From an uncultured bacterium (lineage in GTDB: Bacteria; Nitrospirota; Thermodesulfovibrionia; Thermodesulfovibrionales; CALJEL01), in assembly GCA_938074335.1 (NCBI GenBank), contig CALJEL010000047.1:1-51630 (forward strand): a stretch of DNA of 51,630 nt, given 5' to 3'. Shown here in pieces: positions 1 to 51,630 of this stretch. A program made the position numbers and the translations under genes. How positions within the stretch are numbered: the first letter of the stretch is position 1; the number at the start of each line of letters is the position of its first letter. The notes beneath the pieces are model-generated. The model was not told where the DNA came from. It saw nothing but the letters and a program-made list of their open reading frames with translations, and searched no databases.

Positions 1-80
1 TTTTGTTACATAATAAATAAAGATTGTCGCATTGTAAAGACTTTGAGGCAGACTGCCAGTTTTCTAATGGCAAAATAAAG
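1..80. repeat. 80-bp dispersed intergenic repeat, copy 1
   Basis: This block recurs almost unchanged at about 40486-40566 in the same orientation, with only a few mismatches. The shared part includes GTCGCATTGTAAAGACTTTG followed by a short palindrome GGCAGACTGCC and TTTTCTAATGGCAAAATA. The GGCAG/CTGCC part also occurs inverted at 45886-45925 and, interrupted, at 9573-9620. It encodes nothing visible. Together with the octamer array that follows, it fills the first 300 bases of the window, in which I see no gene. Confidence 0.85.
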
Positions 81-108
81 GTTAAATAATAATAAGAAAA
101 AATTCCTT

Positions 109-196
109 AATAAAAACTACTGCTCTACTGCTCTGCTGGTCTGCTGCTCTATCAATAAAAACTACTGCTCTACTGCACTACTGCTCTGCTGGTCTA
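109..196. repeat. Degenerate octamer array (CTACTGCT class)
   Basis: The block AATAAAAACTACTGCTCTAC starts at 109 and again at 154, a 45-base direct repeat. The rest is built from degenerate octamers such as CTACTGCT, CTGCTGGT and CTACTGCA, the reverse complement of the AGAGCAGT class seen near 45960-46050. The upstream AAAAAATTCCTTAATAAAAA (97-116) also recurs inverted at about 46050-46070. Confidence 0.8.
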
Positions 197-266
197 AAAA
201 GGCTTTGAGGCATACCCCGCCATTAAAAATGCATTTCTATCAGCAAATTGGGATCTACAGGCAAGT

Positions 267-296
267 TTGACATTTTTAGACTCGAATAGTTAGAAT
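267..296 (+). promoter_or_regulatory. Promoter for tRNA-Ser
   Basis: TTGACA at 267-272 and TAGAAT at 291-296 are separated by 18 bases. A start site near 303 would lie about 20 bases before the mature tRNA. This is a near-consensus sigma-70 promoter; the call rests on sequence alone. Confidence 0.65.
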
Positions 297-322
297 TAAT
301 AAAATTTTAAATTTAAGCTCCT

Positions 323-416
323 GGAGAGGTGCCGGAGTGGCCGAACGGGCACGACTGGAAATCGTGTGTAGGGCCTAAAAGCCCTACCGTGGGTTCAAAT
401 CCCACCCTCTCCGCCA
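323..416 (+). tRNA. tRNA-Ser (anticodon GGA)
   Basis: The 5' strand GGAGAGG pairs with CCTCTCC before the discriminator G. The anticodon stem CACGA/TCGTG encloses the loop CTGGAAA, giving anticodon GGA at 357-359, which reads UCC/UCU serine codons. A long variable arm (TGTAGGGCCTAAAAGCCCTA) confirms a class II tRNA, and the T arm GTGGGTTCAAATCCCAC is canonical. CCA is encoded at 414-416. Confidence 0.97.
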
Positions 417-504
417 TTGCTGATGTGAGTTAAAAGTTCGGAGGTCAGAAATTTTATTTTCCAGTTTTCTATTTCATGCTTTTAAAAAATGGAGTCTCCT
501 TTTT

Positions 505-613
505 CAACCAGGTAGCAGCCCTGCGCAACAGTCAGATACGAACCCCGTCAGGTCCGGAAGGAAGCAGCGGTAAGTATTATGGCTGTGTGCCGCAGTAAGT
601 TGCTGCCTGGTTG
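505..613 (+). ncRNA. ffs: Signal recognition particle RNA (4.5S, small bacterial type)
   Basis: The RNA of the signal recognition particle binds Ffh and helps target nascent membrane proteins. The diagnostic apical motif GTCAGGTCCGGAAGGAAGCA lies at about 548-567. The outer ends CAACCAGGTAGCAGC and TTGCTGCCTGGTTG pair over about 14 bases, so the ends are set near 505 and 613. It is the short form without an Alu domain. The 3' end lies only about 18 bases before dnaX; ffs next to dnaX-ybaB-recR is a common bacterial arrangement. Confidence 0.95.
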
Positions 614-631
614 AGAGGGGAGAAAAAAGTT

Positions 632-2218
632 ATGGCTTATCTTGTCCTTGCAAGAAAATGGAGGCCACAGGTATTTGAGGACCTTGTTGGTCAACCCCAT
701 ATTATAAAAATATTAAAGAATGCTATTTCTCAGAAAAAGGTCTCCCATGCCTATGTCTTTTCAGGACCAAGGGGTGTGGGAAAGACCACCACTGCGAGGA
801 TCCTTGCAAAATCCCTTAATTGTGTAGAGGGACCCACCCCTTCTCCCTGTGGAAGATGTGATTTCTGTACCGGTATTGCTGAAGGTTCTTCTATGGATGT
901 AATAGAGATAGATGGTGCATCAAATAACAGTGTGGATGATATAAGGGATATAAGGGAGCGTGTAAGATATGCACCATCAGTTCTTGGAAAATATAAGGTC
1001 TATATTATAGATGAAGCCCATATGCTTACAGAGTCTGCCTTTAATGCCCTCCTGAAGACCATTGAAGAGCCACCGCCCCATACTATATTTGTTCTTGCCA
1101 CCACTGCCTATAGAAAGATCCCGGCAACGGTCCTTAGCAGGTGTCAGCATCTTGCCTTCAGAAGGATACCAAGGGATGTGATAATGGAAAGACTCAAATA
1201 TATATGTAATATTGAAGGGATAAGTATAAGTGAGGATGCCCTTAATCTTATTGCCCGTGCTGCAGATGGAAGTATGAGGGATTCGCTCACAATACTTGAC
1301 CAGGTCTCCTCATTCGCTGAGGAGATTACAGCTACTGATGTAGCCCAGCTTCTTGGATTGAGTGATTCAGCTCTTGTCTCAGGCCTGGCAGGAGCAATCT
1401 TTGAAGGTGATCAGCACAGGATACTTTCTCTTGTGAGTGAGGCTTCAGAAAAGGGTTTTGACCTCAGGACACTCTATAAGGATCTTATGGTCTTTTTAAG
1501 AGATATGCTTGTCCTGAAGACCTATGAAAGATCAGGCATGGAGATTGACAGGACCGTCTTTGAGCTCTCTCAGGAAGAAATTGAACATATGCTCAGACTT
1601 TCACCAAAGATATCAGAGGAAGAGCTCACACTGATGGTCAATGAACTTATCAGGTCTGAATATGATATCAGGAATGCCACCTTCCCAAGGATTGCCCTTG
1701 AGGTAAACCTTATCAGGCTGAGTCTTTTAAAGGAATTTTCTTCTGTGAGAGAGCTCCTTGAGAAATTGAAGGGGTTGAAGCCTGCTGAAATATCATCCCG
1801 GAATTTAGAAAAAAAAACAGATATTGAGGAAAAAACCTTAAAGGACCCTGAATCAAAAAAATCAGATAGAGAATTTTCGGTAGAGGATTTTTTGAGATTT
1901 ATTGATGAAAGAGATCATATTCTTGCATCAAAGCTCATGCATGCTCAGATTGAAATGAACGGAGATGTTATTTATATTAAATTCAATGGAGGCCATGCCT
2001 TCCTTGCAAGTATGCTCTCGGAAGAGGAAGACACCCTGAAGAGGGTTTTTGAAGACTATCTCGGAGGACCTGTAAGGATAAAGATAGGTGCCTCTGAAAG
2101 CTCAGGAGGTGTTAGCCTGAATAATTTTAAAAAAGAGGTCCTTTCAAGGCCAGAGGTAAGAGAGATAATAGAGCTCTTTGACGGCTCTGTAATTGATGTA
2201 AGAAAAAATAAGACTTAA
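632..2218 (+). CDS. dnaX: DNA polymerase III subunit gamma/tau
   Basis: This is the clamp-loader ATPase that places the beta clamp on DNA and organises the replisome. It has 528 residues. The start is taken as ATG 632 (MAYLVLARKWRPQ), with GAGGGGAG about 10 bases upstream; an in-frame TTG at 611 lies inside the SRP RNA and is unlikely. Walker A GPRGVGKT is near residues 45-52, followed by the four-Cys zinc site (CVEGPTPSPCGRCDFC) and Walker B IIDEAHML near 125; LSRCQH follows as sensor/arginine-finger region. The C-terminal tau region begins after about residue 390 and is Lys/Glu-rich. A run of nine A at 1809-1817 sits at codons 393-396, and both other frames stop within a few codons, so a truncated gamma form by slippage is plausible. 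It is first in an operon with ybaB and recR. Confidence 0.96.
   Translation: MAYLVLARKWRPQVFEDLVGQPHIIKILKNAISQKKVSHAYVFSGPRGVGKTTTARILAKSLNCVEGPTPSPCGRCDFCTGIAEGSSMDVIEIDGASNNSVDDIRDIRERVRYAPSVLGKYKVYIIDEAHMLTESAFNALLKTIEEPPPHTIFVLATTAYRKIPATVLSRCQHLAFRRIPRDVIMERLKYICNIEGISISEDALNLIARAADGSMRDSLTILDQVSSFAEEITATDVAQLLGLSDSALVSGLAGAIFEGDQHRILSLVSEASEKGFDLRTLYKDLMVFLRDMLVLKTYERSGMEIDRTVFELSQEEIEHMLRLSPKISEEELTLMVNELIRSEYDIRNATFPRIALEVNLIRLSLLKEFSSVRELLEKLKGLKPAEISSRNLEKKTDIEEKTLKDPESKKSDREFSVEDFLRFIDERDHILASKLMHAQIEMNGDVIYIKFNGGHAFLASMLSEEEDTLKRVFEDYLGGPVRIKIGASESSGGVSLNNFKKEVLSRPEVREIIELFDGSVIDVRKNKT
1809..1817 (+). promoter_or_regulatory. A9 slippage site in dnaX (candidate gamma switch)
   Basis: Nine consecutive A fall on codons GAA AAA AAA ACA, just after the ATPase/collar part of DnaX. 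Adding one A (or a -1 ribosomal shift) gives N-R-Y-stop; losing one A gives Q-I-L-R-K-K-P-stop. Either yields a protein of roughly 400 residues, the size expected for a gamma subunit. Thermus dnaX is known to use transcriptional slippage at an A9 run. Use here is inference. Confidence 0.5.
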
Positions 2219-2255
2219 AAGGGTTTGAACTGTTGAACCCTCAAAGGAGGATCGG

Positions 2256-2597
2256 ATGTCAAAAAGGATAATCGGTGACCTCATGAAAGAGGTTCAGAGG
2301 ATTCAGTCAGAGATGGCTCGCCTTCAGGAAGAGGCTAAAACAAAGACAGTGGAGGCATCTGCTGGTGGGGGAATGGTTGTAGCTGTGGCAAATGGAGCAG
2401 GAGAGATTGTCTCTATAAAGATTGAAAAGGATGTGGTGAACCCGGATGATGTGGAGATGCTTCAGGACATGATTGTAGCAGCAGTGAATGAGGCCTTAAG
2501 ACGGGCACATGAGATGGTTCAGGAGGAGATGGCAAAGCTTACAGGTGGACTTAATATCCCGAATCTCGGTGCACTGGGAAATCTCTTCGGGAAATGA
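2256..2597 (+). CDS. ybaB: YbaB/EbfC nucleoid-associated protein
   Basis: This is a small DNA-binding protein of the YbaB/EbfC family, which forms dimers and coats the nucleoid. At 113 residues it has the family length. The pattern is typical: an N-terminal amphipathic helix with MKEVQRIQSEMARLQEE, a glycine-rich turn (SAGGGMVVAVANGAGEIVSI), a C-terminal helix, then a Gly/Leu-rich tail. AAAGGAGG at about 2244-2251 serves the ATG. It lies 37 bases after dnaX and overlaps recR by four bases (ATGA), so the three are co-transcribed and probably translationally coupled. Confidence 0.95.
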   Translation: MSKRIIGDLMKEVQRIQSEMARLQEEAKTKTVEASAGGGMVVAVANGAGEIVSIKIEKDVVNPDDVEMLQDMIVAAVNEALRRAHEMVQEEMAKLTGGLNIPNLGALGNLFGK

Positions 2598-3184
2598 GCA
2601 GAGGTATAATAGAGAATCTCATAGAGGAGCTTACAAAGCTTCCGGGTATTGGAAGAAAGACCGCCCAGAGGCTTGCCTTTTACATCCTTTCCATGCCTGC
2701 TGAGGAGGCAAAGTCCATTGGAAGGGCTATCATAGAGGTGAAGGAAAAGGCAAGGTTCTGCAGTCAGTGTTTTAACATCACTGATTCAGAACTCTGTGAG
2801 ATATGCGGTGATCCATCAAGGGATAGAAAAAGGATATGTGTTGTTGAGGAACCGAGCAATATCTCTGTAATTGAAAGGACAGGGGTCTTCAGAGGGCTCT
2901 ATCATGTGCTTCTTGGAAATATCTCTCCCCTTGATGGAGGAAATACAGATAACGTGAGGCTCAAGGAACTTCTTGAGAGGGTTAGAGGTGGTGTGGAAGA
3001 GGTTATAATCGCAACCAATCCCAATACAAGGGGTGAGCTAACAGCCCAATATATAAGAGAACTCCTCAAGTCCTCTGGAGTGAAGGTTACAAGGATAGCC
3101 TACGGATTACCAATGGGAAGTGATATTGAATTTGCTGATGAGGTAACACTTGCAAAGGCACTTGAGGGAAGAAGGGAGATCTAA
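2594..3184 (+). CDS. recR: Recombination mediator protein RecR
   Basis: RecR works with RecO (and RecF) to load RecA at gaps. It has 196 residues, the usual length. Visible parts are the helix-hairpin-helix LPGIGRKTAQRLAFYIL near residues 14-30, a four-Cys zinc finger (CSQCFNITDSELCEICGD) near 54-71, and a Toprim domain with ICVVEEPSNISVIERTG. The ATG overlaps the ybaB stop. The last four bases overlap the 3' end of the convergent deaminase gene, so there is no room for a terminator between them. Confidence 0.97.
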   Translation: MSRGIIENLIEELTKLPGIGRKTAQRLAFYILSMPAEEAKSIGRAIIEVKEKARFCSQCFNITDSELCEICGDPSRDRKRICVVEEPSNISVIERTGVFRGLYHVLLGNISPLDGGNTDNVRLKELLERVRGGVEEVIIATNPNTRGELTAQYIRELLKSSGVKVTRIAYGLPMGSDIEFADEVTLAKALEGRREI

Positions 3185-4506
3185 GCGGTCCTTATCCTTT
3201 CCTGCCAGAGCCTTGCCTTTTTAAGAATCTCCCTTTCATCACCTGTCTTGAGCTCCCTCTGATTGAGAATCACCTTACCATTGATCATGACAGTCTCCAC
3301 ATCAGAGGACTTCATTGCATAGACAATATGAGAATAAATGTCATAGAGTGGGGTAAGATGGGGTTTATCAAGATTGCATATTATAAGGTCTGCCTTTTTA
3401 CCCTTCTCAATACTGCCTGTGGTACTGCCAATACCAATAGCCTCTGCAGCCCATCTTGTTGCCATCAGGACTGCAGTCCGTGCATCAAGCACAGTGGGGT
3501 CTTCTGCCATGGTCTTGTGGAGCCTTGCTGCTAAGGACACCTCACTGAGTATATCAAGGTCATTATTGCTTGCTGCACCATCTGTTCCAAAGCCGACCTT
3601 TACACCCCTTTTAATCATCAATGGCACAGGTGCTATACCTGAGGCGAGCTTGAGGTTACTTTCAATGCAATGGGCAACAGAGGAACCTTTTTCAGCCATG
3701 AGTTCTATCTCTTTGTCATCAAGCCATACAGCATGAGCTGCAATTACAGAGCTATCAAGAAATCCTATGGAATGAAGATATTCCACAGGTCTTTTATTGA
3801 AATTCTTTAAAGATTCCCTAACCTCCCACTCTGTCTCTGATAGATGAATATGTACTGGAACATGATATTTAATGGAAAGGTCTTTTGCCTTAAGAAGTGT
3901 GTCCTTACTGCAGGTATAGATGGCATGGGGTGCAACAGCAGGCCTTATGTATTCATGCTCCTTCCATTTTAATATAAAATCCTCAGCCTTTTTTAAATAC
4001 TCCTGAGGCCCGCTACCACCCGGGGTTGGAAAATCAAGTATGCCAGGGCTTATTACTGCCCTCATTCCCATCTGCCTTGCAACCTCTGCAGTGTCGTCTG
4101 AAAAGAAATACATATCATTAAAGCAGATTACTCCAGCCTTCAGCATCTCAAGACAGGCAAGCTCGGTGGCATCTCTTACAAATTCAGGGGAGAGCCATCT
4201 TGCCTCAGCGGGCCATATGTAATTTTCAAGCCATTCCTTCAATGGAAGGTCATCGGCAAGACCTCTGAAATAGACCATTGGTGCATGGGTGTGGGCATTA
4301 ATCAACCCTGGCATTACAAGACTCTGCGGGCCACCAAGAACCGACCCAGTCTTATATCTTTTTGATAATTCCTCATATGAACCTGTATCGATAATGGTGC
4401 TCTCTTTAACTGCCACCGCACCATCTTTGATGACATGAAGGTCCATATCTACAGTGACAACAAAGTCACCACGAATAATATAATCAACCTCAACTATTCC
4501 TTGCAT
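3181..4506 (-). CDS. mtaD: MTA/SAH deaminase-type amidohydrolase (TRZ/ATZ family)
   Basis: A 441-residue amidohydrolase that most resembles 5'-methylthioadenosine/S-adenosylhomocysteine deaminases. Metal-binding motifs are present: HTH at 72-74 in NAHTHAPMVYFRG, PHAIYTC, HLSETEWE and GTDGAASNN. In this family the enzyme deaminates adenosine thioethers to the inosyl forms; 5'-deoxyadenosine or other adenosines are possible substrates. The nearby speD would produce MTA-forming decarboxylated SAM, a loose functional link, though speD is on the other strand beyond a dead transposase. There is no Shine-Dalgarno at the ATG; TGCTAAAAT ends seven bases upstream, so the mRNA may be leaderless. Substrate is not settled by sequence. 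Confidence 0.85.
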   Translation of the reverse strand: MQGIVEVDYIIRGDFVVTVDMDLHVIKDGAVAVKESTIIDTGSYEELSKRYKTGSVLGGPQSLVMPGLINAHTHAPMVYFRGLADDLPLKEWLENYIWPAEARWLSPEFVRDATELACLEMLKAGVICFNDMYFFSDDTAEVARQMGMRAVISPGILDFPTPGGSGPQEYLKKAEDFILKWKEHEYIRPAVAPHAIYTCSKDTLLKAKDLSIKYHVPVHIHLSETEWEVRESLKNFNKRPVEYLHSIGFLDSSVIAAHAVWLDDKEIELMAEKGSSVAHCIESNLKLASGIAPVPLMIKRGVKVGFGTDGAASNNDLDILSEVSLAARLHKTMAEDPTVLDARTAVLMATRWAAEAIGIGSTTGSIEKGKKADLIICNLDKPHLTPLYDIYSHIVYAMKSSDVETVMINGKVILNQRELKTGDEREILKKARLWQERIRTA

Positions 4507-4513
4507 GGATAAT

Positions 4514-4522
4514 ATTTTAGCA
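4514..4522 (-). promoter_or_regulatory. Extended -10 promoter element of mtaD
   Basis: On the minus strand TGC-TAAAAT ends seven bases before the ATG of the deaminase gene, leaving no space for a leader with a ribosome-binding site. This is one of several such cases in the window. Confidence 0.45.
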
Positions 4523-4782
4523 TATCTGCTATTACTCCGCCTCTGGGGCTGTTAACCCAAAAGCATCAGGCCTTAAGGCGTCGGAGATTAAGGTCCTGGA
4601 TGAAAGTTTACCTAACTTCTTCAAAACAAGGCTCTGATTTAGATACCTTCATCCTTCAGGTATTATCCCGCATGTCTCAGGGTGGATCAGTGAAAACAAA
4701 TTTTCAATGACCACTGTTAAGCTGTAGAGTTTATATCTATCGCACTATATCACAAAAAACTGCATCTACGAGGTGCAAGTTT

Positions 4783-5152
4783 TTGCATGCAGTGGATTTT
4801 GTATATCCTTTAGTGAAAAGGCAGAGGTGCTGGGCACACAAGTTAAGGAATGTAGCGAACTATTTAAGGAAGAAGGATTTAAGGGAATGCATCAATGGAG
4901 CAAGGAGGATATATTCTGCCTCGTCAAAGGCAGATACTCCCAGAGAAATGCGGGTAAAACTGAGGACCACAAATGCAATAGAGAGGTCATTCAGGGAAGT
5001 AAGAAGAAGGACAAGACCGAGCGGTGGCGAAGTAACAGTTGAGCTGCTTTAACAATACAGCCTCTATAGAGAGGATTGTCTATGCAGTAATCAGTCATTT
5101 AAATGATAAATGGAGGATTAAACCCTTAGATGAATTTACACAGAGATCTTGA
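4783..5152 (+). pseudogene. IS256-family (Mutator) transposase remnant
   Basis: In one frame (4783-5052) the translation contains RCWAHKLRNV and, later, LRTTNAIERSFREVRRRTRP, both hallmarks of IS256/Mutator transposases, but much of the region between them is missing. The C-terminal part continues in another frame from about 5066 (IERIVYAVISHLNDKW) to TGA at 5150-5152. The start, the catalytic core and the terminal inverted repeats are not recognisable, so this is a dead, internally deleted and frameshifted remnant. The 260 bases between mtaD and this remnant hold no gene that I can see. Confidence 0.85.
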
Positions 5153-5174
5153 CACTACCCAAATAAAAAAACTA

Positions 5175-5204
5175 TTGACAAAATATGTTATTTTGCTTTA
5201 TATT
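5175..5204 (+). promoter_or_regulatory. Promoter for speD
   Basis: A perfect -35 TTGACA (5175-5180) lies 18 bases before TATATT (5199-5204). The expected start is near 5211. The leader of about 50 bases holds a small hairpin AGAGC-ATTTT-GCTCT (5217-5231) before the ribosome-binding site. Confidence 0.7.
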
Positions 5205-5260
5205 TTTTGTCTTAGAAAGAGCATTTTGCTCTGTTAATTACCTTGAAGGGGGGTAGTGAA

Positions 5261-5668
5261 TTGCATGCTTTAGGTATTCACTTATTAGTTGAGTTAAGGG
5301 ATTGCAATCCAGATATCCTCAAGAATCTCGGAGAAGTCCGGGATGCCCTTGTAACAGCTGCAAAGAGGGCAAAGGCCACGATCATTGATGTATCCTTTCA
5401 TGAATTCAATCCATTCGGCATCAGCGGTATGGTGATTATTGCCGAATCTCACCTCTCCATTCACACCTGGCCAGAATATGGTTATGCAGCTGTGGACATC
5501 TTTACCTGCGGTGATACCATTAAACCTGAGGTGGCAGCAGAATATCTTATAAAGAGATTTGAATCAAAAAATCCATCAATAGTGGAGATGAAAAGAGGAA
5601 TCCTCGCTGTTGATGGCAGGAAGCTACCTCATAAGGTAACAGATGTGCAGCTTGAACTCGTAACCTGA
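5261..5668 (+). CDS. speD: S-adenosylmethionine decarboxylase proenzyme
   Basis: This pyruvoyl enzyme makes decarboxylated SAM, the aminopropyl donor for spermidine synthesis. With the TTG start at 5261 (MHALGIHLLVEL) the protein has 135 residues; AAGGGGGG at 5246-5253 fits this start better than the in-frame TTG at 5243. The self-cleavage motif AESHLSIHTWPEYGYAAVD places Ser63 as the future pyruvoyl group, with His68 and Cys83 as in the small Thermotoga-type (class 1B) enzymes. It stands alone behind its own strong promoter; no speE is in the window. Confidence 0.95.
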   Translation: MHALGIHLLVELRDCNPDILKNLGEVRDALVTAAKRAKATIIDVSFHEFNPFGISGMVIIAESHLSIHTWPEYGYAAVDIFTCGDTIKPEVAAEYLIKRFESKNPSIVEMKRGILAVDGRKLPHKVTDVQLELVT

Positions 5669-5694
5669 TTTTTGGTATCTCTTAAGAAAGACAA

Positions 5695-5722
5695 AAGGCA
5701 CACGCCTTAAAGGATTTTTTTT
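5695..5722 (+). terminator. Possible weak terminator after speD
   Basis: AAGGC-ACAC-GCCTT is followed, after six bases, by a run of eight T. The stem is short and the gap is longer than ideal, so this is only a candidate. Confidence 0.35.
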
Positions 5723-5754
5723 GCATCAGGCTTAAACCTGGTACAAAAGGTCTG

Positions 5755-5825
5755 AAAAAAGCTGAAGGCTTTTTTGGCTAAATGGGCTGAGGATAATAAG
5801 TTCCTTAAGCCAATAGCCTTCAGCT
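5755..5825 (-). terminator. Intrinsic terminator of the gap-pgk operon
   Basis: Read on the minus strand, AGCTGAAGGC (5825-5816) pairs with GCCTTCAGCT (5769-5760), followed by a T run. Within the large loop TTGGCTTAA and TTTAGCCAA can also pair, extending the structure. It starts just after the pgk stop codon. Confidence 0.75.
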
Positions 5826-5828
5826 AAT

Positions 5829-7049
5829 TCAGGTTTTATCCTTAAGTACCGCAATCCCTGGTAATTCTTTACCTTCAAGAAGCTGAAGGGCTGCACCACC
5901 ACCAGTTGATATAAAGGATATGCTATCAGAAACACCTGCCCTGTGAACTGCGAGATCCGTATCTCCTCCACCCACTATGGTAAGGGCATAGGCATCAGCT
6001 ACAGCCCTTGCAATGGCAAAGGTTCCCCTTGAGAAGGCATCTATCTCAAAGACGCCCATTGGTCCATTCCATATTATGGTCTTTGCGTCCTGTATAACCT
6101 CTGCAAAAAGCCTTGTGGAGGCAGGCCCAATATCAAGGGCCTTCCATCCCTTTGGAATCTCCTGTACAGGCACGATCTTTGTCTCTGCACCTTTTTCCAC
6201 AGACTGAGCTATTACACAATCTACAGGAAGATAAAATTTAACCTTACTCTCCCTCAGTCTATTCATTATCCTTATGGCAAGGTCAAGCATTTCCTCTTCC
6301 ACAAGTGAATCCCCTGCCTCATACCCCATTGCCTTAATGAATGTAAAGGCCATTCCTCCACCAACAATGACCTTATCAACCTTCTGAGCAAGGTTCTCAA
6401 GGACTCCGATCTTACCCGAGACCTTCGCACCTCCAAGTATTGCAACAAAGGGTCTCACAGGTGATTCCACAGCACCCTTAAGATATTGAATCTCTTTTCT
6501 CATTAAAAATCCAGCAGCTCCTGGTATGAATCTTGGAATCCCAACTATTGAAGCATGGGCCCTGTGAGCAGCTCCAAAGGCATCATTCACATAATAATCA
6601 GCAAGGCTTGCAAGTGCCCTGGAAAAATTTTCATCATTTTTTTCTTCTTCGGGATGGAATCTCAGATTTTCAAGTAAAATCACATCTCCTTTTGCCATGT
6701 TCTTAACAGCCCTCTCCACCTCAGCACCTATACAGTCTTCAAGAAAAAGAACTTCCTTATTAAGTAACCTGCTCAGTCTTTTTGCCACAGGCCTGAGGCT
6801 ATATTTTGGATCAACCTTTCCCTTGGGCCTTCCAAGATGGGAGGCCAGTATAACCCTGGCCCCTTCATCTATAGCATAATTTATAGTGGGAAGTGTTGAG
6901 CGTATCCTTCTGTCATCAGTAATATTCTGATTATCATCAAGTGGAACATTAAAATCAGCCCTTATGAAGACCCTCTTGTCTTTTATATTAAGGTCCTCAA
7001 TAGAGAGTTTGTTAAATATATTTGTTGGTGCAATATCATTCCTTGCCAT
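5829..7049 (-). CDS. pgk: Phosphoglycerate kinase
   Basis: Interconverts 1,3-bisphosphoglycerate + ADP and 3-phosphoglycerate + ATP in glycolysis/gluconeogenesis. 406 residues from ATG 7049, preceded by AAGGGGGAG; a GTG directly upstream (7052) is possible. The sequence has RVFIRADFNVPLDD near the N-terminus, HLGRPKG, the substrate-binding VNDAFGAAHRAHAS and GGAKVSGKIGVLENL, and the nucleotide-binding end FISTGGGAALQLLEGKELPG. About 15 residues precede the usual family start, with no start codon further in. It is the last gene after DUF1015 and gap, nine bases behind gap. Confidence 0.97.
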   Translation of the reverse strand: MARNDIAPTNIFNKLSIEDLNIKDKRVFIRADFNVPLDDNQNITDDRRIRSTLPTINYAIDEGARVILASHLGRPKGKVDPKYSLRPVAKRLSRLLNKEVLFLEDCIGAEVERAVKNMAKGDVILLENLRFHPEEEKNDENFSRALASLADYYVNDAFGAAHRAHASIVGIPRFIPGAAGFLMRKEIQYLKGAVESPVRPFVAILGGAKVSGKIGVLENLAQKVDKVIVGGGMAFTFIKAMGYEAGDSLVEEEMLDLAIRIMNRLRESKVKFYLPVDCVIAQSVEKGAETKIVPVQEIPKGWKALDIGPASTRLFAEVIQDAKTIIWNGPMGVFEIDAFSRGTFAIARAVADAYALTIVGGGDTDLAVHRAGVSDSISFISTGGGAALQLLEGKELPGIAVLKDKT

Positions 7050-7058
7050 CACTCCCCC

Positions 7059-8072
<1,014 letters not shown>

Positions 8073-8086
8073 TTATTATTCTGGTA

Positions 8087-9358
8087 TCACGGTACAGATA
8101 CCTTTTTCCCGAAGGAATATTCAAAAAGATTCATGACAATACCTGTTTTCAATTTTGGATAAAAGTAGGTGGACTTCGGTGGCATTCTGAGCGATGAGAG
8201 GGCAACTATCTCCACTTCCTCTATCTTTGTTGGATTAAGGAAAAAACCTGCCTGATATTCCCCACTGTTAACCATATGGATTACCTTTTCAGGATTCATC
8301 TCATAAAGCACATCCCTGATACCACAAAGTTTATCAAATATAAGGCTGTGAAGTATAGTCACATCAAGGTATCTGAGGGCTGGATGCAGGTCTGAAAGGT
8401 CCTTACCAAGATATTTAAGCATAAAGACCTCACTGCCTGTATATAGACCTATGGTGTGTTCCTTACCATGGATTCTTTTTACTATATCCAGTGGTCTTCT
8501 AAGCCTGAGTCTTGAGATCTCAAAATAATCCTTCAGCCTTTCCCTCCAGCCCTCAGGAAGGGCTTTTATAACCCTGTGCGTAGGAAGAATGGTGAGCCCC
8601 CCATCAGCCATATTGGCAAGAAACATCATTACATAATCATAGGGTTCGCTACCATCAACATGGGGATATTTTTGGGACATCTCCCTTTTATATTCAAGGG
8701 CTGTCTCATATCTGTGATGACCATCAGCTATGAATATCGCCTTATCAGAAAGTTCATTCTGTATGATCTCAATATCCCTCTCAGAGTCTATTATCCATAG
8801 ACTGTGCCTTATTCCATCATCATCTATAAACTGAAAGTATGGTTGCTGCTTCTTCAGGTCACAGAGTATCCGGCCTGTCTTCTTCTCTGGACTCTTATAA
8901 AGTGCAAAAATGGGGCTGATATTACCACCACAGGTTTTTATTAGATTGAGCCTGTCGGTTTTTGGTTTTGAATGAGTTGCTTCGTGCGGATGGACATTAC
9001 CCCTCCCGAATTCTTCTATCTTCACAAGAGCCATAATACCCCGCAGGGTCTTATCCTTTCCGCCTATCTGATAGTCAAGCTGATAGGCATAAAAGGCAGG
9101 CCTATCAGTGCTAATAAGAATCCCTGAGGATAACCACTCATTAAGGAGATACCTTGCCCTTGTATATTTATTGAAAGAGTCATTATCACCTGGTAAGTCT
9201 TTCCCGAAATCTACATGAAGGATATTATGAGAATCCCTATCATAAAGCCTCTGCCTTTCTCCTTCAGAAACTACATCATAGGGTGGTGCAACAACATCAG
9301 CTATATTCACATGATGTGGTTCAAAAAGCACAGCATGAAATGGTCTAACATCAGCCAT
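8087..9358 (-). CDS. DUF1015 family protein
   Basis: A 423-residue protein matching the DUF1015 family, found in many anaerobes and of unknown function. Typical stretches are RPFHAVLF at the N-terminus, VVAPPYDVVSEGER, and FIADGHHRYETALEYKREM in the middle. No membrane segment or signal peptide is seen. It is the first gene of the minus-strand group DUF1015-gap-pgk, 29 bases ahead of gap, so it is likely co-transcribed with central carbon enzymes; linkage of DUF1015 genes to metabolic genes is the only functional hint. Confidence 0.85.
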   Translation of the reverse strand: MADVRPFHAVLFEPHHVNIADVVAPPYDVVSEGERQRLYDRDSHNILHVDFGKDLPGDNDSFNKYTRARYLLNEWLSSGILISTDRPAFYAYQLDYQIGGKDKTLRGIMALVKIEEFGRGNVHPHEATHSKPKTDRLNLIKTCGGNISPIFALYKSPEKKTGRILCDLKKQQPYFQFIDDDGIRHSLWIIDSERDIEIIQNELSDKAIFIADGHHRYETALEYKREMSQKYPHVDGSEPYDYVMMFLANMADGGLTILPTHRVIKALPEGWRERLKDYFEISRLRLRRPLDIVKRIHGKEHTIGLYTGSEVFMLKYLGKDLSDLHPALRYLDVTILHSLIFDKLCGIRDVLYEMNPEKVIHMVNSGEYQAGFFLNPTKIEEVEIVALSSLRMPPKSTYFYPKLKTGIVMNLFEYSFGKKVSVP

Positions 9359-9843
9359 TTATCCCTCGCCAAGTAAATTTATTGAATTTCCCATGAGCAA
9401 TAATAATCTTAATGCAATAAATTTTTTATGTTGTATTCTCTCCTTTAGTCCTATAGCAACCTATAGATGATGGGCTCGCAACCCCTTTAACTGAAGAAGC
9501 TGAAGAATCTTCCAGGGTCAAATCTATAATACCACATATCAAGATATGCTTCAACCCACTCTATTTTGCCATCGGCTCGACAAGCTCACGATTGGAGAAT
9601 TGGCTGTCTGCCTCAAAGTAGTGCTACGGTGCAACAGCACGCCTGACAGTGAAGTGAGTTAGGGATTAGTGAATTATTAACTGTTCAAACTGTTTAAACT
9701 GTTACATACTTACTCACTACTTTAGCGCTGGTAGCTCGCTGCTCCAAATCTACTTGCCAGAAAGTCAGCAGTTAGTTATTTCTGTAATTATAATCTTTTA
9801 TAAAACAATAAAAATTTTTATTCCAGAATTTGCCTCTTAAATC
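9359..9843. repeat. Intergenic region with composite palindromic repeat
   Basis: No gene is visible here. From about 9573 it holds TTTTGCCAT, an interposed TCGGCTCGACAAGCTCACGA, GGCTGTCTGCCTCAAAGTAG and octamer-like AGTGCTAC/GGTGCAAC. Then comes the left boundary GCACGCCTGACAGTGAAGTG, a short AGTGAATT stretch, and the right boundary ACTCACTACTTTAGC (about 9710-9726). The same boundary words flank the arrays at 31091-31318 and 38915-39030. This copy has a much shorter core containing three near-repeats of ACTGTT(C/T)AAA. Confidence 0.75.
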
Positions 9844-9872
9844 TTGACTTTAATACCTGAGATGGGTATTAT
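9844..9872 (+). promoter_or_regulatory. Promoter for atpB-atpE
   Basis: TTGACT (9844-9849) and TATTAT (9867-9872) are separated by 17 bases. The expected start near 9879 leaves a short leader with AAGGAGG (9895-9901) before the GTG start. Confidence 0.7.
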
Positions 9873-9906
9873 ACCTTAATTTGAAATCCTTACCAAGGAG
9901 GTTTCT

Positions 9907-10578
9907 GTGGAAGCACCATTGTTTATTGAGATTCACGGTGTACCTGCCTATGTAACCTACTCATGGCTTGCCATGGTAATATTGATAGTGGTAGCCCTTA
10001 TTATAAGGAGCTCCTTAAAGCTCGTTCCAGGTGGAATACAGAATTTTATTGAGATACTTGTTGAGGAACTAAAAAAACTCGCTGAGGAAAATATTGGTCA
10101 TCACTGGGCACCAAAGTTTTTTCCTTTAATAGGGACACTGGGTCTCTATATACTGGTCTGCAATTTTATGGGTCTTATACCCGGGTTTGAATCACCGACA
10201 AGTAATATAAATACAACAGCCTCCATGGCGTTACCAGTGTTTCTTGCAACCCACTATTATGGCATCAAGGTACACGGATTTAAATACATAAACCATTTTC
10301 TTGGGCCCATGAAGAGTATCTGGGCCCTTCCTCTGATGTTGATGATGTTTGTAATAGAGGTAATCGGGCATCTTGCAAGGCCCGTTACACTTTCTGTCAG
10401 GTTATTTGGAAACATGATAGCAAAACACATGATACTCATAATCCTTGCTTTACTTACACCATGGATTGTACCTGTAGCGATTCTGGGGCTTGGCGTGCTT
10501 GTCAGTGTAATACAGGCCTTTGTCTTCGTTCTCTTAACAACCCTCTATCTTGCAGGTGCTGTGGAAGAGGCTCATTAA
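9907..10578 (+). CDS. atpB: F0F1 ATP synthase subunit a
   Basis: Forms the stator half of the F0 ion channel. 223 residues from a GTG start with a perfect AAGGAGG six bases upstream. At least five hydrophobic segments are visible (YSWLAMVILIVVALIIR, FPLIGTLGLYILVCNFMGLI, MLMMFVIEVIGHLA, MILIILALLTPWIVPVAI, VLVSVIQAFVFVLLTTLYL). The essential stator arginine lies in the motif TLSVRLFGNMIAKH. atpE follows after 145 bases; no other ATP synthase genes are adjacent, so the F1 and b-subunit genes must lie elsewhere. Confidence 0.97.
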   Translation: MEAPLFIEIHGVPAYVTYSWLAMVILIVVALIIRSSLKLVPGGIQNFIEILVEELKKLAEENIGHHWAPKFFPLIGTLGLYILVCNFMGLIPGFESPTSNINTTASMALPVFLATHYYGIKVHGFKYINHFLGPMKSIWALPLMLMMFVIEVIGHLARPVTLSVRLFGNMIAKHMILIILALLTPWIVPVAILGLGVLVSVIQAFVFVLLTTLYLAGAVEEAH

Positions 10579-10632
10579 TAAATAGATCACAGAAGAATTT
10601 TTGATATTCACTGAAAATATGACATGGATAAT

Positions 10633-10666
10633 TCTCAGATTATCTGAGGATGCAGAAAATCTGAGA
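10633..10666 (+). other. Inverted repeat between atpB and atpE
   Basis: TCTCAGATT (10633-10641) pairs exactly with AATCTGAGA (10658-10666) around a 16-base loop that contains a second partial copy of the arm. With no T run directly after it, the structure looks more like an mRNA stem that sets the stoichiometry or stability of the atpE message than a full terminator. This role is inference. Confidence 0.4.
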
Positions 10667-10723
10667 GGCTTTCTTTAAAAGCTTTAGTGTCAATAAAATC
10701 CTTGAAGGAAAGGAGGTTGAACA

Positions 10724-11068
10724 ATGAAAAAGACCGCAGCAGTAACAATCCTTGCTCTTGTGTTTCTCTATCTCATGGTTCCACTGGCCTTTGCAGAAGA
10801 AGGAGCAGCTCCCAATGAGGCAAAGCTTAAATATTATGCAATGGCAGCCCTCGGATGTGCCATTGGAATAGGCCTCGCTGCCCTTGGTACTGGTATAGGC
10901 ATGGGAATAGGTCTCAGCAGGGCCTGTGAGGGCGTGGCAAGAAATCCAGGGGTATCAGGTAAGATAATGACCACACTTATTATCGGCCTTGCCATGATTG
11001 AATCTCTCGCAATCTATGCCCTTGTTGTAGTACTGATAATCCTCTTTGCAAATCCTTTCAAGATATGA
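10724..11068 (+). CDS. atpE: F0F1 ATP synthase subunit c
   Basis: The c-ring proteolipid. 114 residues, longer than the usual 70-90 because of an N-terminal signal-peptide-like segment ([24 protein letters not shown], residues 1-24) and a short Glu-rich linker. Two membrane helices flank the polar loop ARNPG. The ion-binding glutamate is in [15 protein letters not shown]. Residues required with Glu in Na+-binding rings are absent (the helix-1 Gln position is Met, and GQAxAEST reads GLAMIESL), so proton coupling is expected. The ribosome-binding site AAAGGAGG precedes ATG closely, and a strong terminator hairpin follows. Confidence 0.96.
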
Positions 11069-11077
11069 TGATTCTTA

Positions 11078-11110
11078 GGGAACGGCTAAGAAGCCGTTCC
11101 CTATATTTTA
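11078..11110 (+). terminator. Terminator after atpE
   Basis: GGGAACGGCT (11078-11087) and AGCCGTTCCC (11092-11101) form a perfect 10-bp stem with loop AAGA, followed by TATATTTTA. It separates atpBE from the next operon, whose -10 box begins three bases after the tail. Confidence 0.75.
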
Positions 11111-11119
11111 TGGTATAAT
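11111..11119 (+). promoter_or_regulatory. Extended -10 promoter five bases before a start codon
   Basis: TGG-TATAAT (11111-11119) is followed by exactly five bases and the ATG at 11125. Transcription would start at or next to the A of ATG, giving a leaderless message; there is no Shine-Dalgarno. Confidence 0.6.
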
Positions 11120-11124
11120 AATTT

Positions 11125-11448
11125 ATGTCAGAAGACCAGATATATAAAGAATCTATTGAAATAATTCGTAAAAACATTGAGAATGGTCAGTCCTTTGATC
11201 TTGCCTGTGAGTCAATCAATGTGGCAGATGAGGACCTGAAAAGGATGATCATTGATCATACCCTTAAGATTGAGATTGCTGAAATGCATTACGGGAAAAA
11301 TATACCATTTATTGAAATATCCAGAAAACTTCAGGTATCTATGGAAAGACTTCTTAAGGCAAATGACGAGATGCTTGAAGATGTGATGAATAATATGCAC
11401 CATATCTACAGGGATTTTCCTATAGACCCTGAATCAACAACCCATTAG
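11125..11448 (+). CDS. Hypothetical protein, alpha-helical, 107 residues
   Basis: I do not recognise this protein. It is soluble, acidic and predicted mostly helical from its composition, with no Cys, no signal peptide and no membrane segment; the stretch FIEISRKLQVSMERLLKANDEML could be a helix-turn-helix-like pair. It begins without a ribosome-binding site just after an extended -10 box. It heads a tight plus-strand operon (3 bases to the glutaredoxin gene, then overlapping genes), so it may serve the same thiol-redox function. That role is inferred from position only. Confidence 0.65.
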   Translation: MSEDQIYKESIEIIRKNIENGQSFDLACESINVADEDLKRMIIDHTLKIEIAEMHYGKNIPFIEISRKLQVSMERLLKANDEMLEDVMNNMHHIYRDFPIDPESTTH

Positions 11449-11450
11449 CA

Positions 11451-11705
11451 ATGAAAAAGGTAACCCTCTTTGCTTTAAGTACCTGTCCTGTTTGTAAAAA
11501 AGTTAAGACATTTCTTGATGAGCATAAGATTAATTATGAACTGGTAGAGGTCGATTTGCTTGACAGCGGTGAGCAATGGGTAATGACAAAGGAACTTCAG
11601 AAATATAATCCCCAGGCCAGTTATCCAACACTTGTGATTTCAGAGGTTATAACTGGCTATGACCCTGAAAAACTCAAGAAAAAATTTGCCGATCATGACT
11701 CCTGA
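11451..11705 (+). CDS. Glutaredoxin-like thiol-disulfide protein
   Basis: An 84-residue thioredoxin-fold protein. The redox motif CPVC follows LFALST at the N-terminus, as in glutaredoxin/NrdH-type proteins, and the cis-Pro segment ASYPTLVI and the following VITGYDPEKL fit the fold. It likely passes electrons between a reductase and target disulfides in the cytoplasm. It ends 11 bases inside the next gene, which encodes a ferredoxin:thioredoxin reductase catalytic subunit. This suggests that the pair forms an electron path ferredoxin-FTR-glutaredoxin; the partnership is inferred. Confidence 0.85.
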   Translation: MKKVTLFALSTCPVCKKVKTFLDEHKINYELVEVDLLDSGEQWVMTKELQKYNPQASYPTLVISEVITGYDPEKLKKKFADHDS

Positions 11706-12018
11706 AGAGCTTTATGAGATATTAAAAAGATATGCAGAGAAGCAGGGAATTGAGCTCAATAATGATAAAGATTTTACCCTTGATATAATAAAAGGTCTAC
11801 TGAAGAATGAAGAGCGATATGGTTACAGGTCCTGTCCCTGCAGGTTGGCTACAGGGATCAAGGAAAAAGATGAAGATATAATATGTCCCTGCAAATACAG
11901 GGATGATGATATTAAGGAATACGGAAGCTGTTACTGCTATCTTTATGTATCAAAGCAATGGAATGAGGGTAAAATCCCTCATACAGTAGTCCCTGAGAGA
12001 AGACCATGGAGAGGGTGA
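11695..12018 (+). CDS. Ferredoxin:thioredoxin reductase catalytic (beta) subunit
   Basis: A 4Fe-4S disulfide reductase that moves electrons from ferredoxin to a thioredoxin-like partner. 107 residues from ATG 11695 (MTPEELYEIL), overlapping the glutaredoxin gene. The conserved cysteines are in SCPCRLATG, IICPCKYRD and SCYCYLYVS. The spacing is CPC-X14-CPC-X12-CYC. The plant/cyanobacterial motif is CPC-X16-CPC-X8-CHC, so here the catalytic His position is Tyr. No gene for the variable (alpha) subunit is adjacent, as is usual in anaerobes. Confidence 0.9.
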   Translation: MTPEELYEILKRYAEKQGIELNNDKDFTLDIIKGLLKNEERYGYRSCPCRLATGIKEKDEDIICPCKYRDDDIKEYGSCYCYLYVSKQWNEGKIPHTVVPERRPWRG

Positions 12019-12023
12019 GTTTT

Positions 12024-12413
12024 ATGGTCAATGAAGATATTAATATCTTCAGCATGCAAAAACTAAAAGACATCAAGAGAAGACCTGATATCCTTTCTAA
12101 TATTAAACTTAATGCATCCCTCCCGCTTATTATGAAATCCCGCTTCCAGATGTCAAAAGAGGAGTTTGAAGAATTACAGAAGATGATTGGTTATATCTTC
12201 TATATCGAAACAGCCTGTGAGAAGCCCTCCCTCATGCTTATGAAGGTAAATAAAAGCGATATAGCAGACACAGTAGGTATTATAGAAGAGATACCCGAGG
12301 AGATGTTACAAAGGGCAATAGAAAATCCAGTCCATCCACCAGTGCATGGTATGTATGGAATAACAGAAGAAATAAAGAATTGGCTTAGGAAGGAACTGAA
12401 CTTAAGTGATTGA
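12024..12413 (+). CDS. Hypothetical protein, 129 residues
   Basis: Not recognised. The start is placed at ATG 12024, behind GAGAGGGTGAG inside the end of the FTR gene; an ATG at 12006 overlapping the FTR gene is the alternative. The sequence shows an N-terminal basic helix (MQKLKDIKRRPDIL), a middle helix (SKEEFEELQKMIGYIF) and a His/Pro turn (NPVHPPVHGMYG). It has one Cys, no signal peptide and no membrane segment. It overlaps the following PilZ gene by eight bases, so it is translated as part of this operon. Confidence 0.65.
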   Translation: MVNEDINIFSMQKLKDIKRRPDILSNIKLNASLPLIMKSRFQMSKEEFEELQKMIGYIFYIETACEKPSLMLMKVNKSDIADTVGIIEEIPEEMLQRAIENPVHPPVHGMYGITEEIKNWLRKELNLSD

Positions 12414-13044
12414 GAGATGCACCCGTATCTGTGGCAGTCTTGATGACTGCTTTATCAATAACAAAAAGCAGATTGAATGCATCTCGGACATCCTGATAAA
12501 TAAAGCCTTCGGGACATCAACAATACTTGAGCAATTGATAAAAGGGTGTCAGGATGAAGGGCTGAGCCTGATGTTACGGGAGGCGCTAAGGGGACCTTAT
12601 GAGATTATAAACTGGATAAAATATCTTCAGATCGCCCGTGACCTTAAATTTTCTCCTGAACCGCTCAGATACTCTCCAGATGAAAGACGCAGAGAGATGA
12701 GATATCCTCTGCCAGAGGCTATTCAAAAATACATTGACCTTACAATAGATGTTGAAGGACGGATGCTTGGAGGCACAATCACAAACCTGAGTCAGCAGGG
12801 CCTTCAGTTTATGACCACAGAACCTCTCAGGCCAGGGATGATATACGATCTGAAACTCTCTTCAACACGCTCAACAGGGAAAGACCTCTTTCTGAAGATA
12901 AAAACTGTCTATTGTAATAGGAATGAGGATAAATTCATATCAGGTGCATTCATTGTAGAAATGCCAGATGAACTGTCATTTAATTTTTTTAAAAATGTAC
13001 TTGACCTCCTTCTAAGAGCCCCTAAAGACTTCAGCGGCTCTTAA
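12406..13044 (+). CDS. PilZ domain protein (probable c-di-GMP receptor)
   Basis: 212 residues from GTG 12406. An N-terminal helical part of about 85 residues of unknown role is followed by a PilZ domain: the basic motif RRREMRYPL (R-x3-R) near residue 90 and NLSQQG (the N/DxSxxG motif) near 127, the two elements that bind cyclic di-GMP. The core continues through FISGAFIVEM and a final helix. Such proteins control motility, pili or polysaccharide export. Its place at the end of a glutaredoxin/FTR operon is unexpected; overlap with the upstream gene shows that it belongs to the same transcript. Confidence 0.85.
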   Translation: MIERCTRICGSLDDCFINNKKQIECISDILINKAFGTSTILEQLIKGCQDEGLSLMLREALRGPYEIINWIKYLQIARDLKFSPEPLRYSPDERRREMRYPLPEAIQKYIDLTIDVEGRMLGGTITNLSQQGLQFMTTEPLRPGMIYDLKLSSTRSTGKDLFLKIKTVYCNRNEDKFISGAFIVEMPDELSFNFFKNVLDLLLRAPKDFSGS

Positions 13045-13094
13045 TGTAAGATTTACTTTGTCCTCATCTTGGGCTGACAGCTGAGAGGGAATTC

Positions 13095-13862
13095 TTAAGC
13101 TGTCCTTGGTTTTAAGGTCTCCTCTATCATCAGGATATACTTGGCAAGGTCAAAACCAAATTTCATGAGTTCTATCTCATCATTCTCTATTTTCCCTGCC
13201 CTATCTCCAGGAATCTCAAAATATTCAAGAAATCCACTCTCAAATATAAATCTCCTGAATCTATCCATATCATAGCAAGCCATATAATAAAGTGCCTGTT
13301 TTTTGGATTCAAGGACATGACCAGGTGGATTTTTCCTCAGCTGTATCACCCTCCATTGCATATTCAATTCATCATATATATCAATACCCTGATCAGTTCT
13401 CCATTCCTTAATGGTCCATTCCTGATCTTCCTCAAATCCCTTGCAGTGCCCTTCCCTGAGAAAAAAATAAAAATCCTCAGCAACAATCTTTTCACCTCTA
13501 AGACTCTTTATCACACCCTGACCAACGGGATAATACCTGCAATTTACAGGCCTTGAATCATAAATAGAGCAACCTTCCTCGGTTACAAAAGGGCATCTTC
13601 TTTCTTTATCATCAAGCATCCTTAAAAAAACAAAGGGATGAGAGGTCTTTTCATCAATAGTTGTATAGGTATATCTCTCAAGAAACTCAGTGGATGTGAG
13701 ACCGAGCCTTTCTTTCATCACAATAATGTCATAGGGCGTAAGCATTATATCAATATTACTGCAACATCTTGTAAAACATGAGATACCCTTATGGCATCTG
13801 AATTTAAATCTTGTTTCAAGGGTATATCTTACAGGATCAACTGCGGACATATTCAATTTCAC
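13095..13862 (-). CDS. YkgJ family cysteine-cluster protein
   Basis: A 255-residue protein of the YkgJ/UPF0153 family, thought to bind zinc or an iron-sulfur cluster. Cysteines lie in CHKGISCFTRCC (residues 23-34), then CPFVTEEGCSIYDSRPVNCRYYP, the usual family pattern. The GTG start is preceded by GGAGG with a spacing of seven. It stands alone: convergent with the PilZ gene (50 bases between the ends) and separated from the sulfate locus by the hppA terminator. Function is not known for the family. Confidence 0.88.
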   Translation of the reverse strand: MKLNMSAVDPVRYTLETRFKFRCHKGISCFTRCCSNIDIMLTPYDIIVMKERLGLTSTEFLERYTYTTIDEKTSHPFVFLRMLDDKERRCPFVTEEGCSIYDSRPVNCRYYPVGQGVIKSLRGEKIVAEDFYFFLREGHCKGFEEDQEWTIKEWRTDQGIDIYDELNMQWRVIQLRKNPPGHVLESKKQALYYMACYDMDRFRRFIFESGFLEYFEIPGDRAGKIENDEIELMKFGFDLAKYILMIEETLKPRTA

Positions 13863-13930
13863 TTTAAACCTCCATTTATTTAAAATACAACTAACAGCGG
13901 ACCTTAAAAATTTTTACTTAATGGTTAACA

Positions 13931-13961
13931 AAATAAAAAGGGCTGGCTAATTAGCCAGCCC
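13931..13961 (-). terminator. Terminator of the sulfate-reduction locus (after hppA)
   Basis: GGGCTGGCTAA (13940-13950) and TTAGCCAGCCC (13951-13961) form a perfect 22-bp palindrome. On the minus strand it is followed by TTTTTATTTTG, a good intrinsic terminator for hppA. Confidence 0.85.
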
Positions 13962-13982
13962 TTTAACATATCACAGACTATA

Positions 13983-16034
13983 CTATTTAATCAATGGAAC
14001 TATCAAAAGTGCCACTATGTTCACAACCTTGATCATCGGGTTTATTGCTGGCCCTGCTGTATCCTTATAGGGGTCACCAACGGTATCACCTGTGACAGCA
14101 GCCTTATGGGCCTCTGACTTCTTTCCGCCATAGGCACCATCTTCAATATATTTCTTTGCATTATCCCAGGCACCACCGCCACTGGTCATTGCAATTGCCT
14201 GGAAGAGTCCAGTTACTATGCTACCTATAAGGACTCCACCAAGTGCCTCCTTGCCGATTATAAAACCAACAAGTATCGGAACCAGAACAGGAAGAAGTGC
14301 TGGTATCATCATCTCCTTTATTGCTGATTTTGTGACTATATCAACACACTTTCCATATTCAGGCTTTGCTGTTCCTTCCATTATGCCCTTTATCTCTCTG
14401 AACTGTCTTCTCACCTCTTCAACAACACCACCTGCAGCCTTACCGACAGATTCCATAAGGAGTGATCCAAAGTAATAAGGAAGCAGTCCTCCAATGAAAA
14501 GTCCCACCAACACCTTTGGATTTGATAGCTCAAAGACCAGGCTTTCTCCAAAGGCCCTTGAGTACTCAGCGAAGAGAACAAGCGCTGCAAGACCTGCAGA
14601 ACCTATGGCATAACCCTTTGTAACGGCCTTTGTGGTGTTACCAACTGCATCAAGTGGGTCTGTAACAGCCCTCACCTCTTTTGGAAGCTCTGCCATCTCA
14701 GCAATACCACCAGCATTATCAGTAATGGGTCCATAGGAGTCAATGGAGACCACTATACCTGTCATTGAAAGCATGCTTACAGCTGAAAGGGCAATGGCAA
14801 AAAGACCTGAGCCCGGATTACCGGTGAACCCACCTCCAAGCGCATAGGCCCAGAGTATGGCGCCAGAGATTGCAAGAACCGGTAAGCCTGTTGATTTCAT
14901 GCTTACAGCAAGACCTGCAATTATATTTGTTGCATGACCTGTCTGGCTTGCTGCAGCAATATGTTTAACCGGTCCAAAACTTTTAGATGTAAAGTATTCT
15001 GTTATCATAACAATAAGCCATGTCAGAACAAGACCTATTAGAGCTGAGGTGAATATCTTCAGAGGTGTAAAGACTCCTGCATCAACACCGGGCTGACCAA
15101 GAAACCACTGAGCTGCAAAATAAAAACCAATTGCAGCAAGGATTCCAGCAGCTGCAAGGCCCTTATACAGGGCTCCCATTATATACTGGCTCTTTCCAAG
15201 CTTTACAAAGAATGTACCAAGTATTGATGCAACTATTGATATGGCACCAATAAGAAGAGGAAATACAACCCATCCGCTCTCAGCACCAAAGATTGTCTTT
15301 GCAAGGAGCATTCCTGCAACAACTGTAACTGTATAGGTCTCATAAAGGTCAGCTGCCATACCAGCGCAATCACCCACATTGTCACCTACATTGTCAGCAA
15401 TAACAGCAGGATTTCTCGGGTCATCCTCAGGTATCCCTGCCTCCACCTTTCCCACAAGATCTGCGCCAACATCAGCTGCCTTTGTATAAATTCCACCCGC
15501 AATACGGGCAAAGACACTCATCAGGGAGCAACCGAACCCGAGACCAACAAGGGCATGGAATGCCTTTTCCACATCAGGCTCAACAGACTTCACGACAAGA
15601 AAGTATCCTGCAATACCAATAATTCCAAGACCAACGACCATCATACCGGTAACAGAACCGCCTCTGAAGGCAAGCCTGAGGGCATTGTTAAGTCCACCCT
15701 TTGCTGCCTCTGCTGTCCTCACATTAGCCCTGACCGTGACCATCATGCCGATATAGCCAGCAAGTGCAGAGCCTGTGGCACCAATCAGGAATCCTACTGC
15801 TGTCCATGTGCCAAGACCAGCAATAAGGATAAGAAGAAAAATCACTGCACCTGCAATAGCAACTGTTGTGTATTCGCGCTTGAGGAAGGCCTGTGCACCC
15901 TCTTTAACTGCATCGGATATAGCCCTCATCCTGTCTGTCCCGCTCGGTTGCCTCAGGACCCACTGAGCAGTAAGAAGGGCATAGGCAACTCCAAGAACAC
16001 CGCTCAGAAGAGCAATGATAATAATTGTACTCAT
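13983..16034 (-). CDS. hppA: Membrane-bound proton-pumping pyrophosphatase
   Basis: Hydrolyses PPi and pumps ions across the cytoplasmic membrane. 683 residues with about 16 hydrophobic segments; ATG follows AAAGGAGG. The catalytic loops are intact ([22 protein letters not shown] cannot be shown in full; key parts are [11 protein letters not shown] and [11 protein letters not shown]). The segment [20 protein letters not shown] carries Lys at the position that distinguishes K+-independent H+-pumps (GNTTKA) from K+-dependent ones (GNTTAA). Position directly after qmoC and the CBS gene indicates that it serves to pull the Sat reaction by removing PPi and to recover part of its energy. Confidence 0.96.
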
Positions 16035-16070
16035 CTGAAATACCTCCTTTTAGAATTTAGTTTATTTAAA

Positions 16071-16505
16071 CTATACTCCCTCAGAAATATATTCCTTTAA
16101 ATAGTGGACCTCTGCCTCAAGCTTTCCCACGAGATTATTAACCACATCCCTGATAGAGATTATTCCTATAACCCTTCCATCCTCTACAACTGGCAGATGT
16201 CTTATCTTAAGTTTATTCATTATTGACATGGCAGTATTAAGATCATCTTCTGGTTTGACAACAACAAGGTCAACAGTCATGATGTCCTTAACCTTTAATA
16301 TATCAGGATTCATACCAGACCTTACCAGTGCCTTAAGGGCATCCCTTTCTGTAAAGAGGCCTACAGGTTTCCCGGCATCATCCACAATAATCAATGCTCC
16401 AATATTCCTGTCAACCATCTTTTCAATAGCCTTGCTGATGGTTGTATCTGGATGAACGCCTATGAGTTCAGCACCTTTATTTTTTAATAATTCTCTTATT
16501 GTCAA
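16071..16505 (-). CDS. Two-CBS-domain protein
   Basis: 144 residues made of two CBS motifs: about 10-60 (TTISKAIEKMVDRNIGALIIV) and 75-130 (MSIMNKLKIRHLPVVEDGRV), then a short helix. CBS pairs bind adenosyl ligands such as AMP, ATP or SAM. The TTG start overlaps the qmoC stop as TTGA, so translation is coupled to qmoC, and hppA follows 36 bases later. A role as AMP/ATP sensor for the Qmo or pyrophosphatase complex is an attractive inference because AprBA releases AMP; no catalytic domain is attached. Confidence 0.85.
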   Translation of the reverse strand: MTIRELLKNKGAELIGVHPDTTISKAIEKMVDRNIGALIIVDDAGKPVGLFTERDALKALVRSGMNPDILKVKDIMTVDLVVVKPEDDLNTAMSIMNKLKIRHLPVVEDGRVIGIISIRDVVNNLVGKLEAEVHYLKEYISEGV

Positions 16506-17692
16506 CTTGCCTGCCTCTCTGTAATAAGCTCCTTTGACACTATGCCATTATGCCTTGCAAAGACCATTGCCACCGTCCGGTAGACCATATGTGCCATCTT
16601 TGAAAATGGTGCATAGGCGAAGAGGAAGAAAACAAATGTAAGATGTATGAAGTACACTGGATAGGCAAGGCTGGCCACATTAAGCAATCTGAGTACTTCA
16701 GACAAAATACCTGTTGCAGCGATGATGTAGATGACTGTTATAAGGAGCCAGTCAAAATAACTTCCTATACCTGCCTTTGGTGAATTTATAAGCCTGAAGA
16801 GTACAACGAGCGTGATCCCTGTAATCAGGGCAAGGGCGCTTATATTTGCGAAAATCTTCAGTGGATCAGTCATTGGATATGGTGACTCTCCAAAATGAAA
16901 TACACTGAAGGGCTGTATTCCAAGTAACTCCCAGCCATAAAGATAGATTACTGCCCATGTGGTTGTTATGGCAAGACCCACAAAGGCATAGAATGTTAGA
17001 AGATGGGCATAGGTCCTTGTCTTTGTCACATTACACTTTGAAAACTGTTTGTGCAGTAATATCTCTTTTAAAGTACTGATAAATGTACTGGATAGACTTG
17101 CAGACTTTGGCTCGTAACCACCGGATTTCAGAGTGTTCCAGTACTTTTTAATACCTATCACAAAGGAAATCACAGCAAATGCTGCTGCTGCTATAAAAAT
17201 AGGATCAATCACCGTATTAACTGGCATAAATTTAGCATAAACAATACTTCCATCCTCTCCCCTGGGAATGGAATCTGGATTTAGAGGATTTCCATTCGCA
17301 CCAATCAGAAGTATTATTACCGGTACCGCCAATAAAAGGATCAGATAAAGTGGACTGTTCACAAGACCTCCAAGAAAACCAGGCCAGGAATGCTCTTTAA
17401 TTGCAAGCCTTCTGATTGCTCCAAGGACCTCACCTGGCTTTGCACCCCTCGGGCAATAGGCTGTGCAGTCACTGCACTGGTGGCAGAGCCATATATCTGG
17501 ACTTGAAAAGAGCTTGTCCTTCAGGCCCCACTGTGCATAGAGCATCTCCTTTCTTGGAAAGGGTTTTTTGTCCTGTGTGACATTGCATACTACTGTACAG
17601 GTGGAACACTGATAACATTTTTTCAGGTCTTGACCACCTGATTTTATAACCTCTTTTACAAAATTCAGGTCCGGTTTTATAATCTGAGCCAT
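16502..17692 (-). CDS. qmoC: Quinone-interacting membrane-bound oxidoreductase subunit C
   Basis: Membrane subunit of Qmo, which takes electrons from menaquinol toward AprBA. 396 residues. The N-terminal half is HdrC-like with two 4Fe-4S cysteine sets (CYQCSTCTVVCNVT near residue 26 and CHQCSDCTAYCPRG near 70). The C-terminal half is a NarI/cytochrome-b-like domain with about six membrane segments and His residues for heme b. The ATG has AAAGGAGG upstream. It lies 29 bases behind qmoB and overlaps the CBS gene. Confidence 0.96.
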   Translation of the reverse strand: MAQIIKPDLNFVKEVIKSGGQDLKKCYQCSTCTVVCNVTQDKKPFPRKEMLYAQWGLKDKLFSSPDIWLCHQCSDCTAYCPRGAKPGEVLGAIRRLAIKEHSWPGFLGGLVNSPLYLILLLAVPVIILLIGANGNPLNPDSIPRGEDGSIVYAKFMPVNTVIDPIFIAAAAFAVISFVIGIKKYWNTLKSGGYEPKSASLSSTFISTLKEILLHKQFSKCNVTKTRTYAHLLTFYAFVGLAITTTWAVIYLYGWELLGIQPFSVFHFGESPYPMTDPLKIFANISALALITGITLVVLFRLINSPKAGIGSYFDWLLITVIYIIAATGILSEVLRLLNVASLAYPVYFIHLTFVFFLFAYAPFSKMAHMVYRTVAMVFARHNGIVSKELITERQAS

Positions 17693-17721
17693 CCTAAACC
17701 TCCTTTAAAGTTCCCTATCCA

Positions 17722-19935
17722 TTAAAAGCCTTTGTACGGGTTTGGTCCTAATTCATTAATCTTTTCAACAAATTCATTTATTATCTCAGGAAGCCTTGGG
17801 TAGTCATTTATTGCAAGCTGAACCATCTTTACCCTTTCAGACTCAAGCTGAAGTCTGCTTAAGGTCTCCTGAACCTTTCCAAGTCTGTAATTGGCAAGCT
17901 CACTTCCCTTAATAAAATGGCACTGATAATCCTCTCCAAACTTACACCCAAAAAGAAGGGCACCATCTATTCCCCTTGAAAGGGCATCAGCGACCCATAC
18001 CAGATTCATTGAACCAAGACACCTTAGAGGTATTATCCTTATATTAGGAGGAAGTTTTAATCTATTAATACCTGCTGTATCGAGGGCTGGATAGGCATCA
18101 TTCTCACAAACAAAGGCAAGAAGCATGAGCCCATCTTCAGGTACATCTATGGACTTTATCATGCTTGATATCATGTCAACACTGTAATCCTTGAATGAAA
18201 CTATCCTCTCAGGACAGGCACCAAGACAGGTTGCGCAGCGCCTGCATCTGTTTGGTTTATAATAGGGAATACCTTTTTCATCCTCATCAATTGCACCGAA
18301 AGGACATTCCTCGGTACACCTTTTACAGGCGGTACACCTGAGCAGCAGCGGATCAGGATAGGTCATATCCCATGCCCTTGGATGAACTGCAATACCTTTT
18401 GCCACATGTTCTGCTGCCTGGATTGCCTTGAGCGCTGCACCTGCAGCATCATCCTGTGCCTCAGCAATTGTCATGGGCTGTCTTATACATCCTGCTGCAT
18501 AAATGCCTGTTCTCCTTGTCTCATACTGAAAACATATAAAATTAGAGTCTGCAAAACCATAAGTATTTTTCTCAGCAAAGGGAGGTATCTCTGGACCCTG
18601 TCTGTAATTGAGGTTAAGTATAAACTCTGGCTTGGGAGTTGACTCTAAATAAGCCTTCTTTGCCTCATCTCCCTGTGCTGCTGCCTTTGTAAGACCATCA
18701 AGATATTCCTGTGGTTCCTTTGTGGCAGGTACCATTCCCACCGCAAGCACCACAAGGTCTGCCTCAACCTTTATCTTCTCACCCATAAAAAATGTGCTAT
18801 CTGCCTCTACATAGAGTTTCCCATTTTCTTCCATCACACCTGTGACTTCACCTTTGGTGAGCATTATGCCAGGGTCATTCTGAATCTCCTTATAAAAGAA
18901 TTCATACTGACCGGGTGTCCTTATATCTTTATAGATGATAAAGGCGATCCCATCCTCTGATAATTCCCTCACATACTTTGCCTGCTTTAATGAGCTTGAG
19001 CAGCAATAGGCAGAACAATAGGGAAGATGATTGGGATCTCTGCTTCCTGCGCACTGGATAAAGGCAACGCTCTTTATTTCCTTCCCATCAGAGGGCCTTA
19101 AAAGCCTGCCCTTCTTAGCCATCTCCTCAAATTCTATATTTGTAACCACATCCTTGTATTTTCCGTATCCAAGATGACCGAGCTTTGTGGCATCATAGGG
19201 TTTCCAGCCTGCTGCAAGGACAATAGCTCCGATGCGAAGAACCTCACTCTTTCCATTCATCTCTATTGTTACATCCCACATACCTGGCTGTCCATCGGTC
19301 TTTGCAACCCTTGCAGGCTTGAATACCTGAATATTTGGATGGGATTCAACTTCTTTGATTAAGTCACCCACAACTGGCTCAGAAAGTTTATAAGGATAGG
19401 TCCTCGTAACCTGCTTATAAAGTTTTCTTGCATATCCTCCAAGCTCTGACTCCTTTTCTACGAGATAGACCTTATAACCTGCCTTTGCTGCCTCCAGCGC
19501 TGCTGTAAGACCTGTTACACCTCCACCAATCACAAGGATCGTCTTTACTGTCTCCTGAACCCATGGCTCTGGAAGATCTGATTTCTGTACCTTTGTGATT
19601 CCCATCTTAAGATAATCCTCTGCAGCAGCCTGTGTAAGCTCATCCTTTGGATCAAGTGTCCAGGCAACAAGCTCTCTTATATTTACCCTTTCCACAATAG
19701 AGCCCGGGAAATCAAAGACATCATACTTAACCCTCGGTGAGCATGCGGCAATAACAATAGTATTAATTCCATCAGTCTTCATATCATTCTTTATGAGCTC
19801 CACTCCCTCAGGGCTGCAGAGGGCATTGTGCCTTTTTACAGGAAGATTCCTTACAGACTTCTCAAGCTTCTCGGTATTAATAGCCTCATTGATATCGCAT
19901 CCATCACATATATATATACCTATCTTCTTTTCCAT
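17722..19935 (-). CDS. qmoB: Quinone-interacting membrane-bound oxidoreductase subunit B
   Basis: HdrA-like flavoprotein of the Qmo complex, 737 residues. An N-terminal segment MEKKIGIYICDGCDINEAIN is followed by an FAD Rossmann motif (VIGGGVTGLTAALEAAKAGY near residue 135). Further along are the HdrA-type Cys motif CAGSRDPNHLPYCSAYCC, two 4Fe-4S ferredoxin motifs (CTACKRCTEECPFGA, CRRCATCLGACPE) and a C-terminal MvhD-like domain with additional Cys (LLFGCKFGEDYQCHF). The A of its ATG is the last base of the qmoA stop TAA, so translation is coupled. GGGAGG precedes the start. Confidence 0.97.
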   Translation of the reverse strand: MEKKIGIYICDGCDINEAINTEKLEKSVRNLPVKRHNALCSPEGVELIKNDMKTDGINTIVIAACSPRVKYDVFDFPGSIVERVNIRELVAWTLDPKDELTQAAAEDYLKMGITKVQKSDLPEPWVQETVKTILVIGGGVTGLTAALEAAKAGYKVYLVEKESELGGYARKLYKQVTRTYPYKLSEPVVGDLIKEVESHPNIQVFKPARVAKTDGQPGMWDVTIEMNGKSEVLRIGAIVLAAGWKPYDATKLGHLGYGKYKDVVTNIEFEEMAKKGRLLRPSDGKEIKSVAFIQCAGSRDPNHLPYCSAYCCSSSLKQAKYVRELSEDGIAFIIYKDIRTPGQYEFFYKEIQNDPGIMLTKGEVTGVMEENGKLYVEADSTFFMGEKIKVEADLVVLAVGMVPATKEPQEYLDGLTKAAAQGDEAKKAYLESTPKPEFILNLNYRQGPEIPPFAEKNTYGFADSNFICFQYETRRTGIYAAGCIRQPMTIAEAQDDAAGAALKAIQAAEHVAKGIAVHPRAWDMTYPDPLLLRCTACKRCTEECPFGAIDEDEKGIPYYKPNRCRRCATCLGACPERIVSFKDYSVDMISSMIKSIDVPEDGLMLLAFVCENDAYPALDTAGINRLKLPPNIRIIPLRCLGSMNLVWVADALSRGIDGALLFGCKFGEDYQCHFIKGSELANYRLGKVQETLSRLQLESERVKMVQLAINDYPRLPEIINEFVEKINELGPNPYKGF

Positions 19936-21188
19936 TATCTACCTCCCACTATACGCTGTATTGCCTTTAATGCCGCACCTGTCGCATCCTGCACAGATTT
20001 TGCAACATCAAAGGGATTCTTTGCACAACCTGCTGCAAGGATACCTTTATCATCAGGAACGGCAAAGCCGTGCTCATTGAATGTAAGCGGTACAGACGGT
20101 CTTGCTGTCTTTGCTGATGGCTCCATACCTGTGGCAAGTACAAGCATATCAACCCTCTGCCTTATAAGCTCACCTGAAAGCATGTCTTCTGCCTCAACTA
20201 TAACATCATCACTATCAGGTGCCTGTGCAACCCTTGCCACCTTTCCTTTGATAAGTGTGGCATTGGGATTATCCTTTACCTTCCAGAAGAATTGCTCATA
20301 TCTGCCAGGAGTTCTTATGTCAATATAAAAGATATAGACCTTTGCATCTGGATTCTGCTCCCAGAGATATAAGGCCTGCTTCATTGATGCCATACAGCAT
20401 ATATATGAACAGAACTGCAGATGATTCTCATCCCTGCTTCCAGCACATTGAACAAATCCTATTGTCTCTACAGGTTTTCCATCAGAGGGTCTCAAGATCT
20501 TTCCCTTTGTTGGACCATTCTGGGCTGCCAGCCTCTCCGTCATCATATTGGTAATTACATTTTTAACCCTTCCAAAACCAAGGTTGTCAATCCTGTTTGC
20601 ATCATAGGGATTCCAGCCTGTGGCAAGGACTATTGCTCCTGCCTTAAGATTAATGGTCTTTGGTTTCATATTTAAATCTATAGCATCATATTTACATGCC
20701 TCCTTGCACTTACCGCAGGAAGGACCTTTACAGTATTTATCATCAATAACATACTGAAAAGGAAAGGCCTGGTCAAAGGGTAGATAGGCAGCCTTTGTCT
20801 TTGAAAGACCAAAATTAAATTCATCAGGTCTTTCCTCTGGACAGGCCTCTGCACAGGCATTACATCCCGTACACCTTTCATTTACATATCTCGGCCTTAA
20901 CTTTATTGTTACATCATAAGCTCCAGGAGAGCCTGTAACCCGTTCAACCTCTGCCATTGTATAAAAAGTAATATTGGGGTTGGTCTTTATCCTCCTCATG
21001 TTTATTTCAAGACCACAGAGAGGTGGACAGAGTTTTGGAAAGTATTTATTAAGCTGAGCAACCCTTCCACCAAGATAGGGAGACTTTTCTACTATTACTG
21101 CATTATAGCCAGCCTCAGCAGCCTCAATGCCTGCTGTAAGGCCACTGAATCCTCCACCTATCACCAGGAGCGTCTTATTGTCAGACAT
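19935..21188 (-). CDS. qmoA: Quinone-interacting membrane-bound oxidoreductase subunit A
   Basis: HdrA-like FAD subunit of Qmo, 417 residues. VIGGGFSGLTAGIEAAEAGY at the N-terminus binds FAD. A ferredoxin-like cluster motif CTGCNACAEACPE and a second Cys group (CKGPSCGKCKEACKYD) follow, then the CAGSRDENHLQFCSYICC motif. AAAGGAGG lies before ATG. It begins 215 bases after aprA, a gap that holds two hairpins and a 7-bp inverted repeat, so it may have a promoter of its own or differ from aprBA in mRNA level. Confidence 0.97.
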   Translation of the reverse strand: MSDNKTLLVIGGGFSGLTAGIEAAEAGYNAVIVEKSPYLGGRVAQLNKYFPKLCPPLCGLEINMRRIKTNPNITFYTMAEVERVTGSPGAYDVTIKLRPRYVNERCTGCNACAEACPEERPDEFNFGLSKTKAAYLPFDQAFPFQYVIDDKYCKGPSCGKCKEACKYDAIDLNMKPKTINLKAGAIVLATGWNPYDANRIDNLGFGRVKNVITNMMTERLAAQNGPTKGKILRPSDGKPVETIGFVQCAGSRDENHLQFCSYICCMASMKQALYLWEQNPDAKVYIFYIDIRTPGRYEQFFWKVKDNPNATLIKGKVARVAQAPDSDDVIVEAEDMLSGELIRQRVDMLVLATGMEPSAKTARPSVPLTFNEHGFAVPDDKGILAAGCAKNPFDVAKSVQDATGAALKAIQRIVGGR

Positions 21189-21230
21189 CTAAACCTCCTT
21201 TATTTCGTTATTTGTAATGGGTATCCGACA

Positions 21231-21249
21231 TGTTGATTAACTATCAACA
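21231..21249. promoter_or_regulatory. Candidate operator upstream of qmoA
   Basis: TGTTGAT-N5-ATCAACA is an exact 7-bp inverted repeat about 43-61 bases before the qmoA start. The spacing and symmetry fit a dimeric regulator site. No matching regulator gene is in the window and no second copy was seen at adk or hppA. Confidence 0.4.
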
Positions 21250-21320
21250 GGGCTTATTGCAAGCTTCCCCATTACTCATAACTCTCTTCTGCTCACCTTA
21301 GGCTTACTGTCAGTGAGTCT

Positions 21321-21393
21321 GAAAATGGAGGCTACCTTCGTAGCCTCCACCTTCTGGCTCACTGGGAAGGGAGGGCTTGAAAAATCCCTCCCT
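21321..21393 (-). terminator. Two hairpins between aprA and qmoA (possible partial terminator)
   Basis: In transcript order (minus strand) AGGGAGGG pairs with CCCTCCCT (21393-21368, 10-base loop). Then GGAGGCTAC pairs with GTAGCCTCC (21348-21327, 4-base loop), the latter followed by ATTTTC. Neither has a full T run. They could stop part of the transcription after aprA or protect the aprBA mRNA end, so the qmo genes would be expressed at a lower level. Confidence 0.5.
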
Positions 21394-21403
21394 GTTTTAA
21401 TTT

Positions 21404-23443
21404 TTAATCAGGGAATATCTGGACATAAGGCTCTTTTCTGAAGGTCCACTGATCCTTTTCTGCATCGTATTTTGCTATGGTGAAGCACTTCCAGTTCTCA
21501 TCATCAATAAAGTCCTTGTCTGCCCTGTAGTAGTAGCCAGGATACCTTGACTCCTCTCTGAAGAGTATGGACCTTGCATGAGCCTCTGCAGTGATAACCC
21601 TGTGGTAATTCTCCCAGCACCTAAGTAACTCATGGAGGTTTGATGCTGCAAGCCTGTTTGCATCCTCCTTAAGGAGCTGGAGCCTTCTTAAGCCCTCCTC
21701 TATCATGGTTGCACTTGTCTTGAACCATGTGTTTACACCACCAAAGTACTCATCAGCAATCTTCATGAGCCTCTTCTGGAACTGATCGGGTTTGATAAAG
21801 TAAGGATTCACGCTGATATGATGTGGTGATGTTGTATAGGTCTTGTATTTCTCGTAGACCTCAAAGGGCAGGTACATCTCAGCAATAAGCTCATCTACAT
21901 TCTCTCTTGGTGTAGGCTGGAATCCTGCATTGTCAAGAATATAGGCTATGGCAGCCTTTCCAGCAATCCTTCCTTCTGCATGAGAGCCTGATGAAAACTT
22001 ATGACCTGATGCACCGCAGGTGTCACCTGCCATAAAGAGACCATTAACTGTTGACATCCTGTTATAACCCCAGAACCAGTGGGAAGGAGCACCCTGTATA
22101 TCACCAGGACCACTTACCCAGAACCCTGCACAACCAGCATGGGAGCCAAGGAAGTATGGCTCTGATGGGATGATCTCTGATGGAACCTTATCAGGCTCAA
22201 TATTGTTAGCAGCCCACATGCCTGCCTGACCGATCGTCATGTCAAGGAAGTCTTCCCATGCCTCTGCCTCAAGGTGTTTAACCTTTTTCATTCCTTCCTT
22301 CTCACCGAGTTTTTCAACCATGAGTTTGCTGATATTGGCCATTGCTTCATTTGTCCACATCCAGATAGGACCCTTACCGCGTATCATTGCCTCCATCATG
22401 AAGTGGTTTCTGATAGCAGTTCCCATTGCATCAACATATTTGCCATACTTTTTCTTTGCCTCAGCAATATATTCCTGATTAGCACAATAGTCGTCCCTGT
22501 TTGAATCTGTTGCCTTTGCCTTGAAGAAGAGGAACCAGGCACCAACAGGACCATAGCCATCTTTGAATCTGGCAGGGACGAATCTGTTTTCCATCTGAAC
22601 GAGCTCAGCACCTACAAGTGCACCCATTGCATATCCTGAGCCAGAGTTCCAGACCGGGAACCAGGTCCTTCCCATTCCCTCACCAACTGAACGAGGTCTG
22701 AAGACATTCACGCATCCACCAGGCACAAGGAGTATTGCCTTTGCCTTGAATACATAGGCCTTGTTCTCACGGGTGCTGAAGCCAATAGCACCACAGACTG
22801 TATTTGGCTTATTTTTATCCATGAGGAGCTTTGTTATAAAGACCCTTTCAAAATGGTTCTGTGCTACACCTGTGGCCTGCCTGTTGGTTTCAAGTGCCTT
22901 CTTTGCTGCCTCTGCAACTATAACCTTGTAGGACTCACCATTGATCATTATCTGCCATTTACCTGACCTGACAACAAGCTTTTCCCTCTCTTCATCACTC
23001 TTGCAATCAGCGAGAAGGGGTTTGCCTGCATCTCTTGCCTGGAATCCATCAAGGGAAAATCCATCATCACCCTTCTTCCATATTGGGAGTCCCCATTTTT
23101 CAAAGAGATGGACTGAATCATCCACATGCCTTCCGAGATCATAAACGAGGTCTTCCCTGATTATGCCCATAAGGTCATTTCTTACATACTTGACATAATC
23201 TGCAACCTTGTTTCCACCCATATAGGTATTGATTGCACTGAGACCCATTGCAACTGCACCACTACGGTCAGTGGCTGCCTTATCAACCATGGTTACCCTT
23301 ATCTTCTTTGGATTTGCCCATCTGCATGCCTCAAAGGCGGCACCGCAGGCAGCCATACCACCACCAATTATAAGAAAATCTGTCTCCACCTCAACAACAG
23401 GTGGCTTCTGACAGTATGAAAATGTACAGGTTTCTTTTTCCAT
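21404..23443 (-). CDS. aprA: Adenylylsulfate reductase, alpha subunit
   Basis: FAD subunit of APS reductase, which reduces APS to sulfite and AMP in the cytoplasm. 679 residues from ATG 23443; AAGGAGG lies seven bases before it, and the GTG two codons upstream (23449) overlaps that site. FAD binding is shown by TDFLIIGGGMAACGAAFEAC and the following DKAATDRSGAVAMGLSAINT. The conserved active-site region with RFVPARFKDGYGPVGAW and the substrate-channel GCAGFWVSGPGDIQGAPSHW are present. Length fits the family. aprB is 12 bases upstream. Confidence 0.98.
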   Translation of the reverse strand: MEKETCTFSYCQKPPVVEVETDFLIIGGGMAACGAAFEACRWANPKKIRVTMVDKAATDRSGAVAMGLSAINTYMGGNKVADYVKYVRNDLMGIIREDLVYDLGRHVDDSVHLFEKWGLPIWKKGDDGFSLDGFQARDAGKPLLADCKSDEEREKLVVRSGKWQIMINGESYKVIVAEAAKKALETNRQATGVAQNHFERVFITKLLMDKNKPNTVCGAIGFSTRENKAYVFKAKAILLVPGGCVNVFRPRSVGEGMGRTWFPVWNSGSGYAMGALVGAELVQMENRFVPARFKDGYGPVGAWFLFFKAKATDSNRDDYCANQEYIAEAKKKYGKYVDAMGTAIRNHFMMEAMIRGKGPIWMWTNEAMANISKLMVEKLGEKEGMKKVKHLEAEAWEDFLDMTIGQAGMWAANNIEPDKVPSEIIPSEPYFLGSHAGCAGFWVSGPGDIQGAPSHWFWGYNRMSTVNGLFMAGDTCGASGHKFSSGSHAEGRIAGKAAIAYILDNAGFQPTPRENVDELIAEMYLPFEVYEKYKTYTTSPHHISVNPYFIKPDQFQKRLMKIADEYFGGVNTWFKTSATMIEEGLRRLQLLKEDANRLAASNLHELLRCWENYHRVITAEAHARSILFREESRYPGYYYRADKDFIDDENWKCFTIAKYDAEKDQWTFRKEPYVQIFPD

Positions 23444-23455
23444 CGTCACACCTCC

Positions 23456-23875
23456 TTATTCTTTTTTGGCTTCATAATTAAAGTAGCCAGGCTGTTTTAG
23501 CTTTGAATAATCTGGCTCTGGAAGCCCTGCATAGGGATCAACTGAACCTTCTGCTGTCAACCTTATCGGAAATTTGAACCTCTTGATAACTCCATTTCTG
23601 AACTTAATAGTCCACATAATGGAGTCTGTTCCTCTCATGGGATAAACACTTCCACCAAGGGGGATATAGTCTGCATAACCCCTTACCTCAATAGCCTGCT
23701 GTGGGCAGATCTTCACACAGTTGTAGCATTCCCAGCACTGCTCAGGTTCCTGATTGTATGCCTTCATCTTTTCCCTGTCAAGGGTCATCAGATCATGAGG
23801 ACAGATGTACTGGCATGCTGTCTTATCCTGGGCCTTACAGCCATCACATTTTTCAGTAATAACATAACTTGGCAT
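23456..23875 (-). CDS. aprB: Adenylylsulfate reductase, beta subunit
   Basis: Electron-transfer subunit carrying two 4Fe-4S clusters between Qmo and the FAD of AprA. 139 residues. Cluster ligands are in CDGCKAQDKTACQYICPHDL (residues 10-29) and CWECYNCVKICPQQA (near 47-61); a C-terminal tail wraps AprA in known structures and is present here (EGSVDPYAGLPEPDYSKL). AAGGAGG precedes the ATG. It lies 46 bases after the unknown 101-residue gene and immediately before aprA. Confidence 0.97.
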   Translation of the reverse strand: MPSYVITEKCDGCKAQDKTACQYICPHDLMTLDREKMKAYNQEPEQCWECYNCVKICPQQAIEVRGYADYIPLGGSVYPMRGTDSIMWTIKFRNGVIKRFKFPIRLTAEGSVDPYAGLPEPDYSKLKQPGYFNYEAKKE

Positions 23876-23921
23876 TGCCCTTATCCTCCTTTTTATTAAT
23901 TCTTAGACCTCTATGAGGTCT

Positions 23922-24227
23922 TTATGACGCATTCTTTAATGCTGCATCCACAACCTCTGGATCAAGCCTTCTCAGCTCGAGAACCTTTGCAAAGAGTTTG
24001 TCCTTGAATGCCCTTGGAAGAAGCTCTATACTCCTTGTTGTTGAAAGGTCACATTTTGAACCTGGGAATCTCTTGAGAAGCTCATCCTTCTGTGCCTCAT
24101 TTGCATGGACCTCAAGCCTCTTGAGTCCTGCAAAGGCCTCAACCGCCTTATCAGCAAGACCTGCCTGCTGAAGCTTTTCCAGCCTTTCTTCATTAATCCA
24201 GATATAAATTGGAAATGTCTCTGCCAT
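23922..24227 (-). CDS. Conserved-looking small protein between sat and aprB, function unknown
   Basis: A 101-residue soluble protein that I cannot assign to a named function. It starts with MAETFPIYIWINEERLEKL, is rich in charged helices, and has a single Cys in FPGSKCDLSTTRS. There is no metal motif, signal peptide or membrane segment. Its ribosome-binding site GGAGGTG lies in the last codons of sat and only one base separates the two genes, so it must be made along with Sat. A structural or regulatory partner of Sat or AprBA is the natural inference. Confidence 0.8.
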   Translation of the reverse strand: MAETFPIYIWINEERLEKLQQAGLADKAVEAFAGLKRLEVHANEAQKDELLKRFPGSKCDLSTTRSIELLPRAFKDKLFAKVLELRRLDPEVVDAALKNAS

Positions 24228-24228
24228 C

Positions 24229-25548
24229 TTACACCTCCATTGGGGGTACTGTCATTACTTCGTTTCTCTGGGCAAGGTATTTATCATCCACAAAGGGATT
24301 TCCAAAACCATATTTATCAGCAGCCATCATGACCACATCAAATACCTCTGGCCTCATAACAAGCCTTGTTGGTTTTACACCATCAAGAAGTATGCTTCTT
24401 AAAACACTGCCACTAAACTTCTGTGGCTTGTGTCCGCAAAGACCCTCATAGGTGACCTCAGCACAGGTCGGACAGTACCACCATTCAAGTGTTAGCACTG
24501 ATTTGATTCCAAGGTCTGGTATCTTTGAGAATATCTCATGGGCTGCATACTTGTCATAGTAATCGCCAACACCTGCATGGTCACGTCCAAACATATGATG
24601 GGTGCATCCCATGTTTTTTCTCACTATTGCATGGAATACTGCCTCTTTTGGTCCTGCATATCTCATATCCCAGAGGAGAATTGATACCATATGCGTCCCC
24701 TGTTTGAAATAGCCATGCTCACCAAGGGCTGCATGACTGAGCACTATTGCCTCATCAATATAGTCGCCCTTACGCTTTTCTCCTACAACGCAATTAACAA
24801 GGACACCGCACTCATTTGGGTTAACATCAGTCTGTGCCTCAAACCAGGCACCCTTCATGAGCCATTCATGACCTGTATGGGGCACATTCCTTGTCTGATG
24901 GGCAACAGCACGTTTCCAGCCGAATTCCTTGAATTTCTCTCTGGACTTAGCAGGTGGATACCAGAATTTATCAAAAGGAGGATTTATCCTTGGAGGGTTT
25001 ATAAGGGTAATCCTTCCACCAACGAATTTATCCTTGTACTGATAGGTCCTCTTTACACCAGGATGCTTTTCGTCATCTGTTCCATAGACACTTACCGCCA
25101 TCAGTTTTTTGTCAAAGGAATAGATATCCTCCACATCAAGGGTGGCAAAGGGCTGATTCTGGTACTTCAGAAGTATCGTATCTCCTTCTTTAATACCCAG
25201 AGACCTTATCTCATCATCAGAAAGGTCAAATACAATTGGTATACTCCACACATAGCCGCTTGCAAGGGTCATCTTCTTACAGATGCTTGCCACATCTGCC
25301 TCTTTCATGAATCCATCAAGGGGAGAAAAGAATCCATAAGCCATGCTAACTATCTCCCTTGCATGCTGGTCCCTGATCAGAAGCTCAACCTTTGCCTTAC
25401 TGGCGAGCTTCTTTGCCTTTTCCCTGTCCTCAATAACCCTGTTTACTAATTTTCCACCATGAGGAGAGAGGGAGTTGTCCACTTTTGCTGCAGCCCTTTT
25501 CCTGGTGCGTGCAGCAGGAGCCTTTCTTGCTACCTTCTTCTTAGCCAT
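24229..25548 (-). CDS. sat: Sulfate adenylyltransferase (ATP sulfurylase), dissimilatory
   Basis: Makes APS and PPi from sulfate and ATP. 439 residues. The catalytic core starts near residue 28 (LSPHGGKLVNRV) and contains the two ATP-binding motifs QTRNVPHTGHEW and MFGRDHAGVGDYYDKYA; the Cys/His set CPTCAEVTYEGLCGH fits the zinc site of homo-oligomeric dissimilatory enzymes. Ahead of the core is a strongly basic 22-residue tail (AKKKVARKAPAARTRKRAAA), unusual for the family. The ATG has AAGGGGG eight bases upstream; a later GTG (codon 23) lacks a good site, so the tail appears genuine. It follows adk after five bases. Confidence 0.97.
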   Translation of the reverse strand: MAKKKVARKAPAARTRKRAAAKVDNSLSPHGGKLVNRVIEDREKAKKLASKAKVELLIRDQHAREIVSMAYGFFSPLDGFMKEADVASICKKMTLASGYVWSIPIVFDLSDDEIRSLGIKEGDTILLKYQNQPFATLDVEDIYSFDKKLMAVSVYGTDDEKHPGVKRTYQYKDKFVGGRITLINPPRINPPFDKFWYPPAKSREKFKEFGWKRAVAHQTRNVPHTGHEWLMKGAWFEAQTDVNPNECGVLVNCVVGEKRKGDYIDEAIVLSHAALGEHGYFKQGTHMVSILLWDMRYAGPKEAVFHAIVRKNMGCTHHMFGRDHAGVGDYYDKYAAHEIFSKIPDLGIKSVLTLEWWYCPTCAEVTYEGLCGHKPQKFSGSVLRSILLDGVKPTRLVMRPEVFDVVMMAADKYGFGNPFVDDKYLAQRNEVMTVPPMEV

Positions 25549-25553
25549 AGGTT

Positions 25554-26204
25554 TTACCCCCTTTTCTCTAAGATTGAGATTATTTTATTGAATATATCAT
25601 CAATGCTGCCTGTTCCAGGAACAGACTTAAGTATCCCTTTTTCTTTGTAATAACCAATAACAGGTGCTGTCTGTGCCTCATAAACCTCAAGTCTTTTACG
25701 GATAGTTTCTTCTTTATCATCATCCCTCTGATAAAGTTCTCCACCACATTTATCACAGACACCCTCTTTCTTCGGAGGTGAAAAATAGATATTATACATC
25801 TGACCACAACCCTTACAGGTCCTTCTACCTGTAAGCCTTTTCATGAGTTCATCAAAAGAGACATCTATACTTATGGCAAAATCAAGGGGGGAATTAAGGG
25901 ACTTAAGCATCTCATCCAGTGCCTTTGCCTGAGCTACATTCCTTGGAAATCCATCAAGGATATATCCCTTTTTACAGTCATTCTCCTTAAGCCTTTCCCT
26001 AATGATACCTATCACAACACTATCAGGCACGAGCTCTCCTTTGTCCATATAAGATTTTGCTTCTTTCCCAAGAGGGGTCCCATCTGCTACAGCCTTTCTC
26101 AGGATATCTCCTGTGGATATCTGAGGGATAGAATATCTTTCAATAAGTTTTTTTGCCTGTGTTCCTTTGCCAGCACCAGGTGCACCTAATAAGACAAGCC
26201 TCAT
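25554..26204 (-). CDS. adk: Adenylate kinase
   Basis: Converts AMP + ATP to 2 ADP, here recycling the AMP released by APS reductase. 216 residues from ATG 26204 (MRLVLLGAPGAGKGT); GGAGG five bases upstream selects it over ATG 26216. The P-loop GAPGAGKGT, the AMP-binding ISTGDILR and DGFPRN, and a LID domain with four Cys (CKGCGQ and CDKCGG) that should hold zinc are all seen. It is the first gene of the sulfate locus, 47 bases after a near-consensus promoter. Confidence 0.97.
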   Translation of the reverse strand: MRLVLLGAPGAGKGTQAKKLIERYSIPQISTGDILRKAVADGTPLGKEAKSYMDKGELVPDSVVIGIIRERLKENDCKKGYILDGFPRNVAQAKALDEMLKSLNSPLDFAISIDVSFDELMKRLTGRRTCKGCGQMYNIYFSPPKKEGVCDKCGGELYQRDDDKEETIRKRLEVYEAQTAPVIGYYKEKGILKSVPGTGSIDDIFNKIISILEKRG

Positions 26205-26250
26205 GATTTCCTCCATTTTTAAAATTAAAAGCAGGATTAAAAATCAATCT

Positions 26251-26279
26251 ACTATAAGACTCTGGCTCAGTTAAGTCAA
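26251..26279 (-). promoter_or_regulatory. Promoter of the sulfate-activation locus
   Basis: On the minus strand TTGACT (26279-26274) and TATAGT (26256-26251) are separated by 17 bases. A start near 26244 gives a leader of about 40 bases before adk. It is the only strong promoter visible upstream of the ten-gene block. Confidence 0.7.
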
Positions 26280-26321
26280 ATTCTTTTTTTTAATCAAATA
26301 ATAAATTGTGCTTATTAATTT

Positions 26322-26349
26322 GTAGGGGCAATTCATGAATTGCCCCTAC
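26322..26349. repeat. 28-bp palindrome, GTAGGGGC-arm family
   Basis: A perfect 28-bp palindrome with arms GTAGGGGC/GCCCCTAC and centre AATTCATGAATT. It lies seven bases after the accA stop and may double as an mRNA 3' end for dnaE-accA. Sister copies with the same arms and different centres are at 31045-31072 and 32277-32304. Confidence 0.85.
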
Positions 26350-26356
26350 TCAGACC

Positions 26357-27340
26357 TCATCCCTGACCACCTTTTTCCAGAAACAACCCGATTTTTCTAA
26401 ATTTTTTATACCTTTCCTCAAGGAGTCTGTTCACCGGTTTTGGGGAAAGTTCCTGAATTGAGGATATTATTGCCTTTTCTATCTCAGAGGCTACTGCCTT
26501 TATATCCCTGTGAGCACCGCCAAGGGGTTCAGGAATAATTCCATCAATTATCTTGTAATTCAACAGGTCCTGGGCAGTCAGCTTCAGGCTCTGAGCAGCC
26601 CTCGCATAGTCTTCCTGTGTAAGCTCTCCATCCTTCTTCCATAATATGGCAGCACAGCCTTCAGGGGATATAACAGAATATACTGCATTTTCAAGCATAT
26701 ATATCCTGTCAGCCACACTCAGGGCAAGGGCACCCCCGCTTCCACCCTCACCTATAACCACTGTCACTATAGGGACCCTCAGCCTTGACATACTCATAAG
26801 ATTCATTGCTATTGCCTCTGCCTGACCCCTTTCTTCAGCTCCTATACCAGGATAGGCACCAGGTGTATCAATAAATGTTACAACAGGCATCTTAAATCTC
26901 TCAGCAAGCCTCATAAGCCTCAGTGCCTTTCTGTAGCCTTCAGGATGGGGTTGACCGAAGTTCCTCTGTATCCTCTCCTTGGTGCCCCTTCCTTTTTGAT
27001 GGCCTATAATCATCACAGGGATACTACCTATAAAACAGGGACCTCCAACTATCGCAGGGTCATCTCCAAATAGCCTGTCACCATGCAGTTCAATAAAGTC
27101 CCTTGCAATGAGATTTATATAATCAAGGGTATAGGGTCTCTCGGGATGCCTTGCAATAAGTGTCTTCTGCCATGGTGAGAGATTAGAATAGATTTCCTTT
27201 CTTAATTTTTCTGCCTTCTTTTCAAGCTCAGCAAGTTCTCTGCTGAGATCAATATCCCTTCCATCAGAAAATACCCTGAGTTCTTCTATCTTCAGTTCGA
27301 GCTCCTCAATTGGTTTTTCAAAATCAAAATAATAGCTCAA
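26357..27340 (-). CDS. accA: Acetyl-CoA carboxylase carboxyltransferase subunit alpha
   Basis: Transfers the carboxyl group from biotin to acetyl-CoA to make malonyl-CoA for fatty acid synthesis. 327 residues. An N-terminal coiled helix is followed by the carboxyltransferase crotonase fold with [48 protein letters not shown] and the end [13 protein letters not shown]. The start is TTG, overlapping the dnaE stop as TTGA and preceded by GGAGGTG. accA behind dnaE is a familiar bacterial order. Confidence 0.97.
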
Positions 27341-30300
27341 AGGACCACCTCCAGTTTATTCTTACCAATTATCTCCTGTGCCTTTCTTAGAAGTCTATAA
27401 TCAGGTGCAAAGCAATACCTGCTTTGAATCGTGACTGTGCAATCAGGCATTATAAAGTCAATATACAGCGGAATACCCTTTTGGTGAGCCTGTGAATTGG
27501 TGAAGGGGTGAATCGGTGAAGGGGTGAAGGTATATTTACTTAACATATCCTTTAACAGGAGGAGCCTGTCTCTTTCAAGGTGTGATGAGCTGAGCCTCAG
27601 TTGAATCCTGGAACAACCAAGCAGTGAATCCCTTATAAAGCCTTCAAAGTCCCGTATATCCTCAGCTATTATCTTAACGCCTTTTTCAGAAGTATCAGCA
27701 TTACCCCTTACAACAAGCATTGAACCCTTTTCAAGCAATGCCATTGATTTCTTATACAGTTCTGGAAATACAATAACCTCAATACTGCCCTCCTCATCCT
27801 CCAGGGTAATAAAGGACATCAATTCATTCTTTCCCCTGGTCTTATGTCTCTTAAGTTCAAGGATAAGTCCTGCTATAACAGAGGTGACCGGTCTGGAGTC
27901 AGAGGTCTGATTTCTAACTTCTGTTTTTAACTCTTCTGTGCTTTTTATTCCAAAGGTCTTTAATATCTCTCTGAAAGGCTTTACAGGATGCCCCGTGATA
28001 TAAAATCCAAGGGCCTCTTTTTCATAGGCAAGCCTCACCGCCTCATCCCAGTCCTTCAGGCCTGAGGTCGTGGGTCGATGCCCGGTGGTCGAAATCCCTG
28101 TTTCTGATTTCTGACCTTTGACTTCTGTTATCTCAAACATACTTGGCTGTATAGCACTACCGTTCCGGGATACAGGAGACTGAGCCCTTTCAAGCCTTGT
28201 TATAGCATCTTTTCTTGAAATACCGAGTGAATCAAAGGCACCTGCCTTTATAAGTGCCTCTATAACCTTTTTATTTAACTTTCTTGAAGCATCTCCGTTA
28301 GTATCAGACCCAGCTGTTCTATCAAGAAAATCCTCAAAGGACTCAAAAGGTCTCTTGAACCTCTCAGCCTTAATAAGCTCAACTGCTGCATCACCAACCC
28401 CTTTAACAGCCCTCAGGCCAAATCTTATGGCATTACCATCAATAGTAAATCCTTCCTCACTTTTATTGATATCAGGTGGTAGAACCTCTATCCCCATATC
28501 CCTGCACTCATTAATAAGTCTCAGAACCTTTTCAGTCTTATCAGACTCGGCTGTTAAAGAGGCAGCCATGAACTGAACAGGATAATGCGCCTTGAGATAG
28601 GCGGTCTGATAGGCCACAAGGGCATAGGCTGCTGAGTGAGATTTATTAAAACCATAATTACCAAAATATTCAATCAGTTCAAAAAGCCTTTTCGCTATTT
28701 CCTCTGGATAGCCCCGGTCTATGGCTCCCTTAATGAATCTTGTCTTTAATTCTTCCATCAAAAGGGGGTCTTTCTTTGATATAGCCCTTCTCAGTATATC
28801 TGCCTGACCCATTGTAAAGCCTGCTATCCTGTTGGAGATCCTCATAACCTGTTCCTGATAGAGTATCACTCCATAAGTCTCCTCAAGTATGTCCTTCAGT
28901 TCAGGTAATTCATACTTAACAGGGACAAATCCTTTCTTTCTCTTTATAAAATCCTCTACCATACCACTTCCAAGGGGCCCGGGTCTGTAGAGGGCCACAA
29001 GGGCGATCAGGTCATCAAACCTGTCAGGCTCGAGTTTTATCAACAATTCCCTCATCCCGGAACTTTCAAGCTGAAAGACACCGGCAGTCCTTCCCGAGGC
29101 AAGGAGTTTATAAGTCTCTTTATCATCAAGAGGAATATTGTTAATGTCAAAATCTGGTACCATCTCTTTTATGTACTTCTGAGTTTTATCAATTATGGTA
29201 AGGGTATCAAGTCCGAGGAAATCAAACTTAAGAAGCCCGACCTTTTCTATGGACTCCAGGTCAAACTGGGTTGTAATGGTCTCATCACCTTTTGAACCCC
29301 TGTAAAGGGCCGTATATTCTGTAAGGGGACCTGGTGCAATCACAACACCTGCTGCATGAACAGAGGCATGCCTTGCAAGACCTTCAAGCTTCATTGCTAT
29401 ATTAAGGAGCTCCCTTATCTGGGGATTTGTTTCATAGGCATCCTTAAGCGGAGGGGTTATCTCAATAGCAGTCTTCAGGTCTATCTCCTTTGTTACACTC
29501 TGGGGTATAAGCTTTGCAATCTTATCAACCTCCTGATAAGGGATACCACACACCCTGCCCACATCCCTCACAGCTGCCCTTGATGCCATTGTCCCGAAGG
29601 TGATTATCTGGGCTACCTGGTCCTTACCATACTTTTCCTGTACATACCTGATTACTTCTTCACGCCTGTCCCTGCAGAAATCCACATCTATATCAGGCAT
29701 ACTTACACGCTCAGGATTAAGAAATCTCTCAAAAAGGAGATTGTATTTAATGGGATCAATCTCTGTTATACCCAGTGCCCAGGCAACAAGGCTTCCAGCT
29801 GCAGAACCTCTCCCTGGACCAACGGGGATACCCTTTTCTTTAGCAAACTTTATGAAATCCCAGACTATTAAAAAATAAGAGGCATAACCCATCTTTTTTA
29901 TCATCCTGAGTTCTTCTTTAAGTCTCAACCTGTAACTGTCTGGCACAGCTGTTTTTGAAAATCTCCTTTTAAGTCCATCTTCAGCCAGCCGCTCAAGATA
30001 TCCTTCGGGAGTAAGACCATCTGGTGTCTTAAATTCTGGCAGGAGTGCACCACCAAGTTCAAGTGTAAGATTACATCTTTCAGCGATAAGAACCGTATTC
30101 CTTATTGCCTCTGGAGCTGAGCTGAATTCTTTTTTCATCTCCTCAGGCGATTTAAAATAAAATTCATCTGTCTGGAACTTCATCCTGTCCGGGTCTTTAA
30201 GTGTCTTATTGGTCTGAATACAGAGCAGTACCTCATGTGCCCTTGCATCTTCTCTTTTTAAATAATGACAATCATTTGTTGCCACCACTCTAAGATGAAC

Positions 30301-30900
30301 CTCAGCGGCAAGCTCATAGAGCTTCTTATTCAATTCTGCCTGCTCGGGAATGCCATTTGCCTGGAGCTCAAGAAAGAAATTATCAGGGCCAAAGAGATTC
30401 TTATAATAAAGGGCCCTCCTTCTTGCTCCGTCTATATCTCCCTTAAGCAGAAGTGATGGGATCTCGCCTTTCATGCAGGATGAAAGTACGATAAGACCAC
30501 CTGAATACTGCTCAAGCAGGTCATTGTCAATCCTCGGTTTGTAATAGAATCCTTCAATATGAGCAAGGCTTACAAGCCTCATTAAATTTTTATAACCCGA
30601 GATATCCCTGGCAAGGAGTATTAGATGATAGGCGTTCTCTTCATTTTCAACCTTTTTCTTACTAAACCTGCTATCAGGTGCAACATAGACCTCACAGCCG
30701 ATTATAGGTTTAATCCCTGCCTTTGAAACCTTTCTGTAAAATTCTATTGCTCCAAAGAGGTTCCCATGGTCAGTTATAGCCAGGGCAGGAAGTCTGAATT
30801 GCTCTGCGGTCTTGACGAGCTCGCCTATTTTAATGGCTCCATCAAGAAGACTGTATTCTGTATGTAAATGAAGGGGGACATAATCTGCGTGGCTTTGCAT
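27337..30900 (-). CDS. dnaE: DNA polymerase III subunit alpha
   Basis: Replicative polymerase, 1187 residues from ATG 30900 ([18 protein letters not shown]); a GTG at 30927 lies upstream of the likely -10 box. The PHP domain ([20 protein letters not shown]) is followed by the palm with catalytic [16 protein letters not shown]. Next come fingers, the helix-hairpin-helix region and the OB fold ([21 protein letters not shown]). The C-terminal third holds low-complexity stretches copied from intergenic-type repeats: an octamer array at 27483-27530 ([16 protein letters not shown]), and GTCAGAAATC-like segments near 27893-27925 and 28065-28125. All are in frame and sit in linkers, so the enzyme should still work. 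accA overlaps its end. Confidence 0.96.
27483..27530. repeat. Octamer array inside dnaE
   Basis: Six consecutive octamers read GGTGAGCC, TGTGAATT, GGTGAAGG, GGTGAATC, GGTGAAGG, GGTGAAGG on the plus strand. They total exactly 48 bases, so the reading frame of dnaE is kept. The unit differs by one or two bases from the AGTGAATT unit of the intergenic arrays. Confidence 0.75.
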
Positions 30901-30908
30901 ACATAAAA

Positions 30909-30938
30909 ATAATACAGTATAAGGCACAAAAAACTCAA
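30909..30938 (-). promoter_or_regulatory. Promoter of dnaE-accA, close to the start codon
   Basis: On the minus strand TTGAGT (30938-30933) and TATTAT (30914-30909) are 18 bases apart, and the ATG follows after eight bases. The message would have almost no leader, and no ribosome-binding site is seen. Confidence 0.5.
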
Positions 30939-30954
30939 ATCAGCCAAAATGCCG

Positions 30955-31365
30955 GCAGAAAACTGGCAGGTTCCCCAAAGTAGTGCGACACCATAGTGCA
31001 ACAGTGCGACAGTGCGACAGTAGCACAGACATTCTTGTCTGTGAGTAGGGGCGAAAAATTTTTCGCCCCTACAGTGCTACAGTGCGACAGCACACCTGAC
31101 GGTGAAGTGAGTTAGGGATTAGTGAATTAGTGAATTAGTGAATTAGGGAATTAGTGAATTAGTGAATTAGGGAATTAGGGAGTTAGGGAGTTAGGGATTA
31201 GTGAGTTAGTGAGTTAGTGACTTAGTGAGTTAGTGAATTAGTATTTTCTAACTCACTAACTCACTTGCATACTAACTCACTACTTTAGCTCACTTGCATA
31301 CTAATTCACTACTTTAGCTCTGTCGCTCTGTCGCACTAAAAGCTGTCGTTCTGTCGCTCTATCAA
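30955..31365. repeat. Large composite dyad repeat upstream of dnaE
   Basis: This gap of over 500 bases has no gene. In order it holds CCGGCAGAAAACTGGCAGG, octamers AGTGCGAC/AGTGCAAC (about 30975-31020), the palindrome CACAGACATTCTTGTCTGTG (31024-31043) and a 28-bp GTAGGGGC palindrome (31045-31072). Then come AGTGCTAC/AGTGCGAC and the boundary GCACACCTGACGGTGAAGTG. Fifteen AGTGAATT-type units at 31121-31239 follow, then TATTTTC. The opposite strand of the same words comes next (TAACTCAC, TTGCATAC, TACTTTAGC twice) and finally CTGTCGCT/CTGTCGCA octamers to about 31365. The two halves are roughly reverse complements, so the whole could fold into one long hairpin. Confidence 0.85.
31045..31072. 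repeat. 28-bp palindrome, GTAGGGGC-arm family
   Basis: Perfect 28-bp palindrome: arms GTAGGGGC/GCCCCTAC, centre GAAAAATTTTTC. It lies between octamer arrays, directly after CACAGACATTCTTGTCTGTG. Confidence 0.9.
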
Positions 31366-31433
31366 GGTGTCACTAAAAAGGCATTCATATCGCATCGTTA
31401 TATCAGCAATTTACCGGGGACCTGAGGAAATGG

Positions 31434-31835
31434 TTAAAGAATTCCCATATTCAATAGATATTTCTTACTTTCTGTCAAAAATTCTGCTGCCTCCTTTAAG
31501 GCGGTCTCGGCCGACTCCCTGTCTATATAAGAAAAGATCTCATAGTCTCCAGTTTCTCTATCATCCTTTAGATTTGCAAGATATTTCCCGAGATTCTTTT
31601 TAAACTTTCCGGTTTTTACAAAGAGAAGGCCAAAGAGCGTAACAACCCCTTTATGAGTCTCGGCCTTTTCACCTTCAGACAAAAGTAGTGCCTGTGCTGC
31701 ATGATACACAGCATAATAGGCCCTTGAGACAGCATCTTCATAATCTCCTGTCTCGAAAAGCCTCTTTGCTACCTCAAGCTTCTTGTCAGCCTTTTCTATG
31801 TAACCTTTTATAAATTCCTTAATCGCTGGTTCCAA
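31434..31835 (-). CDS. HEPN domain protein (probable toxin of a HEPN/MNT pair)
   Basis: 133 residues, all-helical HEPN domain. The segment SRAYYAVYHAAQALLL holds the Arg and His of the HEPN RNase motif (R-x6-H here), with Tyr residues nearby that MNT partners can AMPylate in characterised pairs. The TTG start has AAGGAG six bases upstream and overlaps the nucleotidyltransferase gene by 17 bases. This gene order and overlap are typical of type VII toxin-antitoxin modules. RNase activity is inferred; a repair or accessory role cannot be excluded. Confidence 0.85.
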   Translation of the reverse strand: MEPAIKEFIKGYIEKADKKLEVAKRLFETGDYEDAVSRAYYAVYHAAQALLLSEGEKAETHKGVVTLFGLLFVKTGKFKKNLGKYLANLKDDRETGDYEIFSYIDRESAETALKEAAEFLTESKKYLLNMGIL

Positions 31836-32163
31836 GTTTAACTCCTTCCTTCAGAACATTCTGCATAAATGGTGTAGGTATAGAACTAAGACGATTGAAT
31901 TCTGTCTCTGTAAAGATCTTTAGCGAAACTAATCTACCTGTCTCAAGTAATATATCCATAACAATATCATAAAGCTTATCAATTAAAGCCCTATCCTTCC
32001 TCTCAAGAACTATCAGGATATCATAGTCAGAATCAGGCCTCCAGTCATCACGGCTCCTTGAACCAAATAAATAGACAGACTTTATCTCTTTGCTTAATGG
32101 TTTAAGATGTGAGAGGAATCTCCTTATCACAGGATCATCATTTAACAGGCCCTTATTTTTCAT
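31819..32163 (-). CDS. MNT-type nucleotidyltransferase (probable antitoxin)
   Basis: 114 residues of the minimal nucleotidyltransferase fold. The signature VYLFGSRSRDDWRPDSDYDILIV contains GSRSR and the two Asp residues (DSDYD) that bind metal; the third acidic position follows in the next strand. In HEPN/MNT pairs such proteins AMPylate the HEPN partner and neutralise it. There is no ribosome-binding site; TGGTATACT ends six bases before the ATG, so the operon may be leaderless. Both flanks of the pair are composite repeats. Confidence 0.88.
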   Translation of the reverse strand: MKNKGLLNDDPVIRRFLSHLKPLSKEIKSVYLFGSRSRDDWRPDSDYDILIVLERKDRALIDKLYDIVMDILLETGRLVSLKIFTETEFNRLSSIPTPFMQNVLKEGVKLGTSD

Positions 32164-32169
32164 TAATCA

Positions 32170-32178
32170 AGTATACCA
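32170..32178 (-). promoter_or_regulatory. Extended -10 promoter of the HEPN/MNT operon
   Basis: On the minus strand TGG-TATACT ends six bases before the ATG at 32163. No Shine-Dalgarno lies between, so the first codon would be at or within a base or two of the transcript start. Confidence 0.55.
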
Positions 32179-32217
32179 CAAATCGACTTCAGGGATTCGC
32201 AAGGATAATGTAGCATA

Positions 32218-32410
32218 AATAGAGCAGCAGAGCAGTAGAGCCAGTAGCACAGACATTCTTGTCTGTGGCTTACTAAGTAGGGGCACGGCATGCCGTGCCC
32301 CTACTGCCGCACTGTCGCTCTGTCGCACTGTCGCTCTATCGCACTAAAAGCTGTTGCTCTGCTGCACTGTTGCTCTACTGCTCTATTATTGCCTGCTGCT
32401 CTAATGCTCT
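32218..32410. repeat. Composite dyad repeat between MNT and DUF488 genes
   Basis: The left arm is AGAGCAGC/AGAGCAGT octamers (32221-32247). The centre is CACAGACATTCTTGTCTGTG (32248-32267) and a 28-bp palindrome with arms GTAGGGGC and centre ACGGCATGCCGT (32277-32304). The right arm is CTGTCGCT, CTGTCGCA, CTATCGCA, CTGCTGCA, CTACTGCT octamers to about 32410, the reverse-complement class. The array separates two divergent transcription units. Confidence 0.85.
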
Positions 32411-32434
32411 ATTTCTGGTATCATAATATGATAT

Positions 32435-32863
32435 ATGAAAGAAAAGACAGTCTATACCCTGGGTACTGACAGAAGGTCAGAGGAGGATTTTATTGAGATA
32501 CTTAATTCCCATGGTATAGAATGTGTTATTGATATAAGAAGGTTCCCCACAAGCAAACTCAGCCATTTTAAAAAGGAAAGCCTTGAGGCCTCCCTGAGAG
32601 CAGATGGTATCAAATATTTCTTTATGGGAGAGGGTCTCGGTGGTTATAGAAAGGGTGGGTATGCCTCCTATGTCCTTACCCCTGAGTTCAGCAATGAGAT
32701 AGATAAACTTATTAAAATAATAGAGACCTGCTTATCGGCAATAATCTGTGCTGAGAAATTCCCGTGGAAATGTCACAGGAGATGGATTGCCAGGGCCTTA
32801 AGAAAAAAGGGCTGGAGGGTTATCCATATAATTGAAAAAGACAGGGTGTGGATACCTGAATAA
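32435..32863 (+). CDS. DUF488 family protein
   Basis: 142 residues. The family signature is clear: YTLGTDRRSEEDFIEIL, CVIDIRRFPTSK, FFMGEGLGGYRKGGY, and the Cys-containing end CAEKFPWKCHRRWIARAL. DUF488 proteins are common in bacteria and archaea and of unknown biochemical role. The upstream region lacks a Shine-Dalgarno; TGGTATCATAAT lies 8-19 bases before the ATG, again suggesting a very short leader. The next gene begins 13 bases after its stop. Confidence 0.85.
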   Translation: MKEKTVYTLGTDRRSEEDFIEILNSHGIECVIDIRRFPTSKLSHFKKESLEASLRADGIKYFFMGEGLGGYRKGGYASYVLTPEFSNEIDKLIKIIETCLSAIICAEKFPWKCHRRWIARALRKKGWRVIHIIEKDRVWIPE

Positions 32864-32875
32864 ATACAGATCAAT

Positions 32876-33358
32876 ATGGAACTAATCACAAAAAAAATCA
32901 AAGTGGCATTCATGCTAAAAGAAAGGCTGGATAGGATTCTTCTAAAGAACAAAGAGCTTTCTGAACTCCTGCAGAAATTAAAGACCTCTATCCAGACAAG
33001 CAAAGGCATCAGGAATTCAATAGGTCTATCAAAGATATGTTCAATCTGCGGTTCTCAAAAAAAAGACTGTTGTGCGAGGGGAATAGAATTGAGATATTCG
33101 GTGGAACTACTTGCACTTAATATGCTTTTTGGTATAAATATCCCGGGAGAAAGAATCTTCCCTGATTCATGCTATTTCTTATCTGAAAAGGGCTGTATTC
33201 TTTTTGTAAGGGACATATTCTGCATAAATTTTCTCTGCGATAAGGTTAGAAACTCTCTTCCACTTAAAAGTTTGAAAACCCTCTGGCAGCATGAGGGTCT
33301 TGAAACCAGTTTAATCTTCAGGGCTGAAGATAGGCTGAAGGCTTACAAACAGGTTTAA
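32876..33358 (+). CDS. Hypothetical cysteine-rich protein
   Basis: Not recognised. 160 residues. A basic helical N-terminus (residues 1-45) precedes CSICGSQKKDCCARG, then single Cys in DSCYFL and KGCILF and a final pair FCINFLC. Seven to nine Cys in a regular pattern suggest a zinc or iron-sulfur site. There is no signal peptide or membrane segment. It follows DUF488 by 13 bases and is probably co-transcribed with it; a hairpin lies just after its stop. Confidence 0.65.
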   Translation: MELITKKIKVAFMLKERLDRILLKNKELSELLQKLKTSIQTSKGIRNSIGLSKICSICGSQKKDCCARGIELRYSVELLALNMLFGINIPGERIFPDSCYFLSEKGCILFVRDIFCINFLCDKVRNSLPLKSLKTLWQHEGLETSLIFRAEDRLKAYKQV

Positions 33359-33367
33359 AAAGAGACC

Positions 33368-33386
33368 ATTCACCTCGTAGGTGAAT
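33368..33386 (+). terminator. Hairpin after the Cys-rich gene
   Basis: ATTCACCT-CGT-AGGTGAAT is an 8-bp stem with a three-base loop, ten bases after the stop codon. It lacks a T run, so termination is uncertain. Confidence 0.4.
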
Positions 33387-33417
33387 AAAGGCCCCCTACA
33401 GGCTAATAATCTGTCTG

Positions 33418-33426
33418 TGTTATAAT
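33418..33426 (+). promoter_or_regulatory. Extended -10 promoter five bases before bamD
   Basis: TGT-TATAAT (33418-33426) is followed by TAACT and the ATG at 33432. No Shine-Dalgarno is present. The arrangement is identical in spacing to the site at 11111-11119. Confidence 0.65.
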
Positions 33427-33431
33427 TAACT

Positions 33432-34181
33432 ATGAAAAAATTTATTCATTATATGTTTGTCTTTTTTGCCTCTGCTGTCTTCCTCAGTGCCTGTGCCTCT
33501 GCACAAAAAAAGGATGAACCCTTTGAACCCGAGGCATGGCTCAAGAAGGCTGAAAAAATGATAGAACAGGGTGAATATCAGGAGGCAAGAAATCTGCTCC
33601 TTGAGATCAAGAACAGGGATACAACCATGAACTTTGCTCCAAAGGCACAACTCAAGATTGCCGAGTCCTATATAAAGGAAGAAGAGCCTGAACTCGCCAT
33701 TGAAGAATACAGGAAATTCTTAAGGGAATTTCCTGATCATTCTTATGCACCCTATGCCCAGTATCAAATTGCCAGTATTTATTTTCAGGGTGTAAAAGGT
33801 CCTGAAAGGGGCGCTGGTGAGGCAAAGAAGGCACTTGAAGAATTTGAGAGATTAAAAAGATTGTATCCGAGAAATCCCTACAGGGATATTATTGACATAA
33901 AAATAGAAAAATGCAGAGAGGTGATGGCAGCCTATGAATTCATGGTTGGCAAATTCTACTTTAAAAAAGAGTCCTTCAGGGCTGCACAGGGAAGATTTGA
34001 AGGTCTTATAAAGACCTATCCTGATTACAGGAATATGCCTGAGGTCCTGTATCTTCTATGGAAGACCTATATAAGCCTTAATCAAAAGGAAAAGGCAGAA
34101 AACACCTATAAAGAACTTCTTTCACGATTTCCTAATTCAAAAGAGGCATCAAAGGCAAGAACAGAGCAGCAGAGCCAGTAG
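33432..34181 (+). CDS. bamD: Outer membrane assembly lipoprotein BamD
   Basis: Periplasm-facing outer-membrane lipoprotein of the BAM complex. 249 residues: signal peptide MKKFIHYMFVFFASAVFLSAC with lipobox LSAC (Cys21), then TPR-type repeats (AEKMIEQGEYQEARNLLLEI, AIEEYRKFLREFPDHSYAP, ALEEFERLKRLYPRNPY, and a last one with YKELLSRFPNSKEAS). The last residues RTEQQSQ and the stop TAG are read out of the intergenic AGAGCAGC-type repeat that continues after the gene. The message appears leaderless. A tetratricopeptide lipoprotein of another kind is possible but BamD fits best in length and repeat layout. Confidence 0.88.
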   Translation: MKKFIHYMFVFFASAVFLSACASAQKKDEPFEPEAWLKKAEKMIEQGEYQEARNLLLEIKNRDTTMNFAPKAQLKIAESYIKEEEPELAIEEYRKFLREFPDHSYAPYAQYQIASIYFQGVKGPERGAGEAKKALEEFERLKRLYPRNPYRDIIDIKIEKCREVMAAYEFMVGKFYFKKESFRAAQGRFEGLIKTYPDYRNMPEVLYLLWKTYISLNQKEKAENTYKELLSRFPNSKEASKARTEQQSQ

Positions 34182-34277
34182 CACAGACATTCTTGTCTGT
34201 GGCTTAAAAAGTAGCATAGACATTCTTGTCTGTGGCTTACTAAGTAGTGCTACAGTGCGACAGATAGAGCAGCAGCT
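34160..34277. repeat. Repeat cluster starting within bamD
   Basis: AGAGCAGC-type octamers begin inside the last bamD codons. They lead into two copies of the dyad CACAGACATTCTTGTCTGTG (34182-34201 exact; 34215-34234 with one change), a stretch GGCTTACTAAGTAGTGCTAC and further octamers (AGTGCGAC, AGATAGAGC). Confidence 0.8.
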
Positions 34278-34348
34278 GGTAGCCGCAAGCTTTAGCTTGC
34301 GTTTTTTGTATTTCCACCATTTATCGCAGGCTGAAGCCTGCGGCTACC
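34278..34348. repeat. Paired-hairpin (REP-like) element, copy 1
   Basis: The outer arms GGTAGCCGC/GCGGCTACC enclose two hairpins, CGCAAGC-TTTA-GCTTGCG and CGCAGGC-TGAA-GCCTGCG, separated by a linker containing GTATTTCCACCATTTATCGC. The linker with its flanking GCGTTTTTT recurs exactly inverted at 39091-39119. Structure and size resemble REP/BIME units mobilised by RAYT transposases. Confidence 0.85.
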
Positions 34349-34361
34349 TCACTGCTGAGGA

Positions 34362-34367
34362 TAAAAT
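34362..34367 (+). promoter_or_regulatory. -10 element five bases before the siroheme gene
   Basis: TAAAAT is followed by TTGTC and ATG 34373, the same five-base spacing as at 11114 and 33421. The preceding TGAGG does not give a TGn extension in register. No -35 box is obvious. Confidence 0.4.
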
Positions 34368-34372
34368 TTGTC

Positions 34373-35014
34373 ATGGTCATAAAATATTATTACCCTGTCT
34401 TTTTGGCTCTTAAAGGAAAAGACTGTGTTGTTATTGGCGGTGGGAGGGTTGCTGAAAGAAAGATAAGGTCACTCCTCAAAGCAGGTGCATCCGTCACTGT
34501 GATAAGTCCTCAGATTACTGAAAACATTAAACGACTTGTTAAGAAAAATAAAATAAAGCTTCTCAAAAGACAGTACAGGAAAGGAGACCTTAAAAAGGCC
34601 TTTCTTGTGGTAGCAGCCACATCCTCAAGAGAACTTCATGAAAAGATTGCAGGAGAATTTAAAGGACTTCTTAATGTGGTGGATGAACCTGAATTATGTA
34701 ATTTTATAGTACCCTCAGTGGTTAAAAGAGGACCTCTCACCATTGCCGTATCCACATCTGGAGCCTCTCCAGCCATGGCAAAGACAATAAGAAAAGAGCT
34801 TGAAGATTTATATCCTGAAGAGCTTGGCCTCTATCTAAATGAACTCAAGAGGTTAAGAAAAAAAATTATAAAACTGCCGCTCAGAGAAAAAATCAGGTTT
34901 ATTCGTCTTCTTACATCTCCTGATATACTTAAAGCCCTCAGGAGCAAGAAAAATCCCAGAACCCTTATCAAGGGCTTGATGGATGGACTATCCCTGAAGG
35001 AAATGAAATCCTGA
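34373..35014 (+). CDS. Precorrin-2 dehydrogenase/sirohydrochlorin ferrochelatase (siroheme synthase N-terminal type)
   Basis: Makes sirohydrochlorin and/or siroheme from precorrin-2; siroheme is the cofactor of sulfite reductase. 213 residues, the length of stand-alone Met8/CysG-N proteins. The NAD-binding start YYPVFLALKGKDCVVIGGGRVAERKI is followed by the catalytic-Asp region NVVDEPELCNFIVPSVVKRG and TSGASPAMAKTIRKELE. There is no methyltransferase domain. The last 47 bases overlap the convergent DUF4912 gene. It probably supplies siroheme to the sulfite reductase encoded elsewhere. Confidence 0.93.
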   Translation: MVIKYYYPVFLALKGKDCVVIGGGRVAERKIRSLLKAGASVTVISPQITENIKRLVKKNKIKLLKRQYRKGDLKKAFLVVAATSSRELHEKIAGEFKGLLNVVDEPELCNFIVPSVVKRGPLTIAVSTSGASPAMAKTIRKELEDLYPEELGLYLNELKRLRKKIIKLPLREKIRFIRLLTSPDILKALRSKKNPRTLIKGLMDGLSLKEMKS

Positions 35015-35651
35015 CAGCCTCGGGTAATTCCTTAAGGCCTGGCATCTCTGGAAGTTTAATAGTGTTTGACCGTAGGATTGGAACAAACCTGCCCTGTTTC
35101 TTGATACCCATCTCGGCACAGAATTCTCCAGACCTTCCCATATCAATGTGAAAACCACCAGCATCCTGCTGCATCTGGAGTTCGAAATAAGGAGCTGTCT
35201 CGATAACCTTTCCTCCGCTTATATCATAAATCCTCAGGATAAACCTTTCACCTTCATACAGCTCCCTTGTTTCTTTGTTTATCTCCCAGTAAATATAAAA
35301 GGTCTGCTGATTAACAGGCACAAGGCCAAGGAGATTCTTAGTTATGGCCACGGTGGGTGGAGGTGCTGGTAAAGAAACAGGCCTCTCCTCTTTTACAGAA
35401 ACAGGCTTGAGTAGGGCTGCTGGTGCACCTGATGGTCTCTTTTTTGAGCGTGTTTTAGAAACTGGTTTTACCGCAACCTTTTCCTTGACTACTGATTTTT
35501 TTATCTTTCTTAAGGTCTTTAATCTCATTGACTTACTTATTAATGAGGCAAGCTCTTCCTTCTTTGCTGTTCTCGGCACAGAAAGCCCCATTTCCTTTGC
35601 CATTGACCTGAGCTCTGTGATCTTTTTCTTAAGGAGTTCCTTTTTTGTCAT
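34968..35651 (-). CDS. DUF4912 protein with Rho-N/SAP-like N-terminus
   Basis: 227 residues. The first 45 residues (KKITELRSMAKEMGLSVPRT, then KEELASLISKSM) match the Rho N-terminal/SAP-like nucleic-acid-binding fold. A basic Pro/Ala-rich linker runs to about residue 100, and the rest is a DUF4912 domain (VPVNQQTFYIYWEI, RIYDISGG, FHIDMGRSGEFCAEMGIK). This combination is known in many bacteria but has no assigned function. Its 3' end overlaps the siroheme gene by 47 bases on the opposite strand. Confidence 0.85.
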   Translation of the reverse strand: MTKKELLKKKITELRSMAKEMGLSVPRTAKKEELASLISKSMRLKTLRKIKKSVVKEKVAVKPVSKTRSKKRPSGAPAALLKPVSVKEERPVSLPAPPPTVAITKNLLGLVPVNQQTFYIYWEINKETRELYEGERFILRIYDISGGKVIETAPYFELQMQQDAGGFHIDMGRSGEFCAEMGIKKQGRFVPILRSNTIKLPEMPGLKELPEAVRISFPSGIVHPSSP

Positions 35652-35706
35652 GATAACCCCCTTTCAAGGTGCCTAATCGTAAGGTCTTACAGCGTGGGGT
35701 TAAAGC

Positions 35707-35751
35707 AAGTTTTACCCACACAAACCTCAGAAATGTTTTATGGTAAAACTT
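35707..35751. other. Inverted repeat between DUF4912 gene and polA
   Basis: AAGTTTTACC (35707-35716) and GGTAAAACTT (35742-35751) are exact complements 25 bases apart, in the 141-base gap. It could be a regulator site for the DUF4912 gene or a polA mRNA end; nothing distinguishes the two. Confidence 0.35.
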
Positions 35752-35792
35752 ATCACAGAAGGTGTTATTTAGTCAAGAAAAATAGCCTCCCC

Positions 35793-38423
35793 CTAAACTG
35801 CCTCTGCCCAGTTTCTGCCTATCCCAATCTTGACAACAATGGGGACCTCAAGGGCAATAACAGATTCCATCTCCCTTTTAATAAGCTCCTTCACCTCTGA
35901 AAGCTCCTCTTCCTTTATCTCAAAGAGTAGCTCATCATGAATCTGAAGAAGCATCCTTGACTTAAACTCACCCTTCCTAAGCAGATTCCATATCCTTATC
36001 ATGGCAAGTTTTATAATATCAGAGGCTGTTCCCTGTATTGGAGAATTTATTGCAAGCCTCTCACCGAGACTGCGTGTTGCACTGTTTCTGCTTCTAAGCT
36101 CAGGAATGGGTCTTTTCCTTCCAAAGAGTGTCTCTGCATAACCCTTTTCTTCAGCTTTCCTTATAAGGGACAGGGAGCATTCCTTAATCGCAGGGTGTCT
36201 TATAAAAAACTGATCTATATAATCCTGAGCCTCCTGCTTTTCAATTCCAAGGGTCTCGCTAAGACCAAAGGCAGTCATTCCATAGATTATGCCAAAGTTC
36301 ACGGTCTTTGCGATCCTCCTTTGCTCGGGGCTCACCCTGTCTGGTTCAACACCGAAAAGTTCAGAGGCTGTGAGATTATGGATATCAATACCTTCCCTGA
36401 ATGCCCTGATAAATCTTTCATCTCCGCTCATATGGGCAAGTATCCTTAATTCTATCTGGGAATAGTCTGCAGAAAGGATCATAAAACCCTCTTCTGCTAC
36501 AAAGGCCTGTCTTATCCTCTCTCCCCAGACTCCACGAACAGGTATATTTTGAAGATTTGGCTCACTGCTTGATAGCCTTCCTGTTGCCGTGATCGTCTGG
36601 TTAAAGGAGGTATGGAGTCTTCCTGTGAGAGGACTGACAAGCACAGGCAGGGCATCCACATAGGTGGTCTTGAGTTTGAAGAGGGTCCTGTAATTAAGTA
36701 TCTCTCTGGGGAGTTCATGCTCATTGGCAAGCTCCTCAAGGACACTGAGTTCTGTGGAATATCCTGTCTTTGTCCTCTTTTTTGGTTTCAGTCCCAGCCG
36801 ACTGAAGAGTATCTCTGAAAGCTGTTTTGGTGAATTTATGTTGAATTCTCCACCCGCAAGGAAATATATCCTTGCTCTCAGAGTATCAAGGACATTTTCA
36901 AGTTCCTTTGAAAGGTCTTTAAGAATCGATATATCAATCTTTATGCCTGTCCTTTCCATATCAGCAAGCACCTTAACAAGGGGCATTTCTATCTCGTTAT
37001 AAATATTTACAAGACCAAGGTCTTCAAGTTTTTTTATGAGGATTTCATACAATCTCAACTTGCAGAAGCTATTCTGTGAAGAATACTTAATTAAAAGCTC
37101 TTCTCGTACCCCACAAAATCCAGAGATTTTGTGGGGACCCTTTTGCTGTGGTGAGGGAACAGCAGATATATCTTCCATGCCAAGCTTTTTGATACCTGGA
37201 TACTCTATACAGAGGTCATCAAGCAGATGATTGGGCCTCAGAGGATTAACAAGATAGGAGGCTATCTGAACATCTTCAAGCCTTCCTTCCAGTTCAATGC
37301 CGCAACTGAGAAGTGCTATTATGTCCTTTTTAATGTCATGGCTTATCTTCTGGCCCTCTGACATGAATAATGGTTTGAGTGCCTGTAAGTCCTTCATGTC
37401 ATTAATTGGTAGATAGTATACCTTCGAACCATCTGAATCAATCGGTATAACAGCTATCCCCTTAAAAAGAGGTGATAAAGGCTCACCTTCATAAAGAAGG
37501 TCAAAGCCAAAACCCCTCTCCACACCCGGTATCTCCATCACTTCCTGAGGAGCATCAAGTATAACTGTCTTTACCTCTAAGGTTACCGGTAAGAGTTTAA
37601 GAAGTTTTGAAAATTCACACTCCTTAAATATATTGAGAAGCTCATTCCACAGAGGCTCCTTTTTCTTAAGCTCTTCAGAGCTAATACTGATGGGGACATC
37701 TCTGTCTATCTTTGCAAGCTCATAACTGAGCTTTAAGATCTCCAGATTCTCTTCAATAAGTTTTCTCAATCTCTCTTTTTTAATTAATGAAGGGTTTGCT
37801 ATTATTTCCTCAAGCCTTCCATAATTCAGGACCTCAAGGCCGATCTTCTCACCAATGCCCTTTATGCCCGGTATATTATCAATTGTATCTCCAGCCAGTG
37901 CTATAAGTTCAGGTATCCTCCCTGGTGGCAATCCATATCTTTCCTCAACCGCCGAACTGTCATAAACTATATTTTTCATTGGGTCAAACATCTTTATCCT
38001 TTCATTAACCACCTGAAGGATGTCTTTATCACCACTTACAATGAATATCTCGTGGCCCCTGGACCTGAGCTGTTCTGCCACTGTGGCAAGGATATCATCA
38101 GCCTCATATCCAGGGATTTCTATAACCTTTATTCCAAAGGCCTCAACAATCCTTCTGATATAGGGGATCTGAACAGTCAGGTCATCTGGTGCCTTTGGCC
38201 TCTGTGCCTTGTATTCTTCAAAGGTCCTGTGTCTCCTTGTTGGCTCAGGACGGTCAAAGACAACAGCAATCCCATCCGGCTTTTTTTCATTGAGTATCTT
38301 AAGGAGCATGTTTGTAAATCCATAGATTGCATTGGTGGGAAGACCCTTTGAAGTGGAAAGGTCCTTTATTGCAAAGTATGCCCTGTAGATATAGGAGCTT
38401 CCATCTATGAGATAGATTGTCAT
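35793..38423 (-). CDS. polA: DNA polymerase I
   Basis: Repair and Okazaki-fragment polymerase, 876 residues. The 5' nuclease domain (LIDGSSYIYRAYFAI, VFDRPEPTRRHRTFEEYKAQ, YEADDILATVA, GDKDILQVV, GDTIDNIPGIKGIGEK) is complete. The middle 3'-5' exonuclease-like domain has lost the usual D-x-E start (it reads GFDLLYEGE), so proofreading is unlikely. The polymerase domain has motif A LSADYSQIELRI, motif B RRIAKTVNFGIIYG and motif C LQIHDELLFE. A palindromic repeat is inserted in frame between the exonuclease-like and polymerase domains (37109-37136, coding GPHKISGFCG). TATAAT lies exactly five bases before the ATG, with no ribosome-binding site. Confidence 0.96.
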   Translation of the reverse strand: MTIYLIDGSSYIYRAYFAIKDLSTSKGLPTNAIYGFTNMLLKILNEKKPDGIAVVFDRPEPTRRHRTFEEYKAQRPKAPDDLTVQIPYIRRIVEAFGIKVIEIPGYEADDILATVAEQLRSRGHEIFIVSGDKDILQVVNERIKMFDPMKNIVYDSSAVEERYGLPPGRIPELIALAGDTIDNIPGIKGIGEKIGLEVLNYGRLEEIIANPSLIKKERLRKLIEENLEILKLSYELAKIDRDVPISISSEELKKKEPLWNELLNIFKECEFSKLLKLLPVTLEVKTVILDAPQEVMEIPGVERGFGFDLLYEGEPLSPLFKGIAVIPIDSDGSKVYYLPINDMKDLQALKPLFMSEGQKISHDIKKDIIALLSCGIELEGRLEDVQIASYLVNPLRPNHLLDDLCIEYPGIKKLGMEDISAVPSPQQKGPHKISGFCGVREELLIKYSSQNSFCKLRLYEILIKKLEDLGLVNIYNEIEMPLVKVLADMERTGIKIDISILKDLSKELENVLDTLRARIYFLAGGEFNINSPKQLSEILFSRLGLKPKKRTKTGYSTELSVLEELANEHELPREILNYRTLFKLKTTYVDALPVLVSPLTGRLHTSFNQTITATGRLSSSEPNLQNIPVRGVWGERIRQAFVAEEGFMILSADYSQIELRILAHMSGDERFIRAFREGIDIHNLTASELFGVEPDRVSPEQRRIAKTVNFGIIYGMTAFGLSETLGIEKQEAQDYIDQFFIRHPAIKECSLSLIRKAEEKGYAETLFGRKRPIPELRSRNSATRSLGERLAINSPIQGTASDIIKLAMIRIWNLLRKGEFKSRMLLQIHDELLFEIKEEELSEVKELIKREMESVIALEVPIVVKIGIGRNWAEAV
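37109..37136. repeat. Palindromic repeat inserted in polA coding sequence
   Basis: CCCCACAAAATC and GATTTTGTGGGG form a perfect 12-bp stem with a four-base loop, 28 bases in total, within an open reading frame. In the protein it gives the hydrophilic stretch QQKGPHKISGFCGVRE between domains. A similar sequence (CCCAGAA..ATTTTCTGGGG) is intergenic at about 46170-46200. Confidence 0.75.
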
Positions 38424-38428
38424 CTGTT

Positions 38429-38436
38429 ATTATAAT
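38429..38436. promoter_or_regulatory. Shared -10 region of divergent polA and folK
   Basis: ATTATAAT contains TATAAT on both strands: minus 38434-38429, five bases before the polA ATG, and plus 38431-38436, nine bases before the folK ATG. Only 22 bases separate the two start codons, so both messages must be nearly or fully leaderless and the two promoters must exclude each other. Confidence 0.55.
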
Positions 38437-38445
38437 ACATCCACC

Positions 38446-38904
38446 ATGTACGTGACTGTTTACATAGGGATTGGTTCCAATCTTGGCAACAGGGAGGAAA
38501 ATTGTCTTAAGGCTATAAGACTCCTTGAGGAAAGGGGCATAAAGGTTCTTAAAAGGTCATCCCTTTATGAAACAGAACCATGGGGAGTGAAGGAACAGCC
38601 CATGTTTATAAATATGGTGGTTGAGGCTGAGACTGAATATACCCCATCAGAGTTACTCGGAGTTCTCAAGTCAATTGAAAGGTCTATGGGAAGGACTGAA
38701 ACAAAAAGATGGGGGCCGAGACTCATTGATCTTGATATACTTTTTTATAATAACCTGATTCTTGATACACCTGAGCTCAAGATTCCCCATCCCCGTATTC
38801 AAGAAAGGCTTTTTGTCCTCAAGCCCCTTACAGAGATAGCCCCTCAGCTTGAACATCCTGTTTTAAAGAAAAAGATCAAGGATTTATTGAATATGGCTCA
38901 TTAA
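38446..38904 (+). CDS. folK: 2-amino-4-hydroxy-6-hydroxymethyldihydropteridine pyrophosphokinase
   Basis: Folate biosynthesis enzyme that pyrophosphorylates 6-hydroxymethyldihydropterin. 152 residues, family length. Key parts: IGIGSNLGNREENCL at the N-terminus, SSLYETEPWGVKEQPMFINM, then GRTETKRWGPRLIDLDILFY with the Mg-binding DLD motif, and IPHPRIQERLFVLKPLTEI. The ATG has no Shine-Dalgarno; TATAAT ends nine bases upstream. Repeats start directly after the stop codon. Confidence 0.96.
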   Translation: MYVTVYIGIGSNLGNREENCLKAIRLLEERGIKVLKRSSLYETEPWGVKEQPMFINMVVEAETEYTPSELLGVLKSIERSMGRTETKRWGPRLIDLDILFYNNLILDTPELKIPHPRIQERLFVLKPLTEIAPQLEHPVLKKKIKDLLNMAH

Positions 38905-39030
38905 AGTAGTGCGATAGCACACCTGACGGTGAAGTAAGTTAGGGATTAGTGAATTAGTGAGTTAGTGATTAGTGAGTTAGTATTTTCTAATTCACTAACT
39001 CACTTGCATACTAACTCACTACTTTAGCAC
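38905..39030. repeat. Composite dyad repeat after folK
   Basis: This copy has AGTAGTGCGATAGCACACCT, GACGGTGAAGTAAGTTAGGG, five or six AGTGAATT-type units, TATTTTC, and the complementary half CTAATTCACTAACTCACTTG and CATACTAACTCACTACTTTAGC, ending in CTGTCACTCT. It is a short version of the element at 31081-31365 with the same boundaries. No gene lies in 38905-39255. Confidence 0.85.
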
Positions 39031-39047
39031 TGTCACTCTATTAAGGA

Positions 39048-39161
39048 GGTAGCCGCAGGCTTCAGCCTATGTGGCGCAGGCTTCCAGCCTGCGATAAATG
39101 GTGGAAATACAAAAAACGCCTTCAACAGGCTGGAAGCCTGTTCTACCAGTTTGCGGCTACC
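39048..39161. repeat. Paired-hairpin (REP-like) element, copy 2
   Basis: Outer arms GGTAGCCGC/GCGGCTACC as in 34278-34348 but inverted and longer (114 bp). It contains GCAGGCTTCAGCC, CGCAGGC-TTCCA-GCCTGCG, the linker GCGATAAATGGTGGAAATAC with AAAAAACGC, and an extra hairpin ACAGGCTGGAAGCCTGT. Confidence 0.85.
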
Positions 39162-39182
39162 TACTTGCGATTGCCCTCAAAA

Positions 39183-39207
39183 GGGCAGGGGCAAGCCCTG
39201 CCCCTAC
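39183..39207. repeat. Short palindrome related to the GTAGGGGC family
   Basis: GGGCAGGG-GCAAG-CCCTGCCC followed by CTAC. Read on the minus strand it begins GTAGGGGCAGGG, so it shares one arm with the 28-bp palindromes but is less symmetric. Confidence 0.6.
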
Positions 39208-39255
39208 TTGCTTGCACCATATTCCGTGAAGAGCCATAAATAAAGGGCTATGTCT

Positions 39256-40425
39256 TTAAGGATTAAGAAGTCTAAAGCTCGAGTATCTCCATTCTACACC
39301 TAAAAATCCGGCTTTAGTCTCATATTCTACCCTGTCCCCTACCTTTGCCCTTTCATAGAAGCTATCTGATACTGTCAAAGGTTCACAATATTTTTTCTGA
39401 CTATGTAGTTCTTTTAAGATGATCCCTTTGCCTCTTTTGAGACTAATATGTTTTGAAACAATAATATCTCTCTTTATTTCTGGTTTTGAGGTATCAAACT
39501 TTCCATTTATGAAGGTAAGAAAAAATAAGGAGGTGAACAAGTAGAGGATCATAAAGGAAAGAAAAGAATTCAAAAAGATTCTTGAAAAAAAACTTTTGTT
39601 ACCTACAAAAAAGAGCACTAAGCTCAAATAAAGGAAATAGAGAAAAGTAAAAATTTTTAAACCAAGATATAAAAGGTCTAACATACAGAGCGGTATAAAT
39701 TTCCAAAAATTTCCTATTAATGCCAAAAGGAAAAATAAAACAGTCAGCAAAATGGGTAGCTTAAAACTTAACCAGCTTCTTAAAGCTTCTTTATCAGTTG
39801 ATTTGGGAGTTTCCGTTAAAAGGTAACTATATTCCCTTAGTTGATCTAAGGCGTTATAAATATTAACTTTATGGATATGGGAAATTTTATTTCTGATTTG
39901 CCAACTACATCTTAATTCGCCCTTTCTTATTTCAAAAGATTGAATGCCGGTATCTTTGAAAAATTTTTCCAGGGAGTTTAAGGTAATTTTATTTAGCACT
40001 TTTTTTACCCAGAGAGGATCTTCAAACTCTTGAGCCAAGCCATTCTCTAATTTACTCGCCAAGATTTTATCAAACCAATCAGGAACCCATAATCTTAAAT
40101 AACCTTCTGTTTTCGCAGGAAGACTGATATAAAGCTTAAAATTTCGCCTTAGTCCTGATACCCAAATCTTTACCCTCAAGCCATTCCTGATTAGTTCCGC
40201 TGAAAGATAGGGGAAAAACAATAACTTAAGGTTTATAGCTCCAAGGTCTGAAAGATAATTTTTAGCTTCCTTCACCAAGTTATAATTGGCCAAAAATATA
40301 AATAATAACCCAAGGATAGAAAGGATGATAATTATTTCCATACTCCCATAATCTGCCATTAGAAATTTATAAAAAGCCTTTAATAAAACTGGCAGTCTGC
40401 CGAAAAAAAGCTTTACCTGCGACAC
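39256..40425 (-). CDS. Hypothetical multi-pass membrane protein
   Basis: Not recognised. Up to 389 residues. Hydrophobic segments: near residues 29-48 (MEIIIILSILGLLFIFLANY), 226-246 (LPILLTVLFFLLALIGNFW), 248-280 (a long one with LLYLGLKIFTFLYFLYLSLV) and about 287-310 (FLSFMILYLFTSLFFLTFI). A soluble region of about 170 residues lies between the first two, and a C-terminal soluble tail ends in GVEWRYSSFRLL. The first 22 codons lie in repeat DNA (CGGCAGACTGCCAG, TTTCTAATGGCAGATTA), so the true start may be ATG 40359 (MADYGSMEIIII) or 40341. The gene looks more AT-rich than its neighbours and is isolated among repeats, which suggests acquisition by transfer. Confidence 0.65.
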   Translation of the reverse strand: MSQVKLFFGRLPVLLKAFYKFLMADYGSMEIIIILSILGLLFIFLANYNLVKEAKNYLSDLGAINLKLLFFPYLSAELIRNGLRVKIWVSGLRRNFKLYISLPAKTEGYLRLWVPDWFDKILASKLENGLAQEFEDPLWVKKVLNKITLNSLEKFFKDTGIQSFEIRKGELRCSWQIRNKISHIHKVNIYNALDQLREYSYLLTETPKSTDKEALRSWLSFKLPILLTVLFFLLALIGNFWKFIPLCMLDLLYLGLKIFTFLYFLYLSLVLFFVGNKSFFSRIFLNSFLSFMILYLFTSLFFLTFINGKFDTSKPEIKRDIIVSKHISLKRGKGIILKELHSQKKYCEPLTVSDSFYERAKVGDRVEYETKAGFLGVEWRYSSFRLLNP

Positions 40426-40485
40426 CTTAGTGTAATACTATTAATAAGCTTACTATACATAACTAACTTCACCTTTTGGGTGAAG

Positions 40486-40566
40486 ACTTTTTGCTACATA
40501 ATAAATAAAATTTGTCGCATTGTAAAGACTTTGAGGCAGACTGCCAGTTTTCTAATGGCAAAATAG
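40486..40566. repeat. 80-bp dispersed intergenic repeat, copy 2
   Basis: Nearly identical to bases 1-80: CTACATAATAAATAAAATTT, GTCGCATTGTAAAGACTTTG, AGGCAGACTGCCAGTTTTCT, AATGGCAAAATAGAG. In this copy the end of the repeat supplies the -10-like TAAAAT located five bases before the DUF1460 gene. Confidence 0.85.
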
Positions 40567-40579
40567 AGTAAAATCTCCT

Positions 40580-41284
40580 ATGTATATCAGAAATCTTATC
40601 TTAATCTTGACCTCAACTTTAATCCTCACTTCAACCACTTCGGCCGGAGAGATCGGTGAGCGTATTGCCCTGATGGCTGAGAGATTCATCGGCACTCCTT
40701 ATGACCCTGATCCCCTTGGTACCTATGTAAGAGAAAAGGTGATAGTCCATGATGAGGAGGTAGACTGTATGTATCTAACATTCAGGGCAGTTGAACTTGC
40801 CCTCTCAAAGAGCCCTGAAGAGGCTATAGAGATTGCACTGGAAAAGAGGTTTTTTACAAAGGGTATACTGGGGTCAGATGGAAAGGTTCTTAATTATGAT
40901 GAAAGGTATCAATACGGCGAGGATATGATTGATAGTAAAAAATTTGGAGAGGAGATAACCTCTGACCTTGGAAGGACGATCTCCATACAGGGTTCGAGAG
41001 GAAGAATGGAGATAAAAATTATTCCTGCCCCTGAAATAAAAAATATAATAAATAAATTAAAAAGTGGTGATATTGTCTTTTTTGTAAAAAAACCTCAAAA
41101 GAGGCTCCTGGGAGAGATTGTCGGTCATATAGGAGTTATAAAGGTTGAAAAGGACAATATCTATCTCATACATGCCAGTGGAAGAAAAAATGGAAAGGGA
41201 ACCACAGTGAAGGTTCCCTTTCTTGATTATATCAAAGATATGGATTTCGCCGGGATAAAGGTTACAAGGTTTAAAGACCCTTAA
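40580..41284 (+). CDS. DUF1460/NlpC-P60-like cell-wall amidase, exported
   Basis: 234 residues. The N-terminus MYIRNLILILTSTLILTSTTSAG is a signal peptide. The core has FIGTPYDPDPLGTY, the nucleophile region EEVDCMYLTFRAVELAL (Cys), GHIGVIKV and LIHASGRKNGKG (His), the order seen in DUF1460 papain-like peptidases related to N-acetylmuramoyl-L-alanine amidases. It probably cleaves peptidoglycan stems in the periplasm. No ribosome-binding site is seen; TAAAAT ends five bases before the ATG. Its 3' end overlaps the convergent coiled-coil gene by 14 bases. Confidence 0.8.
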   Translation: MYIRNLILILTSTLILTSTTSAGEIGERIALMAERFIGTPYDPDPLGTYVREKVIVHDEEVDCMYLTFRAVELALSKSPEEAIEIALEKRFFTKGILGSDGKVLNYDERYQYGEDMIDSKKFGEEITSDLGRTISIQGSRGRMEIKIIPAPEIKNIINKLKSGDIVFFVKKPQKRLLGEIVGHIGVIKVEKDNIYLIHASGRKNGKGTTVKVPFLDYIKDMDFAGIKVTRFKDP

Positions 41285-41483
41285 CCTTTTTTACAATCTC
41301 GGGATATTGCTCCTTGAAGTCAGGGTATTTTTTTGTAAGATAAAGTTTTATTGCCCTGATCTCTGTGTCAAGGTCTTTAAGATAGCTCAAGGCCCGTTCA
41401 AGTTTCTGAAGCCTGTCTGTTATGGTATCTATCTCCTTTTCAAGGAGCTTTATGTTTTCCTTTAATATTATTTCCTCTTTCAC
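41271..41483 (-). CDS. Small coiled-coil protein
   Basis: 70 residues, no known family. Residues 8-45 (NIKLLEKEIDTITDRLQKLE and following) have heptad leucine/isoleucine spacing expected of a coiled coil; the tail is basic and Pro/Tyr-containing. The GTG start lies immediately after the stop of the COX24-like gene, with AAAGGAG in that gene's last codons. The two are therefore translated in tandem, and a ribosome- or RNA-linked role is possible by association only. Confidence 0.6.
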   Translation of the reverse strand: MKEEIILKENIKLLEKEIDTITDRLQKLERALSYLKDLDTEIRAIKLYLTKKYPDFKEQYPEIVKKVKGL

Positions 41484-41576
41484 TTATTTTCTCCTTTGTG
41501 CCCTCATCTTTTTTCTAAGTTTCCTGTGCTTGTGCTTAGACATCTTTTTCTTTCTCCATTTAACAACGCTTCCCAC
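41484..41576 (-). CDS. AURKAIP1/COX24-domain mini-protein (mS38-like)
   Basis: 30 residues, MGSVVKWRKKKMSKHKHRKL then RKKMRAQRRK, almost entirely Lys/Arg/His. This matches the bacterial AURKAIP1/COX24 domain proteins, relatives of mitochondrial ribosomal protein mS38, presumed to bind rRNA. The GTG start is preceded by AAGGAGGTGA, a near-perfect complement to the 16S 3' end, which argues strongly that the reading frame is translated. The coiled-coil gene follows without a gap. Confidence 0.8.
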   Translation of the reverse strand: MGSVVKWRKKKMSKHKHRKLRKKMRAQRRK

Positions 41577-41633
41577 AGAATCACCTCCTTTTACCGACTA
41601 AGTTTATCATTCAAAATTAGATTATCCTCCACT

Positions 41634-44600
41634 TTAATCCTTAACTGACCTTTCCTTCACCTGCTCCATGAAGGCCTCAAGTAAAAGATTGTTCGTTGCT
41701 GACTCTGTCCCGTCATAGGAGATGCTTATAAAGGGTATACCGAAATCCCTGCTCACTGACTTCATTATTGATGTAACAATCGTACCTGGCATACAGCCAA
41801 AGGGCATCGCATTTATTATACCAGATGCACCATTTTTTATCAGGTCTATTGCCTTACCTATGGAAAGGATTGCCTCTCCTTCAAAGGTCTCAGGGATATA
41901 GGGCTCTGCATTTTTAAGAATCTCCTTTGTATCAGGTTCCCTGAGGGTTCTCAGGTTTCTGAAGGGTTTCTGTAATCTATGCTCTATCCTCTTTTGAAAG
42001 AACCTCTTTAAAAAGAGCTGTATTATTGCAGACCTTTCCTTCTTTATCCATGCCTTCTTAAGGGCTATGTAATTTACATAATAAATCCACTCCTCAACTG
42101 GTGCAAGCCAGACATATCCACCAAGGCCTTCTATCTTTCTTACAAGGTCTTCATTGGAGAATCTGTGAGACCTCACAAATATCTCACCTATTATTCCCAC
42201 AAGGGGTTTTTTTTCTTTTATTCTTGGTATATTTTCAAAATCTCTTTTCATTTCATTAAGGATAGTCTCTATACCAGAATTTCCTACCCTTAGAGTTCTG
42301 TAGAGTCTATCAAGGTATATTCTATAAATCTCATCTGTCTCTCCATCATTTTTTTCAAAAGGTCTTGTCTCATGAAGGAGCTTAAGAAGTATCTCATAGG
42401 CAACCACACCTGTCCAGGCCCTCTCAGTAAAATCTTTTCCAACGATATTAAGCTCCCTGTAAAATCTGGTATCCTGTGTTGGAGAAAAAACAGGTACATC
42501 CTGAAGCCCGATCTTATGGAGGACCATCCTGTGAAATACATTATACTGTCCGAACCGGCATGGACCTGTGCCAGAGGGCATGAAAAAGGCACTCCTCTCT
42601 GGAATAAAATCATGAGAAAGGGCCTTTTTAAGCATATCACCTGTAGTTACATAGCAGGGAAAACATTCCTTGCCTGATACATATCTCCTGCCGAGGTTAA
42701 GTGATTCCTGATCAGACTCAGGCAAGACCTCGGCATCCACCCCGCATGACTCAAAGGCTGCCTTCAGGCCAAAGGCATGGTCAGACATCCTTGGAATAAA
42801 TACAGTCCTCCTGAGACTCCCGGGCACCAGAGGAGCATAAATATGAAATGTATGAAATGTCTTTCCCTGAAGAGATTGCCCTCTATTCTGGCTCATTATA
42901 CTGTCTATAAAGGCCTCACATCTTGTGATGGCACCAGCATCTGCACTGTGCTCATCAATCTCTAAATGTAGATAGGGCCTTCCAGAAAGCTCTTCCTGAA
43001 AATACTTCAGTATAAAGGAATCAGGGCCACAGGAAAAGTTCCCAATAAATAAGGGATAAAGGCCTGGGGTTTCCCTTATGAATCGTGCTGCCCTCAATAT
43101 CCTCTGACCCGATCTCCAGTACATATTGGGCCAGCTCTCTCTTATAGATAGCTCATCCAGTGGAAGCATATCCATCGATATGGTCTTGATACCGAGCCTT
43201 GAAAGCTTTCTTGGAATATCAAGGTTCATACCCCTGTCAAAGGCATTATAGGCCCTTCCAAGAATTACAATTATGATTTCATCATCCGTTCTATTCTGTA
43301 AAATCTCCTGACCCTTTGACTTCAGGATATTATAAAATTCATACTGCTTTTTAATAGCCTTCCGGAGACTTTCTCTTATATCAGACCTCGAGACCTTAAA
43401 TCTCTTAAGAACCCTGTAGAGTTCAGAGATAAGATAATCTTCTCTCTGCATGTCTATAACAGGGCTTAAGACTTCGGGTATCCTGTCCCTCAGGGATGTC
43501 GTTACCAGATAGGGTATGGTCTGGGTATAAGGGCAGGCAAGTCCCCTTTCATATTCATCAGAAGGAAGATTTATATTTTTAAAGGATGGTATAAAGAGGT
43601 AATCAACTCCATCCTCAGAAAGCTGCAGGCAATGGCCATGGGCAGCCTTTACAGGAAAACAGGTATCTGCATTAACAGCCTCGACACCGAGGTTTATTAT
43701 GGAACGGTTCGTAGGTGGAGATACCTTTACATTAAGATCAAGGTTTCTGAAAAAGCTGATCCATAAGGGTAATTGTTCATGGAAAAAGAATATAAAGGGT
43801 ATGCCTATAACCGGTCTTAAGGTAACTTCACTACTACCTTTCTGATGATTTTCTGGAGAGCCCCTTTTTTCAGAGATATTATTTTTATATACAAGGTCAA
43901 ACCTCCAGGATAGATAATCCTCAACAATCTCTGTTTCATCCTTTCTCACATCATATTTTTCACACCTGCCACCGTAAAAGAGATAACCCTCTTCTGCCTC
44001 TATCTTTACCCTGTTTATCTCACAGATATTAGGGCAGCCATTACACTGAAAGGAGCTTATATCATAAGACCTTTTGGTAAGATCAAAACCCTTAAATCCT
44101 GTCCTGAAATCAGGAGATTTTTTTGCATGTTCTTTTGCTATCAATGCCATACCTATAGCACCGGTAACATCATGATGGGGAGGTACAATGATCTTTTTAC
44201 CAAGATAACTCTCAAAGGCAGCAACAACCGCCCTGTTGAAGGCAACTCCTCCTTGAAAGAATATCCTGTTACCAATGGGTTTCCCGGCAACTACCCTGTT
44301 TATATAGTTTTCTACAATAGAATAGGCAAGACCTCCAATGAGGTCTTTCTTATCCACACCTGCTGCAAGATTCGCTGTAAGGGAATTCTCCATAAAGACA
44401 GTACACCTCTCACCAAGGCAGCAGGGCCTTTCAGAAGAAAAGGCAAGCCCTGCAAACTCATCCTTTATGGAGATGCCGAGCTTCTCTGCCTGTTCCTCAA
44501 GAAATGAACCTGTACCTGCTGCACAGGCCTTATTCATCTCAAAGTCAACAACGATACCATCACGAATGGATATGTATTTTGAATCCTGCCCACCTATCTC

Positions 44601-45821
44601 AAAGATAGTGTCAACCTCGGGATCAATAAATATAGCAGCAGTTGCCTGAGCTGTTATCTCATTCTTCACTATATCTGCACCCACATAATCAGCAATCATG
44701 TACCTGCCTGAACCAGTTGTTCCTACTGCCTTTATATTGAGCCTATCACCCATCTCCTCATATATCTCACGAAGACCCTCTCTCACTGCCTCAATTGGTC
44801 TTCCTGCTGTCATGAGGTATCTCTTTGTAATAAGCCTTCCCTGCTCATCAATTACAGCGAGGTTTGTGCTTATAGAGCCAATATCTATTCCGAGATAGCC
44901 ATCTATTTTTTGCCCTGAGGATTTGTAAGTATCATGGGCAGAGGGGTCGGTTTTTTTGCTGAAAGCTCCAAGAGGCTTATGATGATTAAAGACATGTTTA
45001 AGGGATCTTCTCTTCTCAAGAATTGAAAGCATAGATTCATTAAATGGAAAAAGGACACCTTCGTCCCTGTCCTTCAACACCGCTCCAATAGCACCCATGT
45101 AGAGGACCTCTTCAGGAATAAATATCTCGGAAAGGCTGAATACCTCCTTGAATGCCCTTATAACACCCCTGTTGAGAGAAACCCCTCCATGAAAGGCAAC
45201 AGGTGGTATGAGGTCTGAACCCCTTGCAATGGTTCCCTTAAAATTCCTTGCAACGGCAAAACAGAGACCTGCAACTATGTCTTCAAGAGGTGTGGCAATC
45301 TGCTGCAGGTGAATCATATCAGACTTTGCAAAGACACTGCAGCGACCTGCTATCTTTGCCGGTCTTCTGGACCTGCTGGCTATCTCACTGAATTCCTCAA
45401 TTGAAAGCCTCAGTCTCTCTGCCTGCTGTTCAAGAAAGGAGCCCGTGCCCGCAGCACAGAGGGAATTCATTGAAAAGTCTCTTATACCATTGTCATCAAG
45501 AAATATAAGTTTTGAGTCCTCTCCACCGATCTCAATTATTGTCTTTATAAAGGGATAAAGGCTCTTCGTGGAGACTGCCTGGGCTATAACCTCATTGACA
45601 GGTTTTAAATTAAGAAGCTCAGATATAAATCTTGAACCACTTCCCGTAAGAGACAAGGAAAAATTTCCATATTCATTAAGGGTATCCCTTAACAGGGAGA
45701 TAGAAAGGCTCAGAGGATTTCCACGATGCCTCAGATAAAGGGTCCTTAAAGGTCTTAAAGACCCATCAAGGATTATAAATTTTATGCTTACAGAACCAAT
45801 ATCAATGCCAGCATGAACCAT
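41634..45821 (-). CDS. Giant acyl-CoA dehydratase activase-like protein (BcrA/BadF ATPase x2 + DUF2229/HgdB-like)
   Basis: 1395 residues from ATG 45821 (MVHAGIDIGSVSIKFIILDG), preceded by GGGAGAAGG. Two ASKHA ATPase modules lie at about 1-260 and 310-570; each has a DIGS phosphate loop and a Cys-containing CAAGTGSFLEQQ / CAAGTGSFLEEQ segment that in 2-hydroxyacyl-CoA dehydratase activators holds an inter-subunit 4Fe-4S cluster. The rest (about 590-1395) resembles DUF2229 and dehydratase D-component proteins, with several CFP/CPY motifs. Such fusions are common in anaerobes; the substrate is unknown, and ATP-driven low-potential electron transfer is the likely chemistry. It is a single-gene unit. 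Confidence 0.88.
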   Translation of the reverse strand: MVHAGIDIGSVSIKFIILDGSLRPLRTLYLRHRGNPLSLSISLLRDTLNEYGNFSLSLTGSGSRFISELLNLKPVNEVIAQAVSTKSLYPFIKTIIEIGGEDSKLIFLDDNGIRDFSMNSLCAAGTGSFLEQQAERLRLSIEEFSEIASRSRRPAKIAGRCSVFAKSDMIHLQQIATPLEDIVAGLCFAVARNFKGTIARGSDLIPPVAFHGGVSLNRGVIRAFKEVFSLSEIFIPEEVLYMGAIGAVLKDRDEGVLFPFNESMLSILEKRRSLKHVFNHHKPLGAFSKKTDPSAHDTYKSSGQKIDGYLGIDIGSISTNLAVIDEQGRLITKRYLMTAGRPIEAVREGLREIYEEMGDRLNIKAVGTTGSGRYMIADYVGADIVKNEITAQATAAIFIDPEVDTIFEIGGQDSKYISIRDGIVVDFEMNKACAAGTGSFLEEQAEKLGISIKDEFAGLAFSSERPCCLGERCTVFMENSLTANLAAGVDKKDLIGGLAYSIVENYINRVVAGKPIGNRIFFQGGVAFNRAVVAAFESYLGKKIIVPPHHDVTGAIGMALIAKEHAKKSPDFRTGFKGFDLTKRSYDISSFQCNGCPNICEINRVKIEAEEGYLFYGGRCEKYDVRKDETEIVEDYLSWRFDLVYKNNISEKRGSPENHQKGSSEVTLRPVIGIPFIFFFHEQLPLWISFFRNLDLNVKVSPPTNRSIINLGVEAVNADTCFPVKAAHGHCLQLSEDGVDYLFIPSFKNINLPSDEYERGLACPYTQTIPYLVTTSLRDRIPEVLSPVIDMQREDYLISELYRVLKRFKVSRSDIRESLRKAIKKQYEFYNILKSKGQEILQNRTDDEIIIVILGRAYNAFDRGMNLDIPRKLSRLGIKTISMDMLPLDELSIRESWPNMYWRSGQRILRAARFIRETPGLYPLFIGNFSCGPDSFILKYFQEELSGRPYLHLEIDEHSADAGAITRCEAFIDSIMSQNRGQSLQGKTFHTFHIYAPLVPGSLRRTVFIPRMSDHAFGLKAAFESCGVDAEVLPESDQESLNLGRRYVSGKECFPCYVTTGDMLKKALSHDFIPERSAFFMPSGTGPCRFGQYNVFHRMVLHKIGLQDVPVFSPTQDTRFYRELNIVGKDFTERAWTGVVAYEILLKLLHETRPFEKNDGETDEIYRIYLDRLYRTLRVGNSGIETILNEMKRDFENIPRIKEKKPLVGIIGEIFVRSHRFSNEDLVRKIEGLGGYVWLAPVEEWIYYVNYIALKKAWIKKERSAIIQLFLKRFFQKRIEHRLQKPFRNLRTLREPDTKEILKNAEPYIPETFEGEAILSIGKAIDLIKNGASGIINAMPFGCMPGTIVTSIMKSVSRDFGIPFISISYDGTESATNNLLLEAFMEQVKERSVKD

Positions 45822-45884
45822 GCCTTCTCCCTCAGTGTAATATTTTAACACAAAGGTTATAAAACCTCACACCTGTGATATAAT

Positions 45885-46165
45885 CCCTATTTTGCCATTA
45901 GAGAACTGGCAGTCTGCCTCAAGGTAGTGCTACGGTGCGATAGTGCTACAGTGCGACAGTGCGACAGATAGAGCAGTAGACCAGCAGAGCAGTAGAGCAG
46001 TAGTTTTTTTAATAGAGCAGCAGACCAGTAGAGCAGTAGACCAGCAGTTTTTATTAAGGAATTTTTTTTAATCATTTAATTGCTGCGCTGCTGCTCTACT
46101 GCTCTGTTATTTCCTGTTGCTCTGCTGCTCTATTATTGCCTGTCGCTCTCTCGCACTTTTAAGGT
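45885..46165. repeat. Composite octamer repeat between activase and binding-protein genes
   Basis: TTTTGCCATTAGAGAACTGG and CAGTCTGCCTCAAGG (inverted relative to bases 46-78) run into octamers AGTGCTAC, GGTGCGAT, AGTGCGAC (45926-45966). AGAGCAGT, AGACCAGC units follow to about 46050, then AGTTTTTATTAAGGAATTTT (inverted copy of 97-118), and CTGCTGCT, CTACTGCT, CTGTCGCT octamers of the opposite class. The 630-base gap from 45822 contains no gene besides the leader of the next one. Confidence 0.85.
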
Positions 46166-46330
46166 GTCGCAAGCGGGGTTCCCAGAAGATCGTTAGATTT
46201 TCTGGGGTTTAGTATTGCCTTTAGAGCACGAACTGAAGACAAGCTTCACCCCGTGAACCCCAAAATATCGGCATCCCCCGCCATTCCTATCGGCAGTTTA
46301 GGGAAATTTCTAATGGCAGATTACGGATAA
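46166..46330. repeat. Further palindromic intergenic sequence
   Basis: GGGGTTCCCAGAAGATCG and AGATTTTCTGGGGTT form an imperfect hairpin of the kind inserted in polA. GTGAACCCC pairs with the first GGGGTTC over about 80 bases. AAATTTCTAATGGCAGATTA (about 46309-46328) also occurs at the start of the orphan membrane-protein gene (40350-40370, minus strand). Confidence 0.6.
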
Positions 46331-46337
46331 TTTAATG

Positions 46338-46346
46338 TGATATAAT
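46338..46346 (+). promoter_or_regulatory. Extended -10 promoter for the binding protein/kinase operon
   Basis: TGA-TATAAT at 46338-46346 with no clear -35. Transcription would begin near 46353, leaving a leader of about 100 bases, unlike the leaderless genes; the leader includes TATTGT-CAA-ACAATA. Confidence 0.5.
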
Positions 46347-46452
46347 TTAACATGTAAGGGCCGGGGCAAGAGCTGAAGAATGACCTGTGAACCAATATTG
46401 TCAAACAATAGAATATATTTATAAAGGAATCCATATCGTCAGGAAGGACATT

Positions 46453-47433
46453 ATGAAAAAACTGCCCTGGCTTCTGACCTTCACAGTGATACTCCTGGTT
46501 TCTCCTGTCTTTTCATCTGATGAAATAAAGATTGGACTGAGCCTCGGTCTTACAGGTAAATACAGTGAAATGGCTGACATGCAGCATAAGGGGTTCCTTC
46601 TCTGGCAGGATGAGGTAAACAAAAAAGGTGGCATCCTTGGCAGAAAGATAAAACTCCTGGTATATGATGACAGGTCAGAGCCTGAAGAGGCAAAAAGGAT
46701 TTATGAAACACTAATAAAAAAGGAAGAGGTTGACCTGCTCCTTGCACCCTATTCCAGTGAGATTACAGAGGCAGTAGCACCGATTATTGAAAAATATGGT
46801 TATCCAGTTATTGCCTCCGGTGCATCATCAGACAGACTATGGAAAAAGGGCTATAAAAACATCTTTGGTCTTTATAGCCTTGGAAGTAATTATACCTCTG
46901 GATTCCTTGAACTCTTTTTATTGAATAATATAAAAAGTATTGCTCTTATCCACGCTGATGATGCCTTTTCACTTGAAGTGGCCTCAGGGACAAGGAAATG
47001 GGCAGAGAGATTGGGTCTTGAAATAGTCCTTGACAGGGTATTTCATAAAGGGAGAGATATACCAGAAGAGATAATAAATAAACTAAAATCCCTGAAGCCA
47101 GAGGCAGTTATCATGGCAGGTCATTTTGAGGAAGCCATTAACATGCTGAAGAAATTTAAAAAGTATAACTGGTATCCAAAGGCATACTTTGCCTCAGTTG
47201 GTCCGGTACTTGAAAAATTCTACAAGGTGGCAAAAAGTGATGCAGAGGGGGTATTCTCAGCCTCTCAATGGGAGCCTGACAATGGCATGCCAGGCAGTCT
47301 TGAGTTTTATAACTCTTTTAAAAAAAGATTCAAGACAGAACCATCCTATCATGCGGCAACAGCCTATGCAGCAGGGATGCTTCTTGAAGAAGCCATAAAA
47401 AGGTCAGGTTCGATTAATAAAAAATATCAGTGA
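46453..47433 (+). pseudogene. ABC-type periplasmic solute-binding protein (LivJ-like), frameshifted near the 3' end
   Basis: Periplasmic binding fold of the branched-chain amino acid/amide type. The start is ATG 46453, behind AGGAAGG. The signal peptide MKKLPWLLTFTVILLVSPVFS is followed by IKIGLSLGLTGKYSEMADMQ, VYDDRSEPEEAKRIYE and SYHAATAYAAGMLLEEAIKR. The frame ends at TGA 47431 after an A6 run (SINKKYQ), but a shifted frame continues without a stop to 47605 (SEVLSMMDTFTLIGRYKVDS, then ending KPVFKRKD), matching the normal family C-terminus. Removing one A restores the full gene, which then overlaps the kinase gene by four bases. So this is a one-base frameshift, a sequencing error or a slippage site. 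With no permease genes nearby, it probably serves as ligand sensor for the kinase. Confidence 0.85.
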
Positions 47434-47605
47434 AGTGCTCTCCATGATGGATACCTTCACACTTATTGGCAGGTACAAGGTTGACAGTTCAGGAAGGCAA
47501 ATAAAACATTTCAATCTAATAATACAGTGGCAGGATGGACAAAAAAGGATTGTCTGGCCTGAAGACATGGCAAAGGTAAAACCTGTTTTCAAGAGGAAGG
47601 ATTGA
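47434..47605 (+). other. Out-of-frame C-terminal part of the solute-binding protein
   Basis: Translates as ISEVLSMMDTFTLIGRYKVD and continues to KVKPVFKRKD with TGA at 47603-47605. It has no start or ribosome-binding site of its own and is best read as the displaced end of the preceding gene. Confidence 0.75.
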
Positions 47606-49956
47606 AAAGAAGAAATATCACAAAGACTCTTACCTTCAGGATAGTCTTTCCTGTAATTACAATATTACTCCTTGCCTATGCCTTTCTCTACATCCTTGTC
47701 TTTGAAAATATCTCAAAATTTGTCCTTGAAACCATAGATGCTCAAATGGAAGAGGTAAAACAGGATATATATGCGATCTGTGATGAGTCTCTAAACAATC
47801 TTATAAAAGAAGGACAATATAATCTACAGAGGATCCTGATAGCAAAGGCAGAGGTGGTGGAAAGGATAGAAAGATTCATGGAGGATCATAACCTTGAAGG
47901 TTTCATAAAGGAAAAAGACCGACTGATCTTTATTAGTGGGAGTTTAAAAGAAAGGGGCATCCTGATGATAGAGCCTTCAGAAAAATTATTTGTTAAAACT
48001 TTTGGTGATAAAGGATATTATATATCTACCTTATCCTTTCAACCGTGGAACTGGGAGATATTTCTATTTAAAGAAAAAAGACATTATGACTATCTCTATA
48101 AAAAGGTATATTTATCCTACGGGATAACGGCCCTTATTATTGCTGGAGCAATTATATTTTTATTCTGCCTGCTTTATCTGAATGTCCATAAGCCCATACG
48201 GATAATTGTAAACAGGTTGAGAGCAGGTGAGCTACCTGATTATGAAGGTACAGAGGAGATCGAGTTTCTCAGTAATACAATTAAAACAACCCTTGAATCT
48301 CTCAAACAGGAAACACGCCTTCTTGACAATATCTATCATGTAGCAATAACAAGAAGAGGAGAAGAATTTTTTGATGAGGTTGTTCTTACAATTCGCAGGC
48401 TCTTCGGTCTTAATTCCCTTATTGCAAGGCTCGGTCCTGAGGGTGAATATGCTGATGTTGTATCACTTTTAATTAATAATGAACTCAAAAAGGGTATAAG
48501 AATAAATCTCACAGGCACACCTTGCGAGGATGTGATAAGGAAAAAGCATATGTGTGTTATGGAGCGGGATGCCCACAGGCAATATCCTCAGGCATGGCTA
48601 CTCACTTCAACTCTGGCAGAGTCTTTTATTGGTCTTGCTATATTTAACAGAAGAGGTGATATAGTCGGAATAATGAATGCCTTTGGAAAGGAGAGGGATT
48701 TCTCAGAGGGAGATATAAAGGGATTCCAGACAATAGGCCAGATTGTGGCAATAGAATTTGAAAGGATAGAGGAAGAAAAGGAAAAGGAAAAGATCAGGGA
48801 ACAGCTCTTCCAGGCACAGAAGATGGAAGCAATAGGAACACTGGCAGGAGGAATTGCCCATGACTTCAACAACATGCTTCAGGCAATACTTGGATATGCC
48901 TCACTTCTGAAACTCAATACACCAAAAGACCATCCATCTTACAATGCCCTTGATGTAATAGAAAAAACATCCATAAGGGCTGCTGAGCTTACAAAGCAAT
49001 TGCTCGGATTTGCAAGAAAGGGAAAATATGTAATTGAGACCATGAATATCAATGACCTTGTACAGGATGTCTATAAGATCATCTCCAGGACCTTTGACAG
49101 GAGCATAGAGATAAAGCTTAATCTTGATAGCAAGGAACTTCTCGTGGAGGGTGACAGAAGTCAGCTTACAAGTGTATTACTGAATCTATGTCTTAATTCA
49201 AGGGATGCCATGCCAGAAGGAGGCCTGCTGACAATAGAGACCTTTGAAAAGACCGTAAGACCTGAAGAGCTTCTCCATCCTGATGCAAGACCTATAAGAT
49301 ATGCAGCGGTAAGCGTAACAGATACAGGAACAGGCATGGATGAGGAGACCATGAAACACATCTTTGAGCCCTTTTTTACTACAAAGGAGGTTGGCAAGGG
49401 AACTGGCATGGGGCTTGCCATGGCATATGGAGTTGTCCAGAATCATGGAGGATTTATTACAGTGGAGAGTAGCCTGAAAAAGGGCTCAAGGTTTATAATA
49501 TATTTACCTCTTTTGGAGGGTGCCTTAAAGGAGGGAGTGAAAGAAATGGGGGAATTCATTCAGACAGCAATGTCTAAGGGAAGGATTCTGATTATCGAGG
49601 ATGAAAAATCCATAAGGTCCTTTACAAGAAAAACACTTGAAGAGATTGGCTATGAGGTAATTGAGGCTGTTGATGGTATTGAGGCAATTGAGATTTACAG
49701 AAGAGAAAAGGGAACACTGGACCTCATCATACTTGACCTGATACTTCCAAAATTAAACGGGATTGATGTATTTAAAAAGATCAAGGAGATGAATCCTCAC
49801 CAGAAGATTATCATATCAACTGGTTATGGTCTGAAGGAACATATAGAAGACCTTCTTGGAAGTGATCAGATAGCAGCCTTTCTGGAAAAACCTTATACCT
49901 ACATCACCCTGACAACTGCACTTAAAAAAGCCCTTTATGGTTATGAACTTGATTAA
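47602..49956 (+). CDS. Hybrid sensor histidine kinase/response regulator
   Basis: 784 residues. TTG start at 47602 overlaps the end of the shifted upstream frame as TTGA, with AGAGGAAGG upstream. TM1 at about 10-35, an extracytoplasmic region of about 135 residues, TM2 at about 172-194, a HAMP-like linker, a GAF-like domain (about 255-395). Next are HisKA with His420 in AGGIAHDFNNML, a HATPase domain (LNLCLNSRDAMPEGG, TDTGTGMDEE, GKGTGMGLAM) and a C-terminal receiver with phospho-Asp712 in LIILDLILPKLNG. No output domain or partner regulator is seen, so signal is passed on elsewhere. The adjacent binding protein suggests what it senses. Confidence 0.93.
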   Translation: MKRRNITKTLTFRIVFPVITILLLAYAFLYILVFENISKFVLETIDAQMEEVKQDIYAICDESLNNLIKEGQYNLQRILIAKAEVVERIERFMEDHNLEGFIKEKDRLIFISGSLKERGILMIEPSEKLFVKTFGDKGYYISTLSFQPWNWEIFLFKEKRHYDYLYKKVYLSYGITALIIAGAIIFLFCLLYLNVHKPIRIIVNRLRAGELPDYEGTEEIEFLSNTIKTTLESLKQETRLLDNIYHVAITRRGEEFFDEVVLTIRRLFGLNSLIARLGPEGEYADVVSLLINNELKKGIRINLTGTPCEDVIRKKHMCVMERDAHRQYPQAWLLTSTLAESFIGLAIFNRRGDIVGIMNAFGKERDFSEGDIKGFQTIGQIVAIEFERIEEEKEKEKIREQLFQAQKMEAIGTLAGGIAHDFNNMLQAILGYASLLKLNTPKDHPSYNALDVIEKTSIRAAELTKQLLGFARKGKYVIETMNINDLVQDVYKIISRTFDRSIEIKLNLDSKELLVEGDRSQLTSVLLNLCLNSRDAMPEGGLLTIETFEKTVRPEELLHPDARPIRYAAVSVTDTGTGMDEETMKHIFEPFFTTKEVGKGTGMGLAMAYGVVQNHGGFITVESSLKKGSRFIIYLPLLEGALKEGVKEMGEFIQTAMSKGRILIIEDEKSIRSFTRKTLEEIGYEVIEAVDGIEAIEIYRREKGTLDLIILDLILPKLNGIDVFKKIKEMNPHQKIIISTGYGLKEHIEDLLGSDQIAAFLEKPYTYITLTTALKKALYGYELD

Positions 49957-49958
49957 AA

Positions 49959-49981
49959 GGAGGCGAATATTTTTCGCCTCC
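49959..49981. terminator. Bidirectional terminator between kinase gene and rpoD
   Basis: GGAGGCGAA (49959-49967) pairs with TTCGCCTCC (49973-49981) in a 9-bp stem. On the minus strand it is followed by TTTTAATC, fitting an rpoD terminator; on the plus strand the tail is poorer, so its use for the kinase gene is less certain. Confidence 0.7.
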
Positions 49982-49987
49982 TGAATA

Positions 49988-51415
49988 TTAAGTGGTAATG
50001 TTCTTCAAAACCCTTAAACGGCTTGGATGTTTGAGTTTCCTTAATGCCTTTGCCTCAATCTGCCTTACCCTTTCCCTTGTTATTGCAAGGTACCTTCCCA
50101 CCTCTTCAAGAGTATGATCCCTGTCCACGCCTATCCCAAATCTCATCCTTATTACCTTTTCTTCCTTTGGAGAGAGTGTCCTCAATACCCTCTGAATATA
50201 TTCAGAAAACTCACTTTTTTCAGCATCATTATAAGGAGAGGGGCTGTTTTTATCACCAATAAAGTCCTCAAGTTCTGTATCCTCATCACCAACAGGAGTC
50301 TGAAGACCGATAGGGTCCTGAATTGCCCTGAATACCTCCTCCACCTTTCTCACTGGTACACCGAGCTTCTTTGCGATCTCATCATTGGTTGGTTCTCTTC
50401 CAAGCTCCTGGGTCAGCTCCCTTGATGCCTTGGTAACACGGTTGTAAAACTCCATCATATGAACTGGTACACGAATGGTCTTTGTCTGGTCAATGAGTGC
50501 CCTTGTAATTGCCTGCCTTATCCACCATGTAGCATAGGTACTGAACTTGAAACCCTTTTCATATTTAAACTTATCAACAGCCTTCATAAGACCTATATTT
50601 CCTTCCTGTATAAGGTCAAGAAGTGGTAAGCCCCTTCCAACATAGTTCTTTGCAATATTGACCACAAGCCTCAGGTTCCTCGTGATAAGCTCGTTCTTTG
50701 CAGTCTCAGCAAGCTCCTTTGCCTTTACATATCTATCCCACATATTCTTAAGGTCTTCAATCTTCACTCCCAGTTCTTGTTCAATTGCCCTGTATTCTGT
50801 CTGAATTTCCTTTGAAAGCTGTTCAAGCTTTGAGACATTTGCTCCGGTCTTTTTCTTTTCATTTATGGTCTTTTTAAGTTCCTTGAGGGAACCATATTTA
50901 TTGAGCCTTCTGTCTATGTCAGAAAGTTTCTCCATGAGGTCTTCAAATTTTAGCCTTGCCCTGTGAAGTGCCTCATCCGGCCGATCCTCAGGAGCTATGA
51001 TATCATCATCGCCCTCTTCTGCCTCTCTTTCAAGTTCTGAAAGGATTTTTTTATAGAGTGGAAGACCTGTGATTATCTCTTTTATTATCTCTCTGCCTTC
51101 TTCATATTTTTTTGCAAGCTCGGTTTCCTCATCCTTTGTGAGTATGGTTATGTCACCCATGGAATGAAAATAGGCCTGAACAAGGTCTTCAGCCCTCTCA
51201 TACTCTTCAATCTCCTCAGCCTCTTCTCTTATTACAGGTGCTGTTTCATAATCAACAACCTTCACACCCATATCATGCAGAAGATCCATAAGGTCTTCTA
51301 TCTCATCAGGAGAAAAGTACTCAGAAGGCAGGGCATCATTTATCTCATCGTAGGTAATAACCCCACGTCTTTTGCTTCTTTCTATTATCTCCTCAAATAT
51401 ATCTTTTTCTCTCAT
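49988..51415 (-). CDS. rpoD: RNA polymerase primary sigma factor
   Basis: Primary sigma-70, 475 residues. Region 1.1 (MREKDIFEEIIERSKRRGVI and the acidic stretch after it) and region 1.2 (DLVQAYFHSMGDITILTKDEE) are followed by a shortish non-conserved region. Regions 2.1-2.4 (NLRLVVNIAKNYVGRGL, LDLIQEGNIGLMKAVDKFKY, FSTYATWWIRQAITRAL), region 3, and region 4 (HTLEEVGRYLAITRERVRQIEAKAL) complete the protein. ATG is preceded by AAGGAG. It lies just downstream of the 23S gene on the same strand with only a hairpin between them. Confidence 0.97.
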   Translation of the reverse strand: MREKDIFEEIIERSKRRGVITYDEINDALPSEYFSPDEIEDLMDLLHDMGVKVVDYETAPVIREEAEEIEEYERAEDLVQAYFHSMGDITILTKDEETELAKKYEEGREIIKEIITGLPLYKKILSELEREAEEGDDDIIAPEDRPDEALHRARLKFEDLMEKLSDIDRRLNKYGSLKELKKTINEKKKTGANVSKLEQLSKEIQTEYRAIEQELGVKIEDLKNMWDRYVKAKELAETAKNELITRNLRLVVNIAKNYVGRGLPLLDLIQEGNIGLMKAVDKFKYEKGFKFSTYATWWIRQAITRALIDQTKTIRVPVHMMEFYNRVTKASRELTQELGREPTNDEIAKKLGVPVRKVEEVFRAIQDPIGLQTPVGDEDTELEDFIGDKNSPSPYNDAEKSEFSEYIQRVLRTLSPKEEKVIRMRFGIGVDRDHTLEEVGRYLAITRERVRQIEAKALRKLKHPSRLRVLKNITT

Positions 51416-51445
51416 CTTAGTGTCTACTCCTTGAAAAATAGATAA

Positions 51446-51468
51446 AAAGGGAATATCTTATTCCCTTT
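51446..51468 (-). terminator. Terminator between 23S rRNA and rpoD
   Basis: AAAGGGAATA (51446-51455) and TATTCCCTTT (51459-51468) make a 10-bp stem with loop TCT; on the minus strand TTTTTATC follows. It probably ends the rRNA transcript. A TATAAT (51480-51475, minus) lies just upstream, so this hairpin might instead be at the start of an rpoD transcript. Confidence 0.65.
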
Positions 51469-51515
51469 ATTTAGATTATAAAAATCTTTAAAATCAAATT
51501 GACAACATGGTAAAT

Positions 51516-51630
<115 letters not shown>

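Follow-up and report, generated by a model that had tools for sequence, protein, structure and literature searches.

Octamer-repeat composites in a Thermodesulfovibrionales genome are probably gene-less copies of a mobile element family with an IVP-bearing parent

Repeat composites of the window

The window, the whole analysed stretch of 51,630 nucleotides, is contig G000:C47 of a source genome (G000) of 2.22 Mb in 116 contigs, 100% complete. Below, G denotes a genome (G001 is a same-genus genome, the congener), C a contig and L a locus. Several gaps between genes of the window carry composites of degenerate eight-base units, related by arm class (AGTGAATT, AGTGCGAC or AGAGCAGT), and one array lies within dnaE. 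The features are as follows.

109..196, minus strand: AGAGCAGT-class array pair in partner arm orientation
9637..9726, plus strand: short AGTGAATT-class element with a central AACTGTTYA nonamer stretch; weak fold
27483..27530, minus strand: in-frame GGTGAAGG-class array within dnaE, codons about 1132-1148; G001 DnaE 7 residues shorter there
30980..31365, plus strand: AGTGCGAC-class dyad composite with the main element at its centre; left arms 30980-31022 and 31073-31090, right arm about 31319-31365
31020..31072, no strand assigned: two GTAG-started palindromes inside the left AGTGCGAC arm, GTAGCACAGACATTCTTGTCTGTG (31020-31043) and GTAGGGGCGAAAAATTTTTCGCCCCTAC (31045-31072)
31090..31318, plus strand: main element, AGTGAATT class, no IVP gene; same ends as the IVP-carrying copy at G000:C2 (L300); hairpin z -10.5
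31090-31109, plus strand: left end of the main element, GCACACCTGACGGTGAAGTG
31110-31242, plus strand: octamer arm of the main element, then loop and right arm
31263-31289 and 31292-31318, plus strand: two copies of the right end of the main element, ACTTGCATACTAACTCACTACTTTAGC, from the genome pattern search
32213..32412, no strand assigned: composite of AGAGCAGT- and AGTGCGAC-class arms with two GTAG palindromes between them
34163..34362, no strand assigned: GTAG palindromes combined with AGTGCGAC/AGAGCAGT units in one composite; about 48 bp in G001 vs about 222 bp
38906..39039, plus strand: AGTGCGAC-class dyad enclosing an IVP-less AGTGAATT-class element (38917-39028); hairpin z -6.2; unalignable in G001
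45887..46165, no strand assigned: composite of an outer CCATTAGAGAACTGGCAGTCTGCCTCAAGG end, a AGTGCGAC array (45923-45967), AGAGCAGT arrays (45968-46048) and an opposite arm (46078-46150)

We scanned the window for self-similarity at fixed spacing, with 20 Markov shuffles as control. Periods 8 and 16 alone reached the threshold, and none of the shuffles did (0/20), placing the period-8 signal beyond chance. The period-8 stretches (110-201, 27484-27535, 30987-31035, 31101-31265, 31298-31339, 32293-32391, 38942-38982, 45923-46050 and 46066-46106) were confined to the gaps named in an earlier note on this DNA and to dnaE, and octamers were present in all six of those gaps. The tandem run that the note had placed at 31121-31239 was recovered by TRF at 31106-31242 (17.4 copies of period 8), with 86% matches, 3% indels and 7-base slips such as GTTAGGGATTAG, so the periodicity is not exact as had been stated. 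The gap 9573-9726 does carry octamers, but only two, next to its nonamer stretch and with no hairpin excess (z +0.1); that stretch resembles the arms of a source-genome IVP gene at C98 (L215). Genome-wide counts are pattern searches of the source genome, in which a looser octamer pattern was found at 263 places against 52.

Other repeats occur in the window too. The palindromes at 31020-31072 appear REP-like, judged from their GTAG start plus hairpin, and REP-like palindromic repeats GGTAGCCGCAGGCTTCAGCC around TTTTTTGTATTTCCACCATTTATCGCAGGC were seen at 34299-34356 and 39046-39170. An outer repeat, TTTTGCCATTAGAAAACTGGCAGTCTGCCTCAAAG, at 40-80, 9591-9619, 40489-40568 and 45887-45925 frames several composites; its copy at 40489-40568 is without octamers, indicating a separate element family.

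Ends, folding and the gene-bearing copy

The right boundary word ACTTGCATACTAACTCACTACTTTAGC was found at 57 places (at most 3 mismatches) in the 2.22 Mb genome, while the reversed control gave 0. In copies aligned by this end, the left boundary word GCACACCTGACGG preceded nearly all copies that have a left end, and the core of the gene-less copies varied from 77 to 216 bp with the ends constant. Fixed boundary words with a varying core, and a multi-copy family of composite dyads, had been proposed from the window, and the genome-wide count, which could have refuted the proposal, bears both out. Within a copy, GCACACCTGACGG-TGAAGTGAGTTAGGG is followed by the AGTGAATT arm, which varies, and a short loop separates this arm from the opposite one.

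Most AGTGAATT-class copies sit at the centre of a AGTGCGAC dyad, with AGTGCGACAG on the left and TCTGTCGCACT on the right; the classes are therefore separate elements, one within another. What had been read as class switching in one element is thus the mutual nesting of distinct, related elements with AGTGAATT, AGTGCGAC and AGAGCAGT arm repeats, together with GTAG-started hairpins of REP type, which are also nested in the composites. Dyad symmetry was borne out at 31070-31345 (RNA z -10.5) and 38905-39045 (z -6.2) but not at 45922-46070, so not every composite folds. The predicted stem of the main element is a candidate for cutting by RNase III. Rfam gave no match at the elements, and the window copies are intergenic and lie outside 23S rRNA.

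A gene-bearing copy was detected at G000:C2 (L300/L004). It has the same left hairpin, a TGAAGTGAATTAG arm, an intact ORF and then CTAATTCACTAACTCACTTGCATACTAACTCACTACTTTAGC, in 457 bp. The ORF product matches PF05635 (23S_rRNA_IVP) and TIGR02436, with PDB relatives 2gsc and 2rld, and is the four-helix-bundle protein 23S rRNA IVP/S23; it is the only gene of this copy. The window copies share its ends but not the ORF and are therefore gene-less derivatives. As no PF05635 match was found in the window, and thus no such gene lies between the window arms, we call them derivatives rather than IVP elements. The note, made without searches, knew of no described family that fits; searching reveals a known relative, namely elements with an IVP/S23 gene between such arms, and one of them, with identical ends, is in the source genome.

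The source genome holds one IVP gene with AGTGAATT arms, and a profile search found no intact IVP with AGAGCAGT or AGTGCGAC arms there. IVP genes with arms of these two types on either side were found in relatives (G001:C28, decayed with one stop; G014:C26; G095:C2; loci L199/L214, L226, L241), and the AGTGCGAC-class arms around the IVP gene at L241 support the composite reading of 30980..31365. L226, L241 and L227 form one clade in the IVP tree (support 99/96).

The G000:C2 copy lies within a CRISPR array whose repeats recur at intervals of 70-75 bp. IVP elements were repeatedly seen in CRISPR arrays (L004/L300 in G000:C2; L196/L198/L199 in G001; L209 in G023:C21; L371/L372/L377 in G012; plasmid loci L336, L341 and L344) and, in the same set of loci, between cas genes (cas6-cas4, cas10-cmr3). 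At L212 (G065:C72) the ATPase domain of a histidine kinase is split by an IVP gene that has heptamer arms, and coding resumes past the right arm.

Generality, mobility and coding-gene arrays

Among 25 Thermodesulfovibrionales IVP loci, arrays were found in nearly all flanks, with equal period on both sides and inverted orientation. We extended the set to 49 loci by adding Elusimicrobiota, Geobacteraceae, Cyanobacteria, Myxococcota, Bacteroidota, Planctomycetota, Verrucomicrobiota, Nitrospinota and Peregrinibacteria, and required each flank to score 14/21 or more at a shared period. Inverted 6-9-mer arrays of one period were detected by this criterion at 37/49 IVP genes, against 41/2240 random places (1.8%) and 10/517 offset places in the same loci (1.9%); 6/49 failed the arm criteria. 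The best period was 7 in 29 loci and 8 in 14. At the same threshold, a hold-out set gave 15/22 vs 1/144 for the control (p 3e-15), with 7/22 failing the strict criterion. On complete plasmids of isolates (nearly all cultured cyanobacteria, plus Gemmatirosa and Azospirillum) the count was 12/13, and the arms are typical cyanobacterial heptamers (CAGGAGTCAGAAGT, GGGGAGTAGGGAGT, AAAGCTAAAAGCT). The genomes are mostly draft MAGs, and the complete genomes and isolate plasmids agree with them. The arm-IVP-arm architecture is thus common to many bacterial phyla.

Within the order, IVP was present in 11/11 genomes having the octamer pattern vs 38/70 lacking it (Fisher p 0.003). Many matches of the broad pattern scan across genomes are chance hits in GC-rich coding repeats; the Nitrospirota matches alone were used, and the remaining ones supplied the random control places and the other-phylum genomes. 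Arm period was rejected as a clade marker, its clustering on the IVP tree being weak (9 changes vs 12 shuffled), and strand polarity of the arms (G-rich upstream) is also weak (27/38, p 0.014). Carriage by phages was rejected too, as no IVP match was found in phages.

Where two IVP loci with different neighbours were compared (L339/L340, L346/L347, L214/L226), homology extended from arm to arm only; the stretch shared by L339/L340 runs from 38 bp before to 12 bp after. In the complete genome G012, two copies separated by 216 kb are 95% identical, and a third, within a CRISPR array, is decayed. The congener has no counterparts of the window elements at 30940-32416 and 34166-34388, with about 107 and about 48 bp there, the former comparison also involving a relocated gene pair. 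This pair, HEPN / MNT-type nucleotidyltransferase (31434-32163), lies between two composites and is on the opposite side of a DUF488 gene in G001, as if moved with the elements. Insertions seem to swap out a few target bases; no clean target-site duplication was found at the junctions compared with relatives, where the flanks are much diverged. L203/L204, whose IVPs in G000 and G053 are nearly identical, differ in the length of their arrays, which therefore turn over fast.

The dnaE array, GGTGAAGG, lies near the C-terminus, at the position where the congener protein is shorter, and its unit is that of the arms of an IVP gene at G000:C28 (L204). In relatives, in-frame arrays were detected in CarA, CarB, AroA, HisF, FolC, MurE, PheT and a nuclease (gene names read from translations), demonstrating their presence in essential genes. 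The repeat family found in one linker of CarA differs between genera, and in CarB and AroA the array is absent at that place in some genomes; the HisF alignment was poor and was left out as evidence of an empty site. In AroA, CarA and CarB (L270-L294) the same enzyme loop carries unrelated short-repeat inserts by genus, all in frame, and such loops are insertion hot spots or tolerated sites.

Proposed origin and comparison with known systems

We consider it probable that the composites are nested miniature copies, lacking the gene, of a small mobile element family that has an IVP parent and spreads by means of IVP. The ends common to the window copies and the IVP copy, the copy number, the absence at matching congener places, the length change and the cross-phylum generality support this reading. 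Points against it are the IVP genes without qualifying arms, the single AGTGAATT-armed IVP gene of the source genome, the missing clean target-site duplication, the draft state of most genomes and the view that Coxiella S23p is not produced in vivo (PMC4990558). In its full form the element would have one gene, for IVP (S23, four-helix-bundle), flanked on the left by degenerate tandem 8-mers and on the right by their reverse complements, with constant outermost words. Copies would insert into intergenic gaps, the centres of older copies and, in frame, tolerant coding loops. Internal deletion would leave arm-to-arm hairpins still able to spread, with arm length then drifting through slippage. 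Mobility would be due to IVP, which would act on the folded arms, the hairpin may be the intermediate, and the deletion derivatives were probably moved by IVP acting in trans on hairpin ends.

Simple-sequence arrays that replication slippage produced and that are retained as spacers or as regulatory hairpins, with IVP genes landing in or beside them, would also account for the quick variation in array length, the degenerate units and the existence of in-frame arrays without IVP. We regard this as unlikely, since slippage does not fit non-repetitive end words common to 57 copies, one period in inverted orientation on both IVP flanks, or the homology of IVP loci that stops at or near the arms while the neighbours differ. 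It is very unlikely that a Y1 (HUH) transposase moves the hairpins as in REP/BIME, with IVP as cargo. The GTAG-started palindromes within the composites and two Y1_Tnp matches in the source genome agree with such a mover, but the octamer arms lack the constant GTAG foot and track IVP genes, and G045 has octamer arrays and three IVP elements without a Y1 match, which makes a Y1 transposase improbable as sole mover. Copying of the element via RNA by a trans-acting reverse transcriptase, for which IVP would serve as an Avd-like partner and which would make the arrays by reiterative copying, is likewise very unlikely: the Avd of DGR is a four-helix bundle and tandem degenerate units look like reiterative synthesis, but RVT_1 was not found in the source genome (100% complete), the congener or most IVP-bearing relatives searched.

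The proposed IVP-bearing family may account for common 7-8 base repeats of bacteria that have been without explanation. If arms and IVP are two halves of one element, the protein gains a substrate and the repeats gain a source, and both are testable. The reading further suggests how conserved enzymes (CarA, CarB, AroA, HisF, MurE, FolC, DnaE) came by their recurrent in-frame inserts, and how elements came to lodge in CRISPR arrays. The chances are about even that inverted degenerate 6-9-mer array ends with IVP/S23 as the sole gene define a mobile-element class in many phyla, whose derivatives make up much unexplained heptamer/octamer content, including cyanobacterial STRR and in-frame low-complexity inserts in essential proteins.

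Rickettsia palindromic elements insert in frame into coding genes and pneumococcal BOX elements have fixed ends with a variable core copy number, and in these respects both resemble the elements described here; we know of no relation to them in sequence or parent gene. CRISPR arrays have identical direct repeats and unique spacers, and the units here are tandem, degenerate and without spacers; as the earlier note had stated, the elements are neither CRISPR nor standard MITEs. Like MITEs, they include short gene-less copies with the ends of a gene-bearing parent; unlike MITEs, their ends are degenerate tandem arrays, their parent encodes no transposase and target duplication was not seen at the compared junctions. 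REP/BIME with RAYT share the hairpins, nesting and intergenic abundance, and the composites do contain genuine GTAG palindromes; the GTAG foot and hairpin belong to these palindromes, not to the IVP-tracking octamer arms.

The cyanobacterial STRR, TAACTGA of Beggiatoaceae (PMC4679880) and GGGNATC (PMC4692102) are likewise degenerate, mostly intergenic tandem arrays, with a unit of 7 vs 8 in the window, and work alike. On complete plasmids, cyanobacterial IVP genes lie within STRR-like heptamer arrays. The heptamer reports give no gene or mobile unit (PMC4679880, PMC4692102), one merely suggesting that an unidentified repeat-binding protein might be a mobile element (PMC4679880), and heptamer repeats and the S23/IVP protein have been described as unexplained (PMC4692102, PMC4679880, PMC4990558). 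In searches of open-access full texts we found no paper linking IVP genes generally to such arms, or gene-less copies to repeat families.

Among the closest known systems is the 23S rRNA IVS with an S23p/IVP ORF (Coxiella, Leptospira), which has the same protein family and an inverted stem around the ORF. IVS are described as rRNA inserts, whereas the present elements lie in intergenic gaps, operons, CRISPR arrays and coding genes, have 57 copies of one end, are mostly without a gene and consist of 8-mer units; the window copies have the inverted short-tandem-repeat arms of an IVS-type element but neither its PF05635 gene nor its place in 23S rRNA. The IVP gene of Azospirillum (L348) has heptamer arms, and the sequence around it looks like a 23S rRNA gene. 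In Coxiella, tandem GACAGAT heptamers, strain-variable in number, stand just before S23p, a protein believed not to be produced in vivo (PMC4990558). IVP in 23S IVS, heptamer repeats, and both in one Coxiella element (PMC4990558) are thus already known. We place the elements described here with the IVS-type selfish elements, as a variant, and there is a fair chance that they deserve a separate class.

Follow-up and report, generated by a model that had tools for sequence, protein, structure and literature searches.

Short palindromic elements that occur both between and within genes have been described in several bacterial groups. The RPEs of Rickettsia are palindromes of 105-146 bp fused in frame in genes and, in a tested case, that of guanylate kinase, the enzyme is described as still active with an altered substrate affinity (PMC2229807). 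REPs with GTAG or CGTC tags are also recorded within genes of several bacteria, including those for DNA polymerase I and excision repair, and RPE-4 and RPE-6 have been equated with CGTC-tagged REPs (PMC3733652). Three Nitrospirota species are included in a table of the RepRanger paper.

Here, we describe a palindrome within the polA gene of an uncultured bacterium (genome G000), located in a stretch of 51,630 nucleotides that was analysed as a whole and is referred to as the window. We consider it very probable that this feature is the in-frame insertion of a dispersed, mobile-type palindrome of about 35 nt that resembles REPs and RPEs; this assessment concerns the insertion itself and excludes the step in which an HUH enzyme might take part. 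The features of the window on which the analysis is based are the following.

35793..38423, minus strand: polA, encoding DNA polymerase I (876 aa), intact and full-length by Pfam
Domains of PolA, in residues: 5'-3' exonuclease, 3-257; 3'-5' exonuclease-like, 331-412; DNA_pol_A (polymerase), 500-874
37109..37136, minus strand: 28-nt palindrome in polA, with a 12-bp stem and a 4-nt loop
37107..37141, minus strand: likely full 35-nt element in polA; on the coding strand, an AGGGT tag, the palindrome and TA
37107..37139, minus strand: PolA codons 429-439 (GPHKISGFCGV)
46180..46207 (about), minus strand: second family member of the window, degenerate, in a large intergenic mosaic with flanks ...TCGCAAGCGGGGT / ...GTATTGCCTTTAGAGCACG

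The palindrome at 37109-37136 (CCCCACAAAATC-CAGA-GATTTTGTGGGG) is a perfect inverted repeat, with 12 of 12 stem positions paired around a four-nucleotide loop, as the original prediction had described it. Its placement in frame at the junction of the exonuclease-like and polymerase parts of polA is borne out by the open reading frame and the Pfam matches; the encoded residues fall between the Pfam matches to the 3'-5' exonuclease (342-412) and DNA_pol_A (500-874). The peptide, which had been located around GPHKISGFCG, reads GPHKISGFCGV in full. As single-stranded DNA the palindrome folds at -13.4 kcal/mol (z of about -7), a value equalled by none of 200 shuffled sequences.

The original prediction had also proposed an alignment of PolA with close relatives. 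Forty relatives were matched and 29 of them were fetched and aligned; the peptide was absent from all 29, and none encoded the same residues in non-palindromic DNA. Between two anchors flanking the site, 21 of the 29 relatives are exactly 10 residues shorter, four are shorter by 11 and four by 14-24; 10 residues correspond to 30 nt, which is near the 28-nt length of the palindrome. The only other genome of the same genus, G001, has a PolA with 77% identity that is 21 residues shorter at the site and is one of these last four; the insert is missing from it and, by comparison with the other relatives, about 11 further residues as well. The mRNA segment around the palindrome is also strongly structured (-30.8 kcal/mol, z -3.4). 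The polA mRNA would carry a stable hairpin, which could be kept for regulation, for example in pausing or mRNA stability. Such an RNA-level role is distinctly unlikely to account for the feature, since the polA genes of relatives lack the hairpin and the other copies of the element, described below, are spread over unrelated genes, with differing positions and several reading frames.

Within its own genome, the exact 28-mer of polA occurs once, and a search allowing up to three stem mismatches returned 72 copies, with none in the reversed-pattern control, which argues against a chance palindrome. The repeated family has the form CCCCANAAAATC-N4-GATTTTNTGGGG together with an ACCCC/GGGGT tag. 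A genome search for the palindrome between genes and in other genes had likewise been suggested, and the family proved abundant between genes and present in no fewer than four further conserved genes. The majority of copies are embedded in a larger mosaic repeat that lies between genes and has constant flanks (...GGCAATACCAGCA-palindrome-ACCCCGCCTGCGACACCTTA...), and a minority stand alone. By a rough flank heuristic the division is 59 to 9 among 68 deduplicated copies, where the stand-alone set omits two copies judged by eye to stand alone (C98:27343 and C20:3335) and includes a weak match (L010:194); the 68 compare with 72-77 from the genome searches, some places not having been listed or fetched. 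Five stand-alone copies lie in long open frames, namely those of PolA, a GAF/GGDEF protein (L157), the B12-dependent ribonucleotide reductase NrdJ (L166), a YbgF/CpoB-like protein (L168) and an M56-like peptidase (L172). Other stand-alone copies are found outside long frames, such as a tandem triple with a period of 40-41 nt at C28. The assembly of G000 comprises 116 contigs, with some copies at contig ends, as might be the case if an assembly artefact or chimera had arisen at a repeat; the polA copy, however, is unique in sequence and lies mid-contig, and a single-contig genome, G012, shows like behaviour, so that an artefact has a vanishingly small probability.

A likeness in size and symmetry between the polA palindrome and the intergenic palindromes had been noted as well. 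One true family member of the window is at about 46180-46207; the other prominent intergenic palindromes, of the GTAGGGGC...GCCCCTAC type (26322-26349, 31045-31072 and 32276-32305), are unlike the polA family in sequence. The latter begin with a GTAG motif and are possibly conventional GTAG REPs. A further set of short, AGTGAGTTAGTGATT-like repeats is present at 38940-39200, on the downstream side of a gene identified by eye as folK-like, beside a repeat with segments caggcttcagcct and caggctggaagcctg.

Conservation defines a unit of about 35 nt, made up of an unpaired 5'-GGGGT tag, the 28-nt palindrome and TR-3'. On the opposite strand, conservation extends over YA, the 28 palindromic positions and ACCCC, and outside these limits it is near background, as measured by information content in 61 copies taken as lying outside large mosaics. 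The polA copy is off the family consensus in its loop, which is TCTG on the tag strand, and in its tag (AGGGT versus GGGGT); at the 3' end it has TA, within the family's TR. Among 84 genome-stem combinations, restricted to matches in which at least 9 of 12 stem positions pair, stem position 6 is AT in 50, GC in 23, CG in 2 and TA in 1, the remainder being unpaired, and AT and GC both occur at positions 5, 9 and 10. Such paired changes of the stem arms are those expected under a constraint on the hairpin. On the tag strand, GNNA loops, a type unusually stable in DNA, are found in 85 of 152 oriented copies, against 13 with TNNC (27 and 8 of 69 by distinct genome-loop pair). This polarity toward GNNA is suggestive only, the copies being related to one another and drawn in many cases from a single mosaic family. 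The loop of the polA copy is not GNNA.

Within the order, 18 of the 176 genomes searched carry copies with at most two mismatches, with a control of 0 in every row printed. When the tag is required, matches come from 10 genomes among 395 of the phylum, which are a sample of a larger group; nine of the 10 belong to the order and one, G371, to the same class outside the order. In three high-copy genomes (G041, G076 and G029), the core lies mostly within different repeats of their own. An exact-pattern scan of IMG/VR gave 0 matches, and carriage of the element by phages was rejected on the empty result of that scan.

These patterns also bear on a reading in which the palindrome functions as a DNA site, in chromosome organisation or as a regulatory operator, selected in polA and not mobile. 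The conserved core, its fixed flanks and the presence of up to 77 copies per genome would be compatible with a site bound by a protein. Yet the arms change together and not independently, relatives differ by insertion and not by substitution, and copy number among related genomes ranges from 0 to 77, with none in the same-genus G001; we therefore regard a selected, immobile site as highly unlikely, and the insertion of a dispersed element is the reading adopted in what follows.

The habit of lying inside genes is pronounced in two other genomes. In G012, 20 of 28 deduplicated copies are in stop-to-stop frames of at least 200 aa, as are all seven copies of G371; several of them, among these L178:4922 and L338 in G012 and L343, L346 and L347 in G371, are at or near protein ends and may be untranslated. 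The internal hosts in G012 are PheT, CarB, MnmA, CbiA/CobQ-like proteins, CbiG, a DUF1015 protein, an ABC ATPase, a helicase, Mfd and FdhA, together with an apparent histidine kinase that contains two copies. In G371 the hosts are Der, which likewise contains two copies, a Gfo/Idh oxidoreductase and a protein judged SMC-like by eye; in G011 the host is an SNase-family nuclease, and Mfd, a HemN-like protein and the C-terminal part of a tRNA synthetase are hosts in G068. Eight copies occur within 25 kb of G012 (C1:2272900-2297800; L177 and L178), in a cluster that spans cobalamin genes (a CobC-type phosphatase, CbiA, a CobD-like aminotransferase, CobQ and CbiG). The loops of these copies mostly differ, which indicates that they are not simple local duplicates.

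Four of the host proteins were aligned with relatives (27 for CarB, 27 for PheT, 29 for NrdJ and 22 for Mfd). The 14-aa insert of PheT is absent in all 27 relatives, and three PheT proteins of the same genus are each 14 residues shorter; the NrdJ insert, located in a variable linker, is absent in all 29. The CarB peptide is also absent in all 27 relatives, of which 23 are 24 residues shorter and four have unrelated extra residues at the site, and for this reason CarB is a poor single witness. Among relatives of the G012 protein (L233, L234, L235 and L243), this CarB loop holds differing extra residues in several genera; it is an insertion hotspot beyond the GGGGT-tagged element. In Mfd, the 17-aa insert is absent in 21 of 22 relatives, and the 22nd, from G068, contains a palindrome copy of its own that occupies the identical alignment position with another reading frame (KKSSDFLG versus SPKNREIFWG). 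That the G012 and G068 copies are read in different frames points to two separate insertions at a permissive site. Relative to solved structures, inserts were seen in MnmA, in the SNase-family nuclease (14 aa), in FdhA (14 aa), in the Gfo/Idh oxidoreductase (16 aa) and, as a pair of 14 and 17 aa, in the first G domain of Der (L344; G371, C110); the corresponding alignment of the ABC transporter did not resolve its insert. The Der inserts are close to motifs normally thought intolerant.

The net gain is 30 nt in polA and 42 nt in several other genes, and since these gains differ, the insertion footprint is not constant. DNA alignments of PheT, NrdJ and CarB with their nearest relatives were too diverged around the insert for its ends to be placed, and no target-site duplication was demonstrated in them.

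Dispersal of the family, its common tag, the covarying arms, homologues without the insert and a reading frame that continues through polA and many other genes of several genomes are all observed directly. From the translated frames, PolA and the other host proteins would be longer by about a dozen amino acids. Insertions into coding DNA would be expected to survive where the site is a permissive loop or linker and the frame is kept, and the palindrome tolerates coding DNA owing to its few stop codons: all six frames are open in 202 of 512 loop-by-stem variants, compared with 301 of 20,000 random 34-mers at 42% G+C. This six-frame openness may explain part of its life in genes. The PolA insert, situated in the linker between the exonuclease-like and polymerase domains, most likely has little or no effect on the enzyme. 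No role for the host is indicated, and the simplest explanation is that the insertion was parasitic or neutral and fell in a permissive linker.

As to the route of spread, the element, which we read as non-autonomous, may move as a single-stranded hairpin, perhaps mobilized by an HUH (Y1) transposase acting in trans, with the GGGGT tag used like GTAG in REPs or the guide sequences in IS200/IS605. Y1 genes are present in five of five element-positive genomes and in 25 of 36 negative ones. No Y1 transposase flanked by the element was found in the Y1 stretches read in G000 and G012: the borders of the one full-length RAYT-like gene seen in G000 (L169) carry another palindromic repeat, aacccgcacctcgtaggtgcagg, and a single copy of the GGGGT-tagged element lies in a mosaic just downstream, while the 3.5-kb stretch of the G012 Y1 gene holds no copy. 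A Y1 transposase as the demonstrated mobilizer was rejected, as its presence does not discriminate between positive and negative genomes and the borders of L169 are aacccgcacctcgtaggtgcagg. The RAYT-like Y1 gene with its aacccgcacctcgtaggtgcagg borders (G000 C63:5600-9100) forms a second candidate REP family of this genome.

Spread could also proceed with no transposase, if template switching, gene conversion or slippage copied the palindrome from intergenic mosaics into genes. This alternative concerns the route only, and it accords with the lack of a cognate transposase in the searches above, with the species-specific mosaics that hold the core in high-copy genomes and with the tandem copies of 40-41 nt period at C28. 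A recognized unit is nevertheless a better fit to the occurrence of the element, with constant tag and ends, alone at many unrelated sites and in many genomes. We hold transposase-free copying to be a serious possibility, somewhat short of probable, and overall give the HUH route and copying of this kind about even chances.

The insertion reading carries implications beyond polA. In some genomes the copies are mostly intragenic, and the host proteins include ones under constraints as tight as those on Der, PheT and PolA. Since there are same-genus genomes without copies, insertion sites and effects on enzymes can be compared before and after insertion, and the base for such comparison is 19 positive genomes (18 in the order and G371). 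The question raised is which enzyme, if any, moves the GGGGT-tagged hairpin. A broader proposal is that the family constitutes a third, GGGGT-tagged class of REP-like elements, with the interiors of essential genes as its main habitat in some genomes, that is mobilized as single-stranded DNA by a putative HUH enzyme and has repeatedly supplied core enzymes (PolA, Mfd, Der, PheT, CarB, MnmA and NrdJ) with short peptides; we put this forward tentatively, at rather less than an even chance. A literature search on the lineage and palindromic elements did not find a GGGGT-tagged family, which is weak evidence of novelty; the view in the original prediction that such a process would be new for this lineage was not contradicted by that search.

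Among known systems, the element shares with RPEs (PMC2229807, PMC3733652), and with the Wolbachia palindromic elements, as these are described, the occurrence of a palindrome both in intergenic DNA and, in frame, within conserved protein genes. The analogy to RPEs drawn in the original prediction thus stands for behaviour (dispersal, intergenic and in-frame copies, housekeeping proteins and several reading frames) and breaks down for length and tag, as the element is about 35 nt long with a GGGGT tag and comes from another lineage, whereas RPEs are given as 105-146 bp (PMC2229807). It resembles REPs in being a hairpin of the 20-40 bp class with an unpaired tag at one end, compensatory changes in the arms and some intragenic copies, but its tag is neither GTAG nor CGTC, and REPs are characterized as mostly intergenic in contrast to the share of copies in long frames in G012 (20/28) and G371 (7/7) (PMC3733652). 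Like the GTAG or guide sequences of RAYT/TnpA-REP and IS200/IS605 systems, as outlined for these, a short sequence lies directly 5' of the stem (PMC8266576); unlike in RAYT/REPtron systems, no tnpA-REP gene flanked by the GGGGT-tagged element was found at the Y1 genes of G000 and G012. PARCELs are similarly palindromic DNA that encodes peptide in frame, but are presented as intragenic tandem repeats, whereas copies of this element are mostly single (PMC2996958). MITEs, which have terminal inverted repeats of an IS and a target-site duplication, are larger (70-300 bp versus about 35 nt); in the DNA alignments described above, no such duplication was demonstrated. The element is a separate palindrome family that fits the general description of RPEs and REPs and is set apart from both by its tag and from RPEs by its length.
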